The notes under the pieces are model-generated. The model searched no databases and was not told where the DNA came from. It was given only the letters and a program-made list of their open reading frames with translations. Source: a virus. From it: a stretch of 30,860 nt of DNA. Positions 1-30,860 of this stretch are shown here, in pieces. The stretch spans positions 1-30,860 of the IMG/VR virus record IMGVR_UViG_3300023278_000040; one strand, given 5' to 3'. How positions within the stretch are numbered: the stretch's first letter is position 1; each line of letters begins with the position of its first letter. The position numbers and the translations under genes are program-made.

Positions 1-2
1 TT

Positions 3-89
3 CTTCATAAAGAATTTGGAGATAAACTTACAACATCTTTAGGTAATGATGAAACTTTAACTGCTATGGAAAATACAAAGGAAAGTTAA
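3..89 (+). CDS. C-terminal end of a truncated hypothetical protein
   Basis: An open frame enters from the left edge and ends at a TAA whose last base is the first base of the next gene's ATG. The visible tail is 28 residues, polar and without membrane segments, ending in NTKES. The overlap with the next gene fits the compact operon style here and supports it as the end of a real gene. No function can be assigned from so little sequence. Confidence 0.55.
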   Translation, partial: LHKEFGDKLTTSLGNDETLTAMENTKES

Positions 90-250
90 TGGTTAAAGCA
101 TCTGAAGTCAAAGCACAGATAGACACACACGAGGCAGTATGTACTGAAAGATGGCGTGAAACACTTTCTAGGCTTAGACGATTAGAGCAGATTATGCTGG
201 GTACAACGGCTACAATGATTGTAATGTTGGCTGGTTTACTCTTGAGGTAG
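89..250 (+). CDS. Small membrane protein, XhlA-like
   Basis: This 53-residue ORF overlaps the previous stop by one base (TAATG). The N-terminal 34 residues are charged and predicted helical, including ERWRETLSRLRRLEQ, followed by one hydrophobic segment (about residues 36-52). An amphipathic helix leading into a single C-terminal membrane helix resembles XhlA-type accessory lysis proteins of phages. The position a few genes ahead of the endolysin fits that idea. The similarity is architectural only, so the lysis role is inference. Confidence 0.6.
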   Translation: MVKASEVKAQIDTHEAVCTERWRETLSRLRRLEQIMLGTTATMIVMLAGLLLR

Positions 251-252
251 AT

Positions 253-999
253 ATGGTTGTTGCAGAAATTCTAACTGGTATTGCTCTAGTTCAAAAATCA
301 GTAGAGTTTATTAAAAGCAACATCAGTACAGTTCAAGATATATCTGGCATAGCCAAACAAATTGATGGGTTCTTTCTCGGTGAAGAACAAATGAATAAAG
401 GGCAGGGAAAAGGAATGTCTATTGCTGAACAATTTGGTTCAGTTGAAAAATCAGCAGATGATTTTATTAATAGAAAATTATTAGAAGAAAAACGAGAAGA
501 ATTAAAGTTTATAATCAATATGCGATTTGGTGCTACAGCTTGGGATGAAATACTTGCTGAAAGAGCCAATAGAATTAATCAAGCAAAAGAAGCACAAAAA
601 AAAGCAAGATTACAAGCTAGAAAACAACAAGAAGAAATAATGGAGATTGTGAAATGGGTTGGTTATTCGCTTATTGCCATTGGCTTAATCTTAGGTGCAT
701 TGGTTGTAACTGTAAAAGCGTTTGCTTACGAGTACAAAAGTAAACAGTTAACAAGACAGCAAAGAATAAATAATGGCACAATAACAATTCCAAAAATGAC
801 CACTTGCCGATTAAAAAAACAAAAAGTTTACAAAGATAAAATGGCTTGTATATATCAAGGTGCTAATAAAACATTTGAACTAGAATTTGCTGATATTAGG
901 ATTGGTTGCCCTAAACAATACAAATGCGTTTTAAATCCTAATGGCAAAGAACCATCAATAGATTCTGTAATGGAAAGTTTAAGGAGCATAGCCAAATGA
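253..999 (+). CDS. Membrane-anchored protein with four-cysteine C-terminal domain
   Basis: This protein has 248 residues. Residues 1-130 are soluble and largely helical, with a charged probable coiled coil at about 75-130. One membrane segment spans about 132-154. The C-terminal part carries cysteines near 184, 198, 218 and 224, in a CxxYxGAN...CPxxYxC arrangement that looks like a small disulfide-bonded or metal-binding domain. The ATG follows a GAGG ribosome site. It overlaps the next gene by four bases (ATGA). I recall similar proteins as conserved hypotheticals in marine phages. Its place before the lysis genes suggests an envelope role, but no function is established. Confidence 0.75.
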   Translation: MVVAEILTGIALVQKSVEFIKSNISTVQDISGIAKQIDGFFLGEEQMNKGQGKGMSIAEQFGSVEKSADDFINRKLLEEKREELKFIINMRFGATAWDEILAERANRINQAKEAQKKARLQARKQQEEIMEIVKWVGYSLIAIGLILGALVVTVKAFAYEYKSKQLTRQQRINNGTITIPKMTTCRLKKQKVYKDKMACIYQGANKTFELEFADIRIGCPKQYKCVLNPNGKEPSIDSVMESLRSIAK

Positions 1000-1193
1000 C
1001 AGCCTTTATGCTTGCTTGCTATATGAATGGTGCTTTACAAGGTTCAATTTATTTTAAATCTATCAATGATTGCACATTTTATTCTGAAAATTTAAGTGGT
1101 CAAACTTATCAAACAGATAATGGTTCACAAGTGTATGATTGTATGTGTAAGCTAGTTCCTAGTATTGATGCAGATAAAGTGAGGGTTTATTAA
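996..1193 (+). CDS. Small cysteine-containing hypothetical protein
   Basis: This 65-residue protein starts inside the previous stop codon (ATGA) and ends one base into the next start (TAATG), so it is translationally coupled on both sides. The hydrophobic N-terminus (MTAFMLACYMNGALQG) could be a weak signal sequence or short membrane segment. Four cysteines occur, at about residues 8, 26, 49 and 51, the last two as CMC. The coupled cysteine-domain gene upstream suggests the two products work in the same compartment, perhaps the periplasm. No known family is recognised. Confidence 0.7.
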   Translation: MTAFMLACYMNGALQGSIYFKSINDCTFYSENLSGQTYQTDNGSQVYDCMCKLVPSIDADKVRVY

Positions 1194-1420
1194 TGGAAAA
1201 AAAATTAGATACAAATAAAATGTATGAAAAACCATTAAAACTTAAAATAGATGAAAATAGTTTTGAATTAGCTTTAAGAATATTAGGAAATGAATTTGTT
1301 GCAATAAAGATTGGTTCTACAAATTTTTCTGGTAAACTAATAGCAGGTGGAATTTTATTATTGTTTTTTACCCTTATTTTATTAGAGGGTTTTGGTTTAA
1401 ATGAGATATTATTAAGATGA
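1193..1420 (+). CDS. Small single-pass membrane protein
   Basis: This protein has 75 residues. The first 47 are soluble and lysine-rich near the start. A strongly hydrophobic segment (about 48-68, GGILLLFFTLILLEGFG) ends almost at the C-terminus. A GAGGG ribosome site precedes the ATG, and the stop overlaps the next start (ATGA). It lies between cysteine-rich envelope candidates and a second small membrane protein ahead of the endolysin. It may belong to the lysis or envelope module, but no family is recognised. Confidence 0.65.
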   Translation: MEKKLDTNKMYEKPLKLKIDENSFELALRILGNEFVAIKIGSTNFSGKLIAGGILLLFFTLILLEGFGLNEILLR

Positions 1421-1623
1421 ATGTTGAAACCTTTTTAAAATGGAAGATACTTCCAAGATTAATGATGTTAGCTAGTACAGTAATGTCGTGGAGGTGTGCC
1501 GAATGGTTTATGGGGTTAGATGCACCAACAGCATCACAATCAGCTTTTGTATCGGTTGTTATGGGTGTAATGACTGGAATATTTGGAATTTGGATAGGTC
1601 AAGAACATAAGGTGGATAAATAA
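1417..1623 (+). CDS. Small two-helix membrane protein, candidate holin
   Basis: This 68-residue protein has two hydrophobic stretches (about 10-32 and 40-61) and a short charged tail (GQEHKVDK). Its stop overlaps the ATG of the T4-type lysozyme gene by one base. Small size, two membrane helices and direct coupling to the endolysin make it a good candidate for a holin or pinholin. A GTA-type holin just downstream competes for that role, so one of the two may act as antiholin or assistant. The function is inferred from position and topology. Confidence 0.7.
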   Translation: MNVETFLKWKILPRLMMLASTVMSWRCAEWFMGLDAPTASQSAFVSVVMGVMTGIFGIWIGQEHKVDK

Positions 1624-2057
1624 TGGATTTAGAAACATTAAAAGACGATATAATGAGGGAGGAGGGTCATTTGGTGCTAGAACCCTATCAAGACCATTTG
1701 GGGTTCTGGACAATCGGCTGTGGGCATTTAATTCGTGATGATGAAAAAGATGAACTTATGAACCCAATAACAGAACACAGAGCAAGAGAACTATTTGTTT
1801 TAGATTTAGGGGTTTCAATTCAAGATGCAGAAACATTTTATAAAGGTATGGATATAGACGATAATGTTAAAGAATGTGTAATTCATATGTCATTTCAATT
1901 AGGGTTGCCAAAATTAAACCAATTTAAGAAATTTAAAAAAGCATTAGCAAATAATGATATTGAAACTGCTATTGTAGAAATGAAAGATAGCAGGGCATAT
2001 AATCAAACCACAAATAGATGGGATAGGTTAATAGATAAGATGAGGAAAAGTATCTAA
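1623..2057 (+). CDS. Endolysin, T4-type lysozyme (GH24)
   Basis: The 144-residue product is a muramidase that should cleave the MurNAc-GlcNAc bonds of host peptidoglycan at the end of infection. The N-terminus shows the GH24 pattern: the catalytic glutamate is probably E14, followed by LEPYQD with D24, then GFWTIGCGHLI with T30, matching the E-D-T triad of T4 lysozyme (E11, D20, T26). The spacing between E and D is one residue longer than in T4. There is no signal peptide or SAR segment, so it needs a holin for release. It lies between two candidate holins. Length is usual for the family. Confidence 0.93.
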   Translation: MDLETLKDDIMREEGHLVLEPYQDHLGFWTIGCGHLIRDDEKDELMNPITEHRARELFVLDLGVSIQDAETFYKGMDIDDNVKECVIHMSFQLGLPKLNQFKKFKKALANNDIETAIVEMKDSRAYNQTTNRWDRLIDKMRKSI

Positions 2058-2102
2058 GTTGTTGATTTATAAGGGTAAATCCCTGGGAAGTGAGTAAATA
2101 AA

Positions 2103-2480
2103 ATGATAGCTAGTTTATTACCAGTAGCATCTAAGTTATTAGGTAAATTTATAGAAGATAAAGACACTAAAAACAAACTTGCTCATGAAATAGCGACTAT
2201 GGCTGAAAAACATGGTCAAGAACTCGCACTTGCTCAAATAGAGGTTCTTAAAGAAGATGCTAAAGGAAACTGGTTTCAAAGTTCGTGGCGACCCCTCATA
2301 GGTTGGATTTCTGGCTTATCGCTAGGAATAAATTACATGGTTGCACCTATTTGTGCAGGGTTTGGTATTACTATTCCTCAAGCTGATATGTCTGTTATGA
2401 TGCCATTAATGTTTGGTATGCTCGGAATTGGTGGAATGAGGTCATTTGATAAGATTAAAAAAACGGACACAAAAAAATGA
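2103..2480 (+). CDS. Holin, GTA_holin_3TM type
   Basis: This 125-residue protein has a short N-terminal hydrophobic helix, a charged middle (about 18-55) and the family signature WFQSSWRPLIGWISG (about 58-72). Two hydrophobic segments follow (about 65-85 and 95-112). This is the layout of the three-membrane-segment holin first defined in gene transfer agents of alphaproteobacteria. It should let the upstream lysozyme reach the cell wall. A 45-base gap separates it from the lysozyme, and its stop overlaps the next start (ATGA). The family call is from recognition of the WRPxxGW region. Confidence 0.85.
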   Translation: MIASLLPVASKLLGKFIEDKDTKNKLAHEIATMAEKHGQELALAQIEVLKEDAKGNWFQSSWRPLIGWISGLSLGINYMVAPICAGFGITIPQADMSVMMPLMFGMLGIGGMRSFDKIKKTDTKK

Positions 2481-2674
2481 TGTTGTGGCATTGGCTAACA
2501 TTAGCTAAGTTTTTTAATAAGATTGGGAATTATTTTTATTCCCTGCATGTGGCTAAAGTCCACGAAAACCAAAGAAAGGAAAGAGAAATGCCATCTGGAA
2601 AAGGAACTTATGGAACTAAAGTAGGTAGACCACTTAAAAAGAAAAAGAAAGTTATGAAGAAAAAGAAAAAGTGA
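2477..2674 (+). CDS. Small protein with lysine-rich tail and possible internal start
   Basis: The long form has 65 residues and begins inside the holin stop (ATGA). Its first 37 residues (LWHWLTLAKFFNKIGNYFY) look like an amphipathic membrane-interacting helix. The rest, from M38 (MPSGKGTYGTKVGRP), is a basic domain ending in lysine runs. An excellent ribosome site (AAAGGAAAGAG) lies just before the in-frame ATG at 2588, so a 28-residue short form may also be made, or two once-separate genes may be joined here. I recall MPSGKGTYG-type peptides as stand-alone phage proteins. The function is unknown. Confidence 0.65.
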   Translation: MMLWHWLTLAKFFNKIGNYFYSLHVAKVHENQRKEREMPSGKGTYGTKVGRPLKKKKKVMKKKKK

Positions 2675-2826
2675 GTGGTCTAACAACTACATCTACTATT
2701 TCTGAACTTATAGGAAAAAGACCTATGAGAAGAAGAAAGACTAGAACAAGAAAGAACAAGATGCCCTTTAAGGGCGATTTAAGGGCAGTACAGCGACTTT
2801 TGTCCACTAAAAGGCTAAAGGGTTAG
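2671..2826 (+). CDS. Small highly basic protein (GTG start)
   Basis: This 51-residue ORF starts with GTG inside the previous stop (GTGA overlap). Residues 17-32 are dominated by arginine and lysine (KRPMRRRKTRTRKNK), so the product could bind nucleic acid or acidic surfaces. It ends nine bases from the end of the convergent nuclease gene. An ATG at residue 19 is an alternative start. A perfect 13-base palindrome (GCCCTTTAAGGGC, 2763-2775) and a direct repeat of TTTAAGGGC lie inside the gene. No family is recognised. Confidence 0.5.
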   Translation: MSGLTTTSTISELIGKRPMRRRKTRTRKNKMPFKGDLRAVQRLLSTKRLKG

Positions 2827-2835
2827 GCAGTATCC

Positions 2836-3198
2836 TCAACACCTCATAGGAATGTTAGTTTCAATAATTTGTTTTACTTGATCTAAACATTCGGTCAGAC
2901 CCCCCTTGACTACAAAATGAGGTGTACCTAATCCTTTAGATTGTACTGCCCACAACTTTTGATTGTCGGACAACCTGCCCTTTTCATTTTTAAGTTCGAT
3001 ATAAAGAATTTTACCCATAGGATATTCAACAATTATATCTGGACAGCCAGATTTCAAACCCATTTTTTTCATTTGAGCATGAAGATAAATAGACCTTTTA
3101 CCCTCATTTGGTACATGAAAATGTCTGAAATAGTAGGTATTGGCTAAGATGTTTAGTAGCTGATTACAAGCTATTTGTATGTCGGATTCTTTAGTCAT
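2836..3198 (-). CDS. VRR-NUC domain nuclease
   Basis: This is the only minus-strand gene, with 120 residues. It shows the VRR-NUC core: HVPNEGKRS (about 28-36), MGLKSGCPDIIV (46-57) with D54, and LYIELKNEKGRLSDNQ (65-80) with E68 and K70. This is the PD-D/ExK active site. Stand-alone phage members are related to Holliday-junction or structure-specific nucleases, so a role in resolving replication or packaging intermediates is likely. It is convergent with the lysis genes and divergent from the early operon, which suggests separate timing. The start is supported by frame and family length. Confidence 0.9.
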   Translation of the reverse strand: MTKESDIQIACNQLLNILANTYYFRHFHVPNEGKRSIYLHAQMKKMGLKSGCPDIIVEYPMGKILYIELKNEKGRLSDNQKLWAVQSKGLGTPHFVVKGGLTECLDQVKQIIETNIPMRC

Positions 3199-3293
3199 AA
3201 GGGGTAAACCTATCTCTGTTTCACTTCCTATAAATACTGCGATTTATTTAAGTACCTCGAAGAAATAATCTTTACCCCTCATTTATACTACGA

Positions 3294-3303
3294 TTGGAGA
3301 TCA
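3294..3303 (+). promoter_or_regulatory. TTGGAGATCA element, copy 1
   Basis: This copy is not followed by a start codon within a useful distance; a TATAAT hexamer begins four bases after it. It is the copy that argues the element is more than a ribosome site. Confidence 0.6.
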
Positions 3304-3391
3304 GAGTATAATTACTTTCTATCATATAGTATCAAATAAAGCCATAATTAACAATAGTTTGAAAATAATTAAAAAAAATGCAATTTGGTGT

Positions 3392-3425
3392 TTGACATAT
3401 ATAAACCTAGAGTTTAAGCTAGGTT
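3392..3425 (+). promoter_or_regulatory. Candidate rightward early promoter with operator-like inverted repeat
   Basis: TTGACA at 3392-3397 is a perfect sigma-70 -35 box. The hexamer 17 bases later (TAAGCT) is a weak -10. A perfect 7-base inverted repeat, AACCTAG (3404-3410) and CTAGGTT (3419-3425) with an 8-base gap, covers the -10 area. A protein bound there could block or help the polymerase. The weak -10 would suit a promoter that needs an activator. The gene start at 3477 lies about 50 bases downstream. Confidence 0.45.
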
Positions 3426-3461
3426 ATGGCAATAATGTCATTTAATAATAATAATAATAAA

Positions 3462-3471
3462 TTGGAGATCA
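3462..3471 (+). promoter_or_regulatory. TTGGAGATCA element, copy 2 (includes ribosome site)
   Basis: The GGAG part is an evident Shine-Dalgarno site. The last base of the element is five bases before the ATG at 3477, which decides that start over the in-frame ATG at 3426. Confidence 0.75.
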
Positions 3472-3476
3472 AGTTA

Positions 3477-3839
3477 ATGACAATCAAACAAAAATTCGCA
3501 AATTACTTAGGTTACACAGACATTAACCCTTATGAGGTTGTAAAGGTTATTTCTGATAAATGTATTGAAATCAGAGAAATGAGTGCAGAAAAAATCAAAT
3601 GGGATATGAAAATATATCAAGGTGGTTTTTCTCATCATGTAGCAAATCAAGATGACCAGAAATGGCATATTACTTCTAATGAAGCTAATCCAATAGTTAG
3701 AATTAGACTTAATAAGTCTGGTCAGCAATATGACCACCCAACTAGATCATATAAGCCTTGTTACACTTGGAAAGATAAATATGGTTCTAGGTATGGTTTA
3801 TCAGATAAGCCTATCAAATTTTATGATTACAATTTCTAG
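3477..3839 (+). CDS. Conserved hypothetical phage protein
   Basis: This 120-residue protein is the first gene of the rightward early series. The start at 3477 is chosen because a strong ribosome site lies just upstream; the longer in-frame ATG at 3426 has none and would add a run of asparagines. It is soluble and rich in aromatic residues, with YQGGFSHHVANQDDQKW (about 47-63) and a KFYDYNF end, a layout I recall from marine-phage hypotheticals. It is probably a small beta-rich domain. No activity can be named. It is followed within nine bases by the next gene. Confidence 0.75.
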   Translation: MTIKQKFANYLGYTDINPYEVVKVISDKCIEIREMSAEKIKWDMKIYQGGFSHHVANQDDQKWHITSNEANPIVRIRLNKSGQQYDHPTRSYKPCYTWKDKYGSRYGLSDKPIKFYDYNF

Positions 3840-3848
3840 GGGGTAGAT

Positions 3849-4838
3849 ATGAATAATTTAGAAATGGCAAAAGGTTTTGTTGAGGGGTGTGATTCTATCA
3901 CATCTCTTTTTGTTGGTTTGGGTAAGGAAGATAAATTATATTCTCTTTATGCTAACTGGAAAGAAACAGTATGGGGTAAAGCAGAGGGTGGCATTCCTAT
4001 AGCTAGGGTTCAATATAAAACCCAACATCTTGTAAACCTTGCGATTGACTTTGGAAATGCCCAAGAAAAAGCTAAAGCCTTTTGTAAAGAACAAAGGGTT
4101 ATTAATGGTCTTTATTTAGCTAAAGAGCCTAGTAAACAAAACCCATATGACTTTAGAACCCCAGAAGAAATTGCAGAAGAAAAATCTGAAAAAATAAGAT
4201 ACGAGAAAATCAAAGATGATATTAAATGGGTTCGTAAAATGTCTAATAGATTTTCTTGGGATAGCAAGCATTCATTAAGAGGTCTTTTTAATATTGCTCT
4301 TGAAAATAAATTGTTAGTGTCCTTAGACAAAAACATGAATGTTAAAGAAAAAAAGTTTTTGGCTAATAAACTAAAGCAACAAAATTTGCATAAAAACAAA
4401 AGAGAACTTTTCCAACAAGCTAAAATCATTTCTCTAGTTACTAAAGGTTGGAGAGGTAAAGCCATTCAGCAAGCTAAGAAAACAAACTTTGTAGGTAATG
4501 TTGGCGATAAGGTTGAAGTTGAATTAACTGTTAATAAAATTACTGGTTATTCTACTCAATGGAATTATGTCAACATTTACACAATGTCAGATAATGATGG
4601 AAACATCTTTGTTTATAAGGGTTCTGCTGATTTAGCTGATAAGAATAGATCAGTATGGAATGCACCAGTAAAAGAAAACCATAAGATTGTGGTTACTGGT
4701 AAGGTCAAAGAGCATAACAAATACAGACCTATGAACTTTGAAAAGCTGTTTATCAAGCAAACTAGACTAGAAAGAATTAAGGTTCTTAAAAGTCTTAATG
4801 TTGATGATAATGGTATTATTATTGAGGGGGTAAACTAA
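3849..4838 (+). CDS. Hypothetical protein with C-terminal OB-fold-like domain
   Basis: This 329-residue protein has a helical, lysine-rich N-terminal two thirds (about 1-215). The C-terminal part (about 218-320) alternates short strands in an OB-fold style: VGDKVEVELTVNKITGY, a central strand with DGNIFVYKGS, then HKIVVTGKVKEHNKYRP. Similar OB-like tails occur on phage proteins near replication genes, where they are suspected to bind single-stranded nucleic acid. GGGGG lies ahead of the ATG, and the stop overlaps the next start (TAATG). The N-terminal part is unrecognised. Binding to DNA or RNA is inference. Confidence 0.75.
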   Translation: MNNLEMAKGFVEGCDSITSLFVGLGKEDKLYSLYANWKETVWGKAEGGIPIARVQYKTQHLVNLAIDFGNAQEKAKAFCKEQRVINGLYLAKEPSKQNPYDFRTPEEIAEEKSEKIRYEKIKDDIKWVRKMSNRFSWDSKHSLRGLFNIALENKLLVSLDKNMNVKEKKFLANKLKQQNLHKNKRELFQQAKIISLVTKGWRGKAIQQAKKTNFVGNVGDKVEVELTVNKITGYSTQWNYVNIYTMSDNDGNIFVYKGSADLADKNRSVWNAPVKENHKIVVTGKVKEHNKYRPMNFEKLFIKQTRLERIKVLKSLNVDDNGIIIEGVN

Positions 4839-5143
4839 TGGATATTAGATTTTATAGAGAAGAAAGTTCTAAAGAACTCGGTATCAAAGCAGATTGTCGT
4901 TACATAGTTGTTAGTAAAGACCATAAAGAGCCTTATAAGTTGATGCCTTATACAATTTACTATTTAGATGACACTAGATGTTATATTGCTGTTAAAATTA
5001 TAGAAGAAAATCGACTTACTATAGACCCTATCTTAAATTCTAGTGAAATAGATCATCTTGGAAATCAAAAAGAATATGAAGCATTTAATACATTAAAAGA
5101 TGCTAAAGAATGGATTTATTACGATATTAAGGGAGCAAACTAA
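4838..5143 (+). CDS. Hypothetical protein
   Basis: This protein has 101 residues and is coupled by one-base overlaps to the genes on both sides. It is soluble and acidic, with many tyrosines (IYYLDDTRCYIAV) and an ending KEWIYYDIKGAN. A GGGGG ribosome site lies nine bases before the ATG. The alternating hydrophobic pattern suggests a small mixed alpha/beta domain. No family is recognised. Its operon position among early genes suggests a host-takeover or accessory role, which is inference only. Confidence 0.7.
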   Translation: MDIRFYREESSKELGIKADCRYIVVSKDHKEPYKLMPYTIYYLDDTRCYIAVKIIEENRLTIDPILNSSEIDHLGNQKEYEAFNTLKDAKEWIYYDIKGAN

Positions 5144-5454
5144 TGAATAACCTACCTAAAATTGGAAATACAGAACTCTATACTGTTAGGGTTCTGAATA
5201 TGTCTGTGGCTCAATACTATGGGGTTGTTAAGGAGTATAATGAAATAGTGGTTGCAACCAGAGAATTAAATAAAAAAGAGTTAGAAAAGAATGGAGAAAA
5301 AGCAGAACTCAATCTTTATTATTCAGTAAGATATAATCTTAATTTACTGGTTTTTGAAAAAATATGTGAAAATAAAACTAAAAAAGAAATTTTAAATATT
5401 TTGGCATCACAGAAAAATAAAATTAAAAAATTAAAAGGAGATAAAAATGTATAA
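5143..5454 (+). CDS. Hypothetical protein
   Basis: This 103-residue protein starts at a TAATG overlap, preceded by GGGAGC as ribosome site. The N-terminal 30 residues form a likely strand-rich piece. The remainder is helical and very lysine-rich, ending KNKIKKLKGDKNV, so it may contact nucleic acid. It overlaps the next gene by eight bases, and the ribosome site of that gene is embedded in its tail. No family is recognised. Confidence 0.68.
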   Translation: MNNLPKIGNTELYTVRVLNMSVAQYYGVVKEYNEIVVATRELNKKELEKNGEKAELNLYYSVRYNLNLLVFEKICENKTKKEILNILASQKNKIKKLKGDKNV

Positions 5455-5728
5455 AGACGAAATGGAAAACGATTGTGGTAAAATTTGGAAAAGATGGTTA
5501 GTAGCAGAATTTAATATGCTTAGACTTGAAACAGTTATAGATGATAACTGGTTTACCAAATATGATGCTGATTATAACATTGAAACTTTTTTGATGGAAT
5601 TTGAAGATTATATGACAAAAAAACAAATAACATTTGCTAACCATTTATTACAAGTAATGGTTGAAATTCAAAACCACGACAATATTCAAGAAAGTTGGAA
5701 TAGTAAAGTGAGGGTTAGCAATGGTTAA
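5447..5728 (+). CDS. Hypothetical acidic helical protein
   Basis: This 93-residue protein has a very good ribosome site (AAAGGAGAT, four bases before the ATG), which supports this start over an in-frame ATG five codons later. It is acidic and probably all-helical, rich in tryptophan and methionine (IWKRWLVAEFNMLRLE). Small acidic helical early proteins of phages often bind host proteins, but nothing specific is visible. It overlaps the following mini-gene by eight bases. Confidence 0.68.
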   Translation: MYKDEMENDCGKIWKRWLVAEFNMLRLETVIDDNWFTKYDADYNIETFLMEFEDYMTKKQITFANHLLQVMVEIQNHDNIQESWNSKVRVSNG

Positions 5729-5813
5729 TTTTTTAAAAAACTATGGTGTGTATCTTTTAGAATTTATGGTTTTTGGAACTATAGGTTTTTGTCTAATAAT
5801 GTTTTTTTTATAG
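5721..5813 (+). CDS. 30-residue membrane peptide
   Basis: This tiny ORF starts in the end of the previous gene, with GAGGG nine bases before its ATG. Nearly all of it is one hydrophobic helix (VYLLEFMVFGTIGFCLIMFFL) after a short NFLKN head. Composition, coupling and ribosome site support translation. A single-pass membrane peptide could act on the host membrane or block superinfection together with the following lipoprotein, but this is speculation. Confidence 0.55.
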   Translation: MVNFLKNYGVYLLEFMVFGTIGFCLIMFFL

Positions 5814-5849
5814 ATTTAACCAATAAAATAATATAGGTTAATAAATGAT

Positions 5850-5859
5850 TTGGAGATCA
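5850..5859 (+). promoter_or_regulatory. TTGGAGATCA element, copy 3 (includes ribosome site)
   Basis: The element sits in the 51-base gap after the membrane peptide and ends five bases before the ATG at 5865, exactly as in copy 2. It supports the ATG over the in-frame TTG that is part of the element itself. Confidence 0.75.
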
Positions 5860-5864
5860 AAAAA

Positions 5865-6170
5865 ATGTATAAAACAATTTCAATAATTTTCATTCTAGTA
5901 TCTATGGGGGGGTGTTCTACAATGCCAATAGTAGATAGCAGGGGAAAATCATCTGCAAATATCAAAGGCGATATGAACAGATTTCATGATGACTATTTTA
6001 CTTGTAAAAGCCTAGTAGAAGACCAAACCAGTTCTGGTTGGAACATAGGTAAAACCATCTATAATAATCTTAGGTGGAAAGTTTTATGGTTAAGTCCAAA
6101 GTTAGACACTCGTTCAGACTTCGTTAATAGATGTCTTGAGGGTCGTGGTTATAGTGTACTAAATAAATAG
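5865..6170 (+). CDS. Predicted lipoprotein
   Basis: This 101-residue protein has a short lysine head, a hydrophobic stretch (ISIIFILVSMGG) and a cysteine at 17 in the context SMGGC, a fair lipobox for signal peptidase II. The mature part is soluble, with further cysteines and an ending CLEGRGYSVLNK that I recall from other marine-phage lipoproteins. The start is set by the ribosome site within the TTGGAGATCA element. Phage lipoproteins made early often exclude superinfecting phages. That role is inference. Confidence 0.78.
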   Translation: MYKTISIIFILVSMGGCSTMPIVDSRGKSSANIKGDMNRFHDDYFTCKSLVEDQTSSGWNIGKTIYNNLRWKVLWLSPKLDTRSDFVNRCLEGRGYSVLNK

Positions 6171-6178
6171 AGGGTAAA

Positions 6179-6625
6179 ATGGCTAATATAATAGATAAAA
6201 TTTATGATAATACTAAAGATGGTGTTCCTAACTATTCAATAAATCTAATTGATGGAACTAGACTGTACTATCGAGGTGTAGTAATGAACCCTATGCCAAA
6301 GTCTGGTGATGCTATCAGCTATACTATAATGAATGTTAAAACGTCAGCAAATGGCAATCAATATACTAATGTTAAAGATGTTCAAATTGCTGATAATAAT
6401 GTTCAACAAAATAATGCACCTCAAACATTAGGTAATGTTGTTAATAATTCAAACTTTAAACCACCTGCTAATGGTTTTAATAAAGGCGATACACAAAGAT
6501 TAGATATTTTTGTAACTGGTATTGTTGGCAGGTCAATGGGTTCTGGACATTTTAGTGTTGAGGATATTGAAAAATTAACCAGAAATGCAGTAAGTGCTTT
6601 TAATGAAAACCTTAAAAAATTATAA
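6179..6625 (+). CDS. Hypothetical protein, possible nucleic-acid-binding
   Basis: This protein has 148 residues. Residues 1-75 have a strand-rich, OB-like rhythm (DGTRLYYRGVVMNPMPKSGD...YTIMNVK). A disordered asparagine-rich linker spans about 78-105. The C-terminal part (DTQRLDIFVTGIVGRSMGSG and a final helix) is a compact conserved-looking block. A strand-rich head, flexible linker and helical end, in an operon with SSB and nucleases, suggest a replication or recombination accessory protein. No family is certain. AGAGGG precedes the ATG. Confidence 0.7.
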   Translation: MANIIDKIYDNTKDGVPNYSINLIDGTRLYYRGVVMNPMPKSGDAISYTIMNVKTSANGNQYTNVKDVQIADNNVQQNNAPQTLGNVVNNSNFKPPANGFNKGDTQRLDIFVTGIVGRSMGSGHFSVEDIEKLTRNAVSAFNENLKKL

Positions 6626-6902
6626 AAAACTATTTGCCGACTTTTGGGGGTATCATGCAGACGATATTCCCATCTGTTGGGGTTGCTTTAGACAGCAAGC
6701 TGTAGATATACACCATCTTATTCCGAAAGGCATGGGTGGGGTTAAAAACAACAGATTAAATAGAATTGATAATTTATTTCCAGTTTGTAGGTCATGCCAT
6801 GATTTGGCACACAAAGATAAGTCTATAAACAAGGAATGGATAGAAAAGTTAAAAGAAAGAATTTATAATAAAGAGTGGGGTAATTTATATAATGGAAAAT
6901 AA
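6603..6902 (+). CDS. HNH endonuclease
   Basis: This 99-residue protein is a DNA endonuclease of the HNH (beta-beta-alpha metal) type. A structural zinc site is formed by CWGC and by CRSC. The active site is in VDIHHLIPKGMGG (HH pair) and RIDNLFPVCRSCHDLAH (central N and last H). The start at 6603 is the first ATG in frame and overlaps the preceding gene by 23 bases; an in-frame GTG three codons earlier is possible. HNH proteins of this size nick or cut DNA in packaging or act as homing enzymes. It lies far from terminase, so the role is open. Confidence 0.88.
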   Translation: MKTLKNYKKLFADFWGYHADDIPICWGCFRQQAVDIHHLIPKGMGGVKNNRLNRIDNLFPVCRSCHDLAHKDKSINKEWIEKLKERIYNKEWGNLYNGK

Positions 6903-7062
6903 TAATTGGAAAGATAAACGTATTCATAAAATAAATGCAAGTGGTGCAACATATTCACCTAACAGTAAATATTTTGATGAAGTTTATGCGATTTATGAAA
7001 GTAAAGCTAAAACATACAAACAATTTAAAAGGGAGTTTCTAAAAAATGCCAATAAAAAATGA
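6892..7062 (+). CDS. Small hypothetical protein
   Basis: This 56-residue ORF overlaps the HNH gene by 11 bases and the next gene by 17 bases, both in other frames. The product is basic and aromatic, with NASGATYSPNSKYFDEVY in the middle and a helical lysine-rich end (KTYKQFKREFLKNANKK). The ribosome site is GGGG about ten bases before the ATG. Gene packing makes a real gene likely. No family is recognised. Confidence 0.55.
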   Translation: MENNNWKDKRIHKINASGATYSPNSKYFDEVYAIYESKAKTYKQFKREFLKNANKK

Positions 7063-7234
7063 AATGTCTTTAAAAAAGTTTGTTATTCATTGTAAAGAAA
7101 CCAAATATTACAATGTTAATATTAAAGCCAGAAATTATGAGGAAGCAGAAAAAAGGTGGAAAAGTATTGCTAAAAGGCGAGATTATCAAACCCTGCATAA
7201 TGAACTAGAAGTTATCAGCATAAGTGAAGAATAA
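7046..7234 (+). CDS. Small alpha/beta protein, weakly DpnD/PcfM-like
   Basis: This 62-residue protein carries a strand-turn-strand-helix pattern, KFVIHCKETKYYNVNIKARN then YEEAEKRWK, followed by a final strand (HNELEVISIS). This resembles the small DpnD/PcfM-type fold seen in many phage and plasmid proteins of unknown role. AGGGAG precedes the ATG. It is placed directly before SSB. The family link is a weak pattern match, and the function is unknown. Confidence 0.6.
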   Translation: MPIKNEMSLKKFVIHCKETKYYNVNIKARNYEEAEKRWKSIAKRRDYQTLHNELEVISISEE

Positions 7235-7246
7235 AAGGGAGTTAAA

Positions 7247-7606
7247 ATGAATAATTGTAATTTTGATGGCAGACTTGCAAAAGATGCCGAATTAAAAGAA
7301 GTAAGTGGATATAATGTTTGTAATTTTTCTATAGGAACTAATGTTGGCTATGGAGATAATAAAAAGACCTTATGGGTAGATTGTGCCATCTGGGGAAAGC
7401 AAGGTGAGGGAGCAGTAAAGTATCTTTTAAAAGGTCAGCAAATATTTGTAAATGGCGAGTTATCCACAAGAGAATATGAAAAAGATGGTGTAAACAAAAC
7501 CATTCTTAGCTTAAAGGTTAATAGCTTTTCATTTGGTGCAAAACCAGTAAATGCTCAAACTAATAATATTCCAAATCCAGACCTAGATGATGAGATACCA
7601 TTTTAA
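7247..7606 (+). CDS. ssb: Single-stranded DNA-binding protein
   Basis: This 119-residue protein has the SSB OB-fold signature. FDGRLAKDAELKE (strand 1) is followed by VCNFSIGTN, LWVDCAIWGKQGE (with the conserved aromatic residues) and YLLKGQQIFVNGELSTREYE. A flexible tail (about 100-113) ends in DDEIPF, the acidic tip through which bacterial SSBs recruit partner enzymes. It should coat unwound phage DNA and bring host or phage repair and replication proteins. The spacing to neighbours is tight: AGGGAG ribosome site, and the stop overlaps the next start (TAATG). Confidence 0.93.
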   Translation: MNNCNFDGRLAKDAELKEVSGYNVCNFSIGTNVGYGDNKKTLWVDCAIWGKQGEGAVKYLLKGQQIFVNGELSTREYEKDGVNKTILSLKVNSFSFGAKPVNAQTNNIPNPDLDDEIPF

Positions 7607-7962
7607 TGAGTGATATTTATTTAGTAGATTTTGAACCTAACAAATTATCTTATCAGCAAGAAGAACTAGGAATTACATTTGCTGATTTAGATACTGCTGT
7701 AGAATTAATGAAAAAAGAAGAAAAAATGATTGTTGCAGAATTAACAGTTTACTTCAGCAGACAAGGTGGTTACAAAAATATAACCGAATTAAATGGTTTA
7801 ATTTATTCGGACACAAAGTTTAAGGATTATTTTGATAGATACGAGATAACCTTAAAAAAGAGGAATCAAGCTAAAATTAGATTTGAATCCTTTAAAGCCT
7901 TTCGTGATGACCTAAGAACTAAGGTTGTTAATGAGAGGGAAATGGCAAAACATAATTTATAG
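7606..7962 (+). CDS. Conserved hypothetical helical protein
   Basis: This 118-residue protein overlaps the ssb stop. It is mostly helical and charged. Segments DLDTAVELMKKEEKMIVAEL and FKAFRDDLRTKVVNEREMA give a coiled-coil look typical of a widespread phage family that sits beside SSB, recombinase or nuclease genes. The family has no proven activity that I know of. Coupling to ssb suggests a role as a helper in replication or recombination. Confidence 0.72.
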   Translation: MSDIYLVDFEPNKLSYQQEELGITFADLDTAVELMKKEEKMIVAELTVYFSRQGGYKNITELNGLIYSDTKFKDYFDRYEITLKKRNQAKIRFESFKAFRDDLRTKVVNEREMAKHNL

Positions 7963-7973
7963 AAAGGATTATT

Positions 7974-8192
7974 ATGTCACAAACACAAGCAATCTTAGAG
8001 TACCTTAAAAAAGGTAACACAATAACTTCATGGGAATGTATTCATAAATTTAGATGCACCAGATTAAGTGCTAGAATTTATGATTTACGAGATCAAGGTT
8101 ATAATATAATCACAAATAACATCACCGAAAATGGCAAAACTTTCGCTGAATATACTTTGTTAAGCAGTACATTGTTAAAGGAGAAAGATTAA
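7974..8192 (+). CDS. Helix-turn-helix protein (HTH_39-like)
   Basis: This 72-residue protein matches the small winged helix domain seen as HTH_39 in phage genomes: TQAILEYLKKGNTITSWECI, then KFRCTRLSARIYDLRDQGYN (recognition helix with ARIYDLR), then a wing with ITENGKTFAEY. It likely binds DNA and may regulate phage transcription or help load replication proteins. It is the only clear small DNA-binding regulator in the window apart from terminase. AAAGGA precedes the ATG, and it overlaps the next gene by one base. Confidence 0.82.
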   Translation: MSQTQAILEYLKKGNTITSWECIHKFRCTRLSARIYDLRDQGYNIITNNITENGKTFAEYTLLSSTLLKEKD

Positions 8193-8437
8193 TGTCAGAT
8201 AAATATAATCTTGAGGAAGAATTAAACCAAAGAGAATTAGATCAAGACACAGAAAAAGAAACTGCAATGTTTAAACATTTAGCTGATATAGGTGTAATGG
8301 ATAAATTAGTTTTTGCTCTAAATGAATATATCATTAAGTTTGGCAGGACTAGCAATGTCCACGATCAATGTTTTGATTTAAAGTTACAAGTTCTTGAAAA
8401 TAAAAAACATCTTCAAGAGTGGATTGACAAAATATGA
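8192..8437 (+). CDS. Small acidic helical protein
   Basis: This 81-residue protein is coupled to its neighbours by one-base and four-base overlaps. It is acidic and fully helical in appearance (EELNQRELDQDTEKETAMF, then LVFALNEYIIKFG and LKLQVLENKKHLQEWID). AAGGAG precedes the ATG. It lies between a DNA-binding protein and a nuclease, so it could be an adaptor. No family is recognised. Confidence 0.68.
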   Translation: MSDKYNLEEELNQRELDQDTEKETAMFKHLADIGVMDKLVFALNEYIIKFGRTSNVHDQCFDLKLQVLENKKHLQEWIDKI

Positions 8438-9225
8438 TAGAGCATTTTGAAAAGTTCAATGATTATGGAAAGGGATTACTTCCATTGTCATTTAGTCATC
8501 TTAATGAATTTGCTTTTTATCGTGAAAGGTGGGCATTAAGACGAATATTTGGTTATCAATTTCCAACATCTGCACCTGCTATTAGAGGGCAAGTTGTTGA
8601 ATCTGGTATTAATATGTTTCTAAATGGAATACCTATTGAAGAAGCTAGTGAAAAGATGATAGCTGAATATGATGCTAATTGTTTAGAGATAAATGACCCT
8701 AAAATAGATGATGAAAGGGCAAACCTAGTTCCATTATTAGAATTAGGAACTAAAACCTTTCAAGAATATGCTTATAGGTGGACATTACTAAACTATCAAA
8801 AAAAGGTAGAATTAGATATAAAAGGTATTCCATTCATAGGATATACCGATTTTCATTTTGAAGATAAAAACACTAAAGAAGATTTTTTTATTGATTTGAA
8901 AACATCTAAACTTTTACCTCAAAAGATAAGCATTTCCCATGCTATGCAACAAGCTATTTATCAAAAGGCAACTAATGCTAAGCAGATATTATGGTATCTT
9001 AAAAATCCTACTAAAACTAAAGATGCTGAATATATTGCAATGTCATTAGATGATTATGTTATGCCTATGAAAATATGTGAGCATATAGTTGAAGTTATGG
9101 GTAATTACTTAAAAACTGTTAATAGTCCAGATGACGTTAAAAACTCTTTGATACCAAACCCAGATAATTGGATTTGGAAAGAAGAAACTGTTTTAAATGC
9201 CAGAAAAGAAGTCTGGGGATATTAA
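8434..9225 (+). CDS. PD-(D/E)xK exonuclease, RecB/Cas4-like
   Basis: This 263-residue protein shows the RecB-type nuclease motifs. AIRGQVVESGI (about 49-59) is motif I, GYTDFHFE (136-143) has D139, FFIDLKTSK (151-159) has D154 and K156, and HAMQQAIYQ (169-177) carries the Q and Y of motif QxxxY. Enzymes of this group degrade or process DNA ends in recombination and replication. There are no four cysteines at the ends, so an iron-sulfur cluster as in Cas4 is unlikely. It starts at an ATGA overlap and ends the operon before a non-coding leader. Confidence 0.9.
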   Translation: MIEHFEKFNDYGKGLLPLSFSHLNEFAFYRERWALRRIFGYQFPTSAPAIRGQVVESGINMFLNGIPIEEASEKMIAEYDANCLEINDPKIDDERANLVPLLELGTKTFQEYAYRWTLLNYQKKVELDIKGIPFIGYTDFHFEDKNTKEDFFIDLKTSKLLPQKISISHAMQQAIYQKATNAKQILWYLKNPTKTKDAEYIAMSLDDYVMPMKICEHIVEVMGNYLKTVNSPDDVKNSLIPNPDNWIWKEETVLNARKEVWGY

Positions 9226-9246
9226 AGTTATTTGAAAATTAATCTA

Positions 9247-9280
9247 CGTGTTTAAAAACAAAAAAATAATTTTAAACACG
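9247..9280. repeat. 11-base inverted repeat
   Basis: CGTGTTTAAAA (9247-9257) and TTTTAAACACG (9270-9280) are perfect inverted copies with a 12-base A-rich gap. They lie in the leader between the nuclease gene and the initiator-like gene. The pair could be an operator for a dimeric protein or form a weak hairpin in RNA. It is too AU-rich to be a convincing terminator. Confidence 0.6.
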
Positions 9281-9310
9281 AGTAATAATTTTTAAGTATT
9301 AAAACCAAAA

Positions 9311-9340
9311 AACCCCTTTAGGTTTATGCTTAGAGGGGTT
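9311..9340 (-). terminator. Strong hairpin, terminator-like on the minus strand
   Basis: AACCCCTTTA (9311-9320) pairs with TAGAGGGGTT (9331-9340): ten pairs, one of them G-U, around a ten-base loop. On the minus strand the stem is followed by TTTT, GG and TTTT, as in an intrinsic terminator. On the plus strand only two T follow, so rightward termination should be poor and the hairpin may act as a leader structure before the initiator-like gene. Confidence 0.6.
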
Positions 9341-9358
9341 ACAATAAACTAAATAGAT

Positions 9359-9368
9359 TTGGAGATCA
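9359..9368 (+). promoter_or_regulatory. TTGGAGATCA element, copy 4 (includes ribosome site)
   Basis: This copy ends two bases before the ATG at 9371, closer than copies 2 and 3 (five bases). It follows the hairpin leader and decides the start of the initiator-like gene over the in-frame TTG within the element. Confidence 0.75.
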
Positions 9369-9370
9369 CA

Positions 9371-10264
9371 ATGTTTATAGACGAAAATTCAAAACCAAGA
9401 GAGAAATTAAAAGCATGGTATCTTTTCACAGAAGATTTTATTGCAGGTACTCAAGCCTTAACAAATGAGGAAATAGGCATATATATTAGATTGCTTTGTT
9501 ATAACTGGAATAAAAGATGTTCTGGGATACCATGCGATAATATGAAATACTATAGGATAGCTAGTTGTTTTACAGAAAGTGAAAAAGAAAGTTGTCATAA
9601 AATTTTAGAACAATTTTTTATCCAAGTTGGGGAACATTTCCAGAATGAAAGACAGTTACAAGAGTATCTATTTATAACAAGAAGAATGGAAGCATCTAAG
9701 GAAAATGGCAAGTTAGGTGGTAGACCAAAAAAACCTAGCATAGAACCTAGAGTAGAACCTAAAGGTAACCTAGATGAAACCCCTCCTACCCCTACCCCTA
9801 CCACTACCCCTACCACCTATCCTACCAAAACCACTAAAATAAGTTATAATCCCTTTTTTAAGAAGTTTTGGGATAAGGTTTCTAATAAAGTGAGCAAGGG
9901 GATAGCTGAAAAGAATTTTATCAAGCTAGAACCAGAGTGGATAGAAAAAGCAGAAGAACTAGCAGATATGTATAATAAATATTATAATTCTGTTGAGGAT
10001 AAGCAATTTGCCAAACAACCTGCTTTCTGGTTATCAGCTAAAAAGTATGAAGATATAAAACCAACTAAAAAAGAAGAACTTAAAACAGATCAATATTCTA
10101 TGAGATTAAGAGTATTCAAAGAAGCAGTTGATAACAAAAAGGGGAGTGCATTTGTACACAAATATGCAAAACAACACCCCTATGACGTTCAAAGAGCCAT
10201 TAATGAGGGTGTATTTAGTAGAGAAGAAGCTGTAATTTATTTAGATATGGGGAGTTGGATATGA
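9371..10264 (+). CDS. DUF1376 replication-initiator-like protein
   Basis: This 297-residue protein opens with a DUF1376 domain: KAWYLFTEDFIAGTQ and LTNEEIGIYIRLLCYNWNK, with GIPCD further on (about 11-60). These domains head phage DNA-binding proteins used like lambda O to start replication. A low-complexity proline/threonine linker (about 118-154) separates it from a helical C-terminal part that may contact a host helicase or loader. The DNA of the linker holds iteron-like repeats, a possible origin. No helicase gene is nearby, so host enzymes are probably recruited. The start is set by the adjoining ribosome site. Confidence 0.85.
   Translation: MFIDENSKPREKLKAWYLFTEDFIAGTQALTNEEIGIYIRLLCYNWNKRCSGIPCDNMKYYRIASCFTESEKESCHKILEQFFIQVGEHFQNERQLQEYLFITRRMEASKENGKLGGRPKKPSIEPRVEPKGNLDETPPTPTPTTTPTTYPTKTTKISYNPFFKKFWDKVSNKVSKGIAEKNFIKLEPEWIEKAEELADMYNKYYNSVEDKQFAKQPAFWLSAKKYEDIKPTKKEELKTDQYSMRLRVFKEAVDNKKGSAFVHKYAKQHPYDVQRAINEGVFSREEAVIYLDMGSWI
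9732..9826 (+). repeat. Iteron-like repeats, candidate replication origin
   Basis: AACCTAG or AACCTAA occurs at 9732, 9744, 9756 and 9767, with steps of 12, 12 and 11 bases. The last copy is out of codon phase with the others (read as asparagine-leucine rather than glutamate-proline), which favours a DNA-level reason. Five copies of CCTACC follow at 9785, 9791, 9797, 9809 and 9821, then an AT-rich stretch. Repeats followed by AT-rich DNA inside an initiator gene is the layout of the lambda origin. The function is inference. Confidence 0.5.
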
Positions 10265-10458
10265 TTAAAATAATTTCTATAAACTATCAAGAAAGAACAG
10301 GATATGCATTAGCAAAACCACAATCTGCATTTAAAGAAATGCCAGAAGTTGTACAATTAGATTGTCTAAATGATGCAATTAGTGATTTAGAAGAAATGCG
10401 AGAAAAGTTGCATAATAAAATGTACCCACTTGTTAAAAGTGTTTTATACGGAGATTAA
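10261..10458 (+). CDS. Small hypothetical protein
   Basis: This 65-residue protein begins with the ATG that overlaps the initiator stop (ATGA), preceded by GGGGAG. An upstream in-frame TTG is less likely. It has a short strand-like head (IKIISINYQERTGYA) and a long acidic helix (CLNDAISDLEEMREKLHNKMY). No family is recognised. Direct coupling to the initiator suggests a function in replication. Confidence 0.62.
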   Translation: MIKIISINYQERTGYALAKPQSAFKEMPEVVQLDCLNDAISDLEEMREKLHNKMYPLVKSVLYGD

Positions 10459-10460
10459 TC

Positions 10461-10679
10461 ATGTTTTTAGATAATGGTTTGACAAAAGATCAGCAAAAGC
10501 AAATGGATAATGCTTATGAAACTTTAATGTCAGACGTTAAAAACATAAATCCTAAGTTGTATCAAACACTTAGATCAACGGAACTCACAGAAAAAGATGT
10601 TTATAAGCTAATTAAAAGCAATAACAAAAACGTAATAATAAATGATAAAGAGCAATTTGAATTTTTTGGAGATAATTAA
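10461..10679 (+). CDS. Small hypothetical protein
   Basis: This 72-residue protein starts two bases after the previous stop, with GGAG as ribosome site, and overlaps the next start (TAATG). It is soluble, helical and rich in lysine and asparagine. The tail (INDKEQFEFFGDN) is acidic and aromatic, somewhat like the SSB tip and other protein-docking tails. No family is recognised. Confidence 0.6.
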   Translation: MFLDNGLTKDQQKQMDNAYETLMSDVKNINPKLYQTLRSTELTEKDVYKLIKSNNKNVIINDKEQFEFFGDN

Positions 10680-10876
10680 TGAATGTAATAGATATTAGAA
10701 ATCCATTGGAAAAGAAAAGGCAAACATATTTAGCTTTTTACAAAGATGGTATTTATGATGGCATATTAAATCAAAAGCCAGACCCTAGAAATAATTCATC
10801 AGCTTATTATAAAAAAGGTTTTGATGATGGTTTAAAATTGCTAGAGTTAATTAAAGAATATGATCTCGGAGAATAG
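10679..10876 (+). CDS. Small hypothetical protein
   Basis: This 65-residue protein is coupled to the previous gene by a one-base overlap, and a strong GGAGAT ribosome site lies inside that gene's end. The sequence contains two similar pieces, AFYKDGIYDGI and YYKKGFDDGLKLL, suggesting a small internal duplication with a GxxDG core. This is a recurrent motif in small phage proteins of unknown role. No function can be assigned. Confidence 0.6.
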   Translation: MNVIDIRNPLEKKRQTYLAFYKDGIYDGILNQKPDPRNNSSAYYKKGFDDGLKLLELIKEYDLGE

Positions 10877-10877
10877 A

Positions 10878-11168
10878 ATGTATGTGAATAGCGAAGTTAA
10901 AAATAGTTATTATGGTTTAAAAAAGGTTTTTAGAGATTTTAAAAACAAACAAACTAAAATAAAAGATGAAGAAAAGTTTGAAGATGTACCCAAAGAACTA
11001 TCAGATAAAGACAAAGAGGGTTCTTATAAGTTTATTGGTTATATGGATTATTATTTAGGTGTTAAGTTCGATCAAGATAAAGATTTAGAAGTGCAACCAT
11101 CTGGAGTTACTGCTAAAAACAAAAATTACGATTATGCCAATGCAAAGTTTGTAGGGAGTTTAGACTAA
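10878..11168 (+). CDS. Hypothetical protein
   Basis: This 96-residue protein starts at the ATG one base after the previous stop, with CGGAG seven bases ahead; an overlapping in-frame ATG at 10860 is less likely. The protein is soluble and strongly charged, with an N-terminal basic helix (YYGLKKVFRDFKNKQ) and an acidic middle. It is the last gene before the structured intergenic region that precedes the packaging genes. No family is recognised. Confidence 0.62.
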   Translation: MYVNSEVKNSYYGLKKVFRDFKNKQTKIKDEEKFEDVPKELSDKDKEGSYKFIGYMDYYLGVKFDQDKDLEVQPSGVTAKNKNYDYANAKFVGSLD

Positions 11169-11226
11169 TTTAAGAGGTGCAATCATACCATAGGGTTAGT
11201 TTACCCCTGCTCTATGGCTCTTAAAT
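11168..11226 (+). promoter_or_regulatory. Structured RNA element between early and packaging genes
   Basis: ATTTAAGAG (11168-11176) pairs perfectly with CTCTTAAAT (11218-11226), and CCATAG (11188-11193) pairs with CTATGG (11212-11217). The two right arms are contiguous and the left arms are separated by 11 bases, giving 15 pairs with a one-sided bulge. The 18-base loop can form a further GGT/ACC pair. No T-run follows, so it is not a standard terminator. The remaining bases to 11316 are AT-rich leader with no gene. Confidence 0.6.
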
Positions 11227-11316
11227 CAAGCCTAAAATGTATAAAATATAAAAATATGTAGCTTTTTTGGAAATAATTATATAAATCTTAATTACCTAAC
11301 TATGGGGTAAATAGGA

Positions 11317-11622
11317 ATGGCAAGACCAAAGAAATATAATATCGATACTGAAGAAGTTGTAAAGTTAGCATCTTATGGGTGTACAAATAAAGAAATAGCA
11401 GACTTTTTTGGTTGTTCACCAGACCTTTTAGAAAAGAGTTATTCGGAATTTCTTAGAAAAGGGAAAGTTGACGTAAAAATAAGACTAAGACAACTGCAAT
11501 GGGCATCAGCAGAAAATGGTAATGTTACAATGCAAATCTTTCTGGGAAAGAATATGTTAGGTCAGCAAGATAAGATAGAGCAAAATGAATTAGAAGAACC
11601 TTTAGTCTGGTCATCAGATTAA
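11317..11622 (+). CDS. terS: Terminase small subunit
   Basis: This 101-residue protein should recognise phage DNA and bring it to the large terminase. It begins with MARPKKYNIDTEEVVKLA and continues with a helix-turn-helix (GCTNKEIADFFGCSPDLLEKSY, split here as GCTNKEIADFFGC and SPDLLEKSY). A coiled region (IRLRQLQWASAENGN) and the typical FLGKNMLGQQDK segment follow. Length and layout fit small HTH-type TerS. It overlaps terL by one base (TAATG). GGGG lies about nine bases before the ATG. Confidence 0.88.
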   Translation: MARPKKYNIDTEEVVKLASYGCTNKEIADFFGCSPDLLEKSYSEFLRKGKVDVKIRLRQLQWASAENGNVTMQIFLGKNMLGQQDKIEQNELEEPLVWSSD

Positions 11623-12839
11623 TGGCATTAACCAAACCACAAAAAAAAGTAATAAATAACGAAGCAAGATTTAGGGTTCTTATTACTGGTAGAAGATTTG
11701 GTAAAACATTCCTAGCGATTAATGAATTAGCTAAGTTTGCCAGTAAACCTAATCAAAGAGTTTGGTATGTTGCACCAACTTACAGACAAGCTAAAGCCAT
11801 ATGTTGGAATGTATTAAAAGAAAAAATGATATATCACAAATGGGTTAAGAACATAAACCATAGTGATTTAACAATTACATTAAAGAATAATAGCCAGATA
11901 ACACTAAGAGGTAGTGATAATGAGCAATCATTAAGAGGTGTTGGTTTGAATTTTTTATGTATTGATGAGTTTGCAGATGTAAGCCAAGAAGCATGGTATG
12001 AGGTTTTAAGACCTACATTGTCAGACACAAAAGGTCATGCCCTATTCTGTGGAAGTCCAAGAGGGTTTGGTAACTGGTCATATGAACTATTTAAGCAGGG
12101 TGAAACTAACAATGACTGGGCAAGTTTTAAATATACTACTATTGAGGGTGGTAATGTAGATCAAGACGAAGTAGAGCAAGCAAAACAAGATTTAGATATA
12201 AGAACATTCCAGCAGGAATATGAAGCTACATTTGTTAATTATTCTGGAATGATTTATTACAACTTTAATAGACAAAATAATATTATTGAAAAATATCAGA
12301 AAGAAACAGCAATTTTACACATAGGTTTAGACTTTAACGTAGACCCTATGAGTGCTGTAGTTTGTGTTATAATTAATGAGAAAATTATAGTTGTTGATGA
12401 GATACAAATATATTCCTCAAATACCCAAGAAATGTGTGATGAAATAAAGAATAGATACAAAAATAAACAGATAGTTGTTTATCCAGACCCTAGTGCTAGA
12501 CAAAGAAAAACATCAGCAGGGGGATTTACTGATTTAAGTATCTTGAAAAATGCAGGATTTGATGTAAAATGTAAAAATACAGCACCTTTAATTAGGGATA
12601 GAATTAATGCAGTTAATGCAAAATTAAAAAATGTTAATGGGAAAAATAGTCTGTTTATTGTTAAATCTTGCAAAAATGTTATTAAAAGCATAGAACGACA
12701 AATATACAAAGAGGGAACTCATGTACCAGATAAAGATAGTGGGTACGATCATATGAATGATGCTCTTGGCTATTTAATAGAGTTTAATTTCCCACTAAGA
12801 CGTAATTTTGCACCTAGCCAACCTAAGAGGTGGAGTTAA
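11622..12839 (+). CDS. terL: Terminase large subunit
   Basis: This 405-residue protein is the packaging motor ATPase and headful or site nuclease. The Walker A is GRRFGKT (23-29), Walker B is FLCIDEF (111-117) with D115 and E116, and the coupling motif is CGSPRG (143-148). The RNase H-like nuclease domain starts at LHIGLDFNVDP with D237; IVVDEI gives a second acid (D259 or E260) and DHMNDALGYL the last. The overall length is on the short side but complete. It follows terS directly and its last bases overlap the portal start. Confidence 0.95.
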   Translation: MALTKPQKKVINNEARFRVLITGRRFGKTFLAINELAKFASKPNQRVWYVAPTYRQAKAICWNVLKEKMIYHKWVKNINHSDLTITLKNNSQITLRGSDNEQSLRGVGLNFLCIDEFADVSQEAWYEVLRPTLSDTKGHALFCGSPRGFGNWSYELFKQGETNNDWASFKYTTIEGGNVDQDEVEQAKQDLDIRTFQQEYEATFVNYSGMIYYNFNRQNNIIEKYQKETAILHIGLDFNVDPMSAVVCVIINEKIIVVDEIQIYSSNTQEMCDEIKNRYKNKQIVVYPDPSARQRKTSAGGFTDLSILKNAGFDVKCKNTAPLIRDRINAVNAKLKNVNGKNSLFIVKSCKNVIKSIERQIYKEGTHVPDKDSGYDHMNDALGYLIEFNFPLRRNFAPSQPKRWS

Positions 12840-14257
12840 TGGATAGAGAAACACTTACACAGAAACATGATTTATGGCACTCAAATATAAGTAATTGGGA
12901 GTTTTATATAAGAAGCTATTTAGGTGGTAATGACTATAAAAATGGTTATTACTTACACAGATATATATTAGAATCTCCAGAAGAATATGACCAAAGAGTA
13001 AGGCATACACCCTTAGATAATCATTGTAAGAATGTTGTCCAGATATACACCAGTTTCTTATGGAGAGTACCACCATCAAGAGATTATGGTGATTTAGATA
13101 ATGAGCCACAATTAAGTTCATTTATTCAAGATGCAGATTTAGATGGTAGGTCATTTGATTCAGTCATGCGAGAAGTCCAGATGAATGCTAGTATTTATGG
13201 TAATTGTTGGATTGTAGTTGATAAGCCACAATCTAATGCAAAGACTAGAGCAGAAGAATTGGCTCAAGATATTAGACCTTATATTTCAATATATACACCA
13301 GAAAACATAGTTAATTGGAATTATGCAAGATCAACTAGTGGAAGATTTTATTTAGATTTACTGGTTATTGTTGAAGATATAAATGCAGATAGAGCAATCA
13401 TCAAAGTATTTACAGAAGAAACTATAACCACATATTCAGTTGAAGAATACGACCAACCAACATCAGAGGGTGAAGTTAAATTATTAGAAGAAATAGCTAA
13501 TCCAATAGGAACTATTCCTGCTGTTAATGTTTATAATTTACGAGGTAATAAACGACCTATTGGTATTAGTGATTTAGCTGATGTGGCACATTTGCAACAA
13601 TCTATTTATAATGATTATTCCGAGAAAGAACAATTAATCAGATTAGCCAACCACCCAAGTTTAGTTAAAACACCTAATGTTGAAGCTAGTGCAGGTGCAG
13701 GTGCAATAATAGAAATACCAGAAGATTTAGACCCTGCTTTAAGACCTTATATAATCCAGCCTAGTGGTCAAAACCTAGATGGGATAATGAAATGTATACA
13801 AAATAAAGTTGATGCTATTGATAGAATTACCCATATGGGTTCTGTTAGGGCAACTGGTACACAAATAGCTAGTGGAATTGCCTTACAAACAGAATTTCAA
13901 CTTTTAAATGCTAGATTATCAGAAAAAGCCGATTATTTAGAAAATGCAGAAGAACAAATCTGGGGTTTGTTTGCTAAATGGCTAGATAAACAATGGAATG
14001 GTTCAGTTAATTATCCAGACACTTTTGATATAAGAGATTGGGCAAATGACCTGCAATATTTACAAATGGCTAAAGCATCTGGCATAAAATCAGAAACCTT
14101 TAACAAAGAAATAGATAAACAAATAGCAGAAGCAGTAATAGATGATAACGAAACTATGAAAACTATTAATGAAGAAATAGATGCTGTTAGAACTGTTAGA
14201 GGGCAATTCCAGACAACCGAAGTAGAGGGTCAAACAGTTGGCGAGGAAAGTTCCTAA
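12839..14257 (+). CDS. Portal protein (DUF4055-like)
   Basis: This 472-residue protein forms the dodecameric ring through which DNA enters and leaves the head. It is identified by position directly after terL and by a DUF4055-like layout: ESPEEYDQRVRHTPLDN and NVVQIYTSFLWRVPPSR near 50-85, a wing region, then QLLNARLSEKADYLENAEEQ in the C-terminal helix. The ATG at 12839 with a GAGGTGGAG ribosome site is preferred over an upstream in-frame GTG. The C-terminus overlaps the next small gene by 20 bases. Confidence 0.87.
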   Translation: MDRETLTQKHDLWHSNISNWEFYIRSYLGGNDYKNGYYLHRYILESPEEYDQRVRHTPLDNHCKNVVQIYTSFLWRVPPSRDYGDLDNEPQLSSFIQDADLDGRSFDSVMREVQMNASIYGNCWIVVDKPQSNAKTRAEELAQDIRPYISIYTPENIVNWNYARSTSGRFYLDLLVIVEDINADRAIIKVFTEETITTYSVEEYDQPTSEGEVKLLEEIANPIGTIPAVNVYNLRGNKRPIGISDLADVAHLQQSIYNDYSEKEQLIRLANHPSLVKTPNVEASAGAGAIIEIPEDLDPALRPYIIQPSGQNLDGIMKCIQNKVDAIDRITHMGSVRATGTQIASGIALQTEFQLLNARLSEKADYLENAEEQIWGLFAKWLDKQWNGSVNYPDTFDIRDWANDLQYLQMAKASGIKSETFNKEIDKQIAEAVIDDNETMKTINEEIDAVRTVRGQFQTTEVEGQTVGEESS

Positions 14258-14411
14258 AGATAAAAAGACCAAGATACCTAAGAAATATTTATCTGGTTTA
14301 AAAGGTGCAAAAAGAAATGCTAGAGCAACCTTATTAAAGCAGATTAGTTCTTTGTATAAGGCAGGTGCAAGAATACCTATGGCACTATTAAAGAAAAGGA
14401 ATAAGTCTTAA
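14238..14411 (+). CDS. Small basic protein, TTG start
   Basis: This 57-residue ORF starts with TTG inside the end of the portal gene, with GAGGG eight bases ahead. It ends at a TAATG overlap with the next gene. The sequence is very basic: ARKVPKDKKTKIPKKYL, then GLKGAKRNARATLLKQI and ALLKKRNKS. I recall ARKVPKDKKT-type starts in other marine phage proteins. It may bind DNA or capsid proteins. It is the first of four small basic proteins between portal and MuF. Confidence 0.7.
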   Translation: MARKVPKDKKTKIPKKYLSGLKGAKRNARATLLKQISSLYKAGARIPMALLKKRNKS

Positions 14412-14674
14412 TGGCAGTTAAAAGGAAACCTTTATCAGCAAGAACTATTGCAACACTTAGAGCAAAAGCCAAAAAATCTAAGTTATTTAATCTAGCAGAT
14501 TTAAAGGCTAGTTTTCGTAGAGGTCAAGGTGCATTTCTTTCATCAGGGAGCAGACCTAGAATACCTATGTCAGCATGGGCTATGGCAAGAGTAAACAAGC
14601 TAATTAGTCGTGGCAGGTCTGGTTCTTTCGATAAAGATATAATATCAAGAGCCAGTAAACGTAAAAGAAAATGA
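14411..14674 (+). CDS. Small basic protein, DUF5824-like
   Basis: This 87-residue protein is very basic, with AVKRKPLSARTIATLRAKAKK at the start (given here in part), then LKASFRRGQGAFLSSGSRPR and MSAWAMARVNKLISRG. The RRGQGAF...SRP...WAMARVN pattern matches the DUF5824-type phage domain of unknown function. It is coupled to the previous gene by one base. Its place in the head operon suggests a role in DNA condensation, head assembly or a minor capsid component. The family match is by pattern memory only. Confidence 0.75.
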   Translation: MAVKRKPLSARTIATLRAKAKKSKLFNLADLKASFRRGQGAFLSSGSRPRIPMSAWAMARVNKLISRGRSGSFDKDIISRASKRKRK

Positions 14675-14684
14675 TGCTGATGTT

Positions 14685-14807
14685 ATGGAGAAGCCTAGAA
14701 AAATATGTATTATTTGTAAGGTTTTTTTGATTGAGAAAATAAAAGACGTTTATCAATGCCCAGTATGTAAGGCAATAGTAAACGAAAGATTAAATGATAG
14801 GCAATAA
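14685..14807 (+). CDS. 40-residue zinc-ribbon protein
   Basis: The ORF opens with ATG 11 bases after the previous stop; no good ribosome site is visible. The product has two CxxC pairs: CIIC near residue 8 and CPVC near residue 25, separated by about 14 residues, the spacing of a small zinc ribbon. The rest is basic. Such mini-ribbons may bind nucleic acid or a partner protein. The spaced cysteine pairs support a real coding sequence despite the small size. Confidence 0.55.
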   Translation: MEKPRKICIICKVFLIEKIKDVYQCPVCKAIVNERLNDRQ

Positions 14808-14842
14808 TCCTGGGAAAACCCTAGTAAAAACAAGGACTTAGC

Positions 14843-15130
14843 ATGGCATTATATAGAGGGAAAAACGTATCACTTAATAAACCATTTAGACTATCAGCAA
14901 CCGAATCTAAAAGAAAAAAGTTTGGGGTTTACGTTAAGAATAAATCTACTGGTAACGTCAAAAAGGTTACATTTGGTGCTAGGGGAATGACCATAAAGAA
15001 AAACATACCTGCAAGACAAAAGTCTTTTTTAGCTAGAATGGGTGGGGTTTTAAAAGAAGTTAAAGGGCAAAAAACACTTTCACCTGCTTACTGGTCAATA
15101 AGGGCATGGAAAAAAAACTTTCCATTATAA
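14843..15130 (+). CDS. Small basic protein of head operon
   Basis: This 95-residue protein is rich in lysine and arginine. It has a conserved-looking middle, STGNVKKVTFGARGMTIKKN, followed by IPARQKSFLARMGGV and a final TLSPAYWSIRAWKKN. I recall closely similar VKKVTFGxxxMxIKxxxPxRxxSFxARH proteins in T4-like marine phages near head genes, where they are uncharacterised. A virion or assembly role is probable. AAGGAC lies ahead of the ATG. It ends three bases before the MuF gene. Confidence 0.75.
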   Translation: MALYRGKNVSLNKPFRLSATESKRKKFGVYVKNKSTGNVKKVTFGARGMTIKKNIPARQKSFLARMGGVLKEVKGQKTLSPAYWSIRAWKKNFPL

Positions 15131-15133
15131 AAT

Positions 15134-16870
15134 ATGTCAAGAATTTTAGAAAAATTAGCCGATCAGCATGAAGAACGTATAATAAACGTATTATATAAGC
15201 TAGAAGATGACGTAGTTAATGAAATAACTAGAGCCACAAAAGGGAACTTAGTTTCTCAAAGACTAGCTATTCAGTTACAACCCAGACTAAGAACCATAAT
15301 TGAATCTACCTTTTTAAATGAAGCTGATTTATTAATTAATGATGATTATAATAAAATAGCGAAAGAAACATTAGATACTTTTGGTAAAATGCCTATTCCT
15401 GCAAAATTTAAGAACCTAACAGATGTAGATTTAGCAACCATCAATGCCTTGAAAACTCAATCATTTAGTGGTTTTGAAGATATTGCAGAACGATTTCTAA
15501 AGGTAATTAATGATGAGGTTTATCAAAGTACAATAGCAGGTAGACCATTTAATGATATGGTTAGTAATATTAAATCACATATTAATGGAGTTTATAAATC
15601 CTCAAATACTCGTGAGATAAATGAATTAGTTGATTTTGTTAACGAGAATAAATTTGATAGTGCAAAGAAAGCACAAGTAGAAGATGCAGTTAGAAAATTG
15701 CATACTCAATATGCGAGTGATAGGGCAGGAAACAATCTTAGACGTTATGCTAGTCAGATTGCTCACGATAGTGTAATGCAGTTTCATGGGCAGTTTACAG
15801 TAGCGAAAGCAAAAGAAGCAGGGTTAGAGCATTTCACATATACTGGTACATTAGTCCGAGATAGTCGTGAATTTTGTGTAAATATGCTTAATAAGACACT
15901 AACAGAAGAACAAATTAGGGATATGTGGAACACTAGGTCATGGCAAGGAAAGTCAACAGGCGATCCTTTTATTGTTAGGGGTGGTTATAGGTGTAGACAT
16001 ACTTGGATACCCACAGACCCTGCATGGGGTGAAGAAACAGTAGATGAAGTGCCAGACGAACCAGTAGTTGAGGAAGCACCACCACCACCAACTCCGAAGC
16101 CATCTATAGCAGACGTTCCTATTGGGTTTTTACTTAATAGAGGTAGTAAAGCAACAAGAGAAGAATATGACAAAGATTTTAATTCACAATTAACAGATCA
16201 ACAAAAAATAATAGTGAATAAGTTAGATAAACCACAAATTGTTAAAAATAATAAAAAAGGTGTTTATAGAGCAAGAAGCCAAGAAGTTAGTGCAGAACTT
16301 AATGCAAAAGCAGGTGAATGGAAAAGTTATGTAATATCACATGAATATGGTCATCATATAGATTATGTTTCTAATGATGTAAAACTAGTTGCTTGGTCGG
16401 AATCAAATCAAGGTTTTATTGATGCAATAAATAAAGATAGAAGAAAATTTAAAGGGGTTAATAACCCAGACTTAAGTGGTAGAAACCCAGATGGATATTA
16501 TGTTTTGTCTAAAGATGCACTAGATGAATTATTTAATAAAATTGGAACATCAGAAACAAAAACTATATATAGTAGATTAGACCCAAATAAAATACTAACA
16601 CAATACCAAAGAACAACTTTAAATGGTAATGGGTATTCAAATATAAGTGATATTATAGATGCTTTAGCTAGGGGTAGTTTTCAAAGAGAATATAGCACAT
16701 GGGGTCATGGCAAAAAATATTATGAAAGACGAGGTTCAATAGAAAAAGAGATATTTGCTAATTTATTTTGCCTTAGAAATGATAAGAAAGCCTATGATTT
16801 AGTTAAAACAATTATTCCGAACACAGTAAAAGAATTTGAAAAAAGATTAGATGAATTAGAAAAACTATAG
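15134..16870 (+). CDS. MuF-type head protein fused to zincin metallopeptidase-like domain
   Basis: This protein has 578 residues. Residues 1-150 are helical. About 200-295 form the MuF-like head morphogenesis domain, ending in the typical GGYRCRHTW (283-291) with C287 and H289. A proline-rich acidic linker (about 300-325, with APPPPTPKP) leads to a separate C-terminal domain. There ISHEYGHHID (401-410) is a HExxH zinc site with H403, E404 and H407, and KEIFANLF places E539 as a likely third ligand. MuF proteins enter the virion and can carry toxin or effector domains. The peptidase domain may act in the host after injection, in the cell wall, or during assembly. Confidence 0.85.
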   Translation: MSRILEKLADQHEERIINVLYKLEDDVVNEITRATKGNLVSQRLAIQLQPRLRTIIESTFLNEADLLINDDYNKIAKETLDTFGKMPIPAKFKNLTDVDLATINALKTQSFSGFEDIAERFLKVINDEVYQSTIAGRPFNDMVSNIKSHINGVYKSSNTREINELVDFVNENKFDSAKKAQVEDAVRKLHTQYASDRAGNNLRRYASQIAHDSVMQFHGQFTVAKAKEAGLEHFTYTGTLVRDSREFCVNMLNKTLTEEQIRDMWNTRSWQGKSTGDPFIVRGGYRCRHTWIPTDPAWGEETVDEVPDEPVVEEAPPPPTPKPSIADVPIGFLLNRGSKATREEYDKDFNSQLTDQQKIIVNKLDKPQIVKNNKKGVYRARSQEVSAELNAKAGEWKSYVISHEYGHHIDYVSNDVKLVAWSESNQGFIDAINKDRRKFKGVNNPDLSGRNPDGYYVLSKDALDELFNKIGTSETKTIYSRLDPNKILTQYQRTTLNGNGYSNISDIIDALARGSFQREYSTWGHGKKYYERRGSIEKEIFANLFCLRNDKKAYDLVKTIIPNTVKEFEKRLDELEKL

Positions 16871-16878
16871 AGGTAATA

Positions 16879-17088
16879 ATGGCATTATCAGAAACACAAA
16901 GAATGGATAAACTTTTTAAAGCAAAAACACCATCAAATTTCTATGATTTATATGTGGAAGTTTTTGGGCAAGAATTTCCAATAATTGAAACATTAGACCC
17001 AAATGAAAAGATGGAATTGTTAATTGATGCAATAGAAAAAAATGAAAAGATAAAAGAACTAAAACTAGGTCAATATACTAACATATAG
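16879..17088 (+). CDS. Small protein following MuF-peptidase, possible partner
   Basis: This 69-residue protein starts eight bases after the MuF-peptidase stop, with GAGGT as ribosome site. It is acidic and helical (MDKLFKAKTPSNFYDLYVEV and LDPNEKMELLIDAIEKNEKI). MuF toxins of other phages are followed by small immunity genes, so this could bind and silence the peptidase domain in the producing cell. It may equally be a minor head component. Nothing in the sequence proves either idea. Confidence 0.65.
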   Translation: MALSETQRMDKLFKAKTPSNFYDLYVEVFGQEFPIIETLDPNEKMELLIDAIEKNEKIKELKLGQYTNI

Positions 17089-17141
17089 CATTTTTAGAAT
17101 AAATTTGTTATAAGGATACTATCCAACTAAGGAGATTTAAA

Positions 17142-17843
17142 ATGGAAGAAAATCAAGTAGAACAAACTGCTGAAACTCAAGAAGAAGCACCACAAGTACA
17201 AGAACAGCCAACTAATACATTTACCCAAGATGAGGTTAATAACATTGTTGAAAGACGATTAGCCAAAGAAAGGGGTTCAATGTATAAGAAACTGGGTGTT
17301 GAAGATTTAGATATAGCTGTAAATGCTGTAAAGACACAAAAAGACCTAGAAGAAAAGCAAAGAATTCAAAAGGGTGAGTTTGAGGAAATACTTAAAACAA
17401 GAACCCAAGAGTTTAATAAAGAGAAATCAAACTTAGAAAGTCAGCTTAAAGATATTAAGATAAATAAGTCTTTATTATCATCAGCATCAAGGAATAAAGC
17501 TATTAATCCAGACCAAGTTGTAGAACTTTTAAAAAGCGATATTAAGTTAAATGAAGCAGGGAATGTAGAAATACTTGATAAATCTGGATTAGCAAGATAC
17601 AATAAAATGGGTGAACTTTTATCCACAGACGAATTGGTACAAGAGTTCTTAACACAAAACCCTCACTTTGTTAGTGCTACCCCTAGTGGTTCTGGCTCTG
17701 TGTCAAATGTGGATAGGTCAGAACTCAACAAGCCTTTAAATTTGAGTGATTTAGATATGAACAATCCAACGGATAGGAAAAAGTATTCTGAATATAGAAG
17801 AATAAGAAATTCCAAACCTAGTACGATTGTTGTTAATAATTAA
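17142..17843 (+). CDS. Scaffolding protein
   Basis: This 233-residue protein lies directly before the major capsid gene. The N-terminal 25 residues are acidic and glutamine-rich. FTQDEVNNIVERRLAKER (about 26-43) is a hallmark of phage scaffolds, followed by a long charged coiled coil (about 60-115) and a helical C-terminal part with NPTDRKKYSEYRRIR. It should guide capsid assembly and then leave or be degraded. AAGGAGAT lies before the ATG, a strong ribosome site that fits high expression. No protease gene is recognised, unless the MuF peptidase domain acts here. Confidence 0.88.
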   Translation: MEENQVEQTAETQEEAPQVQEQPTNTFTQDEVNNIVERRLAKERGSMYKKLGVEDLDIAVNAVKTQKDLEEKQRIQKGEFEEILKTRTQEFNKEKSNLESQLKDIKINKSLLSSASRNKAINPDQVVELLKSDIKLNEAGNVEILDKSGLARYNKMGELLSTDELVQEFLTQNPHFVSATPSGSGSVSNVDRSELNKPLNLSDLDMNNPTDRKKYSEYRRIRNSKPSTIVVNN

Positions 17844-17869
17844 ATGGCTATAATTATAAGGAGTTAAAA

Positions 17870-18715
17870 ATGGCTAATGAAACTACCAGTTCAACCATTT
17901 CGGAACTATACACCGAGATAGTTGCAGAAGCGTTATTCGTTGCAAATGAGCAATCAATAATGAGAAATCTTGTTAAAAACTACACTATTGTTGGTGGTGG
18001 TAAGTCAGTAGAAGTACCGATTTATTCAGCAGTATCAGCATCAGCAGTAGCCGAAGCAACAGATTTAAGTAATACAGCAGTAAACCCAAGTTCAGTTACT
18101 ATAACAGCATCTGAAGTTGGAATTATGACAACACTAACAGACTTAGCAAGAAATTCAGCATCAAGAAATGTTGCAGGAGATATTGGAAGATTATTTGGTG
18201 AAGCTATAGCTAAAAAAATAGATGCAGATTTGTGTGCTTTATTTACTGGCTTTTCTACCGAAAAAGGTGGTGGAGCAGGAAATGAGTTAACAATTCAAGA
18301 CCTATTTGAAGCAGGTACAGAGTTAAGAACAAACAATGCACCTCAAACTTATTATGGTGTATTCCACCCTAAGCAAATCTTTAATGTTAAAAAAGCATTA
18401 ACAAATACATTTGCAGGTTCAGCTAATATTCCAGACTTAGGTAATGATGCTTTAAGAAATGGTTTTGTCGGACAAATCGCAGGAATACAAATATTTGAAA
18501 GTTCAAATGTTTCTGTAGATGGTTCTGATGACTCTATTGGTGGCGTATTCTCTCAAGATGCTTTAGGTTTAGCTATGATGCAAGACCTTAAGATTGAATC
18601 ACAAAGAGATGCTTCATTAAGAGCAGATGAAATCGTAGCCACAGCAGTTTATGGAGTTGCAGAACTTCACGATAGCTATGGTGTTAAGCTAACAGCAGAT
18701 AGTTTAGCAAACTAA
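17870..18715 (+). CDS. Major capsid protein, HK97 fold
   Basis: This 281-residue protein is identified by position after the scaffold, by composition (alanine- and serine-rich, few cysteines) and by HK97-capsid-like elements: KSVEVPIYSAVSASAVAEAT (E-loop region), AEVG-type strand ITASEVGIMTTLTDLA, FGEAIAKKIDADLCALF spine helix, and late YYGVFHPKQIF with GQIAGIQIFES. AAGGAGT precedes the ATG. It should form the icosahedral shell. A clear terminator follows, consistent with high, bounded expression. Confidence 0.93.
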   Translation: MANETTSSTISELYTEIVAEALFVANEQSIMRNLVKNYTIVGGGKSVEVPIYSAVSASAVAEATDLSNTAVNPSSVTITASEVGIMTTLTDLARNSASRNVAGDIGRLFGEAIAKKIDADLCALFTGFSTEKGGGAGNELTIQDLFEAGTELRTNNAPQTYYGVFHPKQIFNVKKALTNTFAGSANIPDLGNDALRNGFVGQIAGIQIFESSNVSVDGSDDSIGGVFSQDALGLAMMQDLKIESQRDASLRADEIVATAVYGVAELHDSYGVKLTADSLAN

Positions 18716-18722
18716 TTTAACT

Positions 18723-18744
18723 AGGGAGGGAAACCTCCCTTTTT
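18723..18744 (+). terminator. Intrinsic terminator after major capsid gene
   Basis: AGGGAGG (18723-18729) and CCTCCCT (18734-18740) form a perfect seven-pair GC-rich stem with a GAAA tetraloop, followed by TTTT. This is a textbook rho-independent terminator. It ends the head operon, perhaps with read-through into the tail genes, because no separate promoter for those is seen. Confidence 0.92.
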
Positions 18745-18761
18745 ATCTAAGGATTTATATT

Positions 18762-18962
18762 ATGGAAATGATTAAATTAGTTAATGGTAAAGGCGATATT
18801 ATCGAAAGAAAAAAGATTGATTACACGCCTAATATAAAAATCTGGGAACAGCGAGGGTGGAAACCTTATGTTGAGCCTAAAGTAGAGCCTAAGCCAGAGC
18901 CAATAGTAGATAATGAGTGGCAACCAGAAGTAAAGAAAAAATCTAAAAAAAAGGGTAAGTAA
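18762..18962 (+). CDS. Small hypothetical protein with EPK repeats
   Basis: This 66-residue protein comes right after the terminator, with AAGGAT as ribosome site. A short N-terminal domain (about 1-38) ends in WEQRGWKPYVEP. It is followed by an alternating proline-glutamate-lysine tail (VEPKVEPKPEP) and a lysine end (KKKSKKKGK). Small proteins of this sort sit between capsid and connector genes in many siphoviruses and may be head decoration or completion factors. The function is unknown. Confidence 0.65.
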   Translation: MEMIKLVNGKGDIIERKKIDYTPNIKIWEQRGWKPYVEPKVEPKPEPIVDNEWQPEVKKKSKKKGK

Positions 18963-19439
18963 ATGGCTACATCTGAATTTGCAGTTGCTAATACCGATTT
19001 ACAAAAGATACAACCAGATATATTAGGTTTTGGCATTACGGATTTTGGCGATCAATTACAATTTGCTGAAAATGATGTTTTAAGACGAGTTAGAGAAGAA
19101 TGGTGGGAAAGATATAGGCATCAAGTCAGATACAAGGATATTACTAAAGTAACATCAGTTGAAATGACTAATAGCAAGTTAACAAACTCACAATGGACAC
19201 AATCAGTAGTTTATCTAGCTTTATGGAAATATGCATATCCAATATTGACTAAATGGAAAGACCCAGATACTGGCGAGGGCAAAGATACATTCCAAGTTCA
19301 AATAGATTTTTATAGAGATAGATATGAAGAAGAATTCCAAGCTATCCTAAGAGATGGTGTTGAATATGATGAAGATGGTGATAGTTCAGTAAGTGATAGT
19401 GAAAAAGAAGCATTGCATCAGTTAAGGTTAGTTAGATAA
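18963..19439 (+). CDS. Head-tail connector protein
   Basis: This 158-residue protein starts just after the previous stop. Its helical composition and position (first after capsid, before the tail-completion genes) fit the gp6-like adaptor that docks under the portal. Aromatic-rich segments EEWWERYRHQVRYKD and LALWKYAYPILTKW are typical of this connector group, and it has an acidic tail. The role would be to extend the portal ring and seal DNA before tail attachment. The assignment rests on synteny more than on motifs. Confidence 0.68.
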   Translation: MATSEFAVANTDLQKIQPDILGFGITDFGDQLQFAENDVLRRVREEWWERYRHQVRYKDITKVTSVEMTNSKLTNSQWTQSVVYLALWKYAYPILTKWKDPDTGEGKDTFQVQIDFYRDRYEEEFQAILRDGVEYDEDGDSSVSDSEKEALHQLRLVR

Positions 19440-19910
19440 ATGATTTCAGAAGTCAAAGTAAACGTAAACACTATTGACGTAACTAATTTTTTAGAAAAAT
19501 TTAGTAGAAAACAAAAGGCAGTAATAACCAAATCACTTAATAGAGTTTCAAACATGGCTATATTGATGATTACAAAGCGAACACAAAAAGGAAAGTTACC
19601 AGATGGGGGTAATATGAGGTCATATGCTCCATCTACTGTTAGAAGCCGAAAAAAAGGAGGTAGACAAACTGGTTTTGTTGATTTAACAGATACTGGTAAA
19701 ATGTTTAGAAGTTTAGACTTTAAAACTGGTGGTTTAAAAAGCACATTATTCTTTGCTAATAAGGAAAGAGAAAAGATAGCAAGTTATCACGACACATTCG
19801 GTGTAGGTAAAAGAAAGATAAAAAGACCTTTTTTTGCTATTGGGGATAAAGAAGAAAGAAAAATAGAAATGGAATTTATTAATTTTTATTTAAAAGAAAT
19901 GAGATTATGA
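19440..19910 (+). CDS. Tail completion / virion morphogenesis protein (gp10-like)
   Basis: This 156-residue basic protein matches the phage virion morphogenesis pattern. ITKRTQKGKLPDGGNMRSYA and DLTDTGKMFRSLDF lead to YHDTFGVGKRKIKRPFFAIG, in which the GxxxxKxxxRPFF core is typical of HK97-gp10 or Mu-G-like proteins. It is probably a head-tail joining factor. It starts directly after the connector gene and overlaps the next gene by four bases (ATGA). Confidence 0.82.
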   Translation: MISEVKVNVNTIDVTNFLEKFSRKQKAVITKSLNRVSNMAILMITKRTQKGKLPDGGNMRSYAPSTVRSRKKGGRQTGFVDLTDTGKMFRSLDFKTGGLKSTLFFANKEREKIASYHDTFGVGKRKIKRPFFAIGDKEERKIEMEFINFYLKEMRL

Positions 19911-20350
19911 GCAAAAGGGAAAACATAGCTAGTGATATAATCACAAAACTTGATGCTGTAACAAGTCCTATCGAGTTTAAAAAGATTACTAGAGAACCTT
20001 TTGAAGTTGAAGAATTAAGTGATGCCCAGTTTCCTGCTATGTTTATTCAAAGTGGTGATGAAACAAGGGAAGTGTTAAGCATAGGCGATACTGGAGCAGG
20101 AACATATCGAGGTACAATAGATTTTTTAATAGTTGCTTTTGGTAAAGGCACAACAACAAATATAGATACTGTTAGAAATCAAATTATAGAAGTTGTTGAA
20201 GAAACTTTAGATAATGATATAACTAGAAATGGTAATGCGATAGATACCCAAATAATAGAGGCATCATCAGATGAGGGAACTATTTATCCTTATGGTGGTG
20301 TAAGAATAACAGCAAGGGTTGTTTATGAATTTACTAGAGGGAGTGCATAA
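19907..20350 (+). CDS. Tail terminator protein
   Basis: This 147-residue protein has the alpha/beta layout of tail terminators: an N-terminal helix (NIASDIITKLDAVTS), a strand with FPAMFIQSGDE, then GTYRGTIDFLIVAFGKG, a long helix (TVRNQIIEVVEETLDND) and last strands (GGVRITARVVYEFTRG). Such proteins cap the growing tail tube and set the joint with the head. The gene lies where lambda gpU-like genes are expected, just before the tail tube gene. The assignment is from pattern and synteny. Confidence 0.8.
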   Translation: MSKRENIASDIITKLDAVTSPIEFKKITREPFEVEELSDAQFPAMFIQSGDETREVLSIGDTGAGTYRGTIDFLIVAFGKGTTTNIDTVRNQIIEVVEETLDNDITRNGNAIDTQIIEASSDEGTIYPYGGVRITARVVYEFTRGSA

Positions 20351-20517
20351 TGGCTAAAAATGTTACTATGAAAAAAGGCGAAACTATTATAAAATGTTCA
20401 GAAGACCATGTAGAGCATTTTAAGAAAAATGGGTTTACTATAGGAAATGAAAAAGCAGTTGTTAAAAAAACTGAAAAAATAAAAGAAACTAACGAAGCTA
20501 ACGATAAGGAGTTATAA
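20350..20517 (+). CDS. Small lysine-rich protein of tail operon
   Basis: This 55-residue ORF is bounded by a TAATG overlap and ends directly before the tail tube start. A small N-terminal domain (KNVTMKKGETIIKCSEDHVEHF, given in part; KKNGFTIGNE) is followed by a lysine/glutamate tail (KKTEKIKETNEANDKEL). Similar small proteins with KGET...C...H...KNGF occur between terminator and tube genes in other siphoviruses and may be tail-completion helpers. The role is unproven. Confidence 0.65.
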   Translation: MAKNVTMKKGETIIKCSEDHVEHFKKNGFTIGNEKAVVKKTEKIKETNEANDKEL

Positions 20518-20904
20518 ATGGCTACACATCATGGAAAAGAGGGAGTTGTAACTATAGGTAGTGATACACTAGGTAATGCAACTGGTTTTACTATAGATAC
20601 TACACAAGACGTTGTAGAAGATACACCTTTAGGAAATTCAATGAAATCCTATATAGTTGGTAGAGGTACTTATACAGCAAGTATTGATATGAACTTTGAT
20701 GAAACAGATACAGCACAAACTAATCTAGTACAAGGTGCAGAACTTACATTTGCATTTTTACCAGAGGGTAATGCTTCTGGAGATAGAAAGTTCTCTGGAA
20801 CTGGTATTGTAACTGGAATGTCAGTAGGTGTTACATTAGATGGTGTTACAACTAGAACTGTGTCAGTACAAGGTAATGGTGGTCTTACTATCGGTACTGT
20901 GTAA
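20518..20904 (+). CDS. Major tail protein (tail tube)
   Basis: This 128-residue beta-rich protein matches the small major tail protein family. HHGKEGVVTIGSDTLGNATG opens the fold, followed by FTIDTTQDVVEDTPLGN, KSYIVGRGTYTASIDMNFDE and FSGTGIVTGMSVGVTLDG. Subunits stack as hexamers to form the non-contractile tail tube. AAGGAG lies before the ATG. The next genes are the chaperones and tape measure, as expected. The absence of a sheath gene argues for a siphovirus. Confidence 0.92.
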   Translation: MATHHGKEGVVTIGSDTLGNATGFTIDTTQDVVEDTPLGNSMKSYIVGRGTYTASIDMNFDETDTAQTNLVQGAELTFAFLPEGNASGDRKFSGTGIVTGMSVGVTLDGVTTRTVSVQGNGGLTIGTV

Positions 20905-21270
20905 ATGACAGAACAAAAAATTGATTATTTTGATGGTATTAGAGACCATTTCAGTACCCTTGACACTCAAATAATTGAAGTACCAGAATGGGATTTAGTA
21001 GGCGATAAAGCTATATTTTGTAAACCTTTCAATATGCTTGAAAAACAAAAGATTTTTAAAGGTGCTAGTGGCACAGATTTAATTGTTTTGATTGATGTTA
21101 TTATTGAAAAGGCATTAACAAAAGATGGTAATAAAATGTTTAATGGAAGTCATGTTTTAGCATTTAAAACTAAAGCTGATACTAATGTTATTGCAGATGT
21201 TGCCACAAAGATTATGGGAACTGGAAACACAGATATTGAAGATAATAAAAAAAACTTAGAAATAATGTAG
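20905..21270 (+). CDS. Tail assembly chaperone G
   Basis: This 121-residue protein begins directly after the tail tube stop. The core, VGDKAIFCKPFNMLEKQKIF and DLIVLIDVIIEKALTKDG, is typical of tail assembly chaperones that wrap the tape measure during assembly. It stops at 21270, and a slippery heptamer 15 bases earlier lets part of the ribosomes continue in the -1 frame. The product is not expected in the virion. Confidence 0.88.
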   Translation: MTEQKIDYFDGIRDHFSTLDTQIIEVPEWDLVGDKAIFCKPFNMLEKQKIFKGASGTDLIVLIDVIIEKALTKDGNKMFNGSHVLAFKTKADTNVIADVATKIMGTGNTDIEDNKKNLEIM

Positions 21271-21428
21271 AATTACATAATATTTTTGGGTTAGCCGAAA
21301 AGCTACACAAGACTGTTTCCGAAATCTTGCAAATGTCAGTAGATGAGTTTAATATGTGGTTAGCATACTTTCAAATTCAAAGTGATGAACGAGAAAGACA
21401 AGAACGACTAGCAAAGGCTCAAAGATAG
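20905..21428 (+). CDS. Tail assembly chaperone GT (-1 frameshift product)
   Basis: After AAA AAC at 21250-21255 the ribosome can slip back one base and read on in the -1 frame from 21255, adding about 57 residues (LRNNVELHNIFGLAEKLHK, then MSVDEFNMWLAYFQIQSDE). The added part has the classic T-domain pattern MSxxEFxxWxAYFxIQ. The frame is open from 21249 to the TAG at 21426-21428, which overlaps the GTG of the tape measure. There is no start codon with a ribosome site for this part alone. G and GT together chaperone the tape measure. Confidence 0.88.
21249..21255 (+). other. -1 ribosomal frameshift site A AAA AAC
   Basis: The heptamer is in the correct phase with the G frame (X XXY YYZ) and 15 bases before the G stop. 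A short hairpin (ATGTA 21265-21269, TACAT 21274-21278) begins nine bases downstream, at usual stimulator distance, but its five pairs make it weak. Confidence 0.9.
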
Positions 21429-23539
21429 TGGCAACAAAACAAGTAAATATAGACATTATAGCCAAAGACAAGACCAGACAAGCTATGAATTCTGCTACAA
21501 AAGGTGTAGATGGTCTTAAAAGTTCAGTATTCAATTTAAAAAATGCTCTTATTGGATTAGGTGCAGGGGTTGCCATAAAGTCTTTTATAGATGTTGGTAA
21601 GCAAGTTGAATCATTACAAATCAGATTAAAATTTTTATTTGGTAGTGTTGATGAGGGTGCAAAAGCCTTTGATGCTATGGCTAAATTTGCAGGTAAAGTT
21701 CCATTTAGCTTAGAGCAAATTCAAGCAGGTGCAGGAAGTTTAGCAGTTGTGTCTAAAGATGCAGACGAATTAGCCAAAATGCTTGAAATTACTGGTAACG
21801 TTGCATCTGTTACTGGGTTAGATTTTAGAACTGCATCAGAACAAATATCAAGGTCATTTTCAGCAGGAATAGCAAGTGCTGATATTTTTAGAGAAAGAGG
21901 TGTTAGGGATTTATTAGGGTTTAGTGCAGGTGCAAAAGTATCGGCAGATGAAACTGCAGAAGCATTTGAAAGAGTTTTTGGTAAAAATGGAACAATGGCA
22001 GGTGCAACATCAGATTTAGCCAAAACCCTTGAGGGTAGATTGTCTATGATTGGTGATAAGTTCTTTGCTTTTCAAAAAATAGTTGCTGAAAGTTTTTTTG
22101 TAGGTTTAAAACAAGAATTTGGTGCTTTAGATAAAGCATTAGCAGACAATCAAAAGACCATTGATAGTATAGCTAAAAGCATAGGAAAGGGATTATCAGA
22201 AGCTATTATTTTTGCAGGGGATTCAATAGCATTTTTAAAAGATAATTTTGAAATTATTAAAACATTAGGAATAGCATTAGTTGTAGGCAAAATGGCTACT
22301 GCTTTTATCGGATTAGCAACAGCAATAGGCACAGCAAAGTTATCTTTAATTGCCTTTTCTAAAGTTTCTAAGACAACTTTTTTAGGTGCTTTAATTGGTA
22401 TTACAACTGCAATAGTAACAATGAATGATGCTTTAGCAGATGGAGAAGAACCAAATAGAAAGATTAATGATTTATTAGAAAAGAAAAAATTATTAGAATT
22501 ACAACTATCCAAAAGTGGAAATGTTGTTAATGAAACATTACAAAAGCAAATAGAATTTATCAATCAACAAATTGAAGCATATAATCAAAATGTAACTGCT
22601 ATTGCTATGGAAGAAGCAGGTAAACAAAGATTAATAGTTCAATCAAAAGATTATCAAGATAATTTATCTAAAGAAATACAAAAAATTCAAGATTTAAAAA
22701 AAGAACAGCAAAAACTAGCTGATGCAGAATTTCAAATTAGAGGTGTAGACCTTGAAGCTATATCTGGGGGTATAAATTTTGATGATAAATTAAGCCAGAT
22801 TAAAGATCAATTTGATACAGAATTTCAATTACAAAAACAACTACAAGAAAAAAATATTCAATTTATTCAAGGGCAAGATGAATTAGAAGTAGAACTTGCA
22901 CGAATTAAAGCTGATAAATTGCTACAAATTGCACATGAAACTGCTGAAAAAGAAAAAGCTATTAGGCAAACATTTATAAATGAACAATCAGCTATTATGA
23001 AGTCTGGACAATTTCAAGATTTAAAAATGACTGGATTAACTGAACAACAGAAAAAAGATATGATTATTACTGGTGGCAAACAGATTTTAAATTCCATGTC
23101 GCAAAATAATAAAAAGGCATTTCAAATAAATAAAGCCTTAAATATGGCAGATGCTTTTATGAATACTGCTACTGGTGTAACTAAAGCATTAGCATCAGCT
23201 AATATTCCTATGGCTATCTTAATAGGTGCATTAGGTGCTGTTCAAATCGCTACTATTGCCCAACAAAAATATCAAGGTAGACGTTTGGGTGGTCGAATGA
23301 ATCAAGGTCAGCCTTATTTAGTTGGGGAAGCTGGACCAGAATTGGTTGTACCAGATAAAGCATCAAATGTTGTACCAAATGGTCAACTAGGAAATATGGG
23401 TAAGCAAGTAAATGTTAATTTTCATATAACAACAGTAGATGCTACTGGATTTAGTGAATTATTGGTGAATAGTAGAGCAACTATTGTTAATGTGATTAAT
23501 CAAGCCTTAAATGAAAAAGGTAAAGAGGTACTAGTATAA
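21428..23539 (+). CDS. Tape measure protein
   Basis: This 703-residue protein fixes tail length and helps DNA pass into the host. It starts with GTG overlapping the GT stop. The N-terminal half is helical and alanine-rich with a conserved-looking FLFGSVDEGAKAFDAMAKFA region. A hydrophobic segment (about 280-340) may enter the host membrane. Coiled coil follows (about 340-530), and the C-terminus shows the typical GGRMNQGQPYLVGEAGPELV. The size predicts a tail of about 105 nm at 0.15 nm per residue. Confidence 0.92.
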   Translation: MATKQVNIDIIAKDKTRQAMNSATKGVDGLKSSVFNLKNALIGLGAGVAIKSFIDVGKQVESLQIRLKFLFGSVDEGAKAFDAMAKFAGKVPFSLEQIQAGAGSLAVVSKDADELAKMLEITGNVASVTGLDFRTASEQISRSFSAGIASADIFRERGVRDLLGFSAGAKVSADETAEAFERVFGKNGTMAGATSDLAKTLEGRLSMIGDKFFAFQKIVAESFFVGLKQEFGALDKALADNQKTIDSIAKSIGKGLSEAIIFAGDSIAFLKDNFEIIKTLGIALVVGKMATAFIGLATAIGTAKLSLIAFSKVSKTTFLGALIGITTAIVTMNDALADGEEPNRKINDLLEKKKLLELQLSKSGNVVNETLQKQIEFINQQIEAYNQNVTAIAMEEAGKQRLIVQSKDYQDNLSKEIQKIQDLKKEQQKLADAEFQIRGVDLEAISGGINFDDKLSQIKDQFDTEFQLQKQLQEKNIQFIQGQDELEVELARIKADKLLQIAHETAEKEKAIRQTFINEQSAIMKSGQFQDLKMTGLTEQQKKDMIITGGKQILNSMSQNNKKAFQINKALNMADAFMNTATGVTKALASANIPMAILIGALGAVQIATIAQQKYQGRRLGGRMNQGQPYLVGEAGPELVVPDKASNVVPNGQLGNMGKQVNVNFHITTVDATGFSELLVNSRATIVNVINQALNEKGKEVLV

Positions 23540-24141
23540 TGTCTGGTCAATTTCCAACAAGCCCACAAGCAAGTAATGCAGATATAGGTTCAGAGCAAAA
23601 AACTATAGTTACAACCACAACTTCTGGTAGGGTTCAAACTAGACAGATTGATGGGCAAAAATTTACATTAAAATTGACTTATCCACCTATGAGAAGAACA
23701 GACTTTGCACCTATTAAAGCATTTTTAATGAAACAAAGGGCAAGATTAAACACTTTTACAATTATACCACCAGTTGTTTCTAATGCACAGGGCGTTGCTA
23801 CAGGCACAATTAGTGTTGATGGTGCTATAAGTGCAGGAGCAACAACTTGCACTATAGATGGGCTTGCAACAAGCACGAATGGGGTATTAAAGGCTGGGGA
23901 TTATATAAAGTTTGCTAGTCACGAAAAAGTTTACATGGCTGTTGAGGATTTAAACTCAGATGGCACTGGCGAGGGAACATTAACTTTTGAACCACCTTTG
24001 AGAGAAGACGTTTCTAATGATGTAGCTTTAACATATGACAATGTGCCATTTTTTGTAAGGCTTGCAAGTGACGTTCAAGAATATTCTATTATAACTAACG
24101 ACCTTTATAATTATGAGGTGGATTTAATAGAGAGTTTATAA
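23539..24141 (+). CDS. Distal tail protein-like (GTA gp12 position)
   Basis: This 200-residue beta-rich protein follows the tape measure with a one-base overlap. RVQTRQIDGQKFTLKLTYPP and DFAPIKAFLMKQR resemble the start of minor tail or distal tail proteins. A middle insert (about 88-160: GTISVDGAISAGATTCTIDG and EKVYMAVEDLN) looks like a small beta domain. It probably forms the ring between tail tube and tip. The gene order matches the gp12 slot of GTA-like tail modules. The exact family is uncertain. Confidence 0.72.
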   Translation: MSGQFPTSPQASNADIGSEQKTIVTTTTSGRVQTRQIDGQKFTLKLTYPPMRRTDFAPIKAFLMKQRARLNTFTIIPPVVSNAQGVATGTISVDGAISAGATTCTIDGLATSTNGVLKAGDYIKFASHEKVYMAVEDLNSDGTGEGTLTFEPPLREDVSNDVALTYDNVPFFVRLASDVQEYSIITNDLYNYEVDLIESL

Positions 24142-24693
24142 ATGGCTAGAAATCTTACAACCGCAGTAAAAAATGAAATAGCAACTGATAGTCTACAACC
24201 TATTAACTTAATTTATATTAATGTAAGCACAGGTTTAAGGGTTACAGACCATTATAAAGACATTACCTATGATTCTAACACTTATACAGCTTCATCATTG
24301 TTTACTAAGCTATCAAGCGTTACAGAGTCTTCAGAAATACAAGTAAGTAATATAACAGTTACTTTTACAGGTGCAGACCAAACTATAACTTCATTATTTC
24401 TTAATAATCAATATTTAGAAAAAGATGCTGAAATATATAAAGGTTTTATAGATGGTAATGAAGCTCTTATTGCAGACCCATTTTTATTATTTAAGGGCAG
24501 AATAGAGTCATTTAGTATTAATGAAAGCCTTGATAATTCTAGGGTTAATGTTTCTATTGCATCACATTGGGCTGATTTTAGTAAAGTAGAGGGCAGAAAA
24601 ACAAATACTGGTTCACAACAACTACACTTTTCAAATGACTTAGGCTTTGAATTTGCTTCACAAACTGTTCAAGACATAAAGTGGGGTAGGTAA
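24142..24693 (+). CDS. Tail-tip protein, DUF2163-like (GTA gp13 position)
   Basis: This 183-residue protein begins right after the previous stop. It reads as a DUF2163 or BR0599-type hub protein: LTTAVKNEIATDSLQPINLI, YKDITYDSNTYTASSLFTKL, then FLLFKGRIESFSINE. A C-terminal HFSNDLGFEFASQTVQDIKW block follows. These proteins form part of the baseplate hub in siphoviruses and gene transfer agents. Its stop overlaps the next gene by one base, showing tight coupling to the acyltransferase-like gene. Confidence 0.8.
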   Translation: MARNLTTAVKNEIATDSLQPINLIYINVSTGLRVTDHYKDITYDSNTYTASSLFTKLSSVTESSEIQVSNITVTFTGADQTITSLFLNNQYLEKDAEIYKGFIDGNEALIADPFLLFKGRIESFSINESLDNSRVNVSIASHWADFSKVEGRKTNTGSQQLHFSNDLGFEFASQTVQDIKWGR

Positions 24694-25091
24694 TGATAGC
24701 AGATATTGTAGGGTTATTTAAACAATTTGAGAAATATCAAAACCAATCTACAAGGCAGTTAGAGCGTTATTTACAGCCCTCAATAGAACTCAACCAATAT
24801 AGAATGTTTTATGATGAATATAGCATTGTAGGGTTTGTTAACTGGGCTTATCTACATAATTTAGTTCAAGAAAGATTTAGGCACACAGGTAAAATTAAAC
24901 ATACTGAATGGAACTCTGGTAATAATTTATGGTTAATAGATATATTATCAATTCATAATACTTTTGCTATGATGAGATGGGTATATAATTATTTTAAAAA
25001 AGAGTTAAAAATAAATAATTCTATTAACTGGGTTAGAGTTGATAATGGTGTTTATAGAGTTGGTCAAAAGTTTAAAAGGGATTTTCATTAA
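24693..25091 (+). CDS. HlyC-like toxin-activating acyltransferase in tail operon
   Basis: This 132-residue protein shows the pattern of RTX toxin-activating lysine acyltransferases (HlyC family, GNAT-like fold). QPSIELNQYRMFYDE (28-42) is followed by SIVGFVNWAYLH (44-55), TEWNSGNNLWLIDILS (71-86) with D83 in the place of HlyC D92, and a late VRVDNGVYRVGQKF. The N-terminal histidine important in HlyC (H23) has no counterpart, since the first His is at 55, so activity may be altered. Family members transfer fatty acyl groups from acyl carrier protein to lysines. Here a tail or host protein could be the target. It is coupled by one base on both sides. Confidence 0.82.
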   Translation: MIADIVGLFKQFEKYQNQSTRQLERYLQPSIELNQYRMFYDEYSIVGFVNWAYLHNLVQERFRHTGKIKHTEWNSGNNLWLIDILSIHNTFAMMRWVYNYFKKELKINNSINWVRVDNGVYRVGQKFKRDFH

Positions 25092-28000
25092 TGGGTAGTG
25101 TCGTAGATGCTGTTGTCAATGTCGTAAATGACTTTATTGGTTGGCTGTTACCAATTCCAGATGTTCCAGAGTTTGGTTCTTCTGAACAGGTTCGTGGTGT
25201 ATTAATCAATAAACAGTCTAATAATGCTCAAATACCAGTAGTTTATGGAAGAAGAAAATTAGGTATTACTCGTGTTTTTGTTGAATCTTCTGGAGCAGAT
25301 AACGAGTATTTATATGTTGCAGGTGTTGTCTGTGAGGGCGAAATAGAAGAAATAGAACAAATATTCATAGATGATAAAAGGGTTATATTTGATGGTGACT
25401 TAGACCACGGAGTTACAAGAGAAGTTTCTGAAGGTGATTTAAATTTCTATAAAAGCAATGCTTCATATATACAAATACAAGCATTTTATGGAAGAGATGA
25501 CCAAGTAGCATCTTCTGTCCTTACACCCTCAATTAACTGGACTTCAAGCCATAGATTAAGAGGTGTTTGTTATTTAGCTTTTAGGCTTAAATGGAATCAA
25601 GATATATTTAGCTCTATTCCAGATATAAAGGTTATATTAAAGGGAAAAAAAGTTTACGACCCTAGAGATACAACAACTAAATATTCACAAAATTCTGCTT
25701 TAGTCTTATTGGATTATTTAAGAAATACAAGATATGGCAAGGGGTTACCAGATGATGCTTTTGAAACCAATTTTGCATCTTTTCAAACCTCTGCAAATGA
25801 AGCCGACACATTAATAGCTCCAAGAACAGTAACAGTTGTGGCTGTTCCTGGAATTACTAGGCAAACATTTAATGGATATTATAATGATTTTCCTACATTT
25901 TTTATAAATCAACACATTCAAAGCGAAAATAAAATTGTTGCTATAAATAATGATTCTATTAGTCCATATAAGTCTATGAGGTTCTTTGGTTATATAACTC
26001 CCTCTGTAACTGGAACATATGAATTTCAAACAACCTCAGATGATGCTAGTCACGTTTATATAGGGGATAATGCACAAACAGCCGATAATCTAATTAAAGA
26101 AGTTGAGGGCAATAGAACAGTAAAATTAATTGTAAATAATGGCGGTATTCATGGTCCCCGAGCAAGGTCTGGAAGCAAAGCCTTAACTAGTGGTGAAAAA
26201 TATCCTATAATTATTTATTATGGAAATGCACCAACTGGAACTACTTTAACATTTGAATGGCGAATTAGTGGTGGTGTTTATAGTACAGATTTAACAACAA
26301 TATTTACTACTGGGGAAAATACTACTGATGAAGTTCCTGCAATTATTAAGTTTGAAACAAATGCTGTATTAGATACAGATCAAAAAGTATTAGAAAACGT
26401 AAAAAAACTATTAAATCCTATGAGTGCTTTATTTGCCTATAATAATGGAGTTTATAAAGTTAAAATAGAGGGTACTGGTTCAGCTCTTAAAACAATAACA
26501 GCCGATAATGTTGTAGGTGGTGCAAAAGTATTAGGTGAAAGAAAAAATAAAAAATATAACAGGGTAATAGGAACTTATGTAAATCCTTTCAAAAATTTTC
26601 AAAATGATACAGTAAGTTTCCCCCCTGCTGATGATAGTAACGTAGAAACAGATTTTCAACACGCTACAATGCTTGCAGAGGATAATAGCACATTATTAGA
26701 GGGTAATTTCCAGTTTCCTAACGTAACCAACACATATAACGCTGAAGCCTTATGTGAGATTATATTAAGGCGTTCAAGAAACCAATTACAGATACAGCTA
26801 ACATTAACCTCAGAATTTTTAGAATTAGAGATAGGGGATATTGTGGCTATTACTTATCCTACTGGGGGATTTGATGCAAAGCCATTTAGAGTTTTAGGTT
26901 TAACAATAAATGAAGATTTGACAGTAAATGTCCAGTTGTTCGAACACCAAGATAATTTTTATACCTTTAATGAAAAGAACCCAATCCCAACAATACCAGA
27001 TACGACATTGCCAAACCCATTTATAGTTCAATCACCAGTTATAGAAGTTTCAGACGAGTTAAGAGCGTTAAATGAAGAAGCTATAAACACGTTATTAGTT
27101 AATGTGACTGCAACAGATCAATTTATTGTAGACTTTGAAGTTCAAGCTAAAAAAACTACTGATACCAATTATATAAACTTGGGCAGGGGTGCTAGTTCTA
27201 ATTTTGAACTTACAAATGTGGAAGATAACGCTGTTTATGATGTTAGAGCTAGGTCTGTTTCTTCAATTAGTAGGTCAGTATTTATATCTACTCAACACCA
27301 AGTTATAGGTAAGACCGAGCCACCAGCTGATGTTACAAACTTTCAAGTTAATATTATTGGAACAGAAGCCCATTTAAGTTGGACACCTGTTGCTGATTTA
27401 GACCTGTCACATTATATAATAAGACATAGCCCATTAACATCTGGTGCAATATTTAGTAATGCAACAAATCTAGTTAATAAAGTATCAAGACCTGCTAATA
27501 CTGTTACAGTTCCTGCATTAACTGGCACTTATTTTGTTAGGTCAATAGATAAAATTGGATTAGCTTCACTAAATGCCACAAGTAACGTCACATTAATTGA
27601 GAATATAAAAGATTTAAATTTAATCGCAACATCTACACAGCATACTGGGTTTACTGGTGCTAAATCAAATGTTGTTGATATTGGAAGTGCTTTAATTTTA
27701 GACACTTCAAATCAATTTGATGATGTATCTGGCAACTTTGATGATGCATTAGGTTCTTTTGATGGTGGTGCAGGTTCGGTTGTATCTTCTGGAACTTATG
27801 ATTTTGATACTTATATAGATGTTGGTGGTATTTATACAAATAGAATTACTGCGACTGTTCTTTCTGAAAGAGTTGATTATGTAAATTTATTTGATGATGT
27901 GTCTGGAAACTTTGATGATAGAGCAGGTGTTTTTGATGGAGATACAGCTACTTATGGAGATGTTAATGTTGAATTACAAATAGCAAAAACAAATCAAGAC

Positions 28001-28405
28001 CCTGCAAGTGGCTCACCAACATATACTGCATTTCAAAAATTTAATGTGGGCGATTATACTGGTAGGGGATTTAAATTTAGAGCTGTTTTATTAAGTGAAG
28101 ATGTAGAAGCAACCCCAAAAGTCACACAATTATCTGTTACTGTTGATATGCCAGAAAGAGTATATTCAGAAAAAGATATAGCTAGTGGAACAAGCGCATC
28201 TGGAAAAGCTGTTACATTTAATCCTGCATTTAAAGAAATATCTGGAGTAGGTATTTCTGCAAGTAATTTGGCTAGTGGAGATTATTATGCTATAACTAGT
28301 AAAAGTGCTACAGGTTTTACAATAGAGTTTTTTAATAGTTCAAACGCCACGATAGACAGAACATTTGATTATGTGGTAAGAGGATATGGAGAATTAGCAT
28401 CATGA
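25091..28405 (+). CDS. Central tail tip / host-specificity protein (J-like) with PA14-like insert
   Basis: This 1104-residue protein matches J-type central fibers: residues 1-250 have SSEQVRGVLINKQSNNAQIP and VYGRRKLGITRVFVES near the start, and SSHRLRGVCYLAFRLKW later. An insert at about 254-413 has PA14/GLEYA features (RFFGYITPSVTGTYEFQTTS, DDASHVYIGD, GEKYPIIIYYGNAP). The J core resumes at FETNAVLDTDQKVLENVKKL. A fibronectin-type domain is likely at 740-836 and two FDDVSGNFDD motifs lie at 876 and 934. It forms the tail tip and contacts the host surface. PA14 domains usually bind sugars. Confidence 0.88.
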   Translation: MGSVVDAVVNVVNDFIGWLLPIPDVPEFGSSEQVRGVLINKQSNNAQIPVVYGRRKLGITRVFVESSGADNEYLYVAGVVCEGEIEEIEQIFIDDKRVIFDGDLDHGVTREVSEGDLNFYKSNASYIQIQAFYGRDDQVASSVLTPSINWTSSHRLRGVCYLAFRLKWNQDIFSSIPDIKVILKGKKVYDPRDTTTKYSQNSALVLLDYLRNTRYGKGLPDDAFETNFASFQTSANEADTLIAPRTVTVVAVPGITRQTFNGYYNDFPTFFINQHIQSENKIVAINNDSISPYKSMRFFGYITPSVTGTYEFQTTSDDASHVYIGDNAQTADNLIKEVEGNRTVKLIVNNGGIHGPRARSGSKALTSGEKYPIIIYYGNAPTGTTLTFEWRISGGVYSTDLTTIFTTGENTTDEVPAIIKFETNAVLDTDQKVLENVKKLLNPMSALFAYNNGVYKVKIEGTGSALKTITADNVVGGAKVLGERKNKKYNRVIGTYVNPFKNFQNDTVSFPPADDSNVETDFQHATMLAEDNSTLLEGNFQFPNVTNTYNAEALCEIILRRSRNQLQIQLTLTSEFLELEIGDIVAITYPTGGFDAKPFRVLGLTINEDLTVNVQLFEHQDNFYTFNEKNPIPTIPDTTLPNPFIVQSPVIEVSDELRALNEEAINTLLVNVTATDQFIVDFEVQAKKTTDTNYINLGRGASSNFELTNVEDNAVYDVRARSVSSISRSVFISTQHQVIGKTEPPADVTNFQVNIIGTEAHLSWTPVADLDLSHYIIRHSPLTSGAIFSNATNLVNKVSRPANTVTVPALTGTYFVRSIDKIGLASLNATSNVTLIENIKDLNLIATSTQHTGFTGAKSNVVDIGSALILDTSNQFDDVSGNFDDALGSFDGGAGSVVSSGTYDFDTYIDVGGIYTNRITATVLSERVDYVNLFDDVSGNFDDRAGVFDGDTATYGDVNVELQIAKTNQDPASGSPTYTAFQKFNVGDYTGRGFKFRAVLLSEDVEATPKVTQLSVTVDMPERVYSEKDIASGTSASGKAVTFNPAFKEISGVGISASNLASGDYYAITSKSATGFTIEFFNSSNATIDRTFDYVVRGYGELAS

Positions 28406-28414
28406 GGTTAAAAT

Positions 28415-30541
28415 ATGTCACAAAATGATTTTACAATAGCAAATCAAGGTTTCCCAGCTTTTAGAGCAGATTTAAATTCAGCCCTGCAAGCACTAGCCAG
28501 TAACAACTCTGGAACTTCAGCACCAAGCACAACTTTTGCTAATATGTGGTGGTATGATAGTTCAAACAACATTATGTATATCAGAAATGAAGATAATGAT
28601 GCTTGGATACAATTTGCAGTATTAGACCAGACAACAGACACATTTAAATTTAATGGTTTAGAAGTAGACGGAAACCTAACAATAGATGGTGGCACAATCA
28701 AGCTAGATGGTAATTATCCAACTGGTACTAGTAACGTGGCATTGGGTAATAATGCAGGTAACTCTATTGTCAGTGGTGGTATTAGAAATGTTGTAGTTGG
28801 AGATGAAGCAGGAACAGCTCTAACTACAGGAACAAGAAATGTTGCAATCGGTTATCAAGCACTATCAACAGAAGATGGAGCAAGTAGGTCTATAGCCATT
28901 GGTCATCAAGCATTAAATGTCCAAAATGCTGGTAGTGGTGATGCCTATAATATAGGTATTGGACATAATGCAGGAGGTGCAATAACAACAGGAACTCTCA
29001 ACACTTTAATTGGTGGTCTTGCAGGAGATGCTTTAACTACAGGTGGTTCAAATGTGGCAGTAGGTAAGGATGCTTTGAGTTCTGAAACTGGAGGTACTGC
29101 AAACGTAGCAATTGGAAAAAGTGCATTGGGTACTCAAAATGCGAATACAGTTGCATATAATACAGCAGTTGGACATGAAGCAGGCAATAATACGACCACA
29201 GGAACCCAAAACACCTTTATTGGTGGTCTTGCAGGATTTGAAAACACTACAGGTGCAGAGCTTACTGCAGTGGGTTATCAAGCACTAAAAGCAAATACAA
29301 CAGCATCTTATAATACTGCTGTTGGTCATACTGCACTTTTAGTAAATACCACAGGTGCTAACAATACAGCTGTTGGTAGGGATGCCTTAGATGCTAATAC
29401 AACAGGCAGTTCCAATACGGCAGTGGGGTATGATGCCTTAGATTCAAATACCACTGCATCTAACAACACTGCAGTGGGATATAATGCACTAAAAGCAAAC
29501 ACCACAGGAACTAATTTTACAGCAATTGGTAAAGATTCAGCTAAAGCAAGTACGACAGCAAATAATAGTGTGGCAGTTGGAGCTCAAGCAATGAATACAG
29601 CAACTACAGCTTCAAGTACTACAGCATTAGGTGCAACAGCATTATATTCGCTTACTACAGCTGATAACAACGTGGCTGTCGGACATAATGCAGGTTATAG
29701 CATTACCACTGGTGCTAATAATTCTGTTTTGGGTACTTATGCTCTAGATGCAAACACTACTGGTGGTAATAATACGGCAATTGGTTATTTTTCTCTGTCA
29801 GCAATCACTACAGGAAGTTTCAATACGGCTATAGGAGCCAATGCTCTTAGTCTAGCTACTACAGGCACTTACAACACAGCTATAGGACCGAGAAACTCTG
29901 GTGACTTGATAACTACTGGCTCTAAGAACACTATTATAGGTGATTACAACGGTAATCAAGATGGCTTAGACATAAGAACATCAAGCAATAGAGTTGTAAT
30001 ATCAGATGGTGATGGCGATATTAGATTATATTCAGAAGCAGATGGTACTATTTATTTTAATTGTGTTAATCAGAGTACAGATGATTCTATTTATATAGAA
30101 AACAATGGGGTTATACAAATAAGAAGAGCAAGTGGTGCTTCACGTACTTTAATAGGGTTTAGAAATGGTGGAAGTTTAGTAGGTTCAATAACGTGTAGTA
30201 CATCTAATACAGCATATAATACTTCTTCAGACTACAGATTAAAAGAAAATGTAATTGATATGACTGGTGCCATTGATAGAGTAAAGCAATTATTACCTAA
30301 AAGATTTAATTTCATTATAGATGCTGATAAAACTGTAGATGGCTTTATTGCACATGAAACACAATCAATCATACCAGAAGCTATAACTGGCGAGAAAGAT
30401 GCAGTTGATGATGATGGTAATGCAGTCATGCAAAGCATTGACCAATCAAAACTAGTACCATTATTAACAGGTGCATTGAAAGAAGCTATTGCAAAGATAG
30501 AAGCATTAGAAGCTAGAATAGTAGCATTAGAAACAGCCTAA
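28415..30541 (+). CDS. Tail fiber with repeat stalk and S74 intramolecular chaperone
   Basis: This 708-residue protein has an N-terminal region (1-100) with FPAFRADLNSALQAL and MWWYDSSNNIMYIR, typical for attachment to the virion. From 107 to about 492 it is built of YadA-head-like repeats (NTAVGYDALDSNTT and similar). The C-terminal 104 residues form a peptidase S74 chaperone: SSDYRLKENV (604-613) with S605 and K610 as the self-cleaving pair, GFIAHETQSIIPEAI, and a final coiled coil (KIEALEARIVALE). The chaperone trimerises the fiber and is then cut off. The fiber probably recognises the host. Confidence 0.92.
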   Translation: MSQNDFTIANQGFPAFRADLNSALQALASNNSGTSAPSTTFANMWWYDSSNNIMYIRNEDNDAWIQFAVLDQTTDTFKFNGLEVDGNLTIDGGTIKLDGNYPTGTSNVALGNNAGNSIVSGGIRNVVVGDEAGTALTTGTRNVAIGYQALSTEDGASRSIAIGHQALNVQNAGSGDAYNIGIGHNAGGAITTGTLNTLIGGLAGDALTTGGSNVAVGKDALSSETGGTANVAIGKSALGTQNANTVAYNTAVGHEAGNNTTTGTQNTFIGGLAGFENTTGAELTAVGYQALKANTTASYNTAVGHTALLVNTTGANNTAVGRDALDANTTGSSNTAVGYDALDSNTTASNNTAVGYNALKANTTGTNFTAIGKDSAKASTTANNSVAVGAQAMNTATTASSTTALGATALYSLTTADNNVAVGHNAGYSITTGANNSVLGTYALDANTTGGNNTAIGYFSLSAITTGSFNTAIGANALSLATTGTYNTAIGPRNSGDLITTGSKNTIIGDYNGNQDGLDIRTSSNRVVISDGDGDIRLYSEADGTIYFNCVNQSTDDSIYIENNGVIQIRRASGASRTLIGFRNGGSLVGSITCSTSNTAYNTSSDYRLKENVIDMTGAIDRVKQLLPKRFNFIIDADKTVDGFIAHETQSIIPEAITGEKDAVDDDGNAVMQSIDQSKLVPLLTGALKEAIAKIEALEARIVALETA
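28733..29890 (+). repeat. Tandem 51-base (17-residue) coding repeats
   Basis: Within the fiber gene the pattern N-T-A-V/I-G recurs with a strict step of 17 residues from residue 249 to 487 (15 units, starts at 29159 to 29873, step 51 bases). Looser units reach back to residue 107. The DNA copies are diverged but share ACAGCAGT/GCTGTTGG-type segments. Such arrays can change length by recombination. Confidence 0.85.
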
Positions 30542-30562
30542 CTTAACTAACTGGAGAATAAA

Positions 30563-30808
30563 ATGGCAGACGAAAAAACAACAGAAGAAATAGCACAAGA
30601 CTACACAGCAATGGGTCATAGTGTCACATTAATCACTGATGTAATTGCAGGTGATGCTATGGCAGATGATGAAGCTGAAGACAAACAAGACTGTGTTGAT
30701 AGGAACGTAGCACACTTAGAGATTATGGTGGCTAAAGATTATTGGACAGATGAAGATATGACAGCAGTTAACTCTGCAATCACAGCAGGAAAAGGATATA
30801 CTGCCTAA
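30563..30808 (+). CDS. Small acidic hypothetical protein
   Basis: This 81-residue protein starts 21 bases after the fiber stop, with CTGGAG as ribosome site. It is acidic, helical and free of membrane segments: TTEEIAQDYTAMGHSVTLIT, then DDEAEDKQDCVDRNVAHLEI and KDYWTDEDMTAVNSAI. Small proteins of this type follow fiber genes in marine phages and have no known role. They may be fiber assembly helpers, which is inference from position. Confidence 0.7.
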   Translation: MADEKTTEEIAQDYTAMGHSVTLITDVIAGDAMADDEAEDKQDCVDRNVAHLEIMVAKDYWTDEDMTAVNSAITAGKGYTA

Positions 30809-30860
30809 TGACTGAACAATCTAATGTCGTGTATATCGATAATAAAGAATATAAATCAGA
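30808..30860 (+). CDS. N-terminal start of a truncated hypothetical protein
   Basis: An ORF starts with an ATG overlapping the previous stop (TAATG) and runs off the right edge after 17 codons (TEQSNVVYIDNKEYKS follows the methionine). VYIDNKEYK is a typical start of a small coiled-coil phage protein seen after tail fibers in marine phages, by memory. The rest lies outside the window. Confidence 0.6.
   Translation, partial: MTEQSNVVYIDNKEYKS

Follow-up and report, generated by a model that had tools for sequence, protein, structure and literature searches.

A conserved non-coding element behind the gene upstream of terS in a marine phage, with relatives at gene ends of unrelated phages

The stretch analysed here lies between a 102-aa ORF and terS in the 30,860-nt (30.9-kb) virus record IMGVR_UViG_3300023278_000040, the whole of which is called the window. 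It is occupied by a conserved non-coding element, and the element belongs to the upstream 102-aa gene, not to terS. Sequence conservation, not pairing, is far above chance. Our preferred reading, which we hold tentatively and at somewhat less than even confidence, places the stretch in a family of 3'-UTR elements that is specific to phages and in most cases joined to an intrinsic terminator; the function that we give it is inferred. Direct support comes from parts at nearly fixed spacing, a position few bases from a stop codon, the tie to the upstream gene and the U-tract present at a fixed distance in most other lineages.

The upstream ORF (10860–11168, + strand), whose 3' end bears the element, has no Pfam or PHROG match. 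The downstream gene is terS (11317–11622, +; PHROG 309 terminase small subunit, E 1.2e-8), so that the location just before terS given in an earlier note on this DNA is correct. It is followed rightwards by terL (11622–12839, +; Pfam Terminase_6N, E 4.9e-11), portal, scaffold, major head, tape measure and tail genes, while endolysin and holin are at 1623–2480. The nearest isolates by TerL are four Pelagibacter phages (HTVC111P, 202P, 026P and 112P, 56–57%), and therefore a SAR11-type host is likely. Among the ORFs searched in the window there is neither an RNA polymerase gene nor an integrase. Near endolysin and holin, positions 253–999 match phrog_32327 (function not assigned); the same family is matched by a 158-aa ORF of L405/L272, which adjoins the element in T4-like contigs.

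The conserved core is about 60 nt long with nearly fixed spacing and reads GGTRCAATCATAC, about 13 free bases, the C-rich TTTACCCC, and (G/C)TATGGCTCTTAAATC(A/G)AG. The whole element matches R1, a covariance model built from relatives, at 11171–11235 (+) with 83.7 bits (E 5.7e-20), a score to be read with the fact that the model contains the identical sequence. Box 1, defined by alignments and wide-family scans, is GGTGCAATCATAC at 11176–11188 (+; family form GGGTACAATCATAC). In many members the C-rich TTTACCCC at 11200–11207 (+) could pair, though with weak support, with the G-rich beginning of box 1. The conserved (G/C)TATGG stretch follows as CTCTATGG at 11210–11217 (+), and the nearly invariant box 2, CTCTTAAATCAAG, at 11218–11230 (+). 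Positions 11229–11234 (+) are the place where other lineages have a U-tract, 40–46 nt after box 1; it is absent in the window. The window has one copy of the element. An 18-mer from the 3' half, TATGGCTCTTAAATCRAG, is present in 82 viral stretches, with box 1 upstream of it in 74 of the 80 stretches checked and a near variant, by eye, in three more (L199, L218 and L221). L183, L214 and L232 have no box 1; they were rejected as members and taken as coding coincidences. A sigma-70 reading of TACAAT inside box 1 is unlikely, since other members have TGCAAT, TACAAA or TGGTAT there.

The earlier note had described 11168–11226 as a bulged 15-pair RNA structure. Its outer left arm, ATTTAAGAG, is at 11168–11176, the first base being the last base of the TAA stop of the upstream gene; the inner left arm, CCATAG, is at 11188–11193, and the two are separated by an 11-nt bulge (11177–11187). 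The right arm is contiguous, CTATGG at 11212–11217 and CTCTTAAAT at 11218–11226. All of this is found exactly in the sequence: two inverted-repeat pairs (9 + 6) with one right arm, the bulge, and no T-run. As the note states, the stretch is not a simple terminator and not a plain palindrome either, and a conserved non-coding element does occupy these coordinates. As a pattern the arrangement is only mildly unusual: when the window was shuffled with its dinucleotides preserved, 12 of 200 versions contained at least one bulged 9 + 6 arrangement. Given its composition, the stretch folds as RNA with only moderate stability; for 81 nt z is −2.05 (5/200 shuffles as stable), and for 171 nt with flanks z is −0.49 (50/200 shuffles as stable).

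As a conserved structure the 15-pair fold fails by the very test that the earlier note set for it. In a 53-row alignment of relatives, both helices (at least eight of nine outer pairs and all six inner pairs) are kept in only three rows, which suggests that the fold is nearly private to the window's phage. Paired cells amount to 67.8% versus 67.5% in shuffles, and covariation equals that of shuffles. Conservation of the arms is one-sided: the right arm is near-invariant, while the outer left arm varies, so that the left arms with their bulge (11168–11193, +) are present in the window and not conserved as arms. RNAalifold gives no consensus fold in the relatives, and no significant compensatory base changes for a conserved RNA fold were found. 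That the bulged structure is the functional form is thus very unlikely, even though minimum-energy folding of the window's own sequence gives it. Two other folds were rejected as well. An H-type pseudoknot (box 1 G-strand with TTTACCCC, CATAC with GTATG) pairs in 87.6% of cells through sequence conservation; two pairs change on both sides, and 103 of 500 shuffles equal that. A long hairpin of CATAC and GTATG with an inner stem has no support.

The association with the upstream gene is clear from the terS loci. TerS and TerL searches together with the window's own record gave 160 loci, 158 of them with terS and many overlapping on the same contig. The element is upstream of terS in 43 of the 158, representing 24 distinct sequences. 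When distinct terS upstream regions are counted, 30 of 112 have the element and 82 do not. A homologue of the 102-aa gene lies nearby in, likewise, 30 of these 112 regions; the element is found in 29 of these 30, and in only one of the 82 regions where the homologue is missing. A profile of the 102-aa family finds 76 loci, and downstream of its members the element scored positive in 32 of 57 distinct sequences. Of the other 25, four carry a visibly diverged copy (L454, L460, L473 and L489), one (L470) has the element further on in its contig, and in the remaining 20 another gene begins at once, as judged by eye. When an extra gene is inserted before terS (L449, L454, L458 and L489), the element remains with the upstream gene.

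These counts contradict the suggestion that the stretch is a packaging recognition site. A cos or pac site bound by TerS would be consistent with the location before terS in the window, but most TerS-bearing relatives are without the element, which argues strongly against such a site. Moreover, most members outside the terS group have, in the available stretches, no detectable terS or terL relative, or have only a 27–28% TerL match about 10 kb away. Since the element goes with the upstream gene and also turns up in ocean phages that are unrelated, a role as a DNA-packaging signal is improbable, and we consider a TerS-bound site extremely improbable. The stretch may have a role in antitermination or RNA processing; no result points to either.

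If a cos site, a promoter or a translation signal is sought, a better candidate than 11168–11226 is a separate motif, ACCTAACTATGGGGTAAATAGG at 11294–11315 (+), which lies directly before terS, is not part of the element and is a single site in the window. Of 77 distinct 40-nt stretches preceding terS, 56 hold a related motif, compared with a mean of 1.8 after shuffling, and this ACTANNGG-type motif is found whatever else occupies the slot. By eye, against the T3 consensus, it resembles a T7/T3-like promoter; that reading was set aside, and no RNA polymerase is among the ORFs searched. The slot before terS has other occupants. In L125, L130, L132, L146–L150 and L156 there is a tRNA-like stretch with a long acceptor-like stem ending in CCA and with anticodon-arm-like and T-arm-like hairpins; among the loci tested, ARAGORN finds no tRNA and Rfam no match. 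Another structured stretch, GTGGCA...TGCCAC followed by ACCA, is found in L016, L024, L026, L042, L096, L131, L159 and others, and L131 has both this stretch and a window-type element.

Unrelated marine phages also have the element behind stop codons, in endolysin, SNF2-helicase, MoxR, integrase and T4-like contexts. At convergent gene ends it comes immediately behind endolysin genes; elsewhere it is close to genes of SNF2 helicases or of MoxR-type ATPases, or beside a tyrosine-recombinase-like ORF (labelled by eye). The neighbouring genes are unrelated to one another (endolysin, integrase, radical SAM, DNA polymerase, RuvC-like and tape-measure-like). A box 1 scan extends this to a wider family sharing GGGTACAATCATAC, also in contexts that look T4-like, with at least 35 non-redundant clusters after removal of coding matches. 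Among the matches listed there are 112 distinct members, and in 81 of them a + strand ORF has its stop codon between −45 and +25 relative to the start of the box. The 112 include about 12 loci of a UvsW-like helicase ORF in which the box is coding and which are counted as misses; the coding box was seen directly in four of them (L278, L287, L299 and L309) and in the rest by sequence likeness. By the element in two viral contigs, L281 and L259, there are minus-strand ORFs that we take, by eye, for look-alikes of a CHASE2-type sensor and adenylate cyclase. Among isolate phages, seven records or regions score no better than noise (best E 0.54), and the isolate-phage collection has no full-length match.

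The U-tract stands at a fixed place. A T5 run starts 40–46 nt after box 1 in 23 of 35 non-coding clusters among the matches listed, compared with a shuffled mean of 0.77 and a maximum of 5 over 1000 runs, and in the wider family this placement is that of an intrinsic terminator. A loose box 2 pattern is present in 15 of 62 clusters (matches listed, coding included), always 30–31 nt after box 1. The G-strand and C-strand pair in 30 of 35 clusters among the matches listed versus 23.6 in shuffles, a value reached in 2 of 1000 shuffled runs; with longer arms the pairing is no better than for permuted arms, and there is no significant covariation in the wide family. Among class A members outside the terS group, 21 of 30 have T5 immediately behind the motif, while terS-type elements have T5 at the expected place in none of 36 distinct sequences. 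The window's lineage thus has the boxes without the U-tract, upstream of a same-strand terS. No terminator-like site was found within 10600–11700.

In the 3'-UTR reading the working form would be RNA, and the element would form the 3' end of the transcript of the upstream operon. Box 1, often presented by a G/C stem, may be the part that some factor in the infected cell recognizes by its sequence, and transcription would stop at the last hairpin with its U-tract. In the window's lineage, since the U-tract is missing, the element would act as a 3'-UTR mark for pausing, stability or processing, with the polymerase reading on into terS. The window's form would fit a terminator-linked element that turned read-through and was retained for another function. 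Several observations count against the 3'-UTR reading: neither significant covariation nor a consensus fold is found, the copy in the window is without a terminator, hosts show no conserved target and no copy, and in some lineages the element lies on the other strand from the genes on both sides (L394 twice, L405/L272, L411/L264, L189, L234 and L211). An end-of-operon terminator cannot explain such copies without a promoter of its own.

The opposite-strand copies also speak for a DNA site without an RNA role, either bound by a phage or host protein or used in replication or recombination between gene cassettes. Such a site could take either orientation relative to its neighbours, and what is conserved is indeed the sequence rather than the fold. 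Genes are gained or lost beside the element, and in L394, the only two-copy locus among the matches listed, two direct box 1 copies with T-run-like tails (at 9367 and 10998) flank a two-gene segment. However, the fixed U-tract and the placement at stop codons are features of RNA ends, and we regard a pure DNA site as rather unlikely. As for a prophage attachment site, a 14-mer of the element is shared with none of the cellular genomes searched for it, the 18-mer occurs in cellular genomes only without box 1, and no integrase is among the window ORFs searched.

The opposite-strand placements, which would need a promoter of their own, also suit a small trans-acting RNA, that is, an approximately 60-nt 3' end, released or made as its own transcript, in which box 1 pairs with a target in the host or a competing phage. 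A constant box with an exchangeable 3' half and a U-tract at fixed distance suit this alternative too, which we nevertheless hold to be improbable; searches for a conserved long target were negative. The element is found in no cellular genome searched, in line with the phage-specific reading: the 18-mer, searched in 84,980 bacterial and archaeal species (one genome each, 257 billion bases), occurs in 10 stretches, none with box 1. The 14-mer is absent from both strands of all 247 genomes of one order (genomes of 0.7–1.5 Mb), which we take to be SAR11-like from 16S features, and is absent from 398 Pseudomonadota genomes. Out of 97 of the SAR11-like genomes, 59 contain the complement of TACAATCATAC on either strand. 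No conserved host-mRNA site emerges, as 20 inspected 11-mer sites fall into 16 unrelated loci. Antisense pairing to 16S was rejected: a 12-mer matches SAR11-like 16S with two mismatches, and 31 of 300 permuted boxes do equally well. The 14-mer, 11-mer and 16S tests together indicate no host copy and no conserved long target.

The element is conserved, phage-only in the genomes searched and probably part of a 3'-UTR, and it was found in neither Rfam nor the literature searched. At the gathering score, neither the window nor any of 18 relatives matches an Rfam family, and elsewhere only sub-threshold matches occur. As in Rho-independent terminators, a stop codon is closely followed in most lineages by a hairpin-like stretch with a U-tract; unlike these, the element has a constant upstream box at fixed distance, and the window's group has the boxes without a U-tract. 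Small RNAs derived from 3'-UTRs of bacteria consist of an mRNA 3' end with an intrinsic terminator and a short constant seed. The element would likewise combine an mRNA 3' end, an intrinsic terminator and a short constant possible seed, but differs in having no target found and no host relative, and it is known from sequence alone. Non-coding RNA features are described in phages of streamlined marine bacteria, namely a tmRNA and a glutamine riboswitch in Melnitz and Mosig, phages of SAR11/OM43 (PMC9004378); these RNAs differ from the element. No description of the element was found in the accessible text of the literature searched, including PMC9004378, PMC10504331 and PMC7029224, a search mostly of sources outside subscription journals.

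One further proposal goes beyond the preferred 3'-UTR reading, and we give it only a small chance: virus-encoded 3'-UTR RNAs of about 60 nt, absent from hosts, might use the constant box GGGGUACAAUCAUAC to act in trans, either upon a host factor or upon phages infecting the same cell, and the terminator would be an interchangeable 3' module. Their carriers would be unrelated podo-, sipho- and T4-like phages, as classed by gene content, of streamlined marine bacteria.

With the present analysis a wrong candidate for the packaging site is removed. Unrelated phages of abundant marine bacteria appear to have one non-coding operon-end sequence in common, and its sharing between genomes otherwise little alike points to a common host-cell partner or to exchange between phages. 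The element offers a testable lead on how such phages set their transcript ends.
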